A DNA stretch of 50,815 nucleotides, taken from Candidatus Nomurabacteria bacterium GW2011_GWC2_42_20 (GTDB taxonomy: Bacteria > Patescibacteriota > Minisyncoccia > Phycocordibacterales > UBA1550). Below the pieces are notes generated by a model that worked only from the letters and a program-made list of their open reading frames with translations, was not told the origin of the DNA and searched no databases. The translations under genes were made by a program, and so were the position numbers. The stretch is taken from assembly GCA_000998425.1 (NCBI GenBank), contig LCDG01000004.1, positions 1 through 50,815 on the forward strand, read 5' to 3'. Positions 1 to 50,815 of the stretch are shown piece by piece (position 1 is the stretch's first letter; each line of letters begins with the position of its first letter).

Positions 1-17
1 TGAAGGCATGAGATCGC

Positions 18-55
18 ATAGGCCTCGCCTCTGGGCACCCAGAGGCGAGGCCTAT
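18..55. repeat. Perfect 18-bp inverted repeat with 2-nt centre
   Basis: Bases 18-35 and 38-55 are exact reverse complements around a CA centre. No T-run follows on the plus strand, so a classic terminator for an upstream gene is uncertain. It lies directly before the PAP2 gene and its last bases overlap the possible -10 box (TATGTA, 53-58) of that gene, so it could also affect expression. Confidence 0.75.
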
Positions 56-64
56 GTAAACAAT

Positions 65-616
65 ATGAACGAAACAATCTTCAATTTCTTTTATAGTTTT
101 GCGCATAAGAGCTATGCGTTAGACTTTTGTATTCATTTTTTTGCAGAATGGTATGGATTGATAATTCTTTTTGTACTTTTTATTTATCTTTTCAAGCATC
201 GCGACAATCCAAAGAAAGGCGTGAGAGATCTTTTTGTTGTTGGCACCACAGCAGTAAGTGCCTGGTTCATCGCGCACTTTTTTAAAGATGTATTTCATAC
301 CCTTCGACCGTTTGATGCTGTGGCTTCAATAAAACCTCTCGTTATAGAAAGTGGTTACGCATTTCCATCTGGCCATGCAACATTTTTTATGGCTCTCGCA
401 TCATCACTTTGGTTTTATCACAAGCGTCTCGCTGTTTTCTTTGGCATTTCTGCTGTACTCATTGGTATGGCGCGCATCTCTGCGGGTATTCATTGGCCTA
501 TCGATATCCTTGCTGGGCTTTTTCTTGGGTATGCAATAGGTACGACACTCCACGACCTCATCTCTTCTATGACTAGCAAGGTTTATCCCACATCAAAACC
601 TCCTATTGCAAAGTAG
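65..616 (+). CDS. PAP2-family phosphatase (possible undecaprenyl-diphosphatase)
   Basis: A 183-aa integral membrane protein of the PAP2 superfamily. Three phosphatase motifs are in order: K-x6-RP (KDVFHTLRPF), PSGH in SGYAFPSGHATFF, and the R-x5-H-x3-D motif in ARISAGIHWPIDILAG. The family removes phosphate from lipid phosphates; BcrC/UppP-like members recycle undecaprenyl diphosphate, which would fit the murein and polysaccharide genes in this window, but the substrate cannot be read from sequence. I chose ATG 65 because the longer frame from base 8 starts with a non-hydrophobic stretch encoded by the preceding palindrome. A TATGTA box ends six bases before this ATG. Confidence 0.85.
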   Translation: MNETIFNFFYSFAHKSYALDFCIHFFAEWYGLIILFVLFIYLFKHRDNPKKGVRDLFVVGTTAVSAWFIAHFFKDVFHTLRPFDAVASIKPLVIESGYAFPSGHATFFMALASSLWFYHKRLAVFFGISAVLIGMARISAGIHWPIDILAGLFLGYAIGTTLHDLISSMTSKVYPTSKPPIAK

Positions 617-633
617 GTAAAAAAGGGTATACT
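606..633 (+). promoter_or_regulatory. secD promoter, probably near-leaderless
   Basis: TTGCAA (606-611), 16-bp spacer, TATACT (628-633). The ATG at 644 is 10 bases after the -10 box, so the transcript would begin only a few bases before the start codon. No SD is present. Confidence 0.6.
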
Positions 634-643
634 TTTGGCTATT

Positions 644-2071
644 ATGTGGAAAACACGCATCGGGGCATTACTTCTTTTAATTATTGGCGCAGGAATTGGG
701 TATTTTATTTATGCTTCAGAACCGAAACTTCATGAAGGCAAAACTGTTCTCGGTCAAACATTTGCAGAAAAGTTCCCATTTAAGCTCGGGCTCGACCTTT
801 CTGGAGGAGTTCAGCTTGTGTATCAAGCGGATGTTTCGTCTATAAAGCCAGGCGAGGTAAAAAATGCTATGGATGCTCTTCGTGATGTTATTGAGCGTCG
901 CATCAACACATTTGGTGTTTCTGAGCCTATTGTTCAGATTGAAGAGAAGGGTGGTATCACAGGTCCCGTGGAGGAGCGTCTTCTTGTGGAGCTACCAGGT
1001 ATCACTGACGTTAAGATGGCCGTTGATATGATTGGCCAGACACCAAAGCTCGAGTTTATGAAAGAGCGTTCAAAAGAAGAGCTTGATGCGTACAACAAGG
1101 CAGTCGAGAAGTTTAATGCAGACAAGGAGGCAGGGAAACCACTCGTTATTTCAGCAGAGCTTCTTGCTGGACCATATGTTGCAACAGATCTCAACGGCCG
1201 TTTTCTCGAGCGCGCAGTTTTAGAATTTGACCAAACAACACGTGAGCCAATTGTATCTATTGTATTTAACAAGCAGGGTTCAGATATGTTCGCGGAGCTT
1301 ACAAAAGAAAATGTTAACAAGACAATTGCCATTTATCTCGACCGCGAACTTGGTAATCCAGACCCAATTTCTGCTCCGGTAGTTCGTGAGGCGATTCTAG
1401 GAGGCAAGGCGCAGATCACAGGTAAATTTACAGCACAGGAAGCAAAAACACTCGTTGGTCGTCTAAACTCTGGCGCGCTTCCAGTCGACAAGCTTGACCT
1501 TCTTTCTACACAGACAATTTCAGCGCCACTTGGCGCGCAGGCGCTCATGGCAGGCGTATGGGCAGGAGTGTGGGGGCTTGTTATTGTCGCCGCATTCCTT
1601 GTTCTATGGTACCGTCTACCTGGTTTGGTTTCTGTGGTTGCGCTTGCAATCTACGTCGTGATAATGCTCGCACTATTCAAGTTTATGGGTGTTACTCTCA
1701 CTGCGGCTGGTATCGCTGGCTTCATTCTCTCGATGGGTATGGCGGTTGATGCGAATATTCTTATTTTCGAGCGCACAAAAGAGGAGCTTCGCAAGGGACA
1801 CGGAGTACATGATGCTATCCGTGAGGGATTTGCTCGCGCATGGACATCTATCCGTGATTCAAATATTTCAAGCATCATCACAGCAGTCATTCTTTTCTGG
1901 TTTGGAACCAGTCTGATCAAGGGCTTTGCGCTTGTTTTTGGCCTTGGTGTTATTGTATCAATGTTCACAGCGATCTCTGTTTCGCGCACACTCCTTTTTG
2001 CATTGCCATTTAGCGGGCACGGAGCAGTGGTACGAACTCTGTTTGGTAGCGGCTTCTTTAAACTAAAATAA
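644..2071 (+). CDS. secD: Protein translocase subunit SecD
   Basis: A 475-aa SecD. After an N-terminal membrane segment comes the diagnostic LGLDLSGGVQL motif, then the large extracytoplasmic P1-type region, and a C-terminal RND-type membrane block with GMAVDANILIFERTKEELRKG. SecD works with SecF and SecYEG, using the proton motive force to help proteins leave the translocon. secF starts 1 base after the stop, so the two are co-transcribed. The ATG at 644 fits the -10 box better than the in-frame TTG at 635. No yajC is seen nearby. Confidence 0.95.
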   Translation: MWKTRIGALLLLIIGAGIGYFIYASEPKLHEGKTVLGQTFAEKFPFKLGLDLSGGVQLVYQADVSSIKPGEVKNAMDALRDVIERRINTFGVSEPIVQIEEKGGITGPVEERLLVELPGITDVKMAVDMIGQTPKLEFMKERSKEELDAYNKAVEKFNADKEAGKPLVISAELLAGPYVATDLNGRFLERAVLEFDQTTREPIVSIVFNKQGSDMFAELTKENVNKTIAIYLDRELGNPDPISAPVVREAILGGKAQITGKFTAQEAKTLVGRLNSGALPVDKLDLLSTQTISAPLGAQALMAGVWAGVWGLVIVAAFLVLWYRLPGLVSVVALAIYVVIMLALFKFMGVTLTAAGIAGFILSMGMAVDANILIFERTKEELRKGHGVHDAIREGFARAWTSIRDSNISSIITAVILFWFGTSLIKGFALVFGLGVIVSMFTAISVSRTLLFALPFSGHGAVVRTLFGSGFFKLK

Positions 2072-2072
2072 T

Positions 2073-2948
2073 ATGTTCATAGTAAAATACAGAAAAATTT
2101 TCTTCATCATTTCAATCATCACGATTGCTCTTTCGTTCTATGCAATTGCAACGAAAGGATTTAATGCAGGAATAGACTTCAAGGGTGGCTCTATTATTGA
2201 GGTGTCGTATGACAAGCGCCCTGATATTGAAACACTTACCACAGCTCTTAATACAGCTGGTTTCGAAGGAGCGCGCATCCAAATGGCAGGGGAGAACGAT
2301 GTAATGATAAAGACCCGCGCCCTATCAGAAGTAGACCGCCAAAATCTCACAAGCACCCTCGCATTCAAAGACCTTAAGATGGAAGAAAAAAAGTTTAGCT
2401 CTATTGGGCCAACGGTTGGGGCTGAGCTTCGTGTAAAGGCGTGGTATGCGATCATTCTCGTTATTCTTGGTATTGTGATTTTTATTGCTTATGCATTTCG
2501 CCATGTATCGGAACCGATTTCTTCATGGAAATATGGGATGATTACAACCGCTACACTTTTGCATGACATTATTGTCCCAGCAGGCGTGTTTGTATGGCTT
2601 GGCAAGGAAGTAGACACACTTTTTATTGTTGCACTGCTTTCAATTATGGGTGTATCTGTGCACGATACAATCGTGGTATTCGACCGTATCCGTGAAAACT
2701 TGAGACTCCGTATTTCTAGTGATTTCGCAACAACTGTCGGCATGTCGCTCAGGCAAACATTCACACGCTCAATAAACACATCTCTTACTGTGATGCTCGT
2801 GCTAGCCACACTGTTCTTCTTTGGCCCCGCATCTACCAAGGACTTCTCTCTCATTCTTTGGATTGGTATCGGTATTGGTACATATTCATCAGTATTCATC
2901 GCATCACCGCTCCTTGTCGTGCTTGAGAAGTGGCAAAGCAAGAGGTAA
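2073..2948 (+). CDS. secF: Protein translocase subunit SecF
   Basis: A 291-aa SecF. It has an N-terminal membrane helix, the GFNAGIDFKGGSIIEV motif (about residues 29-44), a short extracytoplasmic domain and five further hydrophobic segments with SVHDTIVVFDRIRENLR, the conserved D-x-I-V-x-FDRIREN signature. It is the partner of SecD directly upstream, with which it forms the SecDF complex. SecD and SecF are separate genes here rather than fused. The unit ends at a bidirectional terminator 12 bases after the stop. Confidence 0.95.
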   Translation: MFIVKYRKIFFIISIITIALSFYAIATKGFNAGIDFKGGSIIEVSYDKRPDIETLTTALNTAGFEGARIQMAGENDVMIKTRALSEVDRQNLTSTLAFKDLKMEEKKFSSIGPTVGAELRVKAWYAIILVILGIVIFIAYAFRHVSEPISSWKYGMITTATLLHDIIVPAGVFVWLGKEVDTLFIVALLSIMGVSVHDTIVVFDRIRENLRLRISSDFATTVGMSLRQTFTRSINTSLTVMLVLATLFFFGPASTKDFSLILWIGIGIGTYSSVFIASPLLVVLEKWQSKR

Positions 2949-2960
2949 GTTTTATGAAAC

Positions 2961-3002
2961 AACAAACTAAAAAACGGGAGTAATCCCGTTTTTTAGTTTG
3001 TT
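2961..3002. terminator. Bidirectional terminator between secF and the 3014-3313 gene
   Basis: A 19-bp perfect stem (2961-2979 with 2984-3002) around a GTAA loop, with a GC core flanked by A and T runs on both sides. It serves the converging secF and the small reverse gene. Confidence 0.9.
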
Positions 3003-3013
3003 AATGCGAATTA

Positions 3014-3313
3014 CTAATGAATTGTTTCTTTGGAGTGCGTCATCCTTTCCTTCTTGAGCCTCAACTCTTCAATGTCGTTTTTAATCACACTCATAAGTTT
3101 TGTGTAGGATTCTTTTGAGGCTATCGGATTTTCCATACTCTCTCTTGCTGCGGCAGTAAGCTCTCTTTCTTTATCATCGATTTGTTTATCAATATTAAAA
3201 AAATAGTCAGTTTTTTCAGTGTAATTTTCAAACCTTGGCTCTATCTGCGCATGCGCTTGAGGGAGGTAATTGTGAGCCTGTTCGTTTGCTTGGTTGTTTA
3301 AGTTTTCATTCAT
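3014..3313 (-). CDS. Hypothetical charged, probably coiled-coil protein
   Basis: A 99-aa soluble protein of no family I recognise. It is rich in Glu, Lys, Asn and Gln. The C-terminal half (DKQIDDKERELTAAARE and later IEELRLKKERM) has heptad-like spacing suggesting a coiled coil. There is no signal peptide or membrane segment. I start it at ATG 3313 rather than at upstream in-frame codons, because a consensus promoter places the transcription start almost exactly there and the upstream extension would include the promoter itself. It runs away from the 16S promoter and converges on secF. Confidence 0.6.
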   Translation of the reverse strand: MNENLNNQANEQAHNYLPQAHAQIEPRFENYTEKTDYFFNIDKQIDDKERELTAAARESMENPIASKESYTKLMSVIKNDIEELRLKKERMTHSKETIH

Positions 3314-3319
3314 ATGACA

Positions 3320-3349
3320 ATTATATATTTGTTTTGAACGAAATGTCAA
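3320..3349 (-). promoter_or_regulatory. Consensus sigma70-like promoter of the 3014-3313 gene, leaderless
   Basis: Reading on the minus strand: TTGACA (3349-3344), 18-bp spacer, TATAAT (3325-3320), then six bases and the ATG at 3313. Both boxes are perfect consensus, and the spacing leaves no room for an SD. Confidence 0.8.
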
Positions 3350-3423
3350 AATAACAAGAAAATAGTCTGTAAAAGCGTCGATTTTTGTAGTTTCCATATA
3401 AAACATAAGGATTTAACTGGGGG

Positions 3424-3452
3424 TTGACTTCTTTTTGGCATAAGTATATACT
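3424..3452 (+). promoter_or_regulatory. 16S rRNA promoter
   Basis: TTGACT (3424-3429), exactly 17 bp, TATACT (3447-3452). Transcription should begin near 3459, about 296 bases before the mature 16S 5' end. It is divergent from the promoter at 3320-3349. Confidence 0.8.
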
Positions 3453-3458
3453 GCCAGA

Positions 3459-3754
3459 GCGCTTGAGATAGGCGCTTTTGTTTTCAGGCAACTGGAGACA
3501 ACGAGACCTTTGACAACTCAATATGTAAACATCTAGAGCTTGTCTCGACTTTTCAGGTCTAGACAAGCTCACAAAAATTGGATTGCAAGTCCAAGTTAAC
3601 CCGCCTAAGTTTTCTTTCAGAAAATTTTGGTGGGTAAAAACTCTTCACTTAATTCTTAGCAGATTAAGTGAAGAGAGTGAGTAATAATTTCCGAAGGGAA
3701 CATTAGAGAGTATTTTTTCTTTTGTTCCGTTCTTGAGAGTTAATCAAATGCTCT
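3459..3754 (+). other. Structured 16S rRNA leader
   Basis: A gene-free leader of about 296 bases. Visible structure: a 10-bp perfect stem (3536-3545 with 3561-3570), a hairpin with arms around ACTCTTCACTTAAT and its complement just before 3680, and the 5' arm of the pre-16S processing stem (3708-3734), which pairs with 5362-5388. CTCTT(3751-3755)/AAGAG(3759-3763) could form a small hairpin at the mature 5' end. A sequence resembling boxA (TGCTCTTT) overlaps it, but I regard that as weak. Confidence 0.6.
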
Positions 3755-5169
3755 TTTTAAGAGAGTTTGATCCTAGCTCAGGATGAACGCTGGCGGCGTG
3801 GATAAGGCATGCAAGTAGAACGCCCCGCAAGGGGAGTTGCGAACGAGGTAGTAATACATAGGTACAAACCCCCGAGTCAGGAATAAGCGACCGAAAGGTA
3901 GTCTAATACTTGATAGTCCCGCAAGGGTAAAGATTTATCGCTTGGGGATTGGCCTGTGCAGTATCAGCTAGTTGGTAGGGTAATGGCCTACCAAGGCAAT
4001 GACGCTTAGGAGAGCTGAGAGGCTGACCTCCACCGATGGTACTCAATGGACGCAAGTCTGACGGAGCGACGCCGCGTGATCGATGAAGTCTTTCGGGATG
4101 TAAAGATCTTTTATGTAGGAGAAAGTTTTGATAGTACTACATGAATAAGGGGTTGCTAAACTCGTGCCAGCAGCAGCGGTAATACGAGTACCCCAAGCGT
4201 TATCCGGAATTATTGGGCGTAAAGGGTGTGTAGGTTGTTATGTTAGTCTTTTGTCAAAGCCTTCGGCTCAACCGGAGAATTGCGGGAGAAACGGCATAAC
4301 TAGAGGGCGCGAGAGGTTTGCGGAACTCATGGTGTAGGGGTGAAATCCGTTGATATCATGGGGAACACCAAAAGCGAAGGCAGCAAACTGGCGCGTTTCT
4401 GACGCTGAAACACGAAAGCGTAGGTAGCGAATGGGATTAGATACCCCAGTAGTCTACGCCCTAAACGATGATATCTAGCTATTCGGAGTATCGACCCTCT
4501 GAGTGGCACATAAAACTCAAAGGAATAGACGGGGACTTGCACAAGCGGTGGATCAGGTGGCTTAATTCGATGGTAAACGAAGAACCTCACCAGGGTTTGA
4601 AACTCATAGGAAAGACCTAAGAAACTAGGTAACTCCGCAAGGATCTATGAGCAGGTGATGCATGGCCGTCGTCAGTTCGTGGTTTGAACTGTCCCCTTAA
4701 GTGGGTCAACGAACGCAACCCTCGTTGTCTGTTATACGTGTCAGACGAGACTGCCCCCGCCTGTGTGCATAAGCGCAAATATATTTTGTTGCTTGTGAAC
4801 AGAGGCGGGGGAGGAAGGAGAGGATGACGCCAGGTCAGCATGTCCCTTTGATACCCTGGGCTGCACACTTGATACAATGGTCACTACAACGGGTCGCGAC
4901 GAGGTAACTCCGAGCTAATCCTAATAAAGGTGGCCCCAGTTCGGATTGAGGGCTGAAACTCGACCTCATGAAGTTGGAATCGCTAGTAATCGCGGGTCAG
5001 CTATACCGCGGTGAATACGTTCTCAAGTCTTGTACTCACCGCCCGTCAAGTCAGGGGAGCCGTGAGTACCCGAAATCCCATCTTGCATGGGCTTAAGGTA
5101 AGCATGGTAACAAGGACTAAGTCGTAACAAGGCACGGCTAGCGGAAGCTGGTCGTGAATCAATTCAAAA
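3755..5169 (+). rRNA. rrs: 16S ribosomal RNA (divergent, CPR type)
   Basis: A complete small-subunit rRNA of about 1,415 nt. Anchors in order: AGAGTTTGATC at 3762, the 530 loop at 4164-4182, ATTAGATACCCCAGTAGTC near 4437, the 900 region near 4515, CAACGAACGCAACCC near 4708, the decoding region with TTGTACTCACCGCCCGTC near 5031, and helix 45 with a GGAA loop (5131-5156). Several universal positions differ from the norm: the 530-loop site reads GCAGCAGCGG, the 900 region GAATAGACGG, and the 1390s TACTCACC. After helix 45 the sequence reads GAATCA then ATTCAAAA where CCTCC is expected. Ends are placed by alignment to E. coli and are approximate. No 23S, 5S or tRNA is linked within the transcript. 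Confidence 0.95.
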
Positions 5170-5446
5170 TATAAAATATACCATTGACCACAGAATTTAT
5201 TCTTGGTTGAGCGTATAATGAATTGGTCGGTTATTTCTGTAAAGAAATAAGATGAAAGTTCTCTCATCTCAAAAAGGAACTCCCTTATCAGAAGGGTTAC
5301 TGGTACGCAAGACCTAACTTAATCGCCTGTTCTTTTATAGAACGGACGGTGAAGTTAGGCGAAGAACGGAACAAAAGAAAGAATACTCACAAAAATAATT
5401 TGTGTTCTTGCAGTCCAAACAAAAGATTTACATATTGTAGTTGAAA
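5170..5446 (+). other. 16S trailer with 3' arm of a 27-bp processing stem
   Basis: The trailer is unusually long: about 190 bases separate the 16S 3' end from the processing stem. Bases 5362-5388 pair with 3708-3734 over 27 positions, all Watson-Crick except one G-U, enclosing the whole 16S; this is the usual arrangement for RNase III processing. Between lie hairpins such as 5313-5320 with 5352-5359 enclosing 5329-5333 with 5339-5343. I see no protein-coding gene and no recognisable intron core. Confidence 0.7.
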
Positions 5447-5519
5447 AAGCCCACAAAAAAGCCTGAATCACCAGATTCACGTCCTGGACGTAAACTGATT
5501 CAGGCTTTTTTGTGGGCTT
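5447..5519. terminator. Very strong terminator of the 16S unit
   Basis: A 24-bp perfect stem (5447-5470 with 5496-5519) with a 25-base loop, itself partly self-complementary. A-runs and T-runs inside the arms make it usable in both directions. The end overlaps the next gene's -35 box by two bases. Confidence 0.9.
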
Positions 5520-5546
5520 GACATTTATTACATAAAGTGATATGCT
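5518..5546 (+). promoter_or_regulatory. Promoter and SD of the 74-aa protein gene
   Basis: TTGACA (5518-5523), 17 bp, TATGCT (5541-5546). The predicted start near 5553 gives a 24-base leader carrying AAGGAGG (5565-5571) five bases before the ATG at 5577. It is a textbook SD, unlike the leaderless starts of the core genes. Confidence 0.85.
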
Positions 5547-5576
5547 GGTTTTATCTTAACAAATAAGGAGGTCGTC

Positions 5577-5801
5577 ATGACCAAAAAATCTTTTGCAGTT
5601 GTAGTTGTTCTTTTTGCAATCGTTTACCTGGGTCTAGGAGCTTACCTCGATCGTCCGACGGTTGAGGTCTCAGTAGATACTGGCCATTGCGTTCGCGCAT
5701 ACGGACCGAATGGTCCAATGCCGTGCGACGATGCAACGAGCGGGTCATACGAGAAGGTCTTCGTGGACCCAAAAAGGTTCAAAAAAGTTTTGCGTGGTTG
5801 A
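5577..5801 (+). CDS. Small exported or membrane-anchored protein, unknown function
   Basis: A 74-aa protein that I do not recognise. Residues 1-5 are basic (MTKKS) and about 6-24 form one hydrophobic helix, so it is a signal anchor or signal peptide. The exposed part has two cysteines in GHCVRAYGPNGPMPC, which could form a disulfide, and a basic end (RFKKVLRG). It has its own consensus promoter, a perfect SD and a hairpin terminator, so it is a stand-alone and probably well-expressed gene. It is the first of four tiny SD-led genes after the 16S. Confidence 0.7.
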   Translation: MTKKSFAVVVVLFAIVYLGLGAYLDRPTVEVSVDTGHCVRAYGPNGPMPCDDATSGSYEKVFVDPKRFKKVLRG

Positions 5802-5825
5802 AACTCAACTACGCAAAACAAATCA

Positions 5826-5854
5826 GCCGGACACTCAATGAGTGCCCGGCTTTT
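5826..5854. terminator. Terminator shared by the genes at 5577 and 5862
   Basis: Arms 5826-5837 and 5839-5850 pair with one mismatch, and the innermost pairs open to make the loop. TTTTA follows on the plus strand. The reverse gene ends just beyond on the other side, so it may use the same hairpin. Confidence 0.75.
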
Positions 5855-5861
5855 ACTTTGC

Positions 5862-6083
5862 TTATAAAGGGGACTGCGGTGCAGTGACCCAACCTTTTTT
5901 TATGTAAAACGCTTGTCGTCGGACAGCCTCTTTTCCTGCCTCACAGGCTTTTTCGATTGCTATCCTTACCCAGGGTTTGAGCCGTGCCAATTTTTTCTTC
6001 TCGATCACTTCTTGATTGGGACGACTAGGGGTGCAACTACGCGACCGATTTTCACGGTTACGTGGCAGACTTCGTATTCGCAT
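5862..6083 (-). CDS. Small basic protein, unknown function
   Basis: A 73-aa, Arg/Lys-rich protein with no family I know. The first 25 residues are very basic (RIRSLPRNRENRSRSC). The middle looks helical (IEKKKLARLKPWVRIAIEKACEAGKEAVRR). It has two cysteines and no membrane segment. I start at ATG 6083 rather than the upstream TTG because AGGGAG lies six bases before this ATG. The charge suggests nucleic-acid or ribosome contact, but that is only inference. Confidence 0.5.
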   Translation of the reverse strand: MRIRSLPRNRENRSRSCTPSRPNQEVIEKKKLARLKPWVRIAIEKACEAGKEAVRRQAFYIKKGWVTAPQSPL

Positions 6084-6151
6084 ACATTTCTCCCTTTTGT
6101 ACAAGGCAACTTTGCCTTCTTTATACTACTCCTTTTAAAAAACTTCGCAAG

Positions 6152-6174
6152 AAAAAAGCCGACTAAGAGTCGGC
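6152..6174 (-). terminator. Terminator of the 6181-6372 gene
   Basis: GCCGACT (6158-6164) pairs with AGTCGGC (6168-6174) around a 3-base loop. On the minus strand six Ts follow (plus-strand A-run 6152-6157). Confidence 0.85.
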
Positions 6175-6180
6175 CAGTTA

Positions 6181-6372
6181 CTATTGTTCTATTTTGCTGT
6201 TTTGCAAAAGAGCTTTCCTTTTGTTGTACTCGTGGAGCTCAAACATGCAGGAGTAATGGGTTGTACTTTGTTTTGGTTGTGGGCTATGCTGCCCCTTGCC
6301 GTTTTTCCCAAGCCTTAAGCTAGAAGGAATTATCCCTATCATTGGGGATAATATCTTTTTCAACAAACTCAT
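6181..6372 (-). CDS. Small hypothetical protein, unknown function
   Basis: A 63-aa protein of no known family. The N-terminus (MSLLKKILSPMIGIIPSSL) could be an amphipathic or short hydrophobic helix, followed by a polar, basic tail. The start at 6372 is fixed by a perfect AAGGAGG (plus strand 6377-6383) four bases upstream; an in-frame ATG farther upstream lies before this SD. A promoter upstream and a terminator downstream make it a one-gene unit. Confidence 0.6.
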   Translation of the reverse strand: MSLLKKILSPMIGIIPSSLRLGKNGKGQHSPQPKQSTTHYSCMFELHEYNKRKALLQNSKIEQ

Positions 6373-6426
6373 AATACCTCCTTCATAAAAGAACAATCAA
6401 AATACCGTTTTTGAACGACTTCTCCG

Positions 6427-6455
6427 AACATAACACATTCTTTTTTATTGTGCAA
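6427..6455 (-). promoter_or_regulatory. Promoter of the 6181-6372 gene
   Basis: Minus strand: TTGCAC (6455-6450), 17 bp, TATGTT (6432-6427). The leader would be roughly 45-50 bases and ends in the AAGGAGG SD. Confidence 0.65.
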
Positions 6456-6479
6456 ATTTTTTTAAATTGTTGCATAAAA

Positions 6480-6508
6480 ATACCCAGCTCTTTTACAGAG
6501 CTGGGTAT
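6480..6508 (-). terminator. Terminator of the 6516-6764 gene
   Basis: A 12-bp perfect stem, 6480-6491 with 6497-6508, and a 5-base loop. T-rich sequence follows on the minus strand. Confidence 0.85.
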
Positions 6509-6515
6509 TATATTT

Positions 6516-6764
6516 TTATTTGTGTCTGCAGCCTCGCTTGATGTGTTGTGGAGCTGGTGGCCTATTTTTACGACCTTTCCCATATTTTAAGCACCAACCG
6601 TTTCTTTGTTTGTATTCAGGCGAGTTCATGTTGTTCACGAGTTTGATTCGCAACATCATACAGTTTAAAGACGGGGGAATCAATATCGGCCTAACGGCAA
6701 TATTTCTGCTTGTTATTGCGAATATTGCCACAGCCAGCCTGTGCGATACAAATATTCTTCTCAT
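6516..6764 (-). CDS. Small hypothetical protein, unknown function
   Basis: An 82-aa protein that I do not recognise. A basic start (MRRIFVSHR) leads into a hydrophobic stretch (LAVAIFAI), then a Pro/Lys/Arg-rich tail with cysteines (GWCLKYGKGRKNRPPAPQ and RGCRHK). AGGAGG (plus strand 6769-6774) lies four bases before the ATG at 6764. The promoter at 6814-6842 and the terminator at 6480-6508 make it a stand-alone unit. An overlapping plus-strand frame at 6520-6903 has no start signal, and I prefer this strand. Confidence 0.55.
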   Translation of the reverse strand: MRRIFVSHRLAVAIFAITSRNIAVRPILIPPSLNCMMLRIKLVNNMNSPEYKQRNGWCLKYGKGRKNRPPAPQHIKRGCRHK

Positions 6765-6813
6765 ACAACCTCCTCATTTTTTTTGTGGAACTATCGATTT
6801 TGTTACTCTCACT

Positions 6814-6842
6814 ACTATAACACGTCGATTAACTTATTGCAA
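6814..6842 (-). promoter_or_regulatory. Promoter of the 6516-6764 gene
   Basis: Minus strand: TTGCAA (6842-6837), 17 bp, TATAGT (6819-6814), giving a leader of about 43 bases with AGGAGG near its end. Confidence 0.65.
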
Positions 6843-6893
6843 CTCTCGTTGCGTAATATGGGGTTTTCTGGTATATTTCCAAAGTGTTGATAT

Positions 6894-6915
6894 GCGCGTG
6901 TAGCTCAGGTGGTTA
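6894..6915 (+). pseudogene. 5' fragment of a second tRNA-Ile
   Basis: Twenty-two bases (6894-6915) match the intact tRNA exactly from its first base to the middle of the D loop (6946-6967), then the identity stops. It lies 52 bases before the intact gene. Confidence 0.8.
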
Positions 6916-6916
6916 C

Positions 6917-7047
6917 TTTTAAAATTTATATATCGTCGGCAACGTGCGCGTGTAGCTCAGGTGGTTAGAGCGCGTCACTGATAATGACGAGGTCCCAAGT
7001 TCGAGTCTTGGCATGCGCACGTTGCTTGCGATATATAAATTTTAAAA
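6917..7047. repeat. 28-bp inverted repeat enclosing the tRNA gene
   Basis: 6917-6944 pairs with 7020-7047 with one C-U mismatch and two G-U pairs. It runs on without a gap through 6945-7019 into the tRNA acceptor stem, so the precursor RNA would have an acceptor helix extended by about 29 pairs. Confidence 0.85.
6946..7019 (+). tRNA. tRNA-Ile (anticodon GAU)
   Basis: A 74-nt cloverleaf. The acceptor arms 6946-6952 and 7012-7018 pair with one G-U. D stem GCTC/GAGC is at 6955-6971. The anticodon stem 6973-6977 with 6985-6989 holds the loop CTGATAA, anticodon GAT at 6980-6982. The T arm 6995-7011 has loop TTCGAGT. The discriminator is A7019. CCA is not encoded. GAU reads AUC/AUU. The gene is embedded in an inverted repeat and flanked by pieces of another copy. 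Confidence 0.93.
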
Positions 7048-7084
7048 CATAGCGGAGAATGCTTGCGAGCCTCGCATTTTCCCA

Positions 7085-7151
7085 ATAATGACGATCTTCT
7101 ATTTCTGAATTAGTAAATTCACGCCTCGGGCGCTAGTCTTGGCATGCGCAC
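7085..7151 (+). pseudogene. 3' fragments of a second tRNA-Ile
   Basis: Bases 7135-7151 repeat the last 17 bases of the intact tRNA region (7004-7020) exactly: part of the T arm and the 3' acceptor strand. Bases 7085-7094 repeat ten bases of its anticodon arm (6981-6990). The 40 bases between them are unrelated, so no functional tRNA can form here. Confidence 0.65.
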
Positions 7152-7164
7152 AAAATAGTAATAA

Positions 7165-7211
7165 AAAAAGACCGCTATTTATTTTTATTTAAAATAAATA
7201 GCGGTCTTTTT
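7165..7211. terminator. Bidirectional terminator after the tRNA locus
   Basis: A 21-bp perfect stem, 7165-7185 with 7191-7211, GC core flanked by A and T runs, 5-base loop. It isolates the tRNA locus from murD. Confidence 0.9.
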
Positions 7212-7231
7212 ACTTCATTTTTACAAGTTTC

Positions 7232-7240
7232 TGCTATGAT
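7232..7240 (+). promoter_or_regulatory. Extended -10 promoter of murD, leaderless
   Basis: TGCTATGAT (TGn plus -10 box at 7235-7240), then six bases to the ATG at 7247. No convincing -35 and no SD. Confidence 0.6.
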
Positions 7241-7246
7241 TGGCAC

Positions 7247-8599
7247 ATGGACGAAATGAAATACAAAACTTTTTTTACGGGTAAAAAAATCACGATGCTC
7301 GGACTCGGGCTTTTGGGGCGTGGGGTCAACGTGGCAAAGTTTCTTGCAGAGCTTGGCGCGGAGCTTACGATCACGGATATGAAGGACGCGAAGGCACTCG
7401 AGCCGTCTTTGAAGCAACTAAGGAAGTTTAAAAATATTCGCTATGTACTTGGAGAGCACAGACTCAAGGATTTCAAGAATTGCGATATGGTTATAAAAGC
7501 AGCCGGTGTACCACTCGACTCACCGTACATAGCCGAGGCGAAGAAAAACAAAATACCGGTGGAAATGGATGCGTCGCTCTTTGCGAAATTTACACCAGCG
7601 ACTATTGTTGGTGTCACTGGTACGAGAGGGAAGTCCACAGTCACACACCTTATTGCGCACATTTTAGAGCAAGCATATCCGAATCATGTTTTTGTTGGTG
7701 GCAACGTGCGTGGCATGGCGACACTTCCGCTTCTCAAGAAAACAAAAATAGGGGACATCGTCGTACTCGAGCTTGATTCGTGGCAGCTGCAAGGTTTTGG
7801 TGACGCAAAAGTGTCTCCTCATGTTTCAGTGTTTACGAATTTTCTTAATGACCACTTGAACTACTACAAGGGTGATATGCAGAAATATTTTGAAGACAAA
7901 GCAAACATTTTTAAATACCAAAAAGATGACGAGGTGCTCGTGCTTGGCGAGCAAGCTGTAAAAGAAATTAAAGCTCGTTTTAAAGGCAAGATTAAAAGTG
8001 AAGTATTAGTTGCTAAAAAATCACTAGTACCGAAGGCGTGGAAGATTAAAATTCCTGGTGAGCACAATCTAGCAAATATCGCCTGTGCCGTCCTGGTATG
8101 CCAGGAGCTCGATGTACCCGTAAAAGCTATCAAGGACGGGGTCGAGAGCTTCCTTGGCGTGCCAGGGAGGCTTGAGCTTGTGCGTACTATAGGTGGGATA
8201 AAATACTACAACGATACAACTGCGACGACACCAGACGGGAATAGAGTTGCGCTAGAGGCCCTCGGACTAAAGAGTAAAAAGAACATCGTACTTATTGCAG
8301 GAGGAGCGGATAAAAATTTGGATTACTCTGACATGGCGAAGCTTGTGCATAAAACCGTAAAAGGCCTTGTACTTATCGAAGGAGCCGCCACCGAAAAGCT
8401 ACTATCATTTATCCCCAAAAGAACTTCATACCCTGTTTACATTGTAGACAACATGAAGGATGCCATTCTTTCAGCGTGCGACTTTGCGAAAAAAGGAGAC
8501 ACTATACTACTGTCTCCTGGCGCAGCAAGTTTCGGTGTATTTAAAAACGAATTTGATCGTGGAGATCAGTTTATAAAAATGGTAAAGAAGATCACATAG
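7247..8599 (+). CDS. murD: UDP-N-acetylmuramoyl-L-alanine--D-glutamate ligase (MurD)
   Basis: A 450-aa Mur ligase that adds D-glutamate to UDP-MurNAc-L-Ala in the cytoplasm. It has an N-terminal Rossmann-type domain (MLGLGLLGRGVNVAKFL), the ATP-binding loop GVTGTRGKST (about residues 122-131), ELDSWQLQGF corresponding to the ELSSFQL of MurD, NDHLNYY, and a C-terminal domain with PGRLELV and ILLSPGAASFGVFKNEFDRG, characteristic of MurD. The length is normal. Start 7247 is chosen over the ATG at 7256 because of the -10 box spacing. It is followed by a nucleotidyltransferase and murC on the same strand. Confidence 0.93.
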   Translation: MDEMKYKTFFTGKKITMLGLGLLGRGVNVAKFLAELGAELTITDMKDAKALEPSLKQLRKFKNIRYVLGEHRLKDFKNCDMVIKAAGVPLDSPYIAEAKKNKIPVEMDASLFAKFTPATIVGVTGTRGKSTVTHLIAHILEQAYPNHVFVGGNVRGMATLPLLKKTKIGDIVVLELDSWQLQGFGDAKVSPHVSVFTNFLNDHLNYYKGDMQKYFEDKANIFKYQKDDEVLVLGEQAVKEIKARFKGKIKSEVLVAKKSLVPKAWKIKIPGEHNLANIACAVLVCQELDVPVKAIKDGVESFLGVPGRLELVRTIGGIKYYNDTTATTPDGNRVALEALGLKSKKNIVLIAGGADKNLDYSDMAKLVHKTVKGLVLIEGAATEKLLSFIPKRTSYPVYIVDNMKDAILSACDFAKKGDTILLSPGAASFGVFKNEFDRGDQFIKMVKKIT

Positions 8600-8622
8600 C
8601 AGACCGGGGTATTTTTTGCTAT

Positions 8623-8628
8623 TATAGT
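8623..8628 (+). promoter_or_regulatory. -10 box for the 8636 gene
   Basis: TATAGT seven bases before the ATG at 8636. No SD and no clear -35. Confidence 0.4.
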
Positions 8629-8635
8629 TTTCAAT

Positions 8636-9358
8636 ATGAAAGCAGTTATTTTTGCCGCAGGAGAAGGGAAGCGGTTGCATCCACTCACGTTAGAACGTCC
8701 CAAGCCGTTGGTCGAGGTTCTTGGTAAGCCACTCATTCATCATATCTGGGAAGTTCTTCCAAGTGTTGTTGATGAAGTTGTTGTGGTTGTTGGCTATAGG
8801 CGAGAAATGATACGTGATTTTCTCGGGGATGAGTTTTTGGGAAAGCGAGTAACATACGTTGAACAAAATGAGCCTCTTGGTACCGCGCATGCTCTCAAGC
8901 TTTGCAAAACACATCTCGAAAACGAAGAAAAGTTTTTGCTTATGTATGCTGACGACCTTCATGGCAAGGAGGGGATAGCGCGCTGTGTAGAGCACGACAT
9001 GGCTCTTCTTGTGCATTTTGTAGATGACCCCCGCCGTTTCGGCGTGGTTGTGACAAATGATGACGGGACAATAAAAAACATAGAGGAGAAGCCCGAGCAC
9101 CCAAAGTCAAATCTTGCTGTAACGGGTGTGTACACACTAACGCCAAAAATTTTTGAATACGACGCTTTGCATACAAAAAATGGCGAATTTTATCTAACCG
9201 ACATGATCGAAGAATATATCAAACATAATCCAATGCAAGTGATTGAAAGCGATTTTTGGGTTTCTATTGCGTATCCGCATGATATAGATAATGCAGAAAA
9301 GATTTTGGGAGGCGTCCAAGACGTGAATTTGTTAATTCAACCACGTGCGGAAAATTAA
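8636..9358 (+). CDS. Sugar-phosphate nucleotidyltransferase
   Basis: A 240-aa NTP_transferase fold enzyme. The N-terminal loop AAGEGKRLHPLTLERPKPLVEV binds the nucleotide, GTAHALK is the usual base or sugar contact, and YADDLHG holds the metal-binding Asp. The length covers the catalytic domain only, so this is not a bifunctional GlmU (no left-handed beta-helix). It sits between murD and murC, with 11 bases to murC, which suggests a cell-wall role. MurNAc-1-phosphate uridylyltransferase (MurU-like) and glucose-1-phosphate nucleotidyltransferase are both possible, and sequence alone does not decide. Confidence 0.8.
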   Translation: MKAVIFAAGEGKRLHPLTLERPKPLVEVLGKPLIHHIWEVLPSVVDEVVVVVGYRREMIRDFLGDEFLGKRVTYVEQNEPLGTAHALKLCKTHLENEEKFLLMYADDLHGKEGIARCVEHDMALLVHFVDDPRRFGVVVTNDDGTIKNIEEKPEHPKSNLAVTGVYTLTPKIFEYDALHTKNGEFYLTDMIEEYIKHNPMQVIESDFWVSIAYPHDIDNAEKILGGVQDVNLLIQPRAEN

Positions 9359-9369
9359 TTTCAATTTGG

Positions 9370-10689
9370 ATGAATGAAAATTTTTTAAAAAATATTCACT
9401 CCACTCATTTCATTGGTGTTGGTGGAATTGGTGTTTCAGCAGTAGCACGACTAATGCTTTTGCGTGGCGTAATTGTTTCAGGTTCAGATCGTGACCATTC
9501 GATTATTACCGAAAAACTTGAATCTGAAGGTGTAAAAATTTTTATTGGACATGATTCAAAGCACGTGCCTGATAGTTGTGACCTTGTTGTGTATTCTCCT
9601 GCAGTAGCAAATGATAACCCAGAACTCGTGATTGCGAGAGAGAGGGGGGTACAAACACTTTCATACCCTGAGGTGCTCGGGATGATATCGCGTGGCATGC
9701 GCACGATAGCGGTTGCTGGCACGCATGGCAAGACGACGACTACTGCGATGGTTGCGGGGGTTCTTGTGGGCGCCCACAAGAACCCCACTGTAATTGTAGG
9801 AAGCCTTCTTAGGTCCGGTACCAATTTTATTGCGGGGTCTAGTGATATTTTTATTGTTGAAGCGTGCGAATACAAGCGGTCTTTTTTACAATTGTCACCA
9901 GAAATTTTAGTGATCACCAATATAGACAATGACCATTTGGATTATTACGGTAGCATAGAAGGTGTGCAAAAAGCTTTTGCGGAGTTTGTAGAAAAAGTGC
10001 CAGCGAACGGTGTTATAGTCTGTGACCCAAATGACGCACTTGTTGCCATGGCTATCAAAAAGGCAGTTGCAAAAATCGTTGATTACACAAAAGAAACTCT
10101 CACAAAAGAACTTGCAGTTCCAGGAGAGCATAATAAAAAGAACGCCAAAGCAGCGCTAGCCGTTGCGCGTATTATTGGTGTTGACGGAGCTGAATCATGC
10201 ACGCTCCTCGCAGAGTTTCAGGGTACATGGCGTCGGATGGAGTACAAGGGTAAAATGGATAAAGGTGCTTTAGTGTACGACGACTACGCTCACCATCCTA
10301 CAGAAATAAAGGCAACACTCCAAGGTTTTCGTGCGGAATACCCCGATGCTCGAATTCGTGTCATATTTCAGCCGCACCTATACTCGCGTACAAAACTTTT
10401 GTTAGATGACTTTGCTCAGAGTTTTACAGATGCCGACGAGGTGATAGTTGCTCCAATTTATGCAGCACGCGAAGAAAATGATCCTACTATTTCCGCAGAG
10501 ATTCTTGCGCAGCGCATTGTCGATGAGCAAAAAGTTCCTGAGCTTCGCGTGTGTGCAATGCTTGATTTTGAGACCATTGAAAAGTATCTCCGCAAAACCG
10601 AAACTGCGAATGATGTGGTGGTCACTATGGGAGCAGGGGATGTTTTTAAGGTAGGAGAATCTGTACTAGTTTATAAAGAAGGAATATAA
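9370..10689 (+). CDS. murC: UDP-N-acetylmuramate--L-alanine ligase (MurC)
   Basis: A 439-aa Mur ligase that adds L-alanine to UDP-MurNAc, the first peptide step. It has the MurC nucleotide motif HFIGVGGIGVSAVARL (residues 13-28), the ATP loop AGTHGKTTTTAMVAGVL (about 116-132), EACEYKRSFLQLSPEILVITN, and DDYAHHPTEIKATL, a MurC hallmark. Length is within the family range. It lies 11 bases after the nucleotidyltransferase, most likely one transcript. No SD precedes the ATG. murE, murF and ddl are not in the window. Confidence 0.95.
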   Translation: MNENFLKNIHSTHFIGVGGIGVSAVARLMLLRGVIVSGSDRDHSIITEKLESEGVKIFIGHDSKHVPDSCDLVVYSPAVANDNPELVIARERGVQTLSYPEVLGMISRGMRTIAVAGTHGKTTTTAMVAGVLVGAHKNPTVIVGSLLRSGTNFIAGSSDIFIVEACEYKRSFLQLSPEILVITNIDNDHLDYYGSIEGVQKAFAEFVEKVPANGVIVCDPNDALVAMAIKKAVAKIVDYTKETLTKELAVPGEHNKKNAKAALAVARIIGVDGAESCTLLAEFQGTWRRMEYKGKMDKGALVYDDYAHHPTEIKATLQGFRAEYPDARIRVIFQPHLYSRTKLLLDDFAQSFTDADEVIVAPIYAAREENDPTISAEILAQRIVDEQKVPELRVCAMLDFETIEKYLRKTETANDVVVTMGAGDVFKVGESVLVYKEGI

Positions 10690-10756
10690 GAACAATACAA
10701 CTTGTTCCCATGCGGCCTCTGCCTCAAGGTCTTTGCCTCTTTAAGTTTGTATGATG

Positions 10757-10808
10757 TCTTAGTGACTGTGTATATGGTACTATAGTACCATATACACAGT
10801 CACTAAGA
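10757..10808. repeat. 52-bp perfect palindrome upstream of the PaaX/Cas2-like gene
   Basis: Every base of 10757-10782 pairs with 10783-10808; the centre is GGTACTATAGTACC with no loop. It ends three bases before the ATG at 10812. The core TGACTG-x-GTATA-xx-GTACTA recurs in the palindrome at 11387-11434 with symmetric changes. Confidence 0.95.
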
Positions 10809-10811
10809 AAC

Positions 10812-11360
10812 ATGGGAAAATTAACACGAGATGAAAGAAGGGAAGTAATACTCAAAATTCTTTTGGGTGTTGGTTTTTTAACAACAGCAATCGTTGCTCC
10901 TAATGCAGTGCGAGTTTTCAAATATTTTATTCCAATGGACAGGAGAGATCGATGGAATATTAAACAATCGTTTGTAAGGCTTGAGAAAAATGGATTAATA
11001 AAAAAGAAAATAACAAATGGTGAAGAATATTATTCACTAACTCTTTTGGGGAGTAAGCGCGCAAAAAAATACAAGCTTGATTCAATGAAGATTGAGGCAC
11101 AGAAAAAGTGGGACGGAATGTGGCGCTTGGTAATGTTTGATATCCCAGAAGATAAAAAGATTGCACGTAGGGGGGTTAACCTCGTCCTCAAAAAGCTTGG
11201 GTGTGTTCAGTATCAAAAATCAGTTTTCATTACTCCTTTTCCATGTGAAAAAGAAATTGATTTTGTCGGGGAGTGTTTTGATGCGCGCAAATATATTCGT
11301 GTGATTATTGCACGTGATGTCGAAGGAGTTGCTCAAATTAGGAAAGTATTTAATGTATAA
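10812..11360 (+). CDS. PaaX/Cas2-like protein with N-terminal winged helix
   Basis: A 182-aa two-domain protein. Residues about 5-90 look like a winged-helix DNA-binding domain (a helix with IKQSFVRLEKNGLIKKK, then a wing with EEYYSLTLLG). Residues about 98-182 resemble the PaaX C-terminal/Cas2 ferredoxin-like fold: WDGMWRLVMFDIPEDKK with the Asp of the Cas2 active strand, LKKLGCVQYQKSVFI, then a final strand region. Such proteins are often labelled Cas2 in CPR genomes, but no cas1 or repeat array is present here. The gene sits alone between two related perfect palindromes, which suggests either autoregulation at palindromic sites or a small mobile unit. The function is unproven. Confidence 0.7.
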   Translation: MGKLTRDERREVILKILLGVGFLTTAIVAPNAVRVFKYFIPMDRRDRWNIKQSFVRLEKNGLIKKKITNGEEYYSLTLLGSKRAKKYKLDSMKIEAQKKWDGMWRLVMFDIPEDKKIARRGVNLVLKKLGCVQYQKSVFITPFPCEKEIDFVGECFDARKYIRVIIARDVEGVAQIRKVFNV

Positions 11361-11386
11361 AGCTCCGCGCTGCCTTTTTGCTTCAT

Positions 11387-11434
11387 CAACTGACTGCGTA
11401 TACAGTACTATAGTACTGTATACGCAGTCAGTTG
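11387..11434. repeat. 48-bp perfect palindrome downstream of the PaaX/Cas2-like gene
   Basis: 11387-11410 pairs fully with 11411-11434, no loop. The central GTACTATAGTAC and the outer TGACTG/CAGTCA are shared with the palindrome at 10757-10808. The three positions per half that differ are changed on both sides, so symmetry is preserved. It starts 27 bases after the stop codon. Confidence 0.95.
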
Positions 11435-11565
11435 CTATTGCTAGCTTGTTTTGGCTTAGAGTTAGTGCAAGAAAGGCTTCTGTGCTAAAATCTATTTTTA
11501 GAAGTCTGTGACGCCGATGCCTGTTCTAAGTCGGTGATTTTTGTACAAATTGGAAGGAGTGGAAA

Positions 11566-12006
11566 ATGAGAAAATTTAGAATGTGGTATGGATTAGCAAT
11601 AATCTTGTTTACAAGGTATGCAAAAATGGCCGTACGAGAAGTCGGCGAATCAATGAAGTTATATGGGCGGAAGCTTGAGCGCCTTGGCGACGACGTCACT
11701 CCGCGTTGGAGTAGAGAACTTTTTTACAAATGTTATCTTGCTGACGCAGAGATACATATTGGTTCAAATGTTTTCACTGGTTGCATTGATTCCATTCATC
11801 AGGAACATTCAGGCAAGGATAGCTTGCTCGTGATTAAGTTCAAGGCTGGAACAAAAAGAGCTAACATCACACCAACGGCAGAGGTCTTAGAAGATTGTGA
11901 GTTTAAATTGATTGGCTATGGTCCGCCAGTGCTTATCAATGAGGATGGTTGCAATTGTGTGTGGACTGGTCATCGGAACGGTTATCTTGCAATATTCTTC
12001 CGCTAG
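11566..12006 (+). CDS. Hypothetical protein, SD-led single gene
   Basis: A 146-aa protein that I do not recognise. The N-terminal 20 residues are hydrophobic with basic ends (MRKFRMWYGLAIILFTRYAK) and could anchor it weakly. The rest looks like a mixed beta domain (AEIHIGSNVFTGCIDSIHQE, LLVIKFKAG, CEFKLIGYGPPVLI) with four cysteines. An AAGGAG sits about eight bases before the ATG, and the leader begins after an extended -10 (TGTGCTAAAAT, box near 11486-11491). A perfect terminator follows 2 bases after the stop. Promoter, SD and terminator put it in the same class as the genes at 5577-6764. Confidence 0.65.
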   Translation: MRKFRMWYGLAIILFTRYAKMAVREVGESMKLYGRKLERLGDDVTPRWSRELFYKCYLADAEIHIGSNVFTGCIDSIHQEHSGKDSLLVIKFKAGTKRANITPTAEVLEDCEFKLIGYGPPVLINEDGCNCVWTGHRNGYLAIFFR

Positions 12007-12008
12007 TT

Positions 12009-12040
12009 GTCGGGCGCTTCGCGCCCGACTTTCTTTTTTT
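12009..12040 (+). terminator. Terminator of the 11566 gene
   Basis: GTCGGGCGC (12009-12017) pairs with GCGCCCGAC (12021-12029), 3-base loop, then a T-rich run. Confidence 0.95.
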
Positions 12041-12063
12041 CTGTATTTTGCTAGTGTGTCCGT

Positions 12064-12768
12064 ATGGCAACACTATTTGTAGTTGGCACACCAATAGGCA
12101 ACCTCGAGGATATTACCTTGCGTGCATTGCGTGTGCTTAAGGAAGTCGATTTGATTTTGTGCGAGGATACGCGGGTTACGAAACGCCTACTTTCTAGGTA
12201 CGATATTGAGACATCTACTATGAGCTACCACGCGCAGTCCAAACTCGCAAAGGTGGATAAAATTTTAAGCTTGCTTGGAGAAGGGAAGAATGTTGCGATT
12301 GTGTCGGACGCGGGCACGCCATGTATTTCTGACCCAGGAATGCTCTTGGTTTCGCAAGTTCTTGAACGCTTGCCACTTGTGAAAATCGTGCCAATCCCTG
12401 GGCCGTCGGCACTCGTGACCGCACTTTCGGCTACAGGCATTTCTGTCGCAGAGTTTACATTTCTCGGGTTCTTGCCACATAAGAAAGGTAGGGAAACTCT
12501 TTTCAAAGAAATCGCATCCTCCTCGCGGGTTATGGCTTTTTATGAATCTCCACATCGCGTAGAAAAATCACTTGAGGCACTCGAGAAATTTTGTGGCGCA
12601 GAGAGGAGGATAATCGTAGCTCGCGAACTAACGAAAATTTATGAGGAGTTTGTGCGTGGCACAGTGCCAGAGGTCCGCACGCATTTTGCTGAAAACCCTG
12701 ACCGCGTTCGTGGAGAATTTGTAGTTATTATATCGCCAAGAGGGCGGTTGATTGAGGATGGGGAATAG
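12064..12768 (+). CDS. rsmI: 16S rRNA (cytidine-1402-2'-O)-methyltransferase RsmI
   Basis: A 234-aa SAM-dependent methyltransferase of the tetrapyrrole-methylase fold. It has TLFVVGTPIGNLEDITLRAL at the N-terminus, CEDTRVTKRLL, VSDAGTPCISDPG and IPGPSALVTALSATG, and FYESPHRVEKSLEAL, all characteristic of RsmI, which methylates the ribose of C1402 in the decoding centre. It is shorter than the roughly 280-aa E. coli enzyme because the C-terminal extension is missing. The start ATG has no SD; a weak -10-like TAGTGT lies just before it. The 16S in this window is its expected substrate. Confidence 0.93.
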   Translation: MATLFVVGTPIGNLEDITLRALRVLKEVDLILCEDTRVTKRLLSRYDIETSTMSYHAQSKLAKVDKILSLLGEGKNVAIVSDAGTPCISDPGMLLVSQVLERLPLVKIVPIPGPSALVTALSATGISVAEFTFLGFLPHKKGRETLFKEIASSSRVMAFYESPHRVEKSLEALEKFCGAERRIIVARELTKIYEEFVRGTVPEVRTHFAENPDRVRGEFVVIISPRGRLIEDGE

Positions 12769-12776
12769 GGTACACT
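12748..12776 (+). promoter_or_regulatory. Promoter of the 12786 gene, near-leaderless
   Basis: TTGATT (12748-12753), 17 bp, TACACT (12771-12776), nine bases to the ATG at 12786. It lies within the 3' end of rsmI. Confidence 0.55.
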
Positions 12777-12785
12777 GGATACATT

Positions 12786-13025
12786 ATGACAAAACACACT
12801 GCAATAATTTTTCTTGGAATCTTTGTCGTTATTGTGGCAATTGGCGGTTTCCCTGCGTGGGCACGAACATCGCTCCTTGTTATAAGTGGCGTAAGTATCT
12901 CTGTGCTCGCATACCTATCATCTGTTGTATATTGTAGTAATTGCAAAAAGCTTATTGAAGATGCCGAGCAAGCGCTCCCATATGCCACAACAGACGACAA
13001 GTCAAATACTCCTTCGACACAATGA
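12786..13025 (+). CDS. Small membrane protein, unknown function
   Basis: A 79-aa protein with two predicted membrane helices (about residues 6-23 and 29-48), then a short tail with CSNCKK, a CxxC-type pair just after the second helix. I do not recognise a family. Its stop overlaps the next gene's start (ATGA-type overlap at 13022-13025), so the two are translated from one transcript and may act together at the membrane. Confidence 0.65.
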   Translation: MTKHTAIIFLGIFVVIVAIGGFPAWARTSLLVISGVSISVLAYLSSVVYCSNCKKLIEDAEQALPYATTDDKSNTPSTQ

Positions 13026-14281
13026 GGCGCACGCACAAGCATTTCGTAATATTGGGAACGATCGCTGTCGGATTATTTTCTGGTTTTTATTTTTTTATTC
13101 CAGCATTTTTTTCAGTAGGGTACAATATAGATGACGCAAAGGCTGGTGCCGTAAAAGCAGACACGGCAACAATAAAGGACGATATTTTAATTACAAATTC
13201 TGCAGAGCCAGAATTTGTCGTGACACATGTCAAAACTCCAGACGCAGTAAAGGCTATATATATGACAGCGTGTGTTGCTACGATGCCGTCATTTCGTGGA
13301 AAGCTAGCTCATATCGCGGACACTACAGAGGTAAACAGCATCATTATCGATGTAAAGGATTTTAGCGGCACTATCGTATTCTCAGCTACAGACCCTCTCC
13401 TCAAGGATAATGCTGGTCCTGGGTGTCGCACAAAAGACCTCCGCGAGTTTGTAGCCGAGCTTCATGAAAAAGGAATTTATGTTATCGCGCGAATAACTGT
13501 TTTCCAAGACCCATACTATACAAAGCTTCACCCAGAGCTTGCCGTCAAGCGCGCGAGCGATGGTGGTGTATGGAAGGACAGAAAAGGTCTGAGCTTTATT
13601 GATGTAAGTGCAAAGCCGTATTGGGACTACATTGTAGCGCTTGGAAAGGAGTCGTATGCTATGGGTTTCGATGAGCTCAATTTTGACTATGTACGTTTTC
13701 CTTCCGATGGGAATATGAAAGACATAAGTTTTACGTGGGGCAAGGGTATGAGTAAGGCGGAGTCGCTCGAACACTTTTTTATGTATCTACACAGCGCGTT
13801 CAAGGATACAGGTGTGAAAACATCAGCCGATCTTTTTGGCATGACAACCACAAATACTGATGATCTGAATATCGGGCAGGTCCTCGAACGCACGATGCCA
13901 TATTTTGATTATGTTGCGCCGATGGTGTACCCATCGCACTACCCACCAAATTTCAACGGCTGGAAAAATCCAAACGATTACCCATACGAGCTAATAAAAT
14001 TTGTGATGAAAAGTGGCGCAGATCGCGCTATGGCAACCACCACAACTGTGGCTCATTTTGGTGGTGAACGTGTTGGCACATCTACTCCAGCCGTTTATAC
14101 AAAAGACGTCTATGATCGCAATAAACTTCGTCCTTGGCTTCAGGATTTTGACTACGGCGGAGATTATGGCCCAGCAGAGGTTCGCGCTCAGATACAAGGA
14201 ACATACGATGCTGGTCTCAATTCGTGGTTTCTTTGGGATCCAAGAAATGTCTATACGAAAGATGCTCTAAAGTGGGAGTAA
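13022..14281 (+). CDS. DUF4015-type glycoside hydrolase-like protein
   Basis: A 419-aa exported protein. A basic start (MRRTHKH) and hydrophobic helix (about residues 8-27) form a signal anchor. The rest is a TIM-barrel-like domain of the putative glycoside hydrolase group (DUF4015): VKAIYMTACVATMPSF, NSIIIDVKDFSGTIVF, GIYVIARITVFQDPYY, FDELNFDYVRFPSDG and DYVAPMVYPSHYP. The acidic residues in the DVKDFSG and NFDYVRFPSDG strands are the likely active-site area. It probably acts on a cell-surface polysaccharide, though the substrate is unknown. It ends at a strong terminator. Confidence 0.82.
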   Translation: MRRTHKHFVILGTIAVGLFSGFYFFIPAFFSVGYNIDDAKAGAVKADTATIKDDILITNSAEPEFVVTHVKTPDAVKAIYMTACVATMPSFRGKLAHIADTTEVNSIIIDVKDFSGTIVFSATDPLLKDNAGPGCRTKDLREFVAELHEKGIYVIARITVFQDPYYTKLHPELAVKRASDGGVWKDRKGLSFIDVSAKPYWDYIVALGKESYAMGFDELNFDYVRFPSDGNMKDISFTWGKGMSKAESLEHFFMYLHSAFKDTGVKTSADLFGMTTTNTDDLNIGQVLERTMPYFDYVAPMVYPSHYPPNFNGWKNPNDYPYELIKFVMKSGADRAMATTTTVAHFGGERVGTSTPAVYTKDVYDRNKLRPWLQDFDYGGDYGPAEVRAQIQGTYDAGLNSWFLWDPRNVYTKDALKWE

Positions 14282-14289
14282 AAACCATA

Positions 14290-14333
14290 AAATAAAAACG
14301 TGAGAATGGAGCTTCATTCTCACGTTTTTATTT
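14290..14333. terminator. Bidirectional terminator after the hydrolase gene
   Basis: A 19-bp perfect stem, 14290-14308 with 14315-14333, 6-base loop, A/T runs on both flanks. Confidence 0.9.
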
Positions 14334-14339
14334 ACGCCA

Positions 14340-14348
14340 TGATATAAT
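14340..14348 (+). promoter_or_regulatory. Extended -10 promoter, leaderless
   Basis: TGATATAAT: perfect TATAAT (14343-14348) with TGn before it, seven bases to the ATG at 14356, so transcription should start at or beside the A of the start codon. Confidence 0.7.
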
Positions 14349-14355
14349 AAATTTA

Positions 14356-16380
14356 ATGTATCTCTACGATAAAAATCGCATCACATATTTTGCGGAGACA
14401 GACCGAAGAAACAAGCGCATCCCGTTTGGTATCAAGGCAGACGACCGCACACGTCACATGTATATCATCGGCAAGACGGGTATGGGTAAATCTACGCTCA
14501 TCGAAAACATGGTCGTGCAGGATGTTCGCAATGGCGAAGGTTTTGCATTCATCGACCCACACGGCAAGTCAGCCGCACTTTTACTCGACTATATTCCAGA
14601 GGAGCGAATCAAGGATGTCGTGTATTTTGCGCCATTCGATACGGATAATCCTATTTCATTTAACGTGATGGAGGATGTTGGCCCAGACAAACGTCATCTT
14701 GTGGCAAACGGTCTCATGAGCGCGTTTAAAAAGATTTGGGGGCCCGAGACGTGGTCTGCGCGTATGGAGTACATTCTTATGAATGCTCTCCTAGCTCTTC
14801 TTGAGTATCCAGAATCAACACTACTTGGTGTAAGTAGAATGCTTACCGACAAAGTGTACAGGAAAAAAGTAGTTGATAATGTAAAGGATCCATCAGTAAA
14901 ATCGTATTGGGTTGATGAATTTGCAAAGTATAGCGAGCAGTATGCAAAAGAAGCGGTTCCTGGTATTCAAAACAAACTCGGCCAGTTCACATCAAACCCG
15001 CTCATTAGAAATATTATCGGACAGCCACACTCTAGTTTTGATCTGCGCAAGATGATGGACGAGAGAAAGATTCTCATCGTGAATCTTTCAAAAGGGCAGC
15101 TTGGTGAAGGGAATGCAAACTTGCTAGGAGGTATGATCATCACAAAGATCTACCTTGCGGCAATGTCACGCGCAGACCTGACAGAATCTGAATTAAAAAG
15201 ACTACCAAACTTTTATATGTATGTGGATGAGTTTCAGTCGTTCGCAAACGAGTCATTCGCAGATATTTTGTCTGAGGCACGCAAATACAAACTTGCTCTT
15301 GTGGTAGCACATCAGTATATCAAGCAGATGGATGAGAAGGTCGCTGATGCTGTATTTGGCAACGTTGGAACACAGATAATGTTTCGCGTTGGCGCGCCTG
15401 ACGCAGAGGTTCTTGAAAAAGAATACGCGCCAGTCTTTACCGCTGAGGATATGGTGTCTCTCGGGTTTACACAGATTTATTTAAAGTTAATGATTGACGG
15501 TGTTGCGTCCCATCCATTTTCTGCAGTTACAATAGGTCCTATTGCACCACCCAAAAAATCCCTTCGCGAAGAAGTACTCACTTCATCACGCGCCTCATAC
15601 GGGCATCCACGAGAAAAAATAGAAAAGGCTATTGCAGATTGGTACACTGCCGGCAGCGAGGCTTCTTTATCTGAGCCTGCACCAAATCAGCGTCCAGTTC
15701 GCGAAGTTTCTAGCCGTGTAGCAGAACCACGTCGAGATAGTAGCTCAGTCTCTGAGCGCCCAAGTGCGCGACCAAGCCATCCGATCAAAAAACAAGAGGA
15801 ACATCAAAAGCAAGGTGAGCCAGCACAACGCGCAGAAAAATTAGAAAAACCATTTGCTCAAGCATTCAAAAAGGCGCTATTGCCAGAGCCAGAGAATTTT
15901 GTTGCGCTACCAAAACAATTTAAAAAAGAAATACCCAAAACTGTAAGTCTCTCAACTCTTACACAAGCTAAGACACCTACAATAAATGTAGCTGTTCAGG
16001 CAAAAGGAAAGAGTCCCACTGCAGAAGGTCTAAGCGGTCTCAAGGCAGCTTTGGCGGATGTACTAGAAGAGGAGAAAAAGAAACCATCTCCAACGCCACC
16101 AGTGCAAGCTGTAGTTGCAGAAGCTCCTCCACAACCAGTAGTTATACAAAAAGAGCCTCAATCGGTTCAAGAAAAAAAGAAGCCAGAGGAGTCAATTGTT
16201 CAAGTAAAAAAGGCGGAACAAAAAACTGTCGAAGAAGCCCTTACTGGAGCTGCTTTTCTTGCTGGACTTACTTCTGTTCCAGACATAGAAGACGTGCCAC
16301 CACCAGAGAAAAGTGTTTTACAAAAAGTAAAAGAAGTGCCCGAGGACATACTAATGGCGATACTCCGTGGAGACGATTAG
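14356..16380 (+). CDS. VirD4/TraD-like ATPase with low-complexity C-terminal tail
   Basis: A 674-aa protein of the type IV secretion coupling-protein/TraM-recognition ATPase family. Walker A is GKTGMGKST (residues 39-47), Walker B is NFYMYVDEFQSFANE (about 285-299), followed by VVAHQYIKQM (sensor region) and NVGTQIMFRVG. The motor domain ends near residue 400. The last 270 residues are Pro/Glu/Lys/Gln-rich and probably disordered. No membrane helix is at the N-terminus, unlike classical VirD4. No relaxase or other T4SS gene is nearby, so conjugation is not implied; related CPR genes may serve DNA uptake or pilus functions (inference). The next gene begins 1 base after the stop. Confidence 0.82.
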   Translation: MYLYDKNRITYFAETDRRNKRIPFGIKADDRTRHMYIIGKTGMGKSTLIENMVVQDVRNGEGFAFIDPHGKSAALLLDYIPEERIKDVVYFAPFDTDNPISFNVMEDVGPDKRHLVANGLMSAFKKIWGPETWSARMEYILMNALLALLEYPESTLLGVSRMLTDKVYRKKVVDNVKDPSVKSYWVDEFAKYSEQYAKEAVPGIQNKLGQFTSNPLIRNIIGQPHSSFDLRKMMDERKILIVNLSKGQLGEGNANLLGGMIITKIYLAAMSRADLTESELKRLPNFYMYVDEFQSFANESFADILSEARKYKLALVVAHQYIKQMDEKVADAVFGNVGTQIMFRVGAPDAEVLEKEYAPVFTAEDMVSLGFTQIYLKLMIDGVASHPFSAVTIGPIAPPKKSLREEVLTSSRASYGHPREKIEKAIADWYTAGSEASLSEPAPNQRPVREVSSRVAEPRRDSSSVSERPSARPSHPIKKQEEHQKQGEPAQRAEKLEKPFAQAFKKALLPEPENFVALPKQFKKEIPKTVSLSTLTQAKTPTINVAVQAKGKSPTAEGLSGLKAALADVLEEEKKKPSPTPPVQAVVAEAPPQPVVIQKEPQSVQEKKKPEESIVQVKKAEQKTVEEALTGAAFLAGLTSVPDIEDVPPPEKSVLQKVKEVPEDILMAILRGDD

Positions 16381-16381
16381 T

Positions 16382-17767
16382 ATGAGAATTACAGCAATAA
16401 TTTTTCTTTTTTGTGTTCCATCTTTTGCGTCAGCGCAGGTATTGATCAATGAGATCCAAATATCACCGATAGGAGAGAGGTTTATAGAGCTGTATAATTC
16501 TGGCAATTCAAACATTGATTTGACTGGTTGGTATGTTCAAAGGAAAACCGCCACAGGGAGCAGTTTTGGTTCGCTTGTCACAAGCACTCAACTAAACGGC
16601 AAAACGATCAAAGCAAATAGTTATTTTTTAGTTTCTCGCAATCAGCTTGAAAACTCTGACATAGTTATCGACAATTTAACACTTACCGAATCAAACATCG
16701 TCCGAATAAGAGATTCAAAAGGAGAAGATGTCGACCAAATTGAATGGGCGACTATTGATGAAAGGAAGAGTTACCAAAGGATTTCGAGTGGTGAATGGAC
16801 GGTTGCTGCCCCTACTCCAGGGGCAATCAATGCAACGAGTGGCTCTTCGCAAAACCAAAACACAAATGTAGGTATTTTATTACCATCACCGGTAATTTCT
16901 GCCAATACTACTTTCCCGGTCGAACCGCAAATTTTTGCTGATGCAGGCGCGTCAGCGCGAACAGTATCGTCAGGCGCGCCAATCGTTTTTACTGGTCGAG
17001 CATTTGGCCTCAAAAAAGAGCCGATAGAAAATGCTCGCATGGTTTGGTCTTTTGGTGATGGCGGTCGCGCTGAGGGGGTGAGTGTCGCGCACACCTATTA
17101 TTATCCTGGCGATTATGTCGTTGTTCTTGATGTAGCGTCTGGGTATTATTCTGCATCGGATCGCGCTACTGTACGCGTGTCTGCTCCGTTGGTCACGCTT
17201 AGTGTTGGCGGCGATCAGATACGATCATTTGTTAAACTAGAAAATAGTGGCGTGGACGAGATAGATCTTTCAGATTGGCAAGTCGTAGGTAATGGCAAAA
17301 ATTTTATATTCCCTAAAAACACTATTCTTTCTTCGCGCAAGACGCTCACCCTCGCGTCAGAAGTGACAGGGCTTGCGACACCAGTAGGAAGCGTCGTAGA
17401 GCTTCGCTTCCCAAACGGCTCTAGTGTTTCAGTGAAAGGTGTAGAGAAGAAGGAATTACCAGTTCAAGGAACACCGCCCCAAAAAGTACTAGAGGAATCA
17501 AAAATAAAACCTACAATTCAAATTCAATCAGCGCAAACTGCACCATTGGACCAAAAAGCGACCATTGTTGACGCATTTTCTGACACGCAAACTTCATTAC
17601 CATCACAAAAGGGAGATGGTATGTGGCCGTGGTATATCGGCGCAGCATTTTTAAGCGCCTTTGCATTGCTCGGTATTCGCCTTACAAAAAGTAAAGAGGA
17701 CAATGCTTTTATAGCAGTCGATGATTTTGAAATCATTGAAGAAGTAGAGGACAATGAGCCACGATAA
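16382..17767 (+). CDS. Surface protein with lamin-tail and PKD domains
   Basis: A 461-aa exported protein. A clear signal peptide (MRITAIIFLFCVPSFASA, cleavage near AQ) is followed by a lamin-tail domain (VLINEIQISPIGERFIELYN to about residue 115), a PKD domain (VWSFGDGGRAEGVSVAHTY, PGDYVVVLDVASG), a second lamin-tail-like stretch (SFVKLENSGVDEIDLSDWQV), a low-complexity linker and a C-terminal membrane helix (WPWYIGAAFLSAFALLGIRL) with an acidic tail. It should be held at the cell surface by the last helix. It is translationally tied to the ATPase upstream (1-base gap), a pairing that may link the two functions. Confidence 0.82.
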   Translation: MRITAIIFLFCVPSFASAQVLINEIQISPIGERFIELYNSGNSNIDLTGWYVQRKTATGSSFGSLVTSTQLNGKTIKANSYFLVSRNQLENSDIVIDNLTLTESNIVRIRDSKGEDVDQIEWATIDERKSYQRISSGEWTVAAPTPGAINATSGSSQNQNTNVGILLPSPVISANTTFPVEPQIFADAGASARTVSSGAPIVFTGRAFGLKKEPIENARMVWSFGDGGRAEGVSVAHTYYYPGDYVVVLDVASGYYSASDRATVRVSAPLVTLSVGGDQIRSFVKLENSGVDEIDLSDWQVVGNGKNFIFPKNTILSSRKTLTLASEVTGLATPVGSVVELRFPNGSSVSVKGVEKKELPVQGTPPQKVLEESKIKPTIQIQSAQTAPLDQKATIVDAFSDTQTSLPSQKGDGMWPWYIGAAFLSAFALLGIRLTKSKEDNAFIAVDDFEIIEEVEDNEPR

Positions 17768-17844
17768 AAAGGGCTAGTATTTTTGTTTCAAATGTGGCAC
17801 AATTTCGTTTGGTTTTCTGAACATTCAACAAAAAGGGGATTGTA

Positions 17845-18441
17845 ATGACTACGATAATTAGAAATTGCAGCACAACATCCAAAAGGGTTAAGGTCGTTAT
17901 TGCCTTGATATATAGAATCTCTGACCTGAACACAAAAATTGATGACCTTGAAAACAGTATTAAAAGTAGGTCATTGTGGAATATTTTTTTAGGAACGCCC
18001 CAAAAGCAGTACCTAAAATTTATTCGCAGGATCACAATAGGGTTGCTAATGAAGAGGTTCTTTTGTATACCTCGAGGAGTACTAAAAGGGTGTCCGCATA
18101 TTCTTTTGGATGCCGGGAGTGCTCTTTTCAATGCTGGAAAGTATATGCATTCGCTTCAGTGTTTCAATTGCGTCATTGAAAGCCTTGATCGCGATGACCA
18201 AAACATACGAGTCCTCGCACTCATGGGCCGTCTTGAGTGCAAGATAGTGCTCGATAATGCGCCACTCTGCATCGAGGGGTATGAAGATTATTTGTATATT
18301 ACCAGTGATCTTCATGCCACGAGTCAAAAGGTGCGAGAGGATATACAGGCGCGTCTTGCTCGTGCAAAGCTTCGAATAGGAGTGCTTGAGATAAGAAATG
18401 AGGTAGAGTCCTTTCGAAAAGCATACAATAATACATTTTGA
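17845..18441 (+). CDS. Hypothetical protein, possibly helical-repeat
   Basis: A 198-aa soluble protein that I do not recognise. The N-terminal third has a short coiled-coil-like segment (ISDLNTKIDDLENSIKSR). Residues about 88-180 look like a pair of helical hairpins of TPR type (LLDAGSALFNAGKYMHSLQCFNCVIESL, then VLALMGRLECKIVLD). A leader with AAGGGGA about eight bases before the ATG and a terminator just after the stop mark it as another SD-led single gene. It separates the surface-protein pair from the polysaccharide locus. Confidence 0.6.
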   Translation: MTTIIRNCSTTSKRVKVVIALIYRISDLNTKIDDLENSIKSRSLWNIFLGTPQKQYLKFIRRITIGLLMKRFFCIPRGVLKGCPHILLDAGSALFNAGKYMHSLQCFNCVIESLDRDDQNIRVLALMGRLECKIVLDNAPLCIEGYEDYLYITSDLHATSQKVREDIQARLARAKLRIGVLEIRNEVESFRKAYNNTF

Positions 18442-18456
18442 TTTTTCGTTTTAATC

Positions 18457-18492
18457 AAACCGCAGGTTCCATCACCAGCGGTTTTTTTTGTC
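18457..18492 (+). terminator. Terminator of the 17845 gene
   Basis: AAACCGC (18457-18463) pairs with GCGGTTT (18478-18484), extended by GGT/ACC inside after an A-A mismatch, followed by a T-run. Confidence 0.9.
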
Positions 18493-18514
18493 TCTTTTTT
18501 TACTTAGACGCCAG

Positions 18515-18523
18515 TGTTATACT
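18515..18523 (+). promoter_or_regulatory. Extended -10 promoter of the polysaccharide locus
   Basis: TGTTATACT: TGn plus TATACT (18518-18523), nine bases to the ATG at 18533. It is the first gene of the forward block 18533-29377. Confidence 0.6.
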
Positions 18524-18532
18524 GTCAAAACT

Positions 18533-19408
18533 ATGGCAAATACAGCTAAAAAAACGATCCTAGTGACTGGAGGCGCAGGGTTCATTGGATCAAATCTTAT
18601 TGAACACTTGGTTAAAAACCCAAACAATAAGGTTATATCCCTAGATAACTATTTCACTGGTTCACGCGATAATCATATTCCTGGCGCTACATATATCGAA
18701 GGACACACAAAAGATATTGCGAAGCTAATTACAGAAATTCCGGATATTGTGTATCATCTCGGCGAGTATTCGCGCGTAGAGCAGAGTTTTGCCGACATGC
18801 CTATTGTATGGGAGTCCAACAAAGCTGGCACTTTTGCCGTGCTTGAATTTTGCAGAAAACATAATTGTAAGATCATATATGCAGGGTCAAGCACAAAATT
18901 TGGGGATGGCGGACTTGGGAGAGACCAGAGTCCATATGCGTGGACAAAGGCAAGTAATACTGAGCTTGTGCGTAATTATGGCACATGGTTTGGTCTTCGT
19001 TATGCAATCACATATTTTTACAATGTGTATGGCGCGCGTGAAATATCAACTGGACCATATGCAACACTTATTGCGATATTCAAGAGCAAGTTTAAAAATA
19101 AAGAACCGCTTACTGTTGTGACCCCTGGAACACAGGTACGCAATTTTACGCATGTTGACGACATTGTCAGAGGGCTCATTGCTGTTGGCGAAAAAGGCGA
19201 AGGAGATGATTACGGTCTCGGTGCAGAGGATGGATACAGTATTTTAGATATAGCACAAACATTTGGTGGTGAGATTGTGATGCTTCCAGAAAGAAAGGGT
19301 AATCGCATGGAGTCTTCTATTGATTTGTCGCGTGCCAAGAATGAATTGGGCTGGTGTGCCGAAAAAAAGGTTATTGATCACATAAGGGAATTTGTCGTAT
19401 CTATATAA
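18533..19408 (+). CDS. NAD-dependent sugar-nucleotide epimerase/dehydratase
   Basis: A 291-aa extended short-chain dehydrogenase. Glycine motif TGGAGFIGSNLIEHL at the N-terminus binds NAD; YAWTK is the catalytic Tyr-x3-Lys; SSTKFG and the C-terminal RNFTHVDDIVRGL motif are typical of UDP-glucose 4-epimerase-like enzymes. The exact substrate is not readable. I chose ATG 18533 (MANTAKK) over the longer frame from 18488, because that extension would read through the terminator and promoter. A glycosyltransferase starts 6 bases after the stop. Confidence 0.8.
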   Translation: MANTAKKTILVTGGAGFIGSNLIEHLVKNPNNKVISLDNYFTGSRDNHIPGATYIEGHTKDIAKLITEIPDIVYHLGEYSRVEQSFADMPIVWESNKAGTFAVLEFCRKHNCKIIYAGSSTKFGDGGLGRDQSPYAWTKASNTELVRNYGTWFGLRYAITYFYNVYGAREISTGPYATLIAIFKSKFKNKEPLTVVTPGTQVRNFTHVDDIVRGLIAVGEKGEGDDYGLGAEDGYSILDIAQTFGGEIVMLPERKGNRMESSIDLSRAKNELGWCAEKKVIDHIREFVVSI

Positions 19409-19414
19409 AATTTT

Positions 19415-20632
19415 ATGAAGCGTGTTCTTATTCTTTCTCTCAATTACTACCCACGATTTATTGGTGGAGCAGAGGTTGCTATCAAGGAGATAACTGACCG
19501 CATAGGCTCATCAGACATTGAGTTTCATATGGTGACACTTCGGTTTGATGCATCTCTGCCAAAGGTGGAAAGAGTTGGCAATGTACTTGTACACCGCATC
19601 GGATTTGCTAAAAAATATCCTGACATAGCCGACCTTAAAAGATTTCCGCTTCACTTAAATAAAATACTTTTTCAATTTCTTGCGACGTGTGAGGCCTTGC
19701 ATCTTCATAAAAAGTACCACTATGATTGCATTTGGGCTATGATGGCTCATTCCGCTGGTGTTCCAGCCGCGCTATTTAAAATGTGGAATCCGCAGGTGCC
19801 GTACCTACTCACCCTTCAAGAGGGCGACCCGATTGATCATATAAAGCGTACAATGCGTTTTGTGTACCCGATTTTTGCGCGAGCATTTACACGCGCTGAT
19901 ATAGTGCAAGTCATTTCAACCTTTTTAGGGCGATGGGCACGAGATATGGGTTTTGTTGGACCCCTTGAGGTTGTTCCAAATGCAGTGGATACAAAACATT
20001 TTTCAGATGAATATACAGTAGAACAACTTTTTGCATTGAAGCAAAAACTCGGCAAGAGCTCGGACGATATTTTTCTAATAACAACATCACGCCTCGTCGC
20101 AAAAAATGCTGTCGATGATATTATTCGCGCACTCAAGCTTCTCCCAAAAGAAATAAAGTTTCTTGTTTTGGGTATCGGACCAGATGAAACAATGTTACGC
20201 TCGCTCGCTCGCGATAGTGGTGTTGAAGACCGTGTGAAATTTTTGGGGCAAATATCGCACAACGAAATGCCTGTGTATCTTAAAGTTTCTGATATTTTTA
20301 TTCGACCGTCACTTTCAGAAGGAATGGGAAATTCATTTATAGAAGCGATGGCGGCTGGAGTTCCTATTATAGCAACACAAGAGGGGGGGATCTCTGATTT
20401 TCTATTTGATCCAGAAAAGAACCCCGAGTGTGAGCCAACAGGGCTCGCTGTCCCTGTACGTGACCCAGAGGCAATAGCGCGCCAAGTAAAGCGTCTTGTC
20501 GAGGACCAGGCTCTCCGTGCATATATCGTCGCAAACGCTCAAAAGCTCGCTCGCGAAAAATACGACTGGAACATTATCTCGCGCGACATGAAAGAAAGGG
20601 TGTTTAGTAAATTATTCACAAACAAAAACTAG
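19415..20632 (+). CDS. Glycosyltransferase, GT4-like
   Basis: A 405-aa GT-B fold enzyme. The N-terminal acceptor domain has LSLNYYPRFIGGAEVAIKEI, the glycine-rich loop of GT4 enzymes. The C-terminal donor domain has TTSRLVAKNAVDDIIRALKLL and PSLSEGMGNSFIEAMAAG, the E-x7-E donor site, followed by VPIIATQEGG. It should transfer a sugar from a nucleotide donor to a lipid- or glycan-linked acceptor on the cytoplasmic face. Donor and linkage are unknown. It directly follows an epimerase that could supply its donor. Confidence 0.88.
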   Translation: MKRVLILSLNYYPRFIGGAEVAIKEITDRIGSSDIEFHMVTLRFDASLPKVERVGNVLVHRIGFAKKYPDIADLKRFPLHLNKILFQFLATCEALHLHKKYHYDCIWAMMAHSAGVPAALFKMWNPQVPYLLTLQEGDPIDHIKRTMRFVYPIFARAFTRADIVQVISTFLGRWARDMGFVGPLEVVPNAVDTKHFSDEYTVEQLFALKQKLGKSSDDIFLITTSRLVAKNAVDDIIRALKLLPKEIKFLVLGIGPDETMLRSLARDSGVEDRVKFLGQISHNEMPVYLKVSDIFIRPSLSEGMGNSFIEAMAAGVPIIATQEGGISDFLFDPEKNPECEPTGLAVPVRDPEAIARQVKRLVEDQALRAYIVANAQKLAREKYDWNIISRDMKERVFSKLFTNKN

Positions 20633-20683
20633 TCATTTTCTGAGCTGTACGAATCTTGTTTTTTCATATAGACTAGTATTTAT

Positions 20684-21640
20684 ATGAAAATTCTTGTTAC
20701 TGGTGTCGCTGGGGCTATAGGGTCGCATGTTGCCGAGCATTTTGCAAAACTTGGTCACGAGGTTGTTGGTGTGGACATTCTAACTGATTATTACGATCGC
20801 GCAATCAAGGAAATTAATCTTGCTGATGTTTCAGCAAGTGGTGTAGAGGTGCATCTTGCAGACCTTGTGGTAGACGACATCGATCATTTTATGGATGGAG
20901 TAGACGTTGTTTTTCATTTTGCGGCACAGCCAGGGATTTCTGCAACAACCCCACTAGAGACATATGTGCTGAACAACATCATCGCAACGCATCGCCTTCT
21001 TGAGGCCGCATCAAAAGTTTCAGGACTTAAAGGGTTTGTTCATATCTCAACATCTTCTATTTATGGAGCGCATGCATATGGTGATGAGACAGTAGAAGTA
21101 AAACCAACATCGTACTATGGAGTAACAAAGCTCGCAGCAGAACAGCTAGCGCTTTCGTACTATCGTGAGCGAGGGCTTCCCGTTGTTGCACTTAGACTTT
21201 TTTCTGTATATGGCCCGCGCGAGAGACCAGAAAAGCTTTATCATAAGCTTATCAAGAGCATTTTGGAGGACAAAGACTTTCCGCTTCACGATGGGTCTGA
21301 ACATCATGTGCGGAGTTATACAAATGTTGACGACATCGTCCAAGCTTGTGACCTAGTTGTAAAGAGTCTAGACGCCGCAATTGGTGAGATATTTAATATT
21401 GGTACAGACAAAACAGTTACAACAGGTGATGGAATTAAGATTATTGAACAAATTTTAGGCAAGCCAGCACGTATCGTTGTCACTCCAAAACGTCCAGGAG
21501 ATCAAAAAGAAACTGGAGCGAATATTGGGAAGGCACGTCGTATCCTCGGGTATGATCCAAAAGTTGGAGTACGGGATGGACTAGAGCAGCAAGTAGTGTG
21601 GTACAAGGATAAACTTCATAACAAGCTCCACAAGAACTAG
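20684..21640 (+). CDS. NAD-dependent sugar-nucleotide epimerase
   Basis: A 318-aa extended SDR. NAD motif is TGVAGAIGSHVAEHF (one Gly position has Ala). Catalytic YYGVTKLAAEQ gives Y-x3-K, and STSSIYG lies before it. RSYTNVDDIVQAC and the C-terminal LGYDPKVGVRDGLEQQ match UDP-glucose or UDP-glucuronate 4-epimerase relatives. Substrate uncertain. The next gene starts 22 bases downstream. Confidence 0.82.
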   Translation: MKILVTGVAGAIGSHVAEHFAKLGHEVVGVDILTDYYDRAIKEINLADVSASGVEVHLADLVVDDIDHFMDGVDVVFHFAAQPGISATTPLETYVLNNIIATHRLLEAASKVSGLKGFVHISTSSIYGAHAYGDETVEVKPTSYYGVTKLAAEQLALSYYRERGLPVVALRLFSVYGPRERPEKLYHKLIKSILEDKDFPLHDGSEHHVRSYTNVDDIVQACDLVVKSLDAAIGEIFNIGTDKTVTTGDGIKIIEQILGKPARIVVTPKRPGDQKETGANIGKARRILGYDPKVGVRDGLEQQVVWYKDKLHNKLHKN

Positions 21641-21662
21641 GAGTAATTTCTGAATAGTAATT

Positions 21663-22793
21663 ATGCGCATACTTCTTATCACCGGTATCTTTGAGCCCGA
21701 GATTGGCGGACCAGCTACATACACAGCAACACTCGGGAAGAAACTTGCCACAATGGGGCATACCGTCAAAGTTATTACTTACTCGAATAGGGCACGATTT
21801 GATTTTGATGATAAATATCCGTTTGAATTGCTGCGCGTTGTTCGTCGAGGAAAATTTTCAAATTACCTCAGGTTATTTTTGGTAATTCTTAGAAATATTC
21901 GTAATTTTGATGTCGTATATTCACTTGACTGGGTTTCCGCTGGGCTTCCTCTTTGTTTCACTAGTTTTTTGACCAGGAAGAAATACGGCGTCCGGGTTGG
22001 TGGTGGGTATATATGGGAAAAATATCTCGCGGAAGGACATTTACCTATTACGCTTAGAGACTTTTATGCTAATGGATTACATCGTCGCTATCCTGTGCTT
22101 TTTAGTATTATTAAATGTGTTCTTCGTGGTGCTACATTTGTTGTGTTTAACTCAGAAGTCCAGGCAAATCTTTATAAAGCCTTTTATGGACTAAAAGAGG
22201 GGAGTGTTGGTGTCATCCCAAACCCAACTCCTGATAATTTTGATGTTGACGTTGTCCGCGATGAGTCGCGTGTTGTAAACGAAATTATTTTTGCTGGACG
22301 CTTCGTGAAAGTAAAAAATATTGAGACCTTGGTGAGGGCTTTTGCACTTCTTAAAGATCCTACGTATAAACTCGTGCTGGTTGGAGGAGGTCTCGAGGAA
22401 CAAGCCGTGCGAACCCTCGTCCAAAATCTTGGAATATCAGATCGTGTCGTTTTTGAATCCTCAATGCCACAGAGGGAACTTTTTAAGCGCATAGCACAGT
22501 GTCGTTACGTTGTTCTCCCAAGCTGGACGGACATTTCTCCGAATCAAATCTATGAGTGCCTTGCATTCAATATTCCGTTTCTCTTAACAAAGGAAAACTA
22601 TTTACCCATTTCAAAAGAAGATTTTTTGATGATTGACCCTTTGTCGGTTGATGAGATTGCGGGAAAAATGAACTTACTTTTGAATGAGGATGCGTACAAA
22701 GAGTTTGTAGACAAGTTGAGGCAATTAAAGTTCGTGTATTCTTGGGATAATGCAGCCTCTGACCATTTAGAATTTTTCAAAAAATTGCTATGA
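21663..22793 (+). CDS. Glycosyltransferase, GT4-like
   Basis: A 376-aa GT-B enzyme. TGIFEPEIGGPATYTATLGKKL is the acceptor-side loop. The donor domain has FAGRFVKVKNIETLVRAFALL and LVGGGLEEQAV. The usual E-x7-E donor motif is altered: the region reads PSWTDISPNQIYECLAFNIPFLL, keeping only the second Glu. That could mean a different donor or weaker activity. The next gene overlaps by four bases (ATGA), so the pair is translationally coupled. Confidence 0.82.
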   Translation: MRILLITGIFEPEIGGPATYTATLGKKLATMGHTVKVITYSNRARFDFDDKYPFELLRVVRRGKFSNYLRLFLVILRNIRNFDVVYSLDWVSAGLPLCFTSFLTRKKYGVRVGGGYIWEKYLAEGHLPITLRDFYANGLHRRYPVLFSIIKCVLRGATFVVFNSEVQANLYKAFYGLKEGSVGVIPNPTPDNFDVDVVRDESRVVNEIIFAGRFVKVKNIETLVRAFALLKDPTYKLVLVGGGLEEQAVRTLVQNLGISDRVVFESSMPQRELFKRIAQCRYVVLPSWTDISPNQIYECLAFNIPFLLTKENYLPISKEDFLMIDPLSVDEIAGKMNLLLNEDAYKEFVDKLRQLKFVYSWDNAASDHLEFFKKLL

Positions 22794-23920
22794 AAATTCT
22801 TTCTATAGGATCCGATCGAAAAGTGTTTGAAAAAGGGAGTGCTGTACGCTCACGTTTGCTTGATTATGGGCGCCTTGCTGAAGAGCTTCACGTAATTGTA
22901 TTTGCAAAAAAATCACTCAAGTTACAGGATGAAATTAGTCGCGCTTCAATTGACACTGCGCGACGCGATTCCGCAGAATCGAATATTTTTCTTTATTCGA
23001 CAAATTCACTCGGTAAATTTTTCCACATTCCGCATGCGATTCTTTGCGCGCTAAAGCTAAAGCGTAGTGGGGTACTTGTTGATGTCGTAACTACGCAAGA
23101 CCCATTCGAGGCAGGACTCGCAGGGTATGTCATTGCACGCATATTGAAGGCACGCCTCCATATTCAAATTCACACGGATGTGATGAGTCCTTCTTTTGCG
23201 CACGAGTCAATCCTAAATCGAGCTCGCGTTCTTTTCGCAAAATTTTTAATTCCACACGCAAATGCGATACGTGTCGTGTCGAAACGCATTAAAAATTCAA
23301 TCGAAAAAATTGCGCGAGTAGGAACGCCAATCTCAGTACTTCCAATACTTGTTGAAATAAAAAATTTACAACATACTATTGATCTCAAGAATAAATATCC
23401 ACAGTTCGACAAAATAATTCTTGTTGCCTCGCGTTTATCCAGTGAGAAAAATATAGAAGGCGCAATAGACGCAGTGGAAGCAGTTGTTAAGAAATATCCC
23501 AAAACAGGACTCATTATTGTTGGCAGTGGCTCTGAAGAAGTGAAACTAAAAAAACGAGTCACACAACTCGGCTTAGAAAAAAATGTCATTTTTGAGGGCT
23601 GGAAAGACGACCTATCTGACTATTATAAAACTGCCGATGTTTTTGTTCTCCCGTCATACTATGAGGGTTATGGCATGGTGGTGGTCGAGGCCTTGTCCTT
23701 TGGTTGCCCTGTAGTGATGACAGACGTTGGATGCGCTGGTGACATGGTAAAAGACCGTCAGAATGGCCTCATAGTGCCTGTAGGCGACACAGAAGCTCTC
23801 GCGCATGCTTTGGACCATGTTGTCTCTGGAAAGCTCAAATTTGATGTAAAACCGCCAAAACTACCAACAAAAGAAGAATACCTCACAGAATATAAGAAAT
23901 CCTGGATGACTGCTTTATAA
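22790..23920 (+). CDS. Glycosyltransferase, GT4
   Basis: A 376-aa GT-B enzyme. The N-terminal half has an unusual acceptor loop (IGSDRKVFEKGSAVRSRLLDYG). The C-terminal donor half is canonical: VASRLSSEKNIEGAIDAVEAV, IIVGSGSEEVKLKK and PSYYEGYGMVVVEALSFGCPVV with the E-x7-E pair, then TDVGCAGDMV. It is coupled to the preceding transferase through an ATGA overlap, so both probably build the same repeat unit. Confidence 0.88.
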   Translation: MKILSIGSDRKVFEKGSAVRSRLLDYGRLAEELHVIVFAKKSLKLQDEISRASIDTARRDSAESNIFLYSTNSLGKFFHIPHAILCALKLKRSGVLVDVVTTQDPFEAGLAGYVIARILKARLHIQIHTDVMSPSFAHESILNRARVLFAKFLIPHANAIRVVSKRIKNSIEKIARVGTPISVLPILVEIKNLQHTIDLKNKYPQFDKIILVASRLSSEKNIEGAIDAVEAVVKKYPKTGLIIVGSGSEEVKLKKRVTQLGLEKNVIFEGWKDDLSDYYKTADVFVLPSYYEGYGMVVVEALSFGCPVVMTDVGCAGDMVKDRQNGLIVPVGDTEALAHALDHVVSGKLKFDVKPPKLPTKEEYLTEYKKSWMTAL

Positions 23921-23967
23921 ACAAATTTCGTACCTCATTCGAGGGTTATACCTTGAGAAGCTTTTTG

Positions 23968-23976
23968 TGCTAAAAT
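23968..23976 (+). promoter_or_regulatory. Extended -10 promoter of the 23995 gene
   Basis: TGCTAAAAT (box 23971-23976), 18 bases before the ATG at 23995; the short leader has no SD. The TGTGCTAAAAT string is identical to that before the gene at 11566. Confidence 0.5.
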
Positions 23977-23994
23977 GCCTTAAATAACAGAAAT

Positions 23995-25005
23995 ATGTCG
24001 GGAATTAAAACAAAAAGAGAGTCACAAAAAATTCTTATAACGGGAACCGCTGGATTTATTGGATATCATCTAGCGAGTGCTCTTCTTGAGCGCGGAGATA
24101 TTGTTGTTGGTGTTGATAATTTTACCCCCTACTATGATGTGCGCATGAAAGAAGCCAGACATGAGATTCTTAAAAAAAATAAATCGTTTCATTTTTATAA
24201 TATATCAATTGCCAACTATAAGGATTTGGAGAAGGTTATTAAAAAGGAAAAACCAGAAATAATCGTACATCTTGCTGCGCAAGCTGGGGTGCGTTTCTCT
24301 CTTAAAAATCCTTGGGCATATGCCGATGCAAATTTTCTTGGTACCCTTAATATTTTCGAAGTTGCAAGACAGTTTGGCATAAAAAGAGTGCTCTACGCCT
24401 CATCGAGTTCTGTGTACGGTGATAATAAGAAAATGCCATTTTCTGAAGACGATAGGACTGATAATCCAATTTCGGTTTATGCTGCTACCAAAAAAGGGAA
24501 CGAAATGCTCGCATATTCTTATCATTCGCTTTATGGGATCGAAACTGCAGGCATGAGGTTTTTTACAGTCTATGGTCGATATGGCAGACCCGATCTCGCA
24601 CTTTTTAAGTTTACAAAAAATATTATTGCTGGGAAGCCTATTGATGTATATAACCGTGGAAAGATGAAAAGGACTTTTACGCATATTAGCGACATTGTAA
24701 GTGGAATCTTGGCCCTTATTGAAAAGAAAAAACTTAAGTATGAACTCTATAATTTGGGGGGGGATGAATCAACCACACTTCTGGATTTTATCAAGATTAT
24801 TGAGTTGCGACTTGGGAAAAAAGCAACGATGAATATGTTGCCAATGCAAGCAGGAGATGTCCCAGCCGCGGTGGCAGACACATCAAAGGCGTGTTGTGAC
24901 CTTAATTATTCCTCACGAGTGTCAATCGAAGATGGTGTTGCAGACTTTGTGGATTGGTTCATTGAAAACAAAAAATGGCTCCTCCGACTCAAAGATCCAA
25001 AGTAG
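23995..25005 (+). CDS. UDP-glucuronate 4-epimerase-like protein
   Basis: A 336-aa SDR. NAD motif TGTAGFIGYHLASALLERG, then VGVDNFTPYYDVRMKEAR, a signature of UDP-glucuronate 4-epimerases (the N-x-Y-Y-D segment). SSSSVYGDNKKMPFSEDD leads to YAATKKGNEMLAYSY (Y-x3-K). RTFTHISDIVSGI and the C-terminus match the same group. It would make UDP-galacturonate from UDP-glucuronate. The dehydrogenase-like gene next to it could supply the substrate, though that protein is truncated. Confidence 0.85.
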   Translation: MSGIKTKRESQKILITGTAGFIGYHLASALLERGDIVVGVDNFTPYYDVRMKEARHEILKKNKSFHFYNISIANYKDLEKVIKKEKPEIIVHLAAQAGVRFSLKNPWAYADANFLGTLNIFEVARQFGIKRVLYASSSSVYGDNKKMPFSEDDRTDNPISVYAATKKGNEMLAYSYHSLYGIETAGMRFFTVYGRYGRPDLALFKFTKNIIAGKPIDVYNRGKMKRTFTHISDIVSGILALIEKKKLKYELYNLGGDESTTLLDFIKIIELRLGKKATMNMLPMQAGDVPAAVADTSKACCDLNYSSRVSIEDGVADFVDWFIENKKWLLRLKDPK

Positions 25006-25028
25006 TAATTATAGTAAATGATAAAATA

Positions 25029-25877
25029 ATGAATAAGCCACTTATTGGATTTATAGGACAAGGTTTTATTGGTAAAAATTATGCCGATGATTTTGAGATG
25101 CGCGGACATTCTGTTGTGCGCTATTCGCTTGAAGAGCCGCACATTAATAACAAAGAAAAAATTGCGGATTGTGACATTGTGTTTATTGCCGTGAACGCAA
25201 ACACTACCCAAAATGGATTTGATGATAGTAATATTCGTTCGGGTTTGAGTATCGTTGGAAAAGGTAAAGTTGTGGTAATAAAATCAACGCTTCCTCCGGG
25301 GATGACGAAGAAATTTCAAGAGGATTTCCCAGGTATCACTATTCTTTTTTCCCCAGAATTTTTAAGTGAAGTGACAGCGGCGCATGACGCTGCAAATCCA
25401 TTTTCAAATATCGTCGGACTTCCTGTTGAAGATGAGATTCATCGCCTCGCCGCAACGCAAGTGCATGAGGTTCTTCCTGCTGCCCCCTTTGCACTTACTT
25501 GCGACAGCGATGAAGCAGAGATCGTAAAGTACGCGCACAACGTTGCAGGTTTTTTCCAGGTTGTTGCTTTTAACCTTATGTATGATGTCGCGAAAAATCT
25601 CGGTCATGATTGGGAGAATATTAAAAAAGCACTCACCGCGGATCCTTTTATTAATAAAAGTTATATTAATCCAGTTCACAAAACAGGGCGGGGGGCGGGT
25701 GGACACTGCTTTATAAAGGACCTCGCTGCCTTTGCTGATGTATACGAAAAACTAGTCAACGATAAGGAGGGGGTGGCCGTCCTGCGTGCTCTTGAATCAA
25801 AAAATATAAAACTTTTGCGTGATAGTAATAAAGATATAGATCTGCTTAGTGGTGTATATGGCGAAGGGAATATTTAA
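25029..25877 (+). CDS. Short UDP-glucose/GDP-mannose dehydrogenase-like protein
   Basis: A 282-aa protein with the first two domains of the family only. It has an NAD-binding start (IGFIGQGFIGKNYADDF), STLPPGMTKKF, SPEFLSEVTAAHD, EAEIVKYAHNV, and the catalytic loop GRGAGGHCFIKDLAAFADVY with the nucleophilic Cys. Full-length enzymes are about 430 aa and carry a C-terminal UDP-sugar-binding domain, which is absent here. The frame is open and ends with its stop just before the next gene, so it is a short form rather than an obvious frameshift. ATG 25029 is chosen over the longer frame, which overlaps the upstream gene. Confidence 0.75.
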   Translation: MNKPLIGFIGQGFIGKNYADDFEMRGHSVVRYSLEEPHINNKEKIADCDIVFIAVNANTTQNGFDDSNIRSGLSIVGKGKVVVIKSTLPPGMTKKFQEDFPGITILFSPEFLSEVTAAHDAANPFSNIVGLPVEDEIHRLAATQVHEVLPAAPFALTCDSDEAEIVKYAHNVAGFFQVVAFNLMYDVAKNLGHDWENIKKALTADPFINKSYINPVHKTGRGAGGHCFIKDLAAFADVYEKLVNDKEGVAVLRALESKNIKLLRDSNKDIDLLSGVYGEGNI

Positions 25878-26941
25878 TGTTATCTATGCGCTTTCTTATT
25901 CTCACCCAAAAAGTTGACCGCAATGATCCAGTCCTCGGGTTTTTCCATAGATGGATCGAGGAGTTTGCAAAACACTGCGAGCGCGTGACGGTGATTGCTC
26001 TTGGTGTAGGCGAATATAATTTACCTAAAAATGTGAAAGTATTTTCTCTCGGGAAGGAGCATGGTATTTCTCGATTAAAGTATCTGATAAATTTTTATCG
26101 CCTTATTTGGCGTGAGCGAAAAAATTATAACGCTGTGTTTGTGCATATGAATCAGGTTTATGTAGTTTTGGGAGGATTTTTCTGGAGACTTATGCGAAAG
26201 CCTGTTGGGCTTTGGTATGTGCATCGGGAAAAAACTATTTCACTTTGTATTGCAGAAAAACTAGTAAATATTATTTTTACTAGTACCCCCGAGAGTTTCC
26301 AGGTACCCACAAAAAAAGCACATTATCTTGGGCATGGTATTGATATATTAGACTGCGCACGCCCCCAAGGATATCACGAGCCACGCAATGAGAAATCGAT
26401 CCTTTGTGTGGGCAGGTTGTCTGCTATCAAGGATCAGAAGACAATTATTCATGCTTGTGCAATTCTTGTCCGTGAAGGTATCGATATCACGTGTACATTT
26501 GTTGGTAATGCGGACACGAAGGCAGACATGGTATATAAAAACAAACTACTTGCTTTAGTTGCGAATGAAAAACTTCAAAATAATATATTTTTTATTGACG
26601 GCATTTCTCACGCAGAACTCATTCCATTTTTTTGGAAAAGTGGTATTCATGTAAATGGTTCTCCAACTGGGGGATTAGATAAGGTTGTCATTGAGAGTAT
26701 GGCCGCAGGGGCAATCCCTGTTGTGGCAAATGAAGCATTTCGTAACACGCTCGGGAAGTATTCTGAGCGATTGGTATTCGATGAGGGTGATGCAGACAGT
26801 CTAGCTGATTATCTTAGGAATCTTTTGGTTGCGAATGATAAATATGAGTTACGTGCCGCATTAATGGACAAAGCACGTGATAACTTTGACCTCGCAGTTC
26901 TTGTTAAGAAGATAGTTACATATTATGAAACAAGTCGATAA
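25877..26941 (+). CDS. Glycosyltransferase, GT4-like
   Basis: A 354-aa GT-B protein. The N-terminal domain begins LILTQKVDRNDPVLGFFHRW, a variant of the GT4 acceptor loop. The donor domain has LCVGRLSAIKDQKTIIHACAIL and SPTGGLDKVVIESMAAGAIPVV, in which the first Glu of E-x7-E is replaced. It starts in a TAATG overlap with the dehydrogenase-like gene; ATG 25886 (MRFLIL) is an alternative start. The next gene overlaps its end by 17 bases. Confidence 0.82.
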   Translation: MLSMRFLILTQKVDRNDPVLGFFHRWIEEFAKHCERVTVIALGVGEYNLPKNVKVFSLGKEHGISRLKYLINFYRLIWRERKNYNAVFVHMNQVYVVLGGFFWRLMRKPVGLWYVHREKTISLCIAEKLVNIIFTSTPESFQVPTKKAHYLGHGIDILDCARPQGYHEPRNEKSILCVGRLSAIKDQKTIIHACAILVREGIDITCTFVGNADTKADMVYKNKLLALVANEKLQNNIFFIDGISHAELIPFFWKSGIHVNGSPTGGLDKVVIESMAAGAIPVVANEAFRNTLGKYSERLVFDEGDADSLADYLRNLLVANDKYELRAALMDKARDNFDLAVLVKKIVTYYETSR

Positions 26942-27539
26942 AACAGCATACCAATTTTTATCCTATGCTCACCCAGGGCGTTTTGTGAGTTATTATCATC
27001 AGCTTGCCGAGCTTCTCGCTCTTAACCCTGAGAATGTTCTTGAGATTGGCGTTGGTGACGGCGTGTTTCGGGATTACATTAAAAACAATACAAATATCCC
27101 CTATACTAGCGTCGACGTTGCTGACGACATCCGCCCTGATGTTGTTGGTGATGTAACAAAACTTCCTTTTCAAGATGAAACTTTTGATGTGGTGTGCGCG
27201 TTTGAAGTTCTTGAGCATATTCCTTTTGAGCAGTTTGAGAGAGCGCTCAGTGAGCTTTCTCGCGTATCAACGAGAGCTGTTGTTTTGAGTCTGCCACATT
27301 TTGGCCCGCCAGTGAAATTTTTGCTTAAGCTCCCATTTCTTCATGAGATATCTTTTGCTTTCAAAATTCCGTTCGCGCGCAAGCATGTTTTTAATGGTCA
27401 GCATTATTGGGAAATAGGGAAGCGTGGGTATTCACAATCAAGGATACGAAGTATTATCGAAAAATATTTTGTAATCGAAAAAGAGTTTGTACCGTTTGAA
27501 AATCAATACCACCATTTTTTTATTTTAAAAAATAAATGA
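26925..27539 (+). CDS. SAM-dependent methyltransferase (class I)
   Basis: A 204-aa Rossmann-fold methyltransferase. Motif I is VLEIGVGDGVFRDYI (about residues 38-52); motif II region is YTSVDVADDIRPDVVGD; motif IV region is FDVVCAFEVLEHIPFEQF. The C-terminal half is hydrophobic and basic, possibly for contact with a lipid-linked substrate. It may methylate a sugar or end the chain, as in some O-antigens, but the target is not visible. It overlaps the genes on both sides, so it is part of the same operon. Confidence 0.82.
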   Translation: MKQVDKTAYQFLSYAHPGRFVSYYHQLAELLALNPENVLEIGVGDGVFRDYIKNNTNIPYTSVDVADDIRPDVVGDVTKLPFQDETFDVVCAFEVLEHIPFEQFERALSELSRVSTRAVVLSLPHFGPPVKFLLKLPFLHEISFAFKIPFARKHVFNGQHYWEIGKRGYSQSRIRSIIEKYFVIEKEFVPFENQYHHFFILKNK

Positions 27540-28651
27540 AACTATACTACGTTGCAAATGTACGAATTCCTACTGAAAAGGCACACGGGATTCAAATAAT
27601 GAAAATGTGCGAAGCTTTTGCTCGACAGGGTTTTGACGTGGAGTTGATTGTCCCACGAAGATTTACGCAAATTAATTCTAACCCCTTCGAATACTACTCA
27701 ACGAAAAGCATCTTCTCAATCAAGAAAATGCCTTGCATTGATTTGGTTAGGTATGGAAAGTGGGGGTTCTATGTTCAGGCAATCTCGTTTGCTTTAAGTG
27801 CGTTTTTTTACGTTATGTTCACTCCGAAAGCTGTAATCTTTGGGCGCGACGAGCAGTCACTTATGCTTGTGTCGTTTTTCCGTCAGGTTGCATGGGAAAC
27901 GCATACCAGTGTCTACAATCAAGCCACAAAAGTTCTTCTTCGCATGAAACCGTTTGTAGTAACTATTACGCATGGTTTAGAAAACTTTTATATTTCTAAG
28001 GGGTTCAATAGTAAAAATATTTTTGTTTCGCCAGATGGTGTTGACGAGAGGCTGTTTGGTGTCACAACAACAAAGTATGAGGCGCGAAGTAAACTTGGGA
28101 TACCTCTAGGTAAAAAGGTGGTGTTGTATACAGGGCATCTCTATGACTGGAAGGGTGCCCATACCCTCGCTCGTGCTTCGCAGGATCTTCCTGAGGATGT
28201 TCTCGTTTACTTTGTTGGTGGAACTGAAGGAGACATCAAATCGTTCAAAGAGCAGTTTGGTGCGATGCCCAATATTCGAATTCTTGGTAAAAAACCATAT
28301 GCAGAAATTCCTTTATATTTGAAATCTGCCGATGTGCTAGTTATTCCAAACTCTGCTAAAAGTGATATTTCAAATTTGTACACCTCACCAATGAAGCTCT
28401 TCGAATACATGGAGGGTGGCGTACCTATCGTTGCCTCCAGCATACCATCCATTCGTGAGATTATTGATGATTCGTCCGCCTTTTTTTGTTCACCTGACGA
28501 CAGTGTGAGTCTTTCCGACGCTATCATGAGGGTATTAGCGAACAATGAAGAGGCGCAGAAAAAAGCAATCCAGGCGCGTATTATTGTAAAAAATTATACT
28601 TGGGAGAAAAGAGCGCGGAACATTTTAGATTTCATAAAAGTTCAGCTATAG
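27536..28651 (+). CDS. Glycosyltransferase, GT4
   Basis: A 371-aa GT-B enzyme. The acceptor-side start is VANVRIPTEKAHGIQIMKMCEAFARQG. The donor half has LYTGHLYDWKGAHTLARASQDLPE and a late segment TSPMKLFEYMEGGVPIVASSIPSIREII, in which K-x2-E-Y replaces the common E-x7-E pattern as in many bacterial GT4 proteins. It starts four bases inside the methyltransferase (ATGA overlap). Confidence 0.85.
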   Translation: MKLYYVANVRIPTEKAHGIQIMKMCEAFARQGFDVELIVPRRFTQINSNPFEYYSTKSIFSIKKMPCIDLVRYGKWGFYVQAISFALSAFFYVMFTPKAVIFGRDEQSLMLVSFFRQVAWETHTSVYNQATKVLLRMKPFVVTITHGLENFYISKGFNSKNIFVSPDGVDERLFGVTTTKYEARSKLGIPLGKKVVLYTGHLYDWKGAHTLARASQDLPEDVLVYFVGGTEGDIKSFKEQFGAMPNIRILGKKPYAEIPLYLKSADVLVIPNSAKSDISNLYTSPMKLFEYMEGGVPIVASSIPSIREIIDDSSAFFCSPDDSVSLSDAIMRVLANNEEAQKKAIQARIIVKNYTWEKRARNILDFIKVQL

Positions 28652-28660
28652 TATATAAAC

Positions 28661-29377
28661 ATGGCAAAAGATACCGAGTTTTACAATAAGATTAGTGGGC
28701 GCTATAGTGAGGATAGATATCCCGATGTGGCAAACTCATATACACAATCCTTCTTCAATAGAAGGCTGGAACTCTTGGTAAGTGCTATCAAACAAACAGT
28801 GTTAGTTCAAGGGAGTGGCTTGTCCGTGCTTGAGATTGGTTGCGCAGATGGGGTTGTTCTACGAAAAATATATGAAGTATTTAATAAAAATATTTCGTAC
28901 CTTGTAGGGTTAGATATTTCTCCAAAGATGATTGAGGTGGCCTCCCGTGAAAATAGTGATGTGGGGATATTGTTTAAGGTGCGAAATGATTACAAGGATT
29001 TGAGAAAGTTTAATCTGATTCTTGAGGTTGGTGTCATAAACTACACAGAGTCTGTTAGTTCTGAAATGGCATATGCGCATAGTGTCCTTGATGATGGGGG
29101 ATATTATATTTGCTCATTTGCTGGTACTGACTCGCTTTTGAACAGGATTAAACCAGGAGACAAGGGGTATAACAACTTCCTGTCATATGAAGAATACGAA
29201 GAATCTATCAAGGAATTTTTTACGATAGAAAAGAAAATCCCCGTTGGTTTCTTTGTGCCACTTTTGTGGCGGCTCCCTGCTCTCGCGAGATTTAAGCAGC
29301 CTATTATTGAAAATCTGTTTAAATATATTTCCCCAAATTTATTCCACGAAAATATTTACGTTCTCCGAAAGAAATAG
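28661..29377 (+). CDS. SAM-dependent methyltransferase (class I)
   Basis: A 238-aa protein. Motif I is VLEIGCADGVVLRKIYEVF (about residues 58-76), followed by LVGLDISPKMIEVASREN and FNLILEVGVINYTESVS. The N-terminus FYNKISGRYSEDRYP resembles the typical start of ubiquinone/sugar-type methyltransferases. Target unknown. It is the last gene of the forward block and converges on the reverse fucosyltransferase, with only 6 bases between the stops. Confidence 0.8.
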   Translation: MAKDTEFYNKISGRYSEDRYPDVANSYTQSFFNRRLELLVSAIKQTVLVQGSGLSVLEIGCADGVVLRKIYEVFNKNISYLVGLDISPKMIEVASRENSDVGILFKVRNDYKDLRKFNLILEVGVINYTESVSSEMAYAHSVLDDGGYYICSFAGTDSLLNRIKPGDKGYNNFLSYEEYEESIKEFFTIEKKIPVGFFVPLLWRLPALARFKQPIIENLFKYISPNLFHENIYVLRKK

Positions 29378-29383
29378 TGAGCT

Positions 29384-30274
29384 TTATATTCTTACCCATG
29401 CCTCAGGAATAAGATCTTTTGTGTTGGTATCAGATCCTGTAAACCATTTTTGAGGAGCAATCACTATCTTGTCTTGGTTTACGTTGAGCCATGCTCCCCA
29501 CCAAGAAAATGTGCTGTTAGCAATAATATTATGTTTGCAGTTGCTCATAATGATGAGCTCCTCATGGTCGGGAATTATTTTGTCGGAGACAAAAAATATT
29601 GGATAAGAGACCCTCAGATTATTTTTCGCCCACTCTATATCATTAGAAAATACATAAAAAGTTGGATTATGTATTGATTGTGAAATGCAATCTATTGCAT
29701 TAGTGTAATACTCTATCGGGCACACCCCATGGAATTTGTTGATTCGAGGGTTGTCTACATAATCACCACGTCTGATGTGAATAGAGACTGAATTTGATTC
29801 AGATGTTTTCGCAATCCAATTTTTGACCTCGCTTGAGGGCTCGTTTCTGAGCGTTATTTCCTTTCGAATAGTGTCTTCAATGTTTTTAAAATATTTTTCA
29901 CTTTGCCATACACCAGATAAGTAGCAACTACTCCTTACGTTCAAGATTTCAGGGCAAAAAGTAAAGTCAGGTTCAGTGATAAATTTTTTTTTGTGAATCG
30001 GCTTCAGGCCTTCAGATATCCTAAAAATCTTTCTTTTGATTCTCCCATAGAAACTCGCGTCGCCAATATTTGGTAGTCCAGCCCTTAAATAATCTTCTTC
30101 CTTTGTAATTTCTTGGTGCGTATTAAATCGGCCCAAGGTGTATACAAAGGAGCTGTTAATATAATAATTAGCTTCCATCTTTAGCGTGTCATTGTTCAAA
30201 AGGGCTAAATGACGACCAAGCGCGTATTGGAATAACTGGTTTCCGAGCCCACCTGTTGCTTTGGCAATAATCAT
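29384..30274 (-). CDS. Alpha-1,2-fucosyltransferase-like protein, GT11
   Basis: A 296-aa GT11 enzyme. Motifs: ATGGLGNQLFQYALGRHLAL at the N-terminus, SVSIHIRRGDYV (about residues 157-168; the HxRRGDY donor-binding motif), and NSTFSWWGAWLN near the end. The family moves fucose from GDP-fucose to a galactose 2-position. The donor pathway (manC, PMM, gmd, fcl) lies in the same locus. It is the last gene of the reverse block 33964-29384. A second, paralogous GT11 lies at 36102-36995. Confidence 0.9.
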   Translation of the reverse strand: MIIAKATGGLGNQLFQYALGRHLALLNNDTLKMEANYYINSSFVYTLGRFNTHQEITKEEDYLRAGLPNIGDASFYGRIKRKIFRISEGLKPIHKKKFITEPDFTFCPEILNVRSSCYLSGVWQSEKYFKNIEDTIRKEITLRNEPSSEVKNWIAKTSESNSVSIHIRRGDYVDNPRINKFHGVCPIEYYTNAIDCISQSIHNPTFYVFSNDIEWAKNNLRVSYPIFFVSDKIIPDHEELIIMSNCKHNIIANSTFSWWGAWLNVNQDKIVIAPQKWFTGSDTNTKDLIPEAWVRI

Positions 30275-30295
30275 AAATGTTGTCGGCGCGTTGTT

Positions 30296-31279
30296 CTACC
30301 AATAATAATTTCTATATTTTTTGTAATACTCCACTGTTCTTTTTGTCCCTTCTCTTAAATTTACCTTAGGCTCCCACGAAACGTCGTTTCTGATTTTGTT
30401 ATAATTCGCAATATAATCACCAAAGTTCGCGACAATATAGTTCTCGGGATATGGAACGAGCTCCTTTGATCCAGATTGAGTTTCTATTAAAATAGCATCA
30501 ACCATATCAACAAGTCGAGTTCTCTCGTCGGTGCCTAGATTGTATGCTTCACCCGACCTGCCCCCCATCCCCAGACGAAGAAATGCATCAACGACGTCGT
30601 CAATGTAGATATAGTCTCGTGATTGAGTTCCGTCGCCAAATATTTTAATAACTTCGCCATTGAGTGATTGCCTCAGGAACCAGCCAGCAACTGAGTATTT
30701 GCTGTGCTTCATGTGTTGACGTGGGCCATATGGCGTAGGGATGCGAACGGTGACAGTGTCGATATTAAATGTTTCAAAATAGTATCGATAATACATTTCA
30801 GCGAGAAGTTTATGGATCCCATATATAGTTAAAGGTTTTGTCGGGTGATTTTCGTCTGCTGGAGTGTGCAAGATTTTCCCATACACCATGCGCGACGAAG
30901 AAAAGAGAATCCTCGCTTGAGGCGCGTGTTTTCGAACTGCTTCAAGTATGATCAAGTGTCCACGACAGTTAATATCAAGGTCGAGGAGGGGGTGGTCTTT
31001 AGAATCGAGATGACTTACCTGTGCAGCAAAGTTGTAAATAATATCTTTATCCTTTACGAGCGTTGCAATAAGTTCCTCGTCTCGGATGTCTCCATGGATA
31101 AATTCAATACTGTCCTCAATCTCTTTGAGGTTGAACAGGTTACCTCCATAGAGGGGGAGCATCGCATCGACAATAGTCACGCGAGCTCCATATTTAACAA
31201 GTGCAGTAGCGATAGAGCTACCAATAAAGCCAGCGCCCCCAGTAATTAACACTCGTTTATCCTTGAATGATTTCATCAT
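30296..31279 (-). CDS. NAD-dependent sugar-nucleotide epimerase/dehydratase
   Basis: A 327-aa extended SDR. TGGAGFIGSSIATALVKYG binds NAD. FSSSRMVYG then YGIHKLLAEMYYRY give the Ser/Tyr-x3-Lys active site. RDYIYIDDVVDAFLRL and the tail WEPKVNLREGTKRTVEYYKK fit the UDP-glucose 4-epimerase / CDP-sugar epimerase group. It lacks the dTDP-glucose 4,6-dehydratase signature, so I do not call it RmlB despite the neighbouring RmlC. Substrate unknown. Confidence 0.8.
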   Translation of the reverse strand: MMKSFKDKRVLITGGAGFIGSSIATALVKYGARVTIVDAMLPLYGGNLFNLKEIEDSIEFIHGDIRDEELIATLVKDKDIIYNFAAQVSHLDSKDHPLLDLDINCRGHLIILEAVRKHAPQARILFSSSRMVYGKILHTPADENHPTKPLTIYGIHKLLAEMYYRYYFETFNIDTVTVRIPTPYGPRQHMKHSKYSVAGWFLRQSLNGEVIKIFGDGTQSRDYIYIDDVVDAFLRLGMGGRSGEAYNLGTDERTRLVDMVDAILIETQSGSKELVPYPENYIVANFGDYIANYNKIRNDVSWEPKVNLREGTKRTVEYYKKYRNYYW

Positions 31280-31297
31280 GATGTATGTTTGTTAATT

Positions 31298-31861
31298 CTA
31301 AAATACTTCCGCGTCCTTTGCGAGAGGGAGATTTAAATCTTTTTCAGATACAAGTGGGTTTGAAATCCCCCAGTTGATGTTGATTTCAGGATCATCGTAG
31401 CGAATACCGCGTTCGTACTCTTTTGAGTATTCCTCAGTACATTTGTATAGGAATCTTACTTCATCGGAAAGAGTAACGAATCCATGCGCAAATCCAGCAG
31501 GAATGAAAAGCATGTTGTTGTTCTTATCACTAAGTTCCACAGCAACACTCTTTAGAAACGTAGGTGAGTCCCTGCGTATATCAACCGCAATATCAATTAT
31601 ATTACCCTTGAGGACGCGCACGAGCTTGCCTTGTGCTTTTGGATTGAGCTGGTAGTGCAGTCCACGAATTACGCCTTTTTTTGAGTGCGAAAAATTATCT
31701 TGCAAAAATGTAGTAGGAAGTCCATTCCTCTCAAACTCGGAAGCCTTAAACCACTCGGAAAAATAACCACGGTCATCAGGGAAAGCCGGTGTCTCAATAA
31801 GGACAACCTCTGGAATATTTTGTTTTTTGAAAATGAATGTCACGGTATTATTTTTCTTCAA
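31298..31861 (-). CDS. rfbC: dTDP-4-dehydrorhamnose 3,5-epimerase (RmlC/RfbC)
   Basis: A 187-aa cupin epimerase. FPDDRGYFSEWFKASEF, then GVIRGLHYQLNPKAQGKLVRVLKG with the catalytic His, DIAVDIRRDSPTF, and FIPAGFAHGFVTLSDEVRFLYK are RmlC hallmarks. It epimerises dTDP-4-keto-6-deoxyglucose on the way to dTDP-rhamnose or a related 6-deoxy sugar. RmlA is at 48041, but RmlB and RmlD are not in this window. Its start overlaps the end of the upstream glycosyltransferase by 14 bases. Confidence 0.9.
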   Translation of the reverse strand: MKKNNTVTFIFKKQNIPEVVLIETPAFPDDRGYFSEWFKASEFERNGLPTTFLQDNFSHSKKGVIRGLHYQLNPKAQGKLVRVLKGNIIDIAVDIRRDSPTFLKSVAVELSDKNNNMLFIPAGFAHGFVTLSDEVRFLYKCTEEYSKEYERGIRYDDPEININWGISNPLVSEKDLNLPLAKDAEVF

Positions 31862-33119
31862 GTAATTGTTTATAAAGATTTTCGTACTGCCCAGCTATTT
31901 TTTCCCATGTGAATTTTTCAAGCCACGCTTCATGCCCTGCTTTTCCCAAGTCTTCACGAAGTTTTTTGTCGGTGCAAAGTTTCTCGAGAAGTTTTGCTGA
32001 ACCTCTGATTTTTGCGCGCACAAACCCTCGATCGCTGTGGAAATTCTTGATGTTAAAGAATTCTAATACTGTTTTAATCCAGTGTTTAATATTATCACGG
32101 ATGGTGTCTTCTGGTGGAACATTCTTGTCAGTAGGAAGAAGCATTCCGCCATGCCCTTCACGAATAATGTCCCTCACGCTCCCAACGTCTGTCGCTAGGA
32201 AAGGGAGAGACGATGCCATGCTCTCAAAGAGAACTATTGAAGCACCCCCCTCTATGTTTGAGGGGAATAAAAAGATATCTGATTCGCGATATGCTGCAAT
32301 TGTCTCCGCTCGCGTTATGTGTTTTACAACGATGTTCTTTTTGGTATTTTTGAACAACACAGAATCATTGTATTTCTTTGCAAGTTCGTCACATTGCGAT
32401 GAACAACCTGCGGGATATTCTCCGCCCACAATAAGGAGCGTTGCTGGACCTGTCTTTGCTTGCGCAAATATTTTAATAGCGCGCGAGTGACCTTTATATC
32501 CCGTGTGGGTGCCCACATGAAGTATTAGTAGGTTTTCGTCTGGAATGGAAAGTCTTTTGCGGATGGAAAATGAAATTGGTTGTTCCATTTCTTCGCGACT
32601 TGAGCCATTTGATATAATCGTATAATTTTCAATTTGATGGTCTTTCGCAAATTGCATATCTCGTTGACCTTCTGAAATTATTACATTCATATCATACTGG
32701 CGCATCCAATCTGGCATATATGAAAAATACTCATACCATACTTTTAAATAGAGACCACTGAATCCTGTCGGCACAAAAACTTTTTTTGCGGTTACCTCTG
32801 GAAGAACAGGAAGCAAAGCGTCTGTCATTGGCTGTTGAGCTGCAAAATTTGTCACAATATCAAAGTCACTATTCAGTACAAAGCGTTGATATTCTGCAAC
32901 TTCACCAGTAAGTTCTGTCGTATACCCGCCTTTTATGTCAAACTCCTCAACGTGCACTGAGGAGGTCGGAAAATCAGCACCATTTTCTCTCGGAACTGGG
33001 AGTGATGCAACGGTGACAGTATGACCTTGTTCTATGAGCTTTTCTGATATCTGGCGAACAACCTCATACATTCCGCCACAAATCGGAGAATAATATTTTA
33101 CCGTATGTAGAATTTTCAT
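31848..33119 (-). CDS. Glycosyltransferase, GT4
   Basis: A 423-aa GT-B enzyme. The start MKILHTVKYYSPICGGMYEVV is a typical GT4 acceptor loop. The donor domain has LILHVGTHTGYKGHSRAIKIFAQA and FPSNIEGGASIVLFESMASSLPFL with the E-x7-E pair, then TDVGSVRDII. I chose ATG 33119 because it overlaps the upstream gene's TGA as ATGA; the longer frame would extend deep into that gene. The pair is translationally coupled. Confidence 0.88.
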   Translation of the reverse strand: MKILHTVKYYSPICGGMYEVVRQISEKLIEQGHTVTVASLPVPRENGADFPTSSVHVEEFDIKGGYTTELTGEVAEYQRFVLNSDFDIVTNFAAQQPMTDALLPVLPEVTAKKVFVPTGFSGLYLKVWYEYFSYMPDWMRQYDMNVIISEGQRDMQFAKDHQIENYTIISNGSSREEMEQPISFSIRKRLSIPDENLLILHVGTHTGYKGHSRAIKIFAQAKTGPATLLIVGGEYPAGCSSQCDELAKKYNDSVLFKNTKKNIVVKHITRAETIAAYRESDIFLFPSNIEGGASIVLFESMASSLPFLATDVGSVRDIIREGHGGMLLPTDKNVPPEDTIRDNIKHWIKTVLEFFNIKNFHSDRGFVRAKIRGSAKLLEKLCTDKKLREDLGKAGHEAWLEKFTWEKIAGQYENLYKQLLEEK

Positions 33120-33964
33120 TTTGTTATTAATCCTTTTATATAGCATTTGAGATTTTTATAGTATACCCAATAGACACTTCTTCTTAAAGAATAGCTGTTG
33201 TAGAGATGCATCACGCCGTTGGCTGAAAGTAGGGAAGATATGTCGCCTGTATTTATGCCGAGTCTTTGGTATTGTCGCTCTTGTATCCTCATTAATTTTT
33301 TCTGACGTGTAGCTGATGTACGACTCAGTTGTGTCGGATGGAGGCGATAGCGAAGTAGCGCTATAGGAATGTTCTCCATACGTGTAACGAGACTCGTTTT
33401 TTCCCATAGATCATAATCCTCGAGGCCATCGTACATAGTATCGTATCTGAGGTTATTTTTGTTAAGAATATCTCTCCGCATCATTACGGTAGGGTGTGCC
33501 ATTGGATTTTGAAAAAGAAGCATCACCTTAATGTCATCATGATGTGCAGGAAGTTTTTTTGTGTATTCGGCTCTTCCTGCGCCGAATGTTTTTATCCATG
33601 TACCGCACACACCAACTTCTGGATGCGTATTCATAAAGTGCACTTGTGTCTCGATTCTGCTTGGCAAGCTAATATCGTCCTGATCCATGCGTGCTATGTA
33701 TATACTTTTGGAACATTCAATACCAATGTTAAGAGTTTTTGAAATTCCAAAATTTTCCTCGTTTACCTTAAGTTTTATTCTCGGGTCTGTGTATGATTTT
33801 GCAATATTTACGCTTTCGTCTGTTGACCCGTCATCAATAATGAGAAAAGTAAAATCAGAAAAAGTTTGACCAAGAATGCTCTCAATCGCGTTACGAAGAT
33901 GTTTCTCACCGTTATGTACAGGCATTATGATTGTCACAATGGGTGATTTTGCTTCGAGTTCCAT
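33116..33964 (-). CDS. Glycosyltransferase, GT2
   Basis: A 282-aa GT-A fold enzyme. It opens with PIVTIIMPVHNGEKHLRNAIESIL and IIDDGSTDES, the GT2 nucleotide-binding start; ARMDQDDISLPSRIE carries the DxD-type metal site; and GLEDYDLWEKTS is the ED-type acceptor motif. It probably adds a hexose to the chain. It is the first gene of the reverse block and diverges from the radical SAM gene. Confidence 0.9.
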   Translation of the reverse strand: MELEAKSPIVTIIMPVHNGEKHLRNAIESILGQTFSDFTFLIIDDGSTDESVNIAKSYTDPRIKLKVNEENFGISKTLNIGIECSKSIYIARMDQDDISLPSRIETQVHFMNTHPEVGVCGTWIKTFGAGRAEYTKKLPAHHDDIKVMLLFQNPMAHPTVMMRRDILNKNNLRYDTMYDGLEDYDLWEKTSLVTRMENIPIALLRYRLHPTQLSRTSATRQKKLMRIQERQYQRLGINTGDISSLLSANGVMHLYNSYSLRRSVYWVYYKNLKCYIKGLITK

Positions 33965-33981
33965 ATTGTGTGGAGGTCTAT

Positions 33982-33987
33982 AGTATA
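33982..33987 (-). promoter_or_regulatory. -10 box of the reverse block 33964-29384
   Basis: TATACT on the minus strand, 17 bases before the ATG at 33964. The predicted leader is about ten bases. It contains GACCTCC, which is not SD-like. Confidence 0.45.
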
Positions 33988-34018
33988 CAATTATATATTA
34001 AAAACCGATATTCTTATC

Positions 34019-34047
34019 TTGACTAAGTGATAAAAAAATGATACGAT
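34019..34047 (+). promoter_or_regulatory. Promoter of the radical SAM gene
   Basis: TTGACT (34019-34024), 17 bp, TACGAT (34042-34047). The leader of about 50 bases ends in AAAGGA (34094-34099), six bases before the ATG. Confidence 0.7.
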
Positions 34048-34105
34048 GTGTGGCAGAGGTGTTCCTTGATTCCTAAAATATACACTGAAAAAGAAAGGAT
34101 TTATT

Positions 34106-36061
34106 ATGAATCCAACACAAAAGCGTAATGTGGTAATGGCGCAGGTAAACTACCAATATGGGAATAATATCTTTGTACCCTATGCGGTCGGTTCGTTACA
34201 AGCATATGCCGAAACTCTTCCAGATATCAGAAAAAATTTTCATTTTCAGGAGCCTCTTTTCCTTCGAAAAGATCTTGCTGAAGTTGTTGGGTGTATGGAA
34301 GAACCAGCTGTTGTTGGTCTCTCTTGTTATCTCTGGAACTGGGAGTACAACAAAAGTTTGGCAAAAGCGGTACGAGTAGCGTTTCCTAACTGCCTCATTG
34401 TGTTTGGTGGCGCTCAAGTACCAAATGACTCAAAAGATTTTTTTGTGGAACATCCGTACGTTGATATTTTGGTGCATGGCGAGGGAGAGTTTACGTTTGT
34501 TAGTATTCTCCTTGAGTCGCTTTCTGATCATCCAGACTACACGAGCATTACTGGGCTAAGTATTCACGAAAAAAATTTGTCTACAGTGAAAACGCCTTCA
34601 AGTGCTCGCATTGTGGATTTGTCAGTTTTACCATCTCCATATCTCGCGGGGGTATTCGACTTCCTTCTAAATTCTTCATTCTTGCTTAATGTTAGTCAGG
34701 AGACTACGCGTGGATGCCCTTATGCATGTACTTATTGCGATTGGGGTGGAGATTCGTACAAAAAAGTTGTTCGCGTGAGTGAGCAGCGTCTGCTTGATGA
34801 ATTTGAGTGGTTTGGTAAAAATAAGGTTGAGTACTTGTTCAACTGTGACGCAAACTACGGAATATCAAAACTTGATTATGCCCACACTGTTAGTATGCTA
34901 GAAATCCGCACACGACACGGCGGGTATCCTCAAAAGTTTCGTATGTGTACGGCAAAAAATAGTGATGACAGAATTTTCGAAATCACAAAGCTTTTGTCTG
35001 ACGCAGGTATGAACAAGGGGGCAACATTGTCATTCCAGAGTATGGACGATACGACGCTTGAAACCATCAAGAGGAAGAACATCAAGATGGATAAATTTTC
35101 CGAACTGATGGATCGATATCACTCCGCAGGGATTGCCACATACACCGAGCTCATAATGGGGATGCCAGGGGAAACCTATGAATCCTCAAAGAAAGGGGTA
35201 GATATCCTTTTTGAAGAGCAGGCAGATACGGTCAATTTGTACGTTTATGCTTGTACACTGTTGTCAAACTCGGAAATGAACAATCCGTTCTATTCTAGGC
35301 TGCATGGTATTCGGTCAGTACGCATGCCACTCTTGCTTGCGCATAGTACTCCCGAGGCGGAACTTTCCGAGTATCAGAATGTTGTCGTTGGGACGAATTC
35401 AATGTCTCCCGATGACTGGCAGCGCACGTACGTGTTTTATTGGGCTATTCAGTGTATGCATTGCTTGGGACTCACTCCACAAATCGCCATTTTATTCTAC
35501 AAGATGTTTGGCGTGAGGTATAGTGATTTTTACGAGAAATTTATCGATCACTTTATGGGCATGGCAGGGTCATTGATTGGTGCGGATATTGCGCTGGTTA
35601 AAGATGTTGTCTCGCAGGCGGTGCATGGAGGAAGATTGGATCTAGTTATTCCGAAATTTGGGGAGACTTGTTGGCCACTGGAAGAAGCGACGTTTTTGAA
35701 CTTTGTGACCAACAAAGAAAGTTTCTATCAGGAGATAAGAGGTTTCATTGATGAGTTTGCTTGCAACTCGGGCATTTTTATCGAAAAGGAGATTCTCGAT
35801 GACCTCATCCTTTACCAGTCTTCTTTGGTTAAAGACCCAAATGTTACGGAATTGTCAGTATCCTTGAGGTATAATTTGCACGACTATTTTAGCAATGTGC
35901 GAGAGAGTAAAGCAATACTCAACAAAGCTCCTACCCTGTTGAAAATAGTGGGTGATAGAAGTTTTGGGGGAGATCTCGAAACATATGCGAGAGAAGTCGT
36001 ATGGTTTGGGAGAAAGGGTGGTCGTTTCCATCACTCTTCCATAGTTTGTGAACGTGCATAA
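34106..36061 (+). CDS. Cobalamin-binding-type radical SAM protein
   Basis: A 651-aa protein. Residues about 10-155 match a B12-binding-like Rossmann domain (VVGLSCYLWNWEYNKSLAKAV, LIVFGGAQVPNDS, ILVHGEGE). TRGCPYACTYCDWGG holds the iron-sulfur site, C204-x3-C208-x2-C211, then a radical SAM barrel with LFNCDANYGI, SFQSMDDTTLETIKRKN and ELIMGMPGETYE. The last 250 residues have no domain I recognise. Family members methylate unactivated carbons or phosphinates, or make related changes. Here it is a one-gene unit with its own promoter, SD and terminator between two reverse polysaccharide blocks, so a sugar- or lipid-modifying role is only inferred. Confidence 0.85.
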   Translation: MNPTQKRNVVMAQVNYQYGNNIFVPYAVGSLQAYAETLPDIRKNFHFQEPLFLRKDLAEVVGCMEEPAVVGLSCYLWNWEYNKSLAKAVRVAFPNCLIVFGGAQVPNDSKDFFVEHPYVDILVHGEGEFTFVSILLESLSDHPDYTSITGLSIHEKNLSTVKTPSSARIVDLSVLPSPYLAGVFDFLLNSSFLLNVSQETTRGCPYACTYCDWGGDSYKKVVRVSEQRLLDEFEWFGKNKVEYLFNCDANYGISKLDYAHTVSMLEIRTRHGGYPQKFRMCTAKNSDDRIFEITKLLSDAGMNKGATLSFQSMDDTTLETIKRKNIKMDKFSELMDRYHSAGIATYTELIMGMPGETYESSKKGVDILFEEQADTVNLYVYACTLLSNSEMNNPFYSRLHGIRSVRMPLLLAHSTPEAELSEYQNVVVGTNSMSPDDWQRTYVFYWAIQCMHCLGLTPQIAILFYKMFGVRYSDFYEKFIDHFMGMAGSLIGADIALVKDVVSQAVHGGRLDLVIPKFGETCWPLEEATFLNFVTNKESFYQEIRGFIDEFACNSGIFIEKEILDDLILYQSSLVKDPNVTELSVSLRYNLHDYFSNVRESKAILNKAPTLLKIVGDRSFGGDLETYAREVVWFGRKGGRFHHSSIVCERA

Positions 36062-36066
36062 ATTAA

Positions 36067-36104
36067 AAATCCCAGAGAGTAATGCTCCCTGGGATTTCTT
36101 TTTA
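36067..36104 (+). terminator. Terminator of the radical SAM gene
   Basis: AAATCCCAG (36067-36075) pairs with CTGGGATTT (36089-36097), with an inner GAG/CTC helix, followed by a T-rich run. The converging GT11 gene ends at 36102. Confidence 0.85.
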
Positions 36105-36995
36105 TAATTTTATCCATGTATCTGGAATGATATCGTCTGTGTTTGTCCCTTGTTTAGGCATATTGAACCACTTTTTTGGAGCTATAACTATTTTTTCTTT
36201 GTTCCTATTAAGCCATGCGCCCCACCAGCTAAACGAACTATTGGCAATGATGTTGTGTTTGCAGCTTGCCATAAGAATCAAATCCTCATAATTTTTATCA
36301 GCGCCATTTTTAATACAAACTGTAGGATATTTCAAAGATTTAAAATTCTCAACTGACCAATCGTAGTCATCTGAAAAAATAAAAAAATGGGGGTTGGATA
36401 TTCGCTCCGAGATGTATGCAATCGCGCTTTTGTAATAGTCCATCGAGCACGTGCCGTGGATAAGTGGTACGTTGCTTATTGTACTCCCTGTAACATAATC
36501 CCCGCGACGTACATGAAGTGAAATAGCTACAGAGCTCTTTATTTGATTGAGAATACCCTTGCTGTAGTCGGACAGTGGTTTGTTGAGTGTAATCTCTTCT
36601 TGAAGTTCTGATTCAAGTTCCCTAAAGTATTTTTCCGTTTGCCAATATCCTTCAAAGTACGTATTGTCTTTTGAAAATACTGAGGAATCAAAATGAAACG
36701 CTTGTTCGCGGAAATAGAATGGCAACAATTTTTTTCTGAAGCGGAGATGGTTATAGAAGAACGTAAATAGTTTATGTTGTTTTTTAAGCCACATAAAACC
36801 AAAGAAATCAGAATCCTTTGCAAGAGAGCCTTTTAAGTTGAAGTTATCAAGGGCGTATTTATGATACTTGTAATAGATATCAAACGGACTCTTGTCTATT
36901 TTGAATTCTGTATTTAAACGAGAAGAAATACCACGCGCAAACGCATATTGGAAAAGCTGATTTCCTAGCCCGCCCTCTATCTTTACGATAATCAT
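36102..36995 (-). CDS. Alpha-1,2-fucosyltransferase-like protein, GT11 (second copy)
   Basis: A 297-aa GT11 enzyme, clearly a paralogue of the one at 29384-30274. Shared motifs are EGGLGNQLFQYAFARGISS at the N-terminus, AISLHVRRGDYV in the middle and NSSFSWWGAWLN near the end. It overlaps the ColD-like gene's stop by four bases, so it is in the same operon. Two GT11 enzymes with different middles suggest two fucose linkages or acceptors in the product. Confidence 0.9.
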   Translation of the reverse strand: MIIVKIEGGLGNQLFQYAFARGISSRLNTEFKIDKSPFDIYYKYHKYALDNFNLKGSLAKDSDFFGFMWLKKQHKLFTFFYNHLRFRKKLLPFYFREQAFHFDSSVFSKDNTYFEGYWQTEKYFRELESELQEEITLNKPLSDYSKGILNQIKSSVAISLHVRRGDYVTGSTISNVPLIHGTCSMDYYKSAIAYISERISNPHFFIFSDDYDWSVENFKSLKYPTVCIKNGADKNYEDLILMASCKHNIIANSSFSWWGAWLNRNKEKIVIAPKKWFNMPKQGTNTDDIIPDTWIKL

Positions 36996-38170
36996 AGTTG
37001 TTTTTCGAGACAGTCTTCAATGGTCGCTAGATCCTCTTTGGTGAGTTCTGGGTAGTTCCCGCAGTAGAAAGCATTGTTGTGGAGAAATTCAGCGCCTGGA
37101 ACTGCGACAATATCTTCAACATATTTTTTGTAGAATGGTTGGTTCTGCATGTTTCCAGCGATTATTGGACGCACCTCAATCCCAGCTTCTACAAAGCGTG
37201 CTAAGTATTTTTCTTTGAGCTCGGGAGTTTTGCAGGTTACCACAAAAGCAAAAGGGGAGAACTTTTTTATGTGGCTTCTATTGAGTACAACAAAGTCTGG
37301 ATTTTCTTGAAGTTTCTTTTCGAGGCGACGATGATTTTCCTCCCTTGTTTTGAGGTTTGCATCAAGGAACTGCATCTGAAAGAGTCCCAGGAACCCTGTT
37401 ATTTCAGTTGGGCGCAAGTTGAATCCCAAATCAAAAAATGTGTATTTTGAATAAAATTCAGATTCGATATTGTATTTCTTTCGCCATTTTTCTTGCTGTT
37501 TTGGCGTGAGGTTTCTATCCCAGCCATTCGCGCGGGTAATGCGAAGCATCTCCGCAAACTCGTCATCGTTGGTGATAGCCATGCCGCCTTCGATGGTTGA
37601 CATGTGATGGGAAACAAAGAATGAAAAACTCGAAGCAAGCCCAAAGTTACCGGTTTTACCCTCGGGGAGTTCTGAACCGAGTGACTCGCAGTTATCCTCA
37701 AAAAGAAGAATATCATTCTCTTCGCATACTTGTTTAATCTTTGCGAGGTCTCCTGCAAAGCCGAGCACGTTGGTGATAAAGAATGCACGAATTTTGTGAT
37801 TACGAAGAGTGTCGAGAAGGTGAGTTGACATTGAGTTTAAGGTCGATGGGTCGCAGTCGACAGCGATAGGTTTCATTCCAAGTTGGATGATGGGCATCAC
37901 ATTGGTTGACCAGGTGAGTGCGGAAAACCCTATCTTGTCCCCATATTTGAGAAGGCCAAGGTTTTTTGCTGATTGAATCATTGCAAGGTTTGCGCTTCCG
38001 CCAGAATTGAAAAGAACAGCATGCCTCACGCATTGCTTCCTTGCAAACTCAATTTCAAACTCCTTGCACTTTGCATCCATACTGAGTCTTTTTGCTTGCA
38101 AGATAAACTCAGACAAAGCTTTCTTTGTCTCCTCTTCGTGCAAAAACGCGTTCTTCATTAATGGAATCAT
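36992..38170 (-). CDS. ColD-like PLP- or PMP-dependent sugar 3-dehydratase
   Basis: A 392-aa member of the DegT/DnrJ/EryC1/StrS aminotransferase family. It has FNSGGSANLAMIQ, the FEDNCESLGSE cofactor-binding Asp region, and the motif SFFVSHHMSTIEGG. In aminotransferases the Lys that binds PLP sits where this protein has His188. His at this place is the hallmark of GDP-4-keto-6-deoxy-D-mannose 3-dehydratase (ColD) and related 3-dehydratases. Length also fits ColD. Gmd in the same operon makes the proposed substrate. The product would be a GDP-3,6-dideoxy sugar such as colitose, if a later reductase/epimerase acts. Confidence 0.8.
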   Translation of the reverse strand: MIPLMKNAFLHEEETKKALSEFILQAKRLSMDAKCKEFEIEFARKQCVRHAVLFNSGGSANLAMIQSAKNLGLLKYGDKIGFSALTWSTNVMPIIQLGMKPIAVDCDPSTLNSMSTHLLDTLRNHKIRAFFITNVLGFAGDLAKIKQVCEENDILLFEDNCESLGSELPEGKTGNFGLASSFSFFVSHHMSTIEGGMAITNDDEFAEMLRITRANGWDRNLTPKQQEKWRKKYNIESEFYSKYTFFDLGFNLRPTEITGFLGLFQMQFLDANLKTREENHRRLEKKLQENPDFVVLNRSHIKKFSPFAFVVTCKTPELKEKYLARFVEAGIEVRPIIAGNMQNQPFYKKYVEDIVAVPGAEFLHNNAFYCGNYPELTKEDLATIEDCLEKQL

Positions 38171-38193
38171 GGTATTATTTGTTAGAATATATT

Positions 38194-39990
38194 TTAGTGG
38201 CTACTCTCTTTCTTTGCAATCAAGAAAGAACCGATGGCCATATAGTTGAGTCCTGAGTTCTTAAATGTATGCATTGCGTCAGCAGGACTTTCAACGTTTG
38301 GTTCACCGTGAAGATTGAACGACGTGTTGAGTATTCCACCAACACCTGTTATCCTCTTAAACTCAGATATGAGCTCGTGATAACCTGGATTAGTCATCTT
38401 TTTAACAATCTGTGGTCTGCTTGTCTTGTCATATGGGTGAATAGAACCAATGAGGTCTACTTGAGCAGATGGAGTTGTATTGAAGGTAATTGCCATGAAG
38501 TCTGATGGTATTTTTTTAGGATTGATGATGTATCGCCCCTCGTCCTCCTCTAAGATACTTGCCGCAAAAGGCATCCAGAAATCTCTGTTTTTAATCATTT
38601 CGTTTATGATGCGCACATTTTCGTAACTTCTCGGGTTTGCAAGGATTGATCTGTTTCCTAGTGCTCGCGCACCAAATTCCATTCTTCCTGAGAACCTAGC
38701 GACAACATTATTATCCGCGAGAAGTTGTGCCACTGTTAATTCAATATTCTGAGGCTCGGAGATGTTGTATTTTTCAAAATAATTATTTGCAAGAAGAAAC
38801 TTTTCTATTTCTGGATGGCTATACGATGTTCCGAGGTATAAATCAGTAACAGGCGTAACGGTGCATTTTAGTTTGTGGTCATCGCAGAATCTTTTGTAAC
38901 CAACAAAGCACCCACCAAAAACAGTGGACTCGTCTCCCGCAGAAGGGACAACAGAAAGAGACGAAACCTCTGCGAGCTCTGCAATGCGCTCGTTCATCTT
39001 GACGTTCATTGCGACGCCACCAGACAAGCATATGTTTGTAATATTTGTTTTTCTTACCCAGCGCACAATCCAGTCCATCACAATTTTTTCCGTAAATAGT
39101 TGTATTGCGCCTGCGATGGTATCGAATCTTTTATAGAGGAAATTTGAAACAAGATAATATTTAATTATCGGCATCGGAATCTCAGATTCAAATTCATCTT
39201 TGTTGTTTATCCATAGTATTTTTTCAAACAATGGAAGCAGTTTCTCTACGTGTTCAGTTTTTGCATATGGTGCCAATCCCATAACTTTAAATTCATGCTC
39301 ATCTGGCTTCATTCCAAGAAACGCGGTAACCTCTCGGTATAAATATCCAAGCGAGAATGCCTTACTGCCCCTTGAGAGAACTATAATATCATCGCTGTTT
39401 AGTCGAGAGACGGTTGACGAAAGCCCATCCCCCTCGCCATCTAGCGTGAAAACCAAGTTATCTTCACTCTGCTTTGTAAAAAACTTTGCAGAAAGTGCAT
39501 GCGTGAGGTGATGGTCGGCATACAAAACTTTTTCCTTGGGGACTTTGAGGAGTTTACTAAAATAATCTTCCATCTCCTTCTTGAGCGCGAGGTTGGATTC
39601 AATCTTATTGATACCATCAAGCATGGCATCCCTATTTTTTTTATAATAGTGTTTTTCCCATAAACGCAAACGAAGTGGAATTTTGGGGGCCGTGGGTTGA
39701 ACATCGTTGTATGGGATGGATTGGAAGCCCGTAGCCTTTAGAAAATTATATCCCCATGGGTATTTTTGCGTAAAAACGTAATATTCGACATTTTCTCCAG
39801 CAATATTTTTGATATAAGAAAGAGCTTTATGAGGAAATCCCGTTGAGTTTTTAATTCTGTTAAAACGCTCTTCACTCACACAATCAGTTATCCTCCCATC
39901 CTTCAAAAGGGCCACCGTTGCGTTGTGCCCAAAATGAATGCTGATGATTGTTGAGTGTGGTACGTTTTTGTTCATTTTTTGTTGCTTCAT
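38194..39990 (-). CDS. O-carbamoyltransferase, NodU/CmcH/TobZ family
   Basis: A 598-aa carbamoyltransferase. Its N-terminal Kae1-like domain has ISIHFGHNATVALLKDG, HHLTHALSAKFF (metal-binding His residues) and FTLDGEGDG; the middle has CLSGGVAMNVKMNERIAEL and PSAGDESTVFGG. Its C-terminal YrdC-like domain has FSGRMEFGARALGNRSILANP and NTSFNLHGEPNVESPADAM. The family makes carbamoyl-adenylate from carbamoyl phosphate and ATP, then transfers carbamoyl to a sugar hydroxyl. In this operon the likely target is a polysaccharide residue. Met6 (39975) is an alternative start. Confidence 0.88.
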   Translation of the reverse strand: MKQQKMNKNVPHSTIISIHFGHNATVALLKDGRITDCVSEERFNRIKNSTGFPHKALSYIKNIAGENVEYYVFTQKYPWGYNFLKATGFQSIPYNDVQPTAPKIPLRLRLWEKHYYKKNRDAMLDGINKIESNLALKKEMEDYFSKLLKVPKEKVLYADHHLTHALSAKFFTKQSEDNLVFTLDGEGDGLSSTVSRLNSDDIIVLSRGSKAFSLGYLYREVTAFLGMKPDEHEFKVMGLAPYAKTEHVEKLLPLFEKILWINNKDEFESEIPMPIIKYYLVSNFLYKRFDTIAGAIQLFTEKIVMDWIVRWVRKTNITNICLSGGVAMNVKMNERIAELAEVSSLSVVPSAGDESTVFGGCFVGYKRFCDDHKLKCTVTPVTDLYLGTSYSHPEIEKFLLANNYFEKYNISEPQNIELTVAQLLADNNVVARFSGRMEFGARALGNRSILANPRSYENVRIINEMIKNRDFWMPFAASILEEDEGRYIINPKKIPSDFMAITFNTTPSAQVDLIGSIHPYDKTSRPQIVKKMTNPGYHELISEFKRITGVGGILNTSFNLHGEPNVESPADAMHTFKNSGLNYMAIGSFLIAKKESSH

Positions 39991-39992
39991 AA

Positions 39993-40967
39993 TTACAATT
40001 TTTTTAGTGTATTTATGATATTGTATATCATAAATCGAAAAGATATTTTTTGAAATTTAGACGACTCCATAAGGGTAATCTTGGTTGATGTAGATTTGTT
40101 GCGTTGTTCGCATTCGTTTTTAATAAAATTAGCAATCAACGGCATCAACACAAACTGGTTAATATATTTATTTTTTGACTCAGTCAATGCTTTTAGGTGT
40201 TGCTTATAGTGCTGTTCGTCGTTGATAATATTTTCTATCTTTGTGCACGTTCCGTCAAAGTCATTAATATCTATTAATTGATATGAATCTTTATCATAAT
40301 ATTTATCAATATTAGGACAACCATAATAGAAAGGGAAGGTGAGGGCAGTAAAGCAGTCGCCGATCTTTTCTGTGAGATTATCAAGCTCAACACTATTTTC
40401 CATTGCAATTGAATATTTGTAGGGGGCCAAAACGTCCCACTTGTCGTCAAAATCGTTTATTCCTCTGCCAAATACATCCATCTTATCGCCGAAATGTTCT
40501 TTCAATTTCAAGCAAAAATCGAGCCTTTTTTTGTGCCCTGATGTCCCTGCTTTGTTGGAAACAATAAGAGAAATTAGTTTACTCTTCTCTACTGTATTTT
40601 TGTTCGAAAGTTCATCGTAACTTTTCCTAGGGAACCACGTGTGCCCTGGTGTCATGTGGTAAACATTTGGACCCTCGATTCCTTTTTGGCACGTAATAAT
40701 TTTAGAAAATTGATTTAAAAATTTTTCGTCATATTTTTTTATTGCAGTAGGCTCTCCCGCAATAAAAATCGTGTTCTCTTTTGGGCAAATCGCGGAGTCT
40801 TCGCGTGGTAGATTCTCGTAAACTGCCCAATAGTCGTACCTGTCTATTTTTTCATTAATATAAAATTGAACATCACCCAATTGACCAGAAAAGCCAGGAG
40901 TCTGCTTCAAAAAACTTTCTACAGAAAGAGGGGAGTTATCGCAAAGTGTTAATTTAACCTTAATCAT
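39993..40967 (-). CDS. GT10 fucosyltransferase-like protein
   Basis: A 324-aa protein. The signature lies in the C-terminal half: YKYSIAMENS, then LTEKIGDCFTALTFPFYYG and CPNIDKYY, matching the GT10 alpha-1,3/4-fucosyltransferase donor motif (usual form F-x-L-x-F-E-N-S ... TEK ... A ... P-V-x-x-G). The N-terminal part has DYWAVYENLPRED and the IFIAGEPTAIKKYDE segment. It would use the GDP-fucose made by gmd and fcl in the same operon. It overlaps the Wzt-like gene by four bases. Confidence 0.85.
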   Translation of the reverse strand: MIKVKLTLCDNSPLSVESFLKQTPGFSGQLGDVQFYINEKIDRYDYWAVYENLPREDSAICPKENTIFIAGEPTAIKKYDEKFLNQFSKIITCQKGIEGPNVYHMTPGHTWFPRKSYDELSNKNTVEKSKLISLIVSNKAGTSGHKKRLDFCLKLKEHFGDKMDVFGRGINDFDDKWDVLAPYKYSIAMENSVELDNLTEKIGDCFTALTFPFYYGCPNIDKYYDKDSYQLIDINDFDGTCTKIENIINDEQHYKQHLKALTESKNKYINQFVLMPLIANFIKNECEQRNKSTSTKITLMESSKFQKISFRFMIYNIINTLKKL

Positions 40968-42244
40968 TTATTTAGATTTTTAATCTCCCACTTATCTTTA
41001 AGCAATATCATTGAAGGATTTGAAGAAGGTGGTTCGTTGATGTGTGCCATATTGTATTCGGTTGGACGAGATACGGTGATTACTTTGTGAATATTGTATC
41101 CAAAATAATCCGCAACGCCGTAGCAACTTGAATGAAGCACAAAGAAATAATCTCCTGGCATCAGAAGTTTTGCGGGGAATACAAATCTTGCCTGATGATA
41201 CCCCTTTTTAATATTTTCAGCATTAGGGTTCCAGTCAGCCGCAAGAGATCTTGTGAGAGTGTCGCCAATCGCGTTCCTTACAAAGAAGCCAACTCTAAAC
41301 AACTCCAAATCTCTCAAGGTTTCAAAGTCGATAGTAACTTCAAACGGTTTATCATTATCAATATAGTTTGTCCTTGTCCCATCTTGATGTATAGAGAAAT
41401 CATTAATAATGACATCCTTTGCAACAGCTGGGAAAAGCTTTGAGTTACTACTTACGGCGTCCTCATTGTCTAGGTAGCACTCAATCGCTTCCTTCGTGTC
41501 GCCATAAAAAACAACTTTTCCCTTATTGAGGAGAACTGTTTTTTTGCAGAGACGTTGAATAGCGCCCATGTTGTGGCTTACGAGGAGAATAGTGCGTCCT
41601 TCCGCCTGGGTTACCTCCTCCATTTTGCCGAGGCACTTCTTTTGGAAATCAGCATCGCCAACGGCAAGCACTTCATCCACGAGAAGTATGTCTGATTCCA
41701 TATGCGCAGCGACCGAGAACGCGAGGCGAACATACATACCACTTGAGTAGTATTTAACGGGGGTGTCGAGGAATTTTTCTACTCCCGAAAAAGCAACAAT
41801 CTTATCAAATTTCCTCACAATTTCTTTTTTTGTCATACCGAGGATTGCGCCGTTCAGGAAGATGTTTTCGCGCCCAGTAAGTTCTGGGTGAAACCCTGTG
41901 CCGACTTCAAGGAGAGATGCAATACGTCCACGCATGGTGATTTCTCCCTCAGTTGGCGGGGTAATGCCTGTAAGGATTTTGAGAAGCGTGGACTTCCCAG
42001 CGCCGTTGTGCCCGATAACACCAATGATGTCGCCTTTGTTGATCTTGATGTCTACACCATTAAGCGCCCAAAATTCTTCCTTGGTCCCGATGCCCGCCAC
42101 TTGTTTTGCTTTTTGTTTTGCAAATCTGAAAGGATTTTTAAGAATGTTCGTAAAAACATCACGAAGTGCAACATAGCCTCCACGCTGGTGCGAGATGTTG
42201 TACTTCTTCTTGATATTTTTGATTTCGATTATTGGCTTGTTCAT
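40964..42244 (-). CDS. Polysaccharide ABC exporter ATPase (Wzt-like)
   Basis: A 426-aa ABC ATPase. Walker A is GHNGAGKST (residues 78-86), the signature is YSSGMYVRLAFSVAA and Walker B is DILLVDEVLAVGD. An H-loop His follows in LLVSHNMGAI. Residues about 270-426 form an extra beta-rich domain (NYIDNDKPFEVTIDFET, FVFPAKLLMPGDYFFVLHSS), as in Wzt proteins whose C-terminal domain recognises the chain. It pairs with the permease just upstream. ATG 42244 is preferred over the longer frame because it begins four bases after the permease stop. Confidence 0.9.
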   Translation of the reverse strand: MNKPIIEIKNIKKKYNISHQRGGYVALRDVFTNILKNPFRFAKQKAKQVAGIGTKEEFWALNGVDIKINKGDIIGVIGHNGAGKSTLLKILTGITPPTEGEITMRGRIASLLEVGTGFHPELTGRENIFLNGAILGMTKKEIVRKFDKIVAFSGVEKFLDTPVKYYSSGMYVRLAFSVAAHMESDILLVDEVLAVGDADFQKKCLGKMEEVTQAEGRTILLVSHNMGAIQRLCKKTVLLNKGKVVFYGDTKEAIECYLDNEDAVSSNSKLFPAVAKDVIINDFSIHQDGTRTNYIDNDKPFEVTIDFETLRDLELFRVGFFVRNAIGDTLTRSLAADWNPNAENIKKGYHQARFVFPAKLLMPGDYFFVLHSSCYGVADYFGYNIHKVITVSRPTEYNMAHINEPPSSNPSMILLKDKWEIKNLNK

Positions 42245-42248
42245 ATTA

Positions 42249-43070
42249 TTAGACGATATCCGCAAAGTAACGCTCGACCTTTTTAAAATAGATTGTACCA
42301 ACTATAAGAAGTAATGCGGTTGCAGCAAACGAGATTGAAATAAGCATCCAGTTGATGGGAGCAGTACCGAGGAGTACCGCGCGTGCGTTTTGGATAACGC
42401 CCATCATGGGATTGAAGGCAAGAATCCAAGAATATTTCCCAGCAACACTCGCTGGATAAATGACGGGCGTAAGGAAAAGGAGGAGCTGAATGAAGAATGG
42501 GAGTATAAAGCGCACGTCGCGATATTTCACATTGACTGCAGCAAGAAATAGTCCACCGCCAACCGCAGCCATAAATGTAATCACAAGAAGGATTGGTATC
42601 ACAACGATACTCATAAGGTCTGGGGTGAATCCATAGTAGAGCATCATTCCTCCAAGTATTACTGCCGCAATAGCGAAGTCTACAAGTTTTGTGGCAACAG
42701 AAGACAGGGGAAGGATGAGGCGTGGGAAGTATACCTTGGTAATAATTGCCTGGTTGCTGATGAGAACGCCACTTGTGTCAGAAAGGGCGCTTGAGAAAAA
42801 TTGCCAAAAGAGAAGTCCTGTGTAGACAAAAATAGGATAGGGGACTCCATCAGAAGAAACTCGAAGCAGTCCGCCAAAGAATACACTAAAGACAACCATC
42901 GTCATAAATGGCTGAAAAATCGCCCAAAGGATACCTATGAAGGTTTGTTTGTAACGCACTTTGAAGTCGCGCCAGGTGAAAAAATACAGCAGCTCTTTGT
43001 AACGCCAAATCTCCTTGATGTCCTCAAGGCTAAATACTTTTTTGGGTCTGATAATGGTGACTTTAGTCAT
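42249..43070 (-). CDS. Polysaccharide ABC exporter permease (Wzm-like)
   Basis: A 273-aa ABC-2 type membrane protein. It has a cytoplasmic N-terminal helix (LEDIKEIWRYKELLYFFTWRDFKVRYKQT), the ABC-2 hallmark, then six hydrophobic segments including IGILWAIFQPFMTMVVFSVFF and FLTPVIYPASVAGKYSWILAFNPM. With Wzt it would export a lipid-linked polysaccharide finished in the cytoplasm. The start at 43070 overlaps the end of fcl by eight bases. Confidence 0.9.
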   Translation of the reverse strand: MTKVTIIRPKKVFSLEDIKEIWRYKELLYFFTWRDFKVRYKQTFIGILWAIFQPFMTMVVFSVFFGGLLRVSSDGVPYPIFVYTGLLFWQFFSSALSDTSGVLISNQAIITKVYFPRLILPLSSVATKLVDFAIAAVILGGMMLYYGFTPDLMSIVVIPILLVITFMAAVGGGLFLAAVNVKYRDVRFILPFFIQLLLFLTPVIYPASVAGKYSWILAFNPMMGVIQNARAVLLGTAPINWMLISISFAATALLLIVGTIYFKKVERYFADIV

Positions 43071-43998
43071 GCTTGTAATTCTCTTTAAACCATTCATATG
43101 TTGAAGCTATTCCTTCGTGCAGATGTGTGTCATGCTTCCATCCCAATGAATGCAGTTTACTTACATCAACAAGTTTTCGTGGCATGCCATCTGGTTTTGT
43201 GGTGTCCCAAATTATTTTCCCTTCATACCCAACAACGTCACTCACGATCTCAGTAAGTTCCTTGATGGTGACGTCTTCGCCAGAACCCACATTGATGATA
43301 GAAGAATCATTGTAGTTCTGCATCAAGAAGAGGCAAGCGTCCGCGAGGTCATCGACGTGCAGGAATTCACGCATTGCGCTCCCAGTGCCCCACATCACTA
43401 CTTGTTGATCATTATTTATTTTTGCGTTATGGAATTTGTTGATAACTGATGGCACCACATGCGCACTCTCAAGATCGAAGTTATCATGAGGTCCATAAAC
43501 ATTTGAAGGCATCAATGAAATAAAATTAGTGCCGTATTGTTCGTTGTATGATTGGCACATTGCAATGCCGGCAATTTTTGCAAGCGAATACGCCTTGTTT
43601 GTCGGCTCAAGCTCTCCTGAGAGAAGATATTCTTCTTTCATCGGCTGATGGCAGTTTCTTGGGTAAATGCAGGAGCTACCAAGAAACAAGAGTTTTTTGA
43701 CATTGTTCTTGTGGGAGCTGTGAATGATGTTTGTTTGAATAGTGAGATTTTCGTAAATAAATTCTGCAGGATGAGTTTTGTTTGCCATAATACCGCCCAC
43801 TTTTGCCGCAGAGAGAAAAACGTATTCAGGTTTTTCTTTTGCAAAAAATTCCGCAACTGCCTGTTGATTGGTGAGATCAAGTTCCGCCCGCGTTCTGAGA
43901 ATGAGATTGTCGAAGCCCTCGTTTTGAAGTGTACGCACAATAGCTGACCCAACGAGTCCTCGGTGTCCTGCGACGAAAATTTTAGAGTTCTTTTCCAT
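43063..43998 (-). CDS. fcl: GDP-L-fucose synthase
   Basis: A 311-aa SDR. FVAGHRGLVGSAIVRTLQ binds NADP; SSCIYPRNCHQPMKEEYLLSG, then AYSLAKIAGIAMCQSYNEQYG with Y-x3-K, and MPSNVYGPHDNFDLESAHVVP are the standard GDP-fucose synthase motifs. It epimerises and reduces GDP-4-keto-6-deoxymannose to GDP-L-fucose. Product users (two GT11, one GT10) are in the same locus. It overlaps the NUDIX gene before it and the permease after it. Confidence 0.93.
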   Translation of the reverse strand: MEKNSKIFVAGHRGLVGSAIVRTLQNEGFDNLILRTRAELDLTNQQAVAEFFAKEKPEYVFLSAAKVGGIMANKTHPAEFIYENLTIQTNIIHSSHKNNVKKLLFLGSSCIYPRNCHQPMKEEYLLSGELEPTNKAYSLAKIAGIAMCQSYNEQYGTNFISLMPSNVYGPHDNFDLESAHVVPSVINKFHNAKINNDQQVVMWGTGSAMREFLHVDDLADACLFLMQNYNDSSIINVGSGEDVTIKELTEIVSDVVGYEGKIIWDTTKPDGMPRKLVDVSKLHSLGWKHDTHLHEGIASTYEWFKENYKHD

Positions 43999-44461
43999 AT
44001 GCTTTTAACAGGCTAGCTATCTTCGTTTTGATAAAAGGATGGAATGAATCATATGTCACGGGGAACCAGCGATATTCGCTGTGCTGGCTATCGAGTTTAA
44101 TTTCCTCACTTCCAAGAACATAGCCGTAAAAAGTGTTGACTGCGTGATAGTTGATTCCATCAAACATGGAGTTGGGGTTAATTTCATCTTGTGTTCCACC
44201 TAGTGTAAGTTTTTCTATGTCAACAACAACACATGCCTCTCGAAGAGACTGACGCACCGCTCCATCCATCAGCCTTTCATTTTTTAATAAACGACCACCA
44301 ATAGAAAAGTACTGATCCCTAATCGGCTGGTTCTTTCTTTTGAAGAGAAGCGTTTTTGTTTTGTCGCTATTAAAAAAAAGTACATCAACGGTACAAATAG
44401 GGGAAATATCCATAAGTTCTTTGTATTTTTCAGCTGGAAGATGTGGACTTAAATTATTCAT
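43982..44461 (-). CDS. NUDIX hydrolase, GDP-mannose mannosyl hydrolase-like
   Basis: A 159-aa NUDIX protein. The altered box reads [19 protein letters not shown] then REACVVVD; the missing standard Glu pair is typical of the GDP-mannose mannosyl hydrolase (Gmm) branch, which has a shortened box. The N-terminus ([24 protein letters not shown]) also resembles Gmm. It would hydrolyse GDP-mannose or GDP-fucose to the sugar plus GDP, possibly to control pool sizes. ATG 44461 overlaps the gmd stop by eight bases. Confidence 0.8.
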
Positions 44462-45536
44462 GGTGGCTTTGTGTCGCAAATCCGCCGTTTTTAAGATGAA
44501 GATCTCTATTGGCTTCTTCAAGGTCGGTTGCAACCATCTCTTTTACCAATCCGTTAAAACCAATCTCTGCCTTCCATCCAAGGTTCTTCTGTGCCTTTGA
44601 GGGGTCGCCAAGGAGCGACTCAACTTCTGTTGGGCGGAAGTAGCGAGGCGCAATTTCAATAATTACTTTACCTGTTTTCTTGTCGATACCTTTTTCGTCT
44701 ACACCAGAGCCCTGCCATATGATTTCAATCCCAAGTTCTCTAAAGACTGCGTCACAAAAATCTCGCACAGAGTATTGTGCTCCTGTTGCAATGACATAAT
44801 CCTCGGGTACTTCCTGTTGAAGCATGAGATACATTGCGTTCACGTAGTCTTTTGCGTGACCCCAGTCACGCTTTGCGTTTAGGTTGCCAAGAAAAAGTTT
44901 TTCTTGTAGACCAAGAGAGATTCTCGCTGCTGCGCGTGTAATTTTTTTCGTTACGAATGTTTCGCCACGACGAGGAGACTCGTGGTTAAAAAGAATTCCT
45001 GATACCGCAAACATATTATAAGCTTCGCGATAGTTTTTTGTTATCCAGTATGCATATACCTTTGCGGCGCCGTATGGGCTGCGGGGGTAAAACGGAGTAT
45101 TTTCGCTCTGAGGTGGAGGAGTTGCACCAAACATTTCTGAAGTTGAGGCTTGGTAGAATTTTGTTTTCCTCTCAAGTCCAAGAAGACGGATTGCCTCTAG
45201 TATACGGAGAGTGCCGAGTGCATCAGAGTTGCCTGTGTACTCTGGTACCTCAAAAGATACTTTTACATGACTTTGTGCAGCAAGATTATAAATTTCATCT
45301 GGTTGAACATCCTTGATGATTCTAATGAGATTCGTTGAGTCAGTGAGGTCGCCATATTGAAGAAAAAAACGCTTCCCTGAAACCGCAGGATCTTGAAATA
45401 GGTGGTCGATTCTTCCAGTATTAAAACTACTTGCACGGCGGATGATACCATGCACCTCATACCCTTTTTCGAGGAGAAGTTCCGCGAGATATGATCCGTC
45501 TTGCCCTGTAATGCCAGTGATGAGTGCTTTTTTCAT
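44454..45536 (-). CDS. gmd: GDP-mannose 4,6-dehydratase
   Basis: A 360-aa [24 protein letters not shown] is the Gmd NADP motif; [39 protein letters not shown] (catalytic Tyr-x3-Lys) and [19 protein letters not shown] are all standard. It converts GDP-mannose to GDP-4-keto-6-deoxymannose, feeding both Fcl and the ColD-like enzyme. ATG 45536 is preferred over the upstream ATG at 45554, which lies inside the end of the HTH gene. It follows that gene by 11 bases. Confidence 0.95.
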
Positions 45537-45547
45537 AATATTATTAA

Positions 45548-45796
45548 TTACCAATTATTAATAGTGCTCACGATTTTTTTCTTTAGACCCAAATACGACT
45601 TCACTGCTTCCTTTTCGAGTTCGGGTGATACAAGTCGCAGAAGCTCCTTGCCGAGAATGCGATACTGTCCACCAACCTTGTTTGCCTTGACGAGGCCCTT
45701 TTTAAGAAGCCGTTTCATAGTACTGTCACTTATTTTGAGAAGCTTTTGTGCTTCTGATGTTGTGTAGACTTCGTAAATATTGATTTCCTTATTCAT
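45548..45796 (-). CDS. Small HTH (MerR/excisionase-like) DNA-binding protein
   Basis: An 82-aa protein. Residues about 8-50 form a helix-turn-helix of the excisionase type: [37 protein letters not shown], ending in the usual wing. The C-terminal 30 residues are helical and basic. It is the first gene of the gmd-to-GT11 operon and divergent from manC, so it is the prime candidate regulator of both. ATG 45796 is chosen because a -10 box ends seven bases upstream. The longer frame covers the promoter. Confidence 0.75.
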
Positions 45797-45842
45797 TGCA
45801 TCTATAATATGGTCTATATCAAAAGGTGTCAATAGGTGTCAA
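45780..45842. promoter_or_regulatory. Overlapping divergent promoters with a 10-bp-spaced direct repeat
   Basis: Minus strand: TTGACA (45832-45827), 17 bp, TATTAT (45809-45804), seven bases to the HTH ATG. Plus strand: TTGATT (45780-45785), 17 bp, TATAAT (45803-45808), leading to manC with a leader of about 42 bases. The two -10 boxes overlap. AGGTGTCAA occurs at 45824-45832 and 45834-45842, one helical turn apart, covering the minus -35. It is a likely operator for the HTH protein. Confidence 0.7.
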
Positions 45843-45856
45843 AATGAAAAATCAAC

Positions 45857-47275
45857 ATGAAAAAACAGCCAAACAATAAACACCAATATGCCGTAATACT
45901 TGCAGGTGGGTCTGGCACAAGGCTGTGGCCTATTAGCCGAGAGATGTACCCAAAGCAACTTCTTGCACTTACGGGAAATAAAACTCTCATTCAGGAAACC
46001 TTTTCAAGAATAGAGAAAATTGTTCCAAAAGAAAATATTTACATTGTCACAAACAAACAGTTTTCTATTGATATATTGTTACAATTAAAGAGCACCGGCT
46101 TTTCTCATGAGCAATTAATTATCGAGATAGCCCAGAAGAACACCGCCCCCGCTATTGCCTTGGCTTCTGAGGTGATATACGAAAAAGATAAAGATGCTCT
46201 CATGCTTGTTTGCCCGGCCGATCATTTGATTGCTAACGATCTGGAGTTTAAGAAAAGTGTCGTTGGTGCATTTGCTCGCGCTACCGATGGAAAGTTGATT
46301 ACTTTTGGTATTGCCCCAGATAGCCCGAGTACTGAGTATGGATATATAAAGCCAAAAGGAAAAATAAACTATAGCACGCCGACTTCTGTTGAATGCTTTG
46401 TAGAAAAGCCACCAAAAGATATAGCCGAGGAATATGTCAAAAAAGGGTATCTTTGGAATGCTGGCATCTTTGTCTGGAGTGTTAAAACATTTCGCTCAGA
46501 AATAAAAAAATATCTACCAGAGGTTTTACAAGCCTTGTCATTTATGCACACAGATGAGAAAAAATTTATAAAGTGTTTTTCTTCATTGTCGCCAGTTTCT
46601 ATTGACACTGGGATTCTTGAGAAAAGCAAAAATGTAGAAGTTATTAGAGTGAAATTTGCATGGAAAGACATTGGCTCATGGAAATCACTATATGAACTTC
46701 TTGAAAAAAATGAGGAGGGCAATGTTCTCAACGAGCATGCTTTAATCATTGATTGTGAAAATTCGTTAGTGTATGGAAACTCAAGAAGAGCAACAGTAGC
46801 TATTGGTGTGTGCGATATTGTAGTGGTAGACACAGAGGATGCGGTCCTTGTTGTTCATAAAGAAGAAACGCATAAAATTAAAAATGCGTATGCTGAGCTC
46901 AAGGAGCGTAATATGGCGCAATACAAAGAACACAAAACTGTTATGCGTCCATGGGGCTCGTACACAGTTCTTGAGGAAGGAGTGGGGTATAAAGTAAAAA
47001 AGATCGTTGTGAATCCTCATGAGAAGTTGAGCTTGCAGTTACACCACAGACGATCTGAGCATTGGGTTATAATACGTGGCACAGCAACGGTGACTGTTGG
47101 TGAAGATACACGTTTTTACGGTGCGCATCAGACGGTTGATGTTCCTGTTGAAACAAAGCATCGACTCGAAAATTCAACGAGTGAGATTCTTGAGATCATT
47201 GAAGTGCAAAGTGGTTCGTATTTGGGGGAGGACGATATTGTTCGTTTTGATGATATGTATGAAAGAAATATTTAA
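45857..47275 (+). CDS. manC: Mannose-1-phosphate guanylyltransferase / mannose-6-phosphate isomerase (type II)
   Basis: A 472-aa two-domain enzyme. The N-terminal pyrophosphorylase has LAGGSGTRLWPISREMYPKQ, IEIAQKNTAPAIALAS, VCPADHLI and VEKPPKD. The C-terminal cupin (from about residue 350) has RPWGSYTVLEEGVGYKVKKI, KLSLQLHHRRSEHW and GTATVTVG, the isomerase part. It would convert fructose-6-P to mannose-6-P and, after the mutase step, mannose-1-P plus GTP to GDP-mannose. The phosphomannomutase-like gene follows by 6 bases. No SD is seen. Confidence 0.93.
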   Translation: MKKQPNNKHQYAVILAGGSGTRLWPISREMYPKQLLALTGNKTLIQETFSRIEKIVPKENIYIVTNKQFSIDILLQLKSTGFSHEQLIIEIAQKNTAPAIALASEVIYEKDKDALMLVCPADHLIANDLEFKKSVVGAFARATDGKLITFGIAPDSPSTEYGYIKPKGKINYSTPTSVECFVEKPPKDIAEEYVKKGYLWNAGIFVWSVKTFRSEIKKYLPEVLQALSFMHTDEKKFIKCFSSLSPVSIDTGILEKSKNVEVIRVKFAWKDIGSWKSLYELLEKNEEGNVLNEHALIIDCENSLVYGNSRRATVAIGVCDIVVVDTEDAVLVVHKEETHKIKNAYAELKERNMAQYKEHKTVMRPWGSYTVLEEGVGYKVKKIVVNPHEKLSLQLHHRRSEHWVIIRGTATVTVGEDTRFYGAHQTVDVPVETKHRLENSTSEILEIIEVQSGSYLGEDDIVRFDDMYERNI

Positions 47276-47281
47276 TTGATA

Positions 47282-48019
47282 ATGAAAAAACATTTCTTTT
47301 TTGATATGGATGGCACGCTTACGCGTTCACGTAGTGAGATAAGCGATTCTATGGTCGCAGGGCTGCGAGATCTTCTTGCAAACGGCTGTGATGTGGTGGT
47401 TGTGTCTGGAGCGACTAAAGGCCAGATCATCAAGCAAATCGGAGAGGTAACAAAAGATGTGGTTGTGATGGCACAAAATGGGAATCATACGGAATTATCG
47501 AACGGCGCACACTTGTGGCGCAACGAACTTACCAAAGCTCAAAAAAACAAAGTCTTCACTATTGTTCGTAAAATGATTGACAAAGCAAACCTTGTAATCA
47601 ATGATACATCGGATATTGTTGAGGACAGAATATGCCAAATTTCCTATTCTTTGATTGGTCACAATGCGCCACTTGAAAGCAAGGAGAAGTCAGACCCAGA
47701 TAAGGTAATTCGTAAAGGACTGCTGGAAAGCTTTGAAAAAGAAGTTGCTCAATTGAACGAGCTAGGCGTACAGGCGCGCATTGGTGGAACCACCTGTATT
47801 GACTTCACAATCTGGCACAAGGGCGATAATGTAAAGAGGCTCGTTGAGCACATGGGATGGAATAAAGAAGAGTGCGTATATATTGGAGACGCATTGTTTG
47901 AGGGTGGTAATGACAACAGTGTGGTAGGTATTGTTTCTACACAAGAAGTAGTGTCACCAATGGAATGTGAAATTCTAATTCGGGAGCTTATAAAATATAA
48001 GGACACGAGTTTTAGATGA
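47282..48019 (+). CDS. Eukaryotic-type phosphomannomutase-like HAD protein
   Basis: A 245-aa HAD protein. FFDMDGTLTRSRSEI holds the DxD nucleophile pair; SGATKGQIIKQIG, MAQNGNHT, the cap region RICQISYSLIGHNAP, and GGTTCIDFTIWHKGDN with YIGDALFEGGNDN match the PMM (phosphomannomutase) branch of HAD-IIB. In most bacteria this step is done by the unrelated ManB/AlgC type. The position between manC and rmlA strongly supports mannose-6-P to mannose-1-P conversion. A plain sugar-phosphate phosphatase is the alternative. Confidence 0.8.
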   Translation: MKKHFFFDMDGTLTRSRSEISDSMVAGLRDLLANGCDVVVVSGATKGQIIKQIGEVTKDVVVMAQNGNHTELSNGAHLWRNELTKAQKNKVFTIVRKMIDKANLVINDTSDIVEDRICQISYSLIGHNAPLESKEKSDPDKVIRKGLLESFEKEVAQLNELGVQARIGGTTCIDFTIWHKGDNVKRLVEHMGWNKEECVYIGDALFEGGNDNSVVGIVSTQEVVSPMECEILIRELIKYKDTSFR

Positions 48020-48040
48020 TTTTTATGGTACCATTAAATT

Positions 48041-48766
48041 ATGAAAGGAATTATATTATCCGGCGGAACAGGGTCTAGGCTATTTCCTTGTACAAAAATT
48101 ACTAGCAAGCAGCTTCTCCCAGTTTATAATAGGCCGATGATTTTTTACCCTCTTAATACTCTTGTAAAGGCTGGTATAAAAGATATTTTGATTATTGTTG
48201 CACCAGAGAGGGCCGGGGATTATCTGAATCTTTTAGGTAGTGGTAAGGAGTTTGGTGTTAAGCTTACTTACGAAATTCAAGACAAACCCTTTGGTCTCCC
48301 TGAAGCGTTTATTATAGGTGAACAATTTATTGGGAACGATAATGTCGCGATGATTTTAGGAGACAATATTTTTGAAGATGATTTTACAGAAGAGATAAAA
48401 AACTTTTCTATAGGCGCAAAGATTTTTGCAAAAAAAGTTAAAGATCCAGAAAGATTTGGGGTTATTAAATTTGATAAAAATATGAAAGCAGAGGCAATCG
48501 TGGAAAAGCCAAAGGAAAAAATTAGTGATTATGCAATTACAGGGCTATATCTTTATGATAAGAGAGTTGTCGATATAGTAAAAAAACTAAAACCAAGTCC
48601 CCGAGGAGAATTGGAAATTGTTGATGTTCACAATTGGTTTCTTGATAATGCGGAGCTTGATGTTGTAGAAGTAAAAAATGAATGGGTTGACTGTGGGACT
48701 TTCGATAGCCTGTTGCAGGCTCAAATATTGGCAAGGGAAAGATTGCAACATTTGTTAGTTATTTAA
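48041..48766 (+). CDS. Glucose-1-phosphate thymidylyltransferase, short RmlA type
   Basis: A 241-aa nucleotidyltransferase. ILSGGTGSRLFPCTKITSKQ, then LLPVYNRPMIFYPLNTLVKAG, EIQDKPFGLPEAFIIGE, LGDNIFEDD and VEKPKEKISDYAITGLYLYD follow RmlA closely. E. coli RmlA has about 290 aa; this one lacks the C-terminal helical part, like the short archaeal/actinobacterial forms. It would make dTDP-glucose for a dTDP-6-deoxy sugar pathway with RmlC at 31298. The dehydratase RmlB is not in the window. Confidence 0.87.
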   Translation: MKGIILSGGTGSRLFPCTKITSKQLLPVYNRPMIFYPLNTLVKAGIKDILIIVAPERAGDYLNLLGSGKEFGVKLTYEIQDKPFGLPEAFIIGEQFIGNDNVAMILGDNIFEDDFTEEIKNFSIGAKIFAKKVKDPERFGVIKFDKNMKAEAIVEKPKEKISDYAITGLYLYDKRVVDIVKKLKPSPRGELEIVDVHNWFLDNAELDVVEVKNEWVDCGTFDSLLQAQILARERLQHLLVI

Positions 48767-48866
48767 TTTATCCATTATTCAATAACTGTTCCTTAATCAA
48801 TGAGTACGAAATAGACTCCTTGAACTATTTTAATTATAAGATCTGATCGCCTGTTTTTTTGAATTG

Positions 48867-48875
48867 TGTTACGAT
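48867..48875 (+). promoter_or_regulatory. Extended -10 promoter of the ligase-like gene
   Basis: TGTTACGAT (box 48870-48875), nine bases to the ATG at 48885, no SD. Apart from this promoter, the interval 48767-48884 shows nothing recognisable. Confidence 0.6.
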
Positions 48876-48884
48876 AGAGACACT

Positions 48885-50815
48885 ATGAATATACACAAGA
48901 TTTTGGCAAATGCGGTAGTTTTGGCGGGGTTTGTGGCTGTGCCGTTTATACCATTTATTGTACTTTCGCACAGCACATTTTTCCCGTTTATTGTCGGAAA
49001 GAATTTTGCATTTCGTATCATTGTTGAAATAATGCTGTCCGCGTGGCTTGTGCTCGCATTCATTGATCCAGCGTACCGTCCAAGAAAAAGTTATCTCTTG
49101 GGTGTGTTTGTGGCCTTTCTTGGAATCATTACTCTTTCTGCGATCTTTGGAGAGAATCCAACAAAAAGTTTTTGGTCAAACTTTGAGCGCATGGAGGGGG
49201 TTGTGACATATTTCCACCTCTTTGCGTACTTCATTGTTGCATCCACGGTACTCACAGTGCGCGGATTTTGGCGTCCATATTTAAATTTGCATCTCTTTGC
49301 TGGGGTGATAATGGCCATTTACGGAGTGCTACAGTGGTCTGGCGGTCTTGATATTGTGCAAGATGGCATGCGTGTGAATGGCACACTTGGGAATGCGGCA
49401 TACCTCGGCACCTACGCTCTGTTCAACATTTTTCTAGCCGGATTTTTTATGGCACGTGAGAGTTTTACAACAACCGGTGAACGCGCGCGTGTGGCGATAT
49501 ACGGCGCTATCATCCTTTTGCAAACATTTGTGCTTTATCATACGGCGACTCGTGGCGCGATGCTCGGACTTCTCGCAGGAATAGGACTTTCCACACTTCT
49601 TGTTGCAATATTTGAACGTGAGAAAAAGATCCTACGCAATGGCGCGATAGGAGTCCTCTTCGCCACTGCTCTGTTTGTCGGCGGATTTATTGCAATGCGT
49701 GACGCACAGTTTGTGAAAGACAGCCCAGTACTATCTCGTTTCGCAGCAATATCTTTTACAGAACAAACGACAAAGTCTCGTTTTATGGTTTGGAATATGG
49801 CATATCAGGGATTCAAAGAGCGACCTGTTCTCGGATGGGGAATGGAGAACTTTAATTACGTATTCAACAAGTACTACAATCCAAAGATGTATGATCAGGA
49901 GCAATGGTTTGACCGCGCGCATAACGTATTCTTTGATTGGCTCATTGCTGGTGGTTTGCCTGCACTTTTTGCGTATATTTCTCTCTTTGCGTGCGCGATT
50001 TACTGTATATGGCGTCGCGCAGACGAACTGTCTATTGTTGAAAAAAGTGTACTCACTGGATTACTAGGCGGATATTTTTTCCAAAACCTATTTGTATTCG
50101 ACAATATTACAAGCCTTATCTATTTTGGGACGATTCTAGCGTACATAGAGGGAATGAGCCGTGCTTCGCACGAGTCCATAAAGTCTGTAAAGTTTATAAA
50201 GTCGAAAGGAGACGCAGACGCAGAGGACTTAACGTTTATAGTTTCAGGTAGTGCGATCATCATTGCACTTGTGCTTGTTTACACAGTGAACTACAAGGGT
50301 GTCATGCAGAACACGACACTAATACGCGCAATGTCTGACAGGTCAGCTGGTCCTGCGCGCAACCTAGAGCTCTTCAAGGAAACTATCGCGTATGATTCTT
50401 TTGGAACTTCTGAGGCGCGCGAACAGCTTGCACAGCTGTCGATGAACGGATTTGACCCATCAAAAGGAGTATCGGAAATACAGTCACAGTTCATATCTCT
50501 AGCTGGGAATGAGCTTGAGCGACAAGCAAAAAAACTCTCAAAGGACGCACGTTACCAGGTCTTTGCTGGCTCATTCTTTTCTCGAGTTGGCGATTCTGAA
50601 AGAGCAATCAGCTATCTTGAAAAATCCGTTGAACTATCGCCAAATAAACAAACGATCCTCTTTGAGCTAGGAAGCGCGTACTACAACAGCAAGAATATTG
50701 AAAAAGCAGAAGAAGCATTTAAGCGAGCATACGAGCTTGAGCCAAAATATGATATGGCGCAGAAATATTATGCGCAGGTCTTGATGGCGAGCGGCAAGAG
50801 AGTTGAAGCCGAGAA
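48885..50815 (+). CDS. O-antigen ligase-like membrane protein with TPRs (3' end cut)
   Basis: At least 643 codons open to the window edge, so incomplete. Residues 1 to about 450 hold roughly a dozen hydrophobic segments. A central extracytoplasmic loop follows RFMVWNMAYQGFKERPVLGWGMENFNYVF and precedes FDRAHNVFFDWLIAGGLPALF, the O-antigen ligase (WaaL/Wzy_C) signature. After a short linker and another hydrophobic stretch come TPR-like repeats (AGSFFSRVGDSERAISYLEKSVEL and LFELGSAYYNSKNIEKAEEAFKRAYEL). It probably joins or polymerises the exported glycan, or glycosylates surface proteins. It lies next to the polysaccharide locus with its own leaderless promoter. Confidence 0.85.
   Translation, partial: MNIHKILANAVVLAGFVAVPFIPFIVLSHSTFFPFIVGKNFAFRIIVEIMLSAWLVLAFIDPAYRPRKSYLLGVFVAFLGIITLSAIFGENPTKSFWSNFERMEGVVTYFHLFAYFIVASTVLTVRGFWRPYLNLHLFAGVIMAIYGVLQWSGGLDIVQDGMRVNGTLGNAAYLGTYALFNIFLAGFFMARESFTTTGERARVAIYGAIILLQTFVLYHTATRGAMLGLLAGIGLSTLLVAIFEREKKILRNGAIGVLFATALFVGGFIAMRDAQFVKDSPVLSRFAAISFTEQTTKSRFMVWNMAYQGFKERPVLGWGMENFNYVFNKYYNPKMYDQEQWFDRAHNVFFDWLIAGGLPALFAYISLFACAIYCIWRRADELSIVEKSVLTGLLGGYFFQNLFVFDNITSLIYFGTILAYIEGMSRASHESIKSVKFIKSKGDADAEDLTFIVSGSAIIIALVLVYTVNYKGVMQNTTLIRAMSDRSAGPARNLELFKETIAYDSFGTSEAREQLAQLSMNGFDPSKGVSEIQSQFISLAGNELERQAKKLSKDARYQVFAGSFFSRVGDSERAISYLEKSVELSPNKQTILFELGSAYYNSKNIEKAEEAFKRAYELEPKYDMAQKYYAQVLMASGKRVEAE

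Follow-up and report, generated by a model that had tools for sequence, protein, structure and literature searches.

The 3′ tail of 16S rRNA carries the anti-Shine–Dalgarno (aSD) sequence, by means of which most bacteria locate their gene starts and which ranks among the most conserved of bacterial sequences. Several groups that initiate without it have been described. In the accessible text of a 2024 study, one Campbellbacteria and one Wolfebacteria genome lack CCUCC and have scarce Shine–Dalgarno (SD) motifs (PMC10783764). The locus analyzed here resembles these organisms in having a tail without CCUCC and few SD-bearing mRNAs, as judged by counting motifs, where that paper used a thermodynamic measure, and two Campbellbacteria records among our loci (L203 and L230) carry the same tail type as ours. 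The available part of that study concerns single CPR genomes, however, whereas here the state takes in an entire order and a large part of its class, graded intermediates are found, and the hairpin covaries. Endosymbionts, mycoplasmas, and Chryseobacterium-type Bacteroidota likewise lack both aSD and SD (PMC6107228, in the part available), but they are scattered or shallow, while the state described here lies deep in a very diverse lineage. The Bacteroidia, in the accessible portions of PMC6847099 and PMC9976891, share SD-free initiation and an A near the start codon, chiefly at −3; in contrast to the present case, where the sequence itself is gone, CCUCC is for the most part retained there and concealed within a protein pocket. 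Sequestration of the Bacteroidia type, by bS21, bS18, and bS6, was rejected for this clade, as there is no aSD to sequester. Lineages with leaderless mRNAs, among which the available text of PMC10783764 names the Nanoarchaeia, are similar in that a −10 element adjoins the start codon and selection for the aSD has been lost; here, unlike there, the clade is bacterial and the state is predicted from promoter positions. The literature searched, chiefly open-access and available in part, yielded no paper dedicated to aSD loss across the Parcubacteria, and in that same literature we did not find the clade-wide extent, the graded erosion, the covarying hairpin, or the −10/start layout, which are the additions made here.

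The window (the whole stretch analyzed, 50,815 nt) comprises positions 1 to 50,815 of contig LCDG01000004.1 from Candidatus Nomurabacteria bacterium GW2011_GWC2_42_20 (Bacteria; Patescibacteriota; Minisyncoccia; Phycocordibacterales; UBA1550), and all features given below lie on its forward strand. Its 16S rRNA gene (3755 to 5169) matches Rfam RF00177 end to end (1137 bits, model positions 1 to 1533) and is the single match to that model in the whole assembly (678,769 bases in 17 contigs, 92.6% complete). Helix 45 (h45) spans 5133 to 5156 and reads CACGGCTAGC-GGAA-GCTGGTCGTG, followed by AATCAATTCAAAATATA; its ten pairs and GGAA loop, seen by direct reading, are also predicted by folding. The tail at 5157 to 5169 is AATCAATTCAAAA (short form, UUCAAnnUUGAA) in place of the usual GATCACCTCCTTA and is without an aSD, as read directly and in comparison with relatives. 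A sequence-only reading of this DNA had claimed an intact h45, a tail without CCTCC, and no way for splicing to supply the motif, and all three claims were borne out. Specifically, a scan of 5160 to 5520 finds neither CCTCC nor CCTC and a single CTCC at 5280, and the sole CCTCC within the gene, at 4027, belongs to the 16S body. An intron as the supplier of CCTCC was rejected on these counts.

As far as sequences can tell, the 16S of the window truly lacks an aSD, and the trait is common to its relatives across a large branch. Among 80 genomes of the same order, 53 gave a 16S match, and 31 loci, that of the window's own genome included, were fetched; 3′ ends could be read in 29 (those of L017 and L019 were unreadable), and CCTCC is present in 0 of these 29. 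Named genomes sequenced in many different projects share this tail, which was seen in at least 120 of their stretches, covering Nomura-, Zambryski-, Taylor-, Adler-, Yonath-, Campbell-, and Harrisonbacteria. All tails compared within the window's genus agree, and the order consensus is GAWYAWUUCAA. In a sample of 383 genomes of the class, 71 have a canonical tail and 112 an altered one, defined as having no C at the first aSD position, and nearly all others fit neither pattern. The order is represented there by 41 genomes, 29 altered, 12 fitting neither pattern, and 1 canonical, the last (G188) being itself among the 29 with an altered tail. The canonical tail of G188 (G188:C6:260-304) lies at the edge of a contig and accompanies a different h45, the altered tail being found elsewhere in the same genome, and it is likely contamination. 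A phylum-wide sample of 286 genomes had readable tails in 76, and by hand count CCTCC is kept in 60 of the 62 outside the class and in 1 of the 14 inside it. According to the accessible part of a 2025 study (PMC12641178), 16S 3′ ends are often incompletely annotated.

The loss can be followed on a 16S tree of 115 rows, from which the tail was left out. The tree was built quickly, has some long branches, and carries SH-aLRT values as its sole branch support, so that the five changes it requires between canonical and noncanonical states are a rough number. The basal lineages of the class are mostly canonical, as are 9 of the 11 outgroup rows, and an 82-row clade containing the window's order has 0 canonical rows. 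The tree thereby places aSD losses deep within the class, as far as its topology can be trusted. Tails of intermediate kind were also found, namely GATCATCTCCTTT, which is one base off, GATTTTCTCCTTTT, GAACATTTCC, and GATCAATTAAAC, and the tails as aligned form a graded series consistent with the tree.

In canonical outgroup tails (10/10), the aSD makes up the 5′ side of a hairpin of the form CUCCUU-loop-AAGGAG, for example CUCCUU-UCU-AAGGAG. Both outgroup aSD variants have a matching opposite arm (UUCCUU with AAGGAA, and GCCUC with GAGGC). For 64 tails without CCTCC from the class outside the window's order, stem scores average 4.91, compared to 3.64 in shuffles and to 4.24 (SD 0.14) when arms were swapped between tails. 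Because 4.91 exceeds every swapped-partner score (maximum 4.67 in 300), the two arms covary in this part of the class. Within the order no covariation was found: across 131 distinct tails the stem score of 4.34 is above that of shuffles (3.76) but below that of swaps (4.57), and the absence of a signal reflects a 5′ arm that scarcely varies, the commonest stem being UUCA/UGAA (50 tails). In the window's genus, a 9-bp stem directly 3′ of h45 is predicted by ViennaRNA both from the single sequence and, with RNAalifold, from seven aligned tails of the genus; its arms are AUCAAUUCA (5158 to 5166) and UGAAUUGGU (5219 to 5227). The end of the 3′ arm overlaps a GGTCGGT/GTCGAT element. The motif GTCG[AG]T is found no more than 90 nt past h45 in 85 of the 131 distinct order tails, compared to 1 of 131 for the reversed motif; it usually follows a variable helix, the window copy lying at about 5225 to 5231, and it may be a 3′ processing site. 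One family (f75) has kept the aSD and not the other arm of the hairpin. We infer that the hairpin serves pre-16S processing and outlasts SD pairing.

Use of SD motifs was counted as GGAGG or AGGAG at −18 to −4, with starts taken from a simple purpose-written caller that relies on codon bias only. By this measure, an SD precedes 18 of 659 starts in the five order genomes examined and 9 of 340 in class members elsewhere whose aSD is lost or eroded, compared to 26 of 439 in aSD-bearing class members and 14 of 243 outside the class (order vs. aSD-bearing class, p = 0.011). SD use is low in every group, even in the aSD-bearing relatives (5.8 to 5.9%), and reaches its minimum in genomes without the aSD. 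The genome of the window has 13 SD-like starts in 368, where its own shuffled upstream sequences give 2.8 and a far window gives 10/368. Among 97 orthologue pairs shared with a genome of the same genus (G013), an SD stands at 1 of 97 starts on one side and at 0 of 97 on the other. As conserved genes are without an SD, there is no genome-wide selection for the aSD. Moreover, since SD motifs are scarcely used, there is no need to invoke repair of the tail after transcription, which the sequence-only reading had raised. That reading had also reported AAGGAGG or AGGAGG just before several genes of the window. For the most part this did not hold: 0 of 39 called genes has GGAGG, AGGAG, or AAGGAG at −20 to −1, and GGAGG followed by ATG is at chance (8 cases, 7.3 expected under a first-order Markov model), mostly before short open reading frames or none. 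Across the genome, ATG-anchored GGAGG counts give a ratio of 1.13 and were set aside as noisy, several control motifs being equally high. In another part of the same genome (L079; G000:C10:1-20000), three of its few SD-bearing genes stand close together; two of them resemble, by their N-termini, genes for thymidylate synthase and thymidylate kinase, and the three are perhaps an acquired cluster.

The claim did stand for a 74-aa accessory gene at 5577 to 5801, whose product has a hydrophobic N terminus followed by LDRPTVEVSVDTGHCVRAYGP and matches in relatives. A promoter scan gives TTGACA-17-TATGCT at 5518 to 5546, and AAGGAGG lies at 5565 to 5571. Homologues were found in 6 of 21 genomes searched, its own included, all of one genus, and all six (L363 to L367 and the window) have a GGAG-type run at SD distance in a genus that lacks the aSD. 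If the genome-wide rate of 3.5% applied, the chance of GGAG in the five other homologues would be ∼5 × 10^−8, a figure that treats related sequences as independent, which they are not. Purine runs that act by another route, as the sequence-only reading had allowed, may be confined to this accessory family.

What marks the starts of the order instead is seen just upstream of them. A TATAAT box, allowing one mismatch, has its first base at −14 to −11 in 143 of 658 starts, compared to 66.8 (SD 7.9) in dinucleotide shuffles, and TGnTAnnnT stands directly before the start in 65 of 658 compared to 5.8 (∼11-fold). Both members of a pair have the −10 element in 12 of 76 orthologue pairs (5.4 expected), and both have TGnTAnnnT in 5 of 76 (0.6 expected). 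The −10 element accounts for about a fifth of starts (∼22%), and its placement implies leaderless or near-leaderless mRNAs for that share, insofar as promoter position predicts the transcript end. In the window, a Mur ligase gene (by Pfam) with its ATG at 7247 has the extended −10 element TGCTATGAT at 7232 to 7240, ending 6 nt before the ATG; TGCTATGAT is also kept at the orthologue in G013, and the gene is a predicted leaderless start. Starts in the window's genome further favor A at both −3 (0.53) and −6 (0.51) and T at −1 (0.57), with no G peak, and codons 2 to 5 are A-rich. The −10/start layout is weaker yet present in some aSD-bearing genomes (G182 and G646). Leaderless starts are thus not specific to aSD loss, and the layout is probably older than the loss.

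Among initiation and rRNA-processing factors, both IF3 and KsgA are retained, the former in 34 of 35 genomes and the latter over the cut-off in 34 of 35. Class members lack full-length Era whether or not they bear the aSD; the search gave matches in 35/35 genomes with only two, both outgroup, over the cut-off, and these two passes depend on summing two GTPase stretches of one frame. Era does not track the aSD, and its loss was therefore rejected as the cause of aSD loss. The accessible part of PMC12641178 likewise has Era mostly missing in CPR and YchF kept. S1-like proteins gave matches in 35/35 genomes, 0 over the cut-off, and bS21 gave weak matches in 5 of 11 genomes of the order compared to 10 of 12 aSD-bearing class members (p = 0.09).

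The 16S gene of the window looks like a solitary transcript unit, to judge from a processing stem around it and a terminal repeat. The stem comprises a leader arm (3708 to 3734) and a trailer arm (5362 to 5388) joined by 27 consecutive pairs (−49 kcal/mol in all), and a large inverted repeat with a T run at 5447 to 5519, found by eye and partly listed by a scan (5500 to 5521), is the likely terminator. No 23S rRNA was found in the window's own assembly at its 92.6% completeness, and the 16S ends in a terminator-like repeat of its own, so that the rRNA genes seem not to be linked. The leader arm contains TCTTTTGTTCCGTTC (3717 to 3734), an element that recurs in the order as TTTTGTT[CT]CG in 47 of 73 leaders. 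It is more alike among leaders than a plain stem arm requires and is possibly an antitermination or processing signal too. In a covariance search, 9 of 15 genomes of the same genus had no 16S match or a fragment only; in one of the nine, G013, a pattern search nevertheless picks up the 16S tail. Covariance searches thus seem to miss 16S genes that are interrupted or divergent.

We consider it probable that the aSD was lost by clade-wide erosion in this class of Patescibacteria (Parcubacteria), whose starts would be SD-independent and of leaderless type. The data support a course of events in which SD motifs would have become rare at gene starts; the motif, which sat in the 5′ arm of a hairpin, would then have drifted once SD pairing ceased to matter, and the hairpin would have been kept by changes in both arms (CUCC to UCUCC or UUUCC, and on to UUCA-UGAA in the window's order). 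The data likewise support starts with a −10 element, from which transcription would begin at or beside the start codon, in an A-rich, G-poor context. On such a scheme, initiation would be independent of SD pairing and mainly on leaderless or near-leaderless mRNAs, genes internal to operons would be initiated through the start codon and its A-rich context, and the hairpin would be retained for processing of the pre-16S 3′ end. A stronger version, that SD guidance is wholly replaced, most core genes starting with no pairing of mRNA to rRNA, that an extra short helix stands beside h45 in the mature ribosome where the single-stranded aSD would be, and that the GGAG of the 74-aa set is read by a factor other than 16S rRNA, seems to us improbable.

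That the altered tail is an assembly or binning error and the true tail canonical is hardly credible. The source is in 17 contigs and G188 holds its canonical fragment, but 29 of 29 readable ends in the order are without CCTCC, independently sequenced named genomes of many projects agree, the tails are graded in keeping with the tree, and G188 has an altered tail as well; for the clade, error is already refuted. The second 16S copy with a normal tail that the sequence-only reading had allowed for finds no counterpart either, there being one copy in the assembly. A broader form of that idea, in which SD pairing persists with CCUCC provided by a further 16S gene or by a separate fragment of rRNA or small RNA, could draw on the incomplete assembly, whose missing 23S makes a missing piece conceivable, and on the GGAG run in all homologues of the 74-aa gene. 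Many near-complete relatives have the same altered tail, however, and the near absence of SDs from conserved genes (1/97 and 0/97) also argues against it, so that we hold it to be very unlikely.

Equally slim is the chance that the diverged tail is itself a new aSD pairing with a new SD. The conservation of GAWYAWUUCAA across the order suggests some function, but the upstream k-mers most enriched are TATAAT-like, sequences complementary to the tail (TTGAA or GAATT, for example) are absent from the 14 4-mers and 5-mers listed, and the tail is predicted to be paired in the window's genus. More weight belongs to a variant in which the aSD is lost and starts are chosen mainly by an A-rich, unstructured, Kozak-like context of the kind found in Bacteroidia, with leaderless mRNAs a minority. 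The A at −3 and −6, the T at −1, the A-rich codons 2 to 5, and the restriction of the −10 element to ∼22% of starts all speak for it, and we regard it as a real possibility, if on balance doubtful: the ∼11-fold enrichment of TGnTAnnnT points the other way, the A/T pattern at −12 to −7 is partly the promoter itself, and the two routes can coexist. Erosion of the aSD with starts largely of leaderless type is the reading we prefer.

In much of this diverse group, gene calling and 16S annotation would mislead where they presuppose CCUCC and SD motifs. A clade that holds intact, one-base-off, paired-but-changed, and replaced tails would offer tests of what the aSD is for, and its graded nature would also permit the loss of SD use and of the aSD to be put in order and selection on the hairpin to be tested apart from SD pairing.

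Follow-up and report, generated by a model that had tools for sequence, protein, structure and literature searches.

In RAYT/REP systems (REP-associated tyrosine transposases; PMC2817692), a short intergenic palindrome occurs on either side of a gene for a small protein. The locus described here has a comparable layout; cognate palindromes are likewise scattered on their own, often at the ends of genes, and differ between units along with the protein. The systems are set apart by the protein, which is of the Y1/HUH type in RAYTs and here consists of a winged helix and a Cas2-like domain with no Y1 domain; by copy number, with more than 100 dispersed REPs there, whereas the host assembly here (678,769 bp) has two gene-less (solo) palindromes of the window family; and by the palindromes themselves, which here are longer, often perfect and without the GT(A/G)G head (PMC2817692). 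The flanking pair here may also be direct or inverted. On the best reading, the unit would work by analogy with a REP/RAYT unit, but with an unrelated Cas2/PaaX-type protein.

A second comparison is with integron cassettes, in which a gene is joined to a folded palindromic site, attC, and whose insertion and loss would give unit and solo states; here, by contrast, the unit has no tyrosine recombinase, each gene has its own site family and the copies are scattered rather than arrayed. The genomes of Patescibacteria (CPR) are small, and to our knowledge the mobile elements reported from them are few. A search of open-access literature found no paper that describes the unit or connects PaaX with palindromes, with Cas2-like proteins or with mobile elements of CPR bacteria.

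The window unit and its host genome

The window is the whole 50,815-nucleotide stretch of DNA analysed, from a Yonathbacteria-like Patescibacterium whose entire assembly was scanned for palindromes and hairpins. An initial annotation, made from the window alone, had described a 182-residue gene bracketed by two perfect, loop-free palindromes of 52 and 48 bp, and the coordinates, open reading frame and symmetry were all verified. The features are as follows (positions of the whole stretch).

10690–12063, no strand: stretch between murC and rsmI without counterpart in congeners, holding the unit and an unrelated orphan ORF
10757–10808, no strand: left palindrome, 52 bp, perfect, loop-free; its inner family also occurs at other loci
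10763–10802: inner 40 bp of the left palindrome, TGACTGTGTATATGGTACTATAGTACCATATACACAGTCA
Outer arms of the left palindrome: TCTTAG/CTAAGA, copy-specific
10812–11360, forward strand: PaaX/Cas2-like ORF, 182 amino acids
11387–11434, no strand: right palindrome, 48 bp, perfect, loop-free; its inner family also occurs at other loci
11391–11430: inner 40 bp of the right palindrome, TGACTGCGTATACAGTACTATAGTACTGTATACGCAGTCA
Outer arms of the right palindrome: CAAC/GTTG

From palindrome to palindrome the unit measures 678 bp, and the start codon (start codons were picked by rule) lies 3 bp past the end of the left palindrome. The centre common to both palindromes, GTACTATAGTAC, has two occurrences in the window where 0.03 would be expected, and the two palindromes also have in common an inner 40 bp (TGACTG...CAGTCA), beyond which their outer arms differ. 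The inner parts differ at three positions per half, mirrored in the other half; the initial annotation had read this mirroring as symmetry kept by selection or copying, but it is unavoidable between two perfect palindromes. Their arm scores are 26 and 24, and none exceeded 11 in a null of one genome-sized Markov-1 sequence. As RNA hairpins, the left palindrome folds at −39.2 kcal/mol (z −11.7) and the right at −37.4 kcal/mol. The neighbouring orphan ORF (11566–12006, 146 residues) has no Pfam or NCBIfam match.

Elsewhere in the host, contig C8 carries a second unit, whose protein is 55% identical to that of the window and which has its own matching palindromes, ATTCCCAAATATGGTACTATCGTACC... 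and AATTCCCAAATATGGTACTATAGTACC.... The GTACTATAGTAC centre is found at five places in the assembly, against none for the reversed control pattern, and the two solo palindromes of the window family lie in the dedA–comEC and def–priA gaps.

These sites stand against a background of approximately 80 palindromes or hairpins with arms of at least 14 bp and loops of at most 4, where the Markov null reaches an arm score of 11; many are terminator-like, with A-rich and T-rich arms. Long palindromic terminators, perfect and in many cases loop-free, are unusually abundant in the host, the longest perfect palindrome being 68 bp (C1:62934–63001), and further terminator palindromes lie within the window at 17–56, 2961–3002 and 9757–9786. 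Because long perfect palindromes are common here as terminators, perfection alone is not evidence; what sets the window unit apart is that its two palindromes share a core and match each other across the gene, and that the arrangement recurs. Among 587 host ORFs, matching hairpins on both sides were found only for the two PaaX-like units and one other. The abundance of hairpins would suit a chance arrangement, in which an ordinary gene sits beside ordinary terminators of a palindrome-rich genome; that account is scarcely credible given the inner 40 bp that the two palindromes share with each other and with unlinked loci, the control genes without matching flanks and the recurrence across the phylum. 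Terminators as the whole story are ruled out by the common inner core, the matching flanks and the control genes.

The protein family and its flanking sites

The window protein is a winged helix joined to a Cas2 fold with an invariant Cas2-type aspartate. Its N-terminal half is winged-helix-like, and the Cas2-like domain spans approximately residues 98–172. It matches Pfam PaaX_M with an E-value of 1.7e-17 (63.7 bits, cut-off 24); the Cas2 model TIGR01573 scores 27.3 bits, above its cut-off of 24.5, and the Pfam Cas2 model 23.4 bits, below its cut-off of 23.8. Among 69 family members, PaaX_M matches all, the Cas2 model matches 36 and the Y1_Tnp domain (Pfam01797) matches none. Residues D110, R119, S137, P142, C145, G80 and W100 are invariant in 74 family proteins, with D110 and R119 falling on the Cas2 pattern FD...R...SVF; the aspartate suggests nuclease activity.

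The AlphaFold model (pLDDT 81) has a helical, winged first half and a beta-alpha-beta second half. Its best PDB folds by Foldseek are E. coli PaaX (8a39, E = 1.6e-3), 3kfw, which is an uncharacterized Mycobacterium tuberculosis protein, and Cas2 (5xvn), all with E-values above 0.001, although the two leading hits belong to the families expected. A PDB search with the window sequence gave one weak match (E = 0.43), and one with a profile from the family alignment gave none. Like E. coli PaaX, its best fold match, the protein has a winged helix followed by a PaaX_M Cas2-like domain. It differs from PaaX in length (182 residues against a model of 279 positions), in scoring 32 bits on the full-length PaaX equivalog model TIGR02277, far below the cut-off of 264.55, and in belonging to a family with an invariant aspartate, flanking palindromes and multiple copies. 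The flanks examined contained no paa genes. With CRISPR Cas2 it has in common a ferredoxin-like domain with the pattern FD...R...QxSVF, here fused to a winged helix. The initial annotation had reported no cas1 nearby, and this holds for the whole host assembly (92.6% complete), which yields no Cas1 match; a role in CRISPR adaptation was rejected on this ground.

The first homologues were found in Yonathbacteria, Azambacteria and Jorgensenbacteria. Ten of 16 congeners carry a total of 36 units (0–6 per genome), and profile searches detected the gene in 115 of the 297 genomes of the host's order, with a patchy distribution and up to approximately 10 copies per genome, and in 122 of 381 genomes of the phylum (0 to approximately 10), one genome per species and mostly metagenome-assembled. 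Some copies in the phylum set contain stop codons. The viral contigs searched contained a single distant relative, and viral cargo was rejected as an explanation. Site counts are lower bounds, some assemblies being broken at palindromes by N gaps bounded by inverted arms; because long palindromes break assemblies, elements of this kind are under-counted in metagenome-assembled genomes. At three loci of one congener (G055; L061, L091, L094), N runs are bounded by 22-bp inverted arms exactly at the expected palindrome positions.

Examination of the homologues' flanks, which had been suggested as a check on the window unit, showed that matching repeats, mostly palindromic, are retained around the gene in 107 of 122 non-redundant units. 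These exceed the 95th percentile of cross-unit flank pairs drawn from the same loci, where approximately six would be expected, and 95 of the 122 exceed the 99th. Two clear matching palindromes were present in 41 of the 70 units of the first set, with a median palindrome length of 40 bp and a unit length of approximately 710 bp. The cores vary among units, within a small common set (CTATAG, CGATAG, CGATCG, CGACCG and TCATGA, with CGGCCG in other families), and agree between the two sites within a unit. Core identity tracks the protein tree, requiring 5 changes where 10.1 would be expected (none of 300 shuffles gave so few; Mantel r = 0.41, 0 of 2,000).

Other families of units have imperfect sites. 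In several, the gene lies between exact direct repeats with an asymmetric interior (L248, 39/39; L253, 33/33; L247, 28/28), and further exact direct repeats occur at L277 (38/38) and at L262, where copies of approximately 42 bp are 737 bp apart. Asymmetric pairs are direct in 26 units and inverted in 14, so no single textbook end structure fits.

The host's two Y1 transposase-like genes, at C9:10457–10723 (L294) and C5:43225–43554 (L295), could act on the hairpins instead. On that account the palindromes would be hairpin elements moved by another enzyme, such as a resident Y1/HUH protein, and the PaaX-like gene a captured passenger; the layout does resemble that of RAYT genes between REPs (PMC2817692). 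We consider it very improbable, as the core co-diverges with the PaaX-like protein and matching repeats flank the gene in most of the 122 units, across distant lineages.

Orthologous loci with units, solo palindromes or neither

In three congeners (L046, L053, L065), murC is followed almost directly by rsmI and the stretch that holds the window unit is absent. In G298 (L047), the same gap contains what appears by eye to be a pair of small AbrB-like and RelE-like genes, so that the gap looks like an insertion hotspot. The def–priA solo of the host is also absent from several congeners.

All three states occur around yebC–ruvC. In this gap, G300 has the complete palindrome–gene–palindrome arrangement and G261 has a solo, which matches the left palindrome of G300 in its left flank and the right palindrome in its right flank; unrelated solos occupy the gap in G124 and G284. 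With three outgroups in the solo state, the shorter history for this gap would be that the gene inserted into a palindrome already present, though repeated loss may have occurred instead. At an adjacent site, a unit is present in G055, whereas G300, whose coding flanks are approximately 88% identical, lacks both unit and palindrome.

Filled and empty orthologous sites, together with several copies, are what is required of an insertion sequence or transposon, and both are found here, at flank identities of 73–88%. The comparison of loci with and without the unit that the initial annotation had called for therefore yields unit, solo and empty states, its closest pair being approximately 88% identical; no filled and empty pair above 95% identity was found in congeners or, for the 42-bp repeat of L262, in another genus. 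Exact direct palindromic repeats around some genes are candidate element ends, for which no close empty site was found. In ten pairs of units from different species the genes on both sides are the same, so some copies are old and vertically inherited.

In orthologous units beside ileS, different species have almost the same inner palindrome but outer arms that appear to differ; at this site G055 and G300 have the loop in opposite orientations. A target-site inverted duplication was considered as one possible origin of the arm symmetry; the non-coding flanks are unalignable at 73–88% identity, and the outer arms also seem to change at orthologous units. Template-switch correction of palindromes is another possible cause.

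Several congeners have solos of the window family, among them G299, which has three solos and no gene. Altogether, 7 of 12 solos lie between convergent genes (four of the seven occupy the same dedA–comEC gap in different species and are not fully independent), 5 between codirectional genes and none between divergent genes, against a host background of 44, 235 and 54. The dedA–comEC solo occurs in the host (G000), G261, G298 and G299 (L003, L057, L062, L058) and, in species with units of their own, belongs to the palindrome family of those units, as though each genome had re-targeted or homogenized the site. The initial annotation had counted palindromes without the gene at transcription ends as evidence against its proposal. 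Such palindromes do literally occur, yet they carry the unit's inner 40 bp, which suits dispersal or gene loss better than coincidence.

The distribution of the solos argues against operators and for positions at gene 3' ends. It bears on the proposal that the unit encodes an autoregulated PaaX-type repressor, with the palindromes as its operators, the solos as a small regulon and its spread due to the usual gain and loss of genes. Regulators of the PaaX family recognize palindromic operators, the fold here is nearest to E. coli PaaX, site and protein co-diverge and the left palindrome ends immediately (3 bp) before the start codon. This proposal is nevertheless unlikely: the downstream site is also present in most units, 7 of the 12 solos are between convergent genes, where no operator would be expected, solos occur without the gene in G299, orthologous sites alternate between unit, solo and empty states, and a pure repressor would have no need of a Cas2-type aspartate. 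The autoregulator with two operators put forward in the initial annotation may survive as a secondary role, at odds though it is with the convergent solos.

A position at gene 3' ends would also suit a unit acting at the RNA level, in which the hairpins would terminate the transcript or mark where it is processed and the Cas2-like protein, as an RNase or an RNA-binding factor, would act on the ends of its own mRNA. RNase activity has been described for some Cas2 proteins, and the hairpins are very stable. Palindrome mismatches on the gene-sense strand are G/T in 15 cases and A/C in 4 (p = 0.019), which hints weakly at an additional role of the hairpin in RNA or single-stranded form. With this bias drawn from 19 mismatches, and dispersal, gene-less solos and the exact direct repeats around some genes left unexplained, we regard the RNA-level account as improbable.

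A candidate palindrome-bounded mobile gene

The window unit is probably one copy of a phylum-wide family of palindrome-bounded minimal mobile genes in Patescibacteria. Sequence comparison establishes the architecture, its recurrence, the matching of sites, the co-divergence of site and protein and the unit, solo and empty states, and from it we infer that the unit is mobile. A mobile element is favoured because the units are multi-copy, patchily distributed and found in varied contexts, with solos, three locus states and conserved flanking repeats. Counting against it are the Foldseek E-values above 0.001, the vertical inheritance of some units, the occurrence of terminators that are also perfect palindromes and the copy-specific outer arms, which recognition of a fixed site leaves unexplained. 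The initial annotation had offered a mobile or REP-like element with its own nuclease as one possibility; copies, patchiness and locus states favour the first part, and for the nuclease the aspartate is suggestive.

The protein would be the enzyme of the element, binding and cutting its palindrome. Its fold and the co-divergence suggest that it binds the inner 30–40 bp as a symmetric dimer, with the winged helices on the palindrome arms and the Cas2-like dimer over the centre, where the invariant aspartate may support cutting or strand exchange at the core. Entry of the gene into a site, either at a pre-existing palindrome or as a whole unit, would leave the observed arrangement of one palindrome on each side; subsequent loss of the gene would leave a solo, consistent with G261. 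Solos may then persist at gene 3' ends, probably also serving as transcription-terminating hairpins. It is conceivable, and we propose it tentatively, that a Cas2-type dimer with winged helices acts alone as the recombinase or transposase, inserting its own gene at palindromes and able to leave again.

The unit appears to represent a type of mobile element, based on a Cas2-type protein, that has not been named before. If so, a phylum-wide, multi-copy element of approximately 700 bp would be among the commonest mobile elements of Patescibacteria, and a Cas2 fold would be linked to DNA mobility outside CRISPR. Were the protein a lone recombinase, mobile elements would gain a new class by enzyme, and the unit would be a separate, Cas1-free case of Cas2-fold DNA mobility. 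The co-divergence provides dozens of natural protein–palindrome pairs ready for binding and cleavage assays. Many family proteins are likely to be annotated simply as PaaX-like regulators or Cas2, which would hide the element.

Near the host's Y1 transposase-like gene on contig C9 are two similar hairpins (C9:10188–10216 and 10704–10740) with the inner sequence GTGAAGGTCYGACCTTCAC, possibly forming an ordinary RAYT/REP unit. The third host ORF with matching flanks (C1:83573–85192, in the region C1:83373–85450) encodes a membrane/spermidine-synthase-like protein of approximately 540 residues and sits between inverted copies of a segment of approximately 40 bp containing CCATTTTAAAGGAGC.
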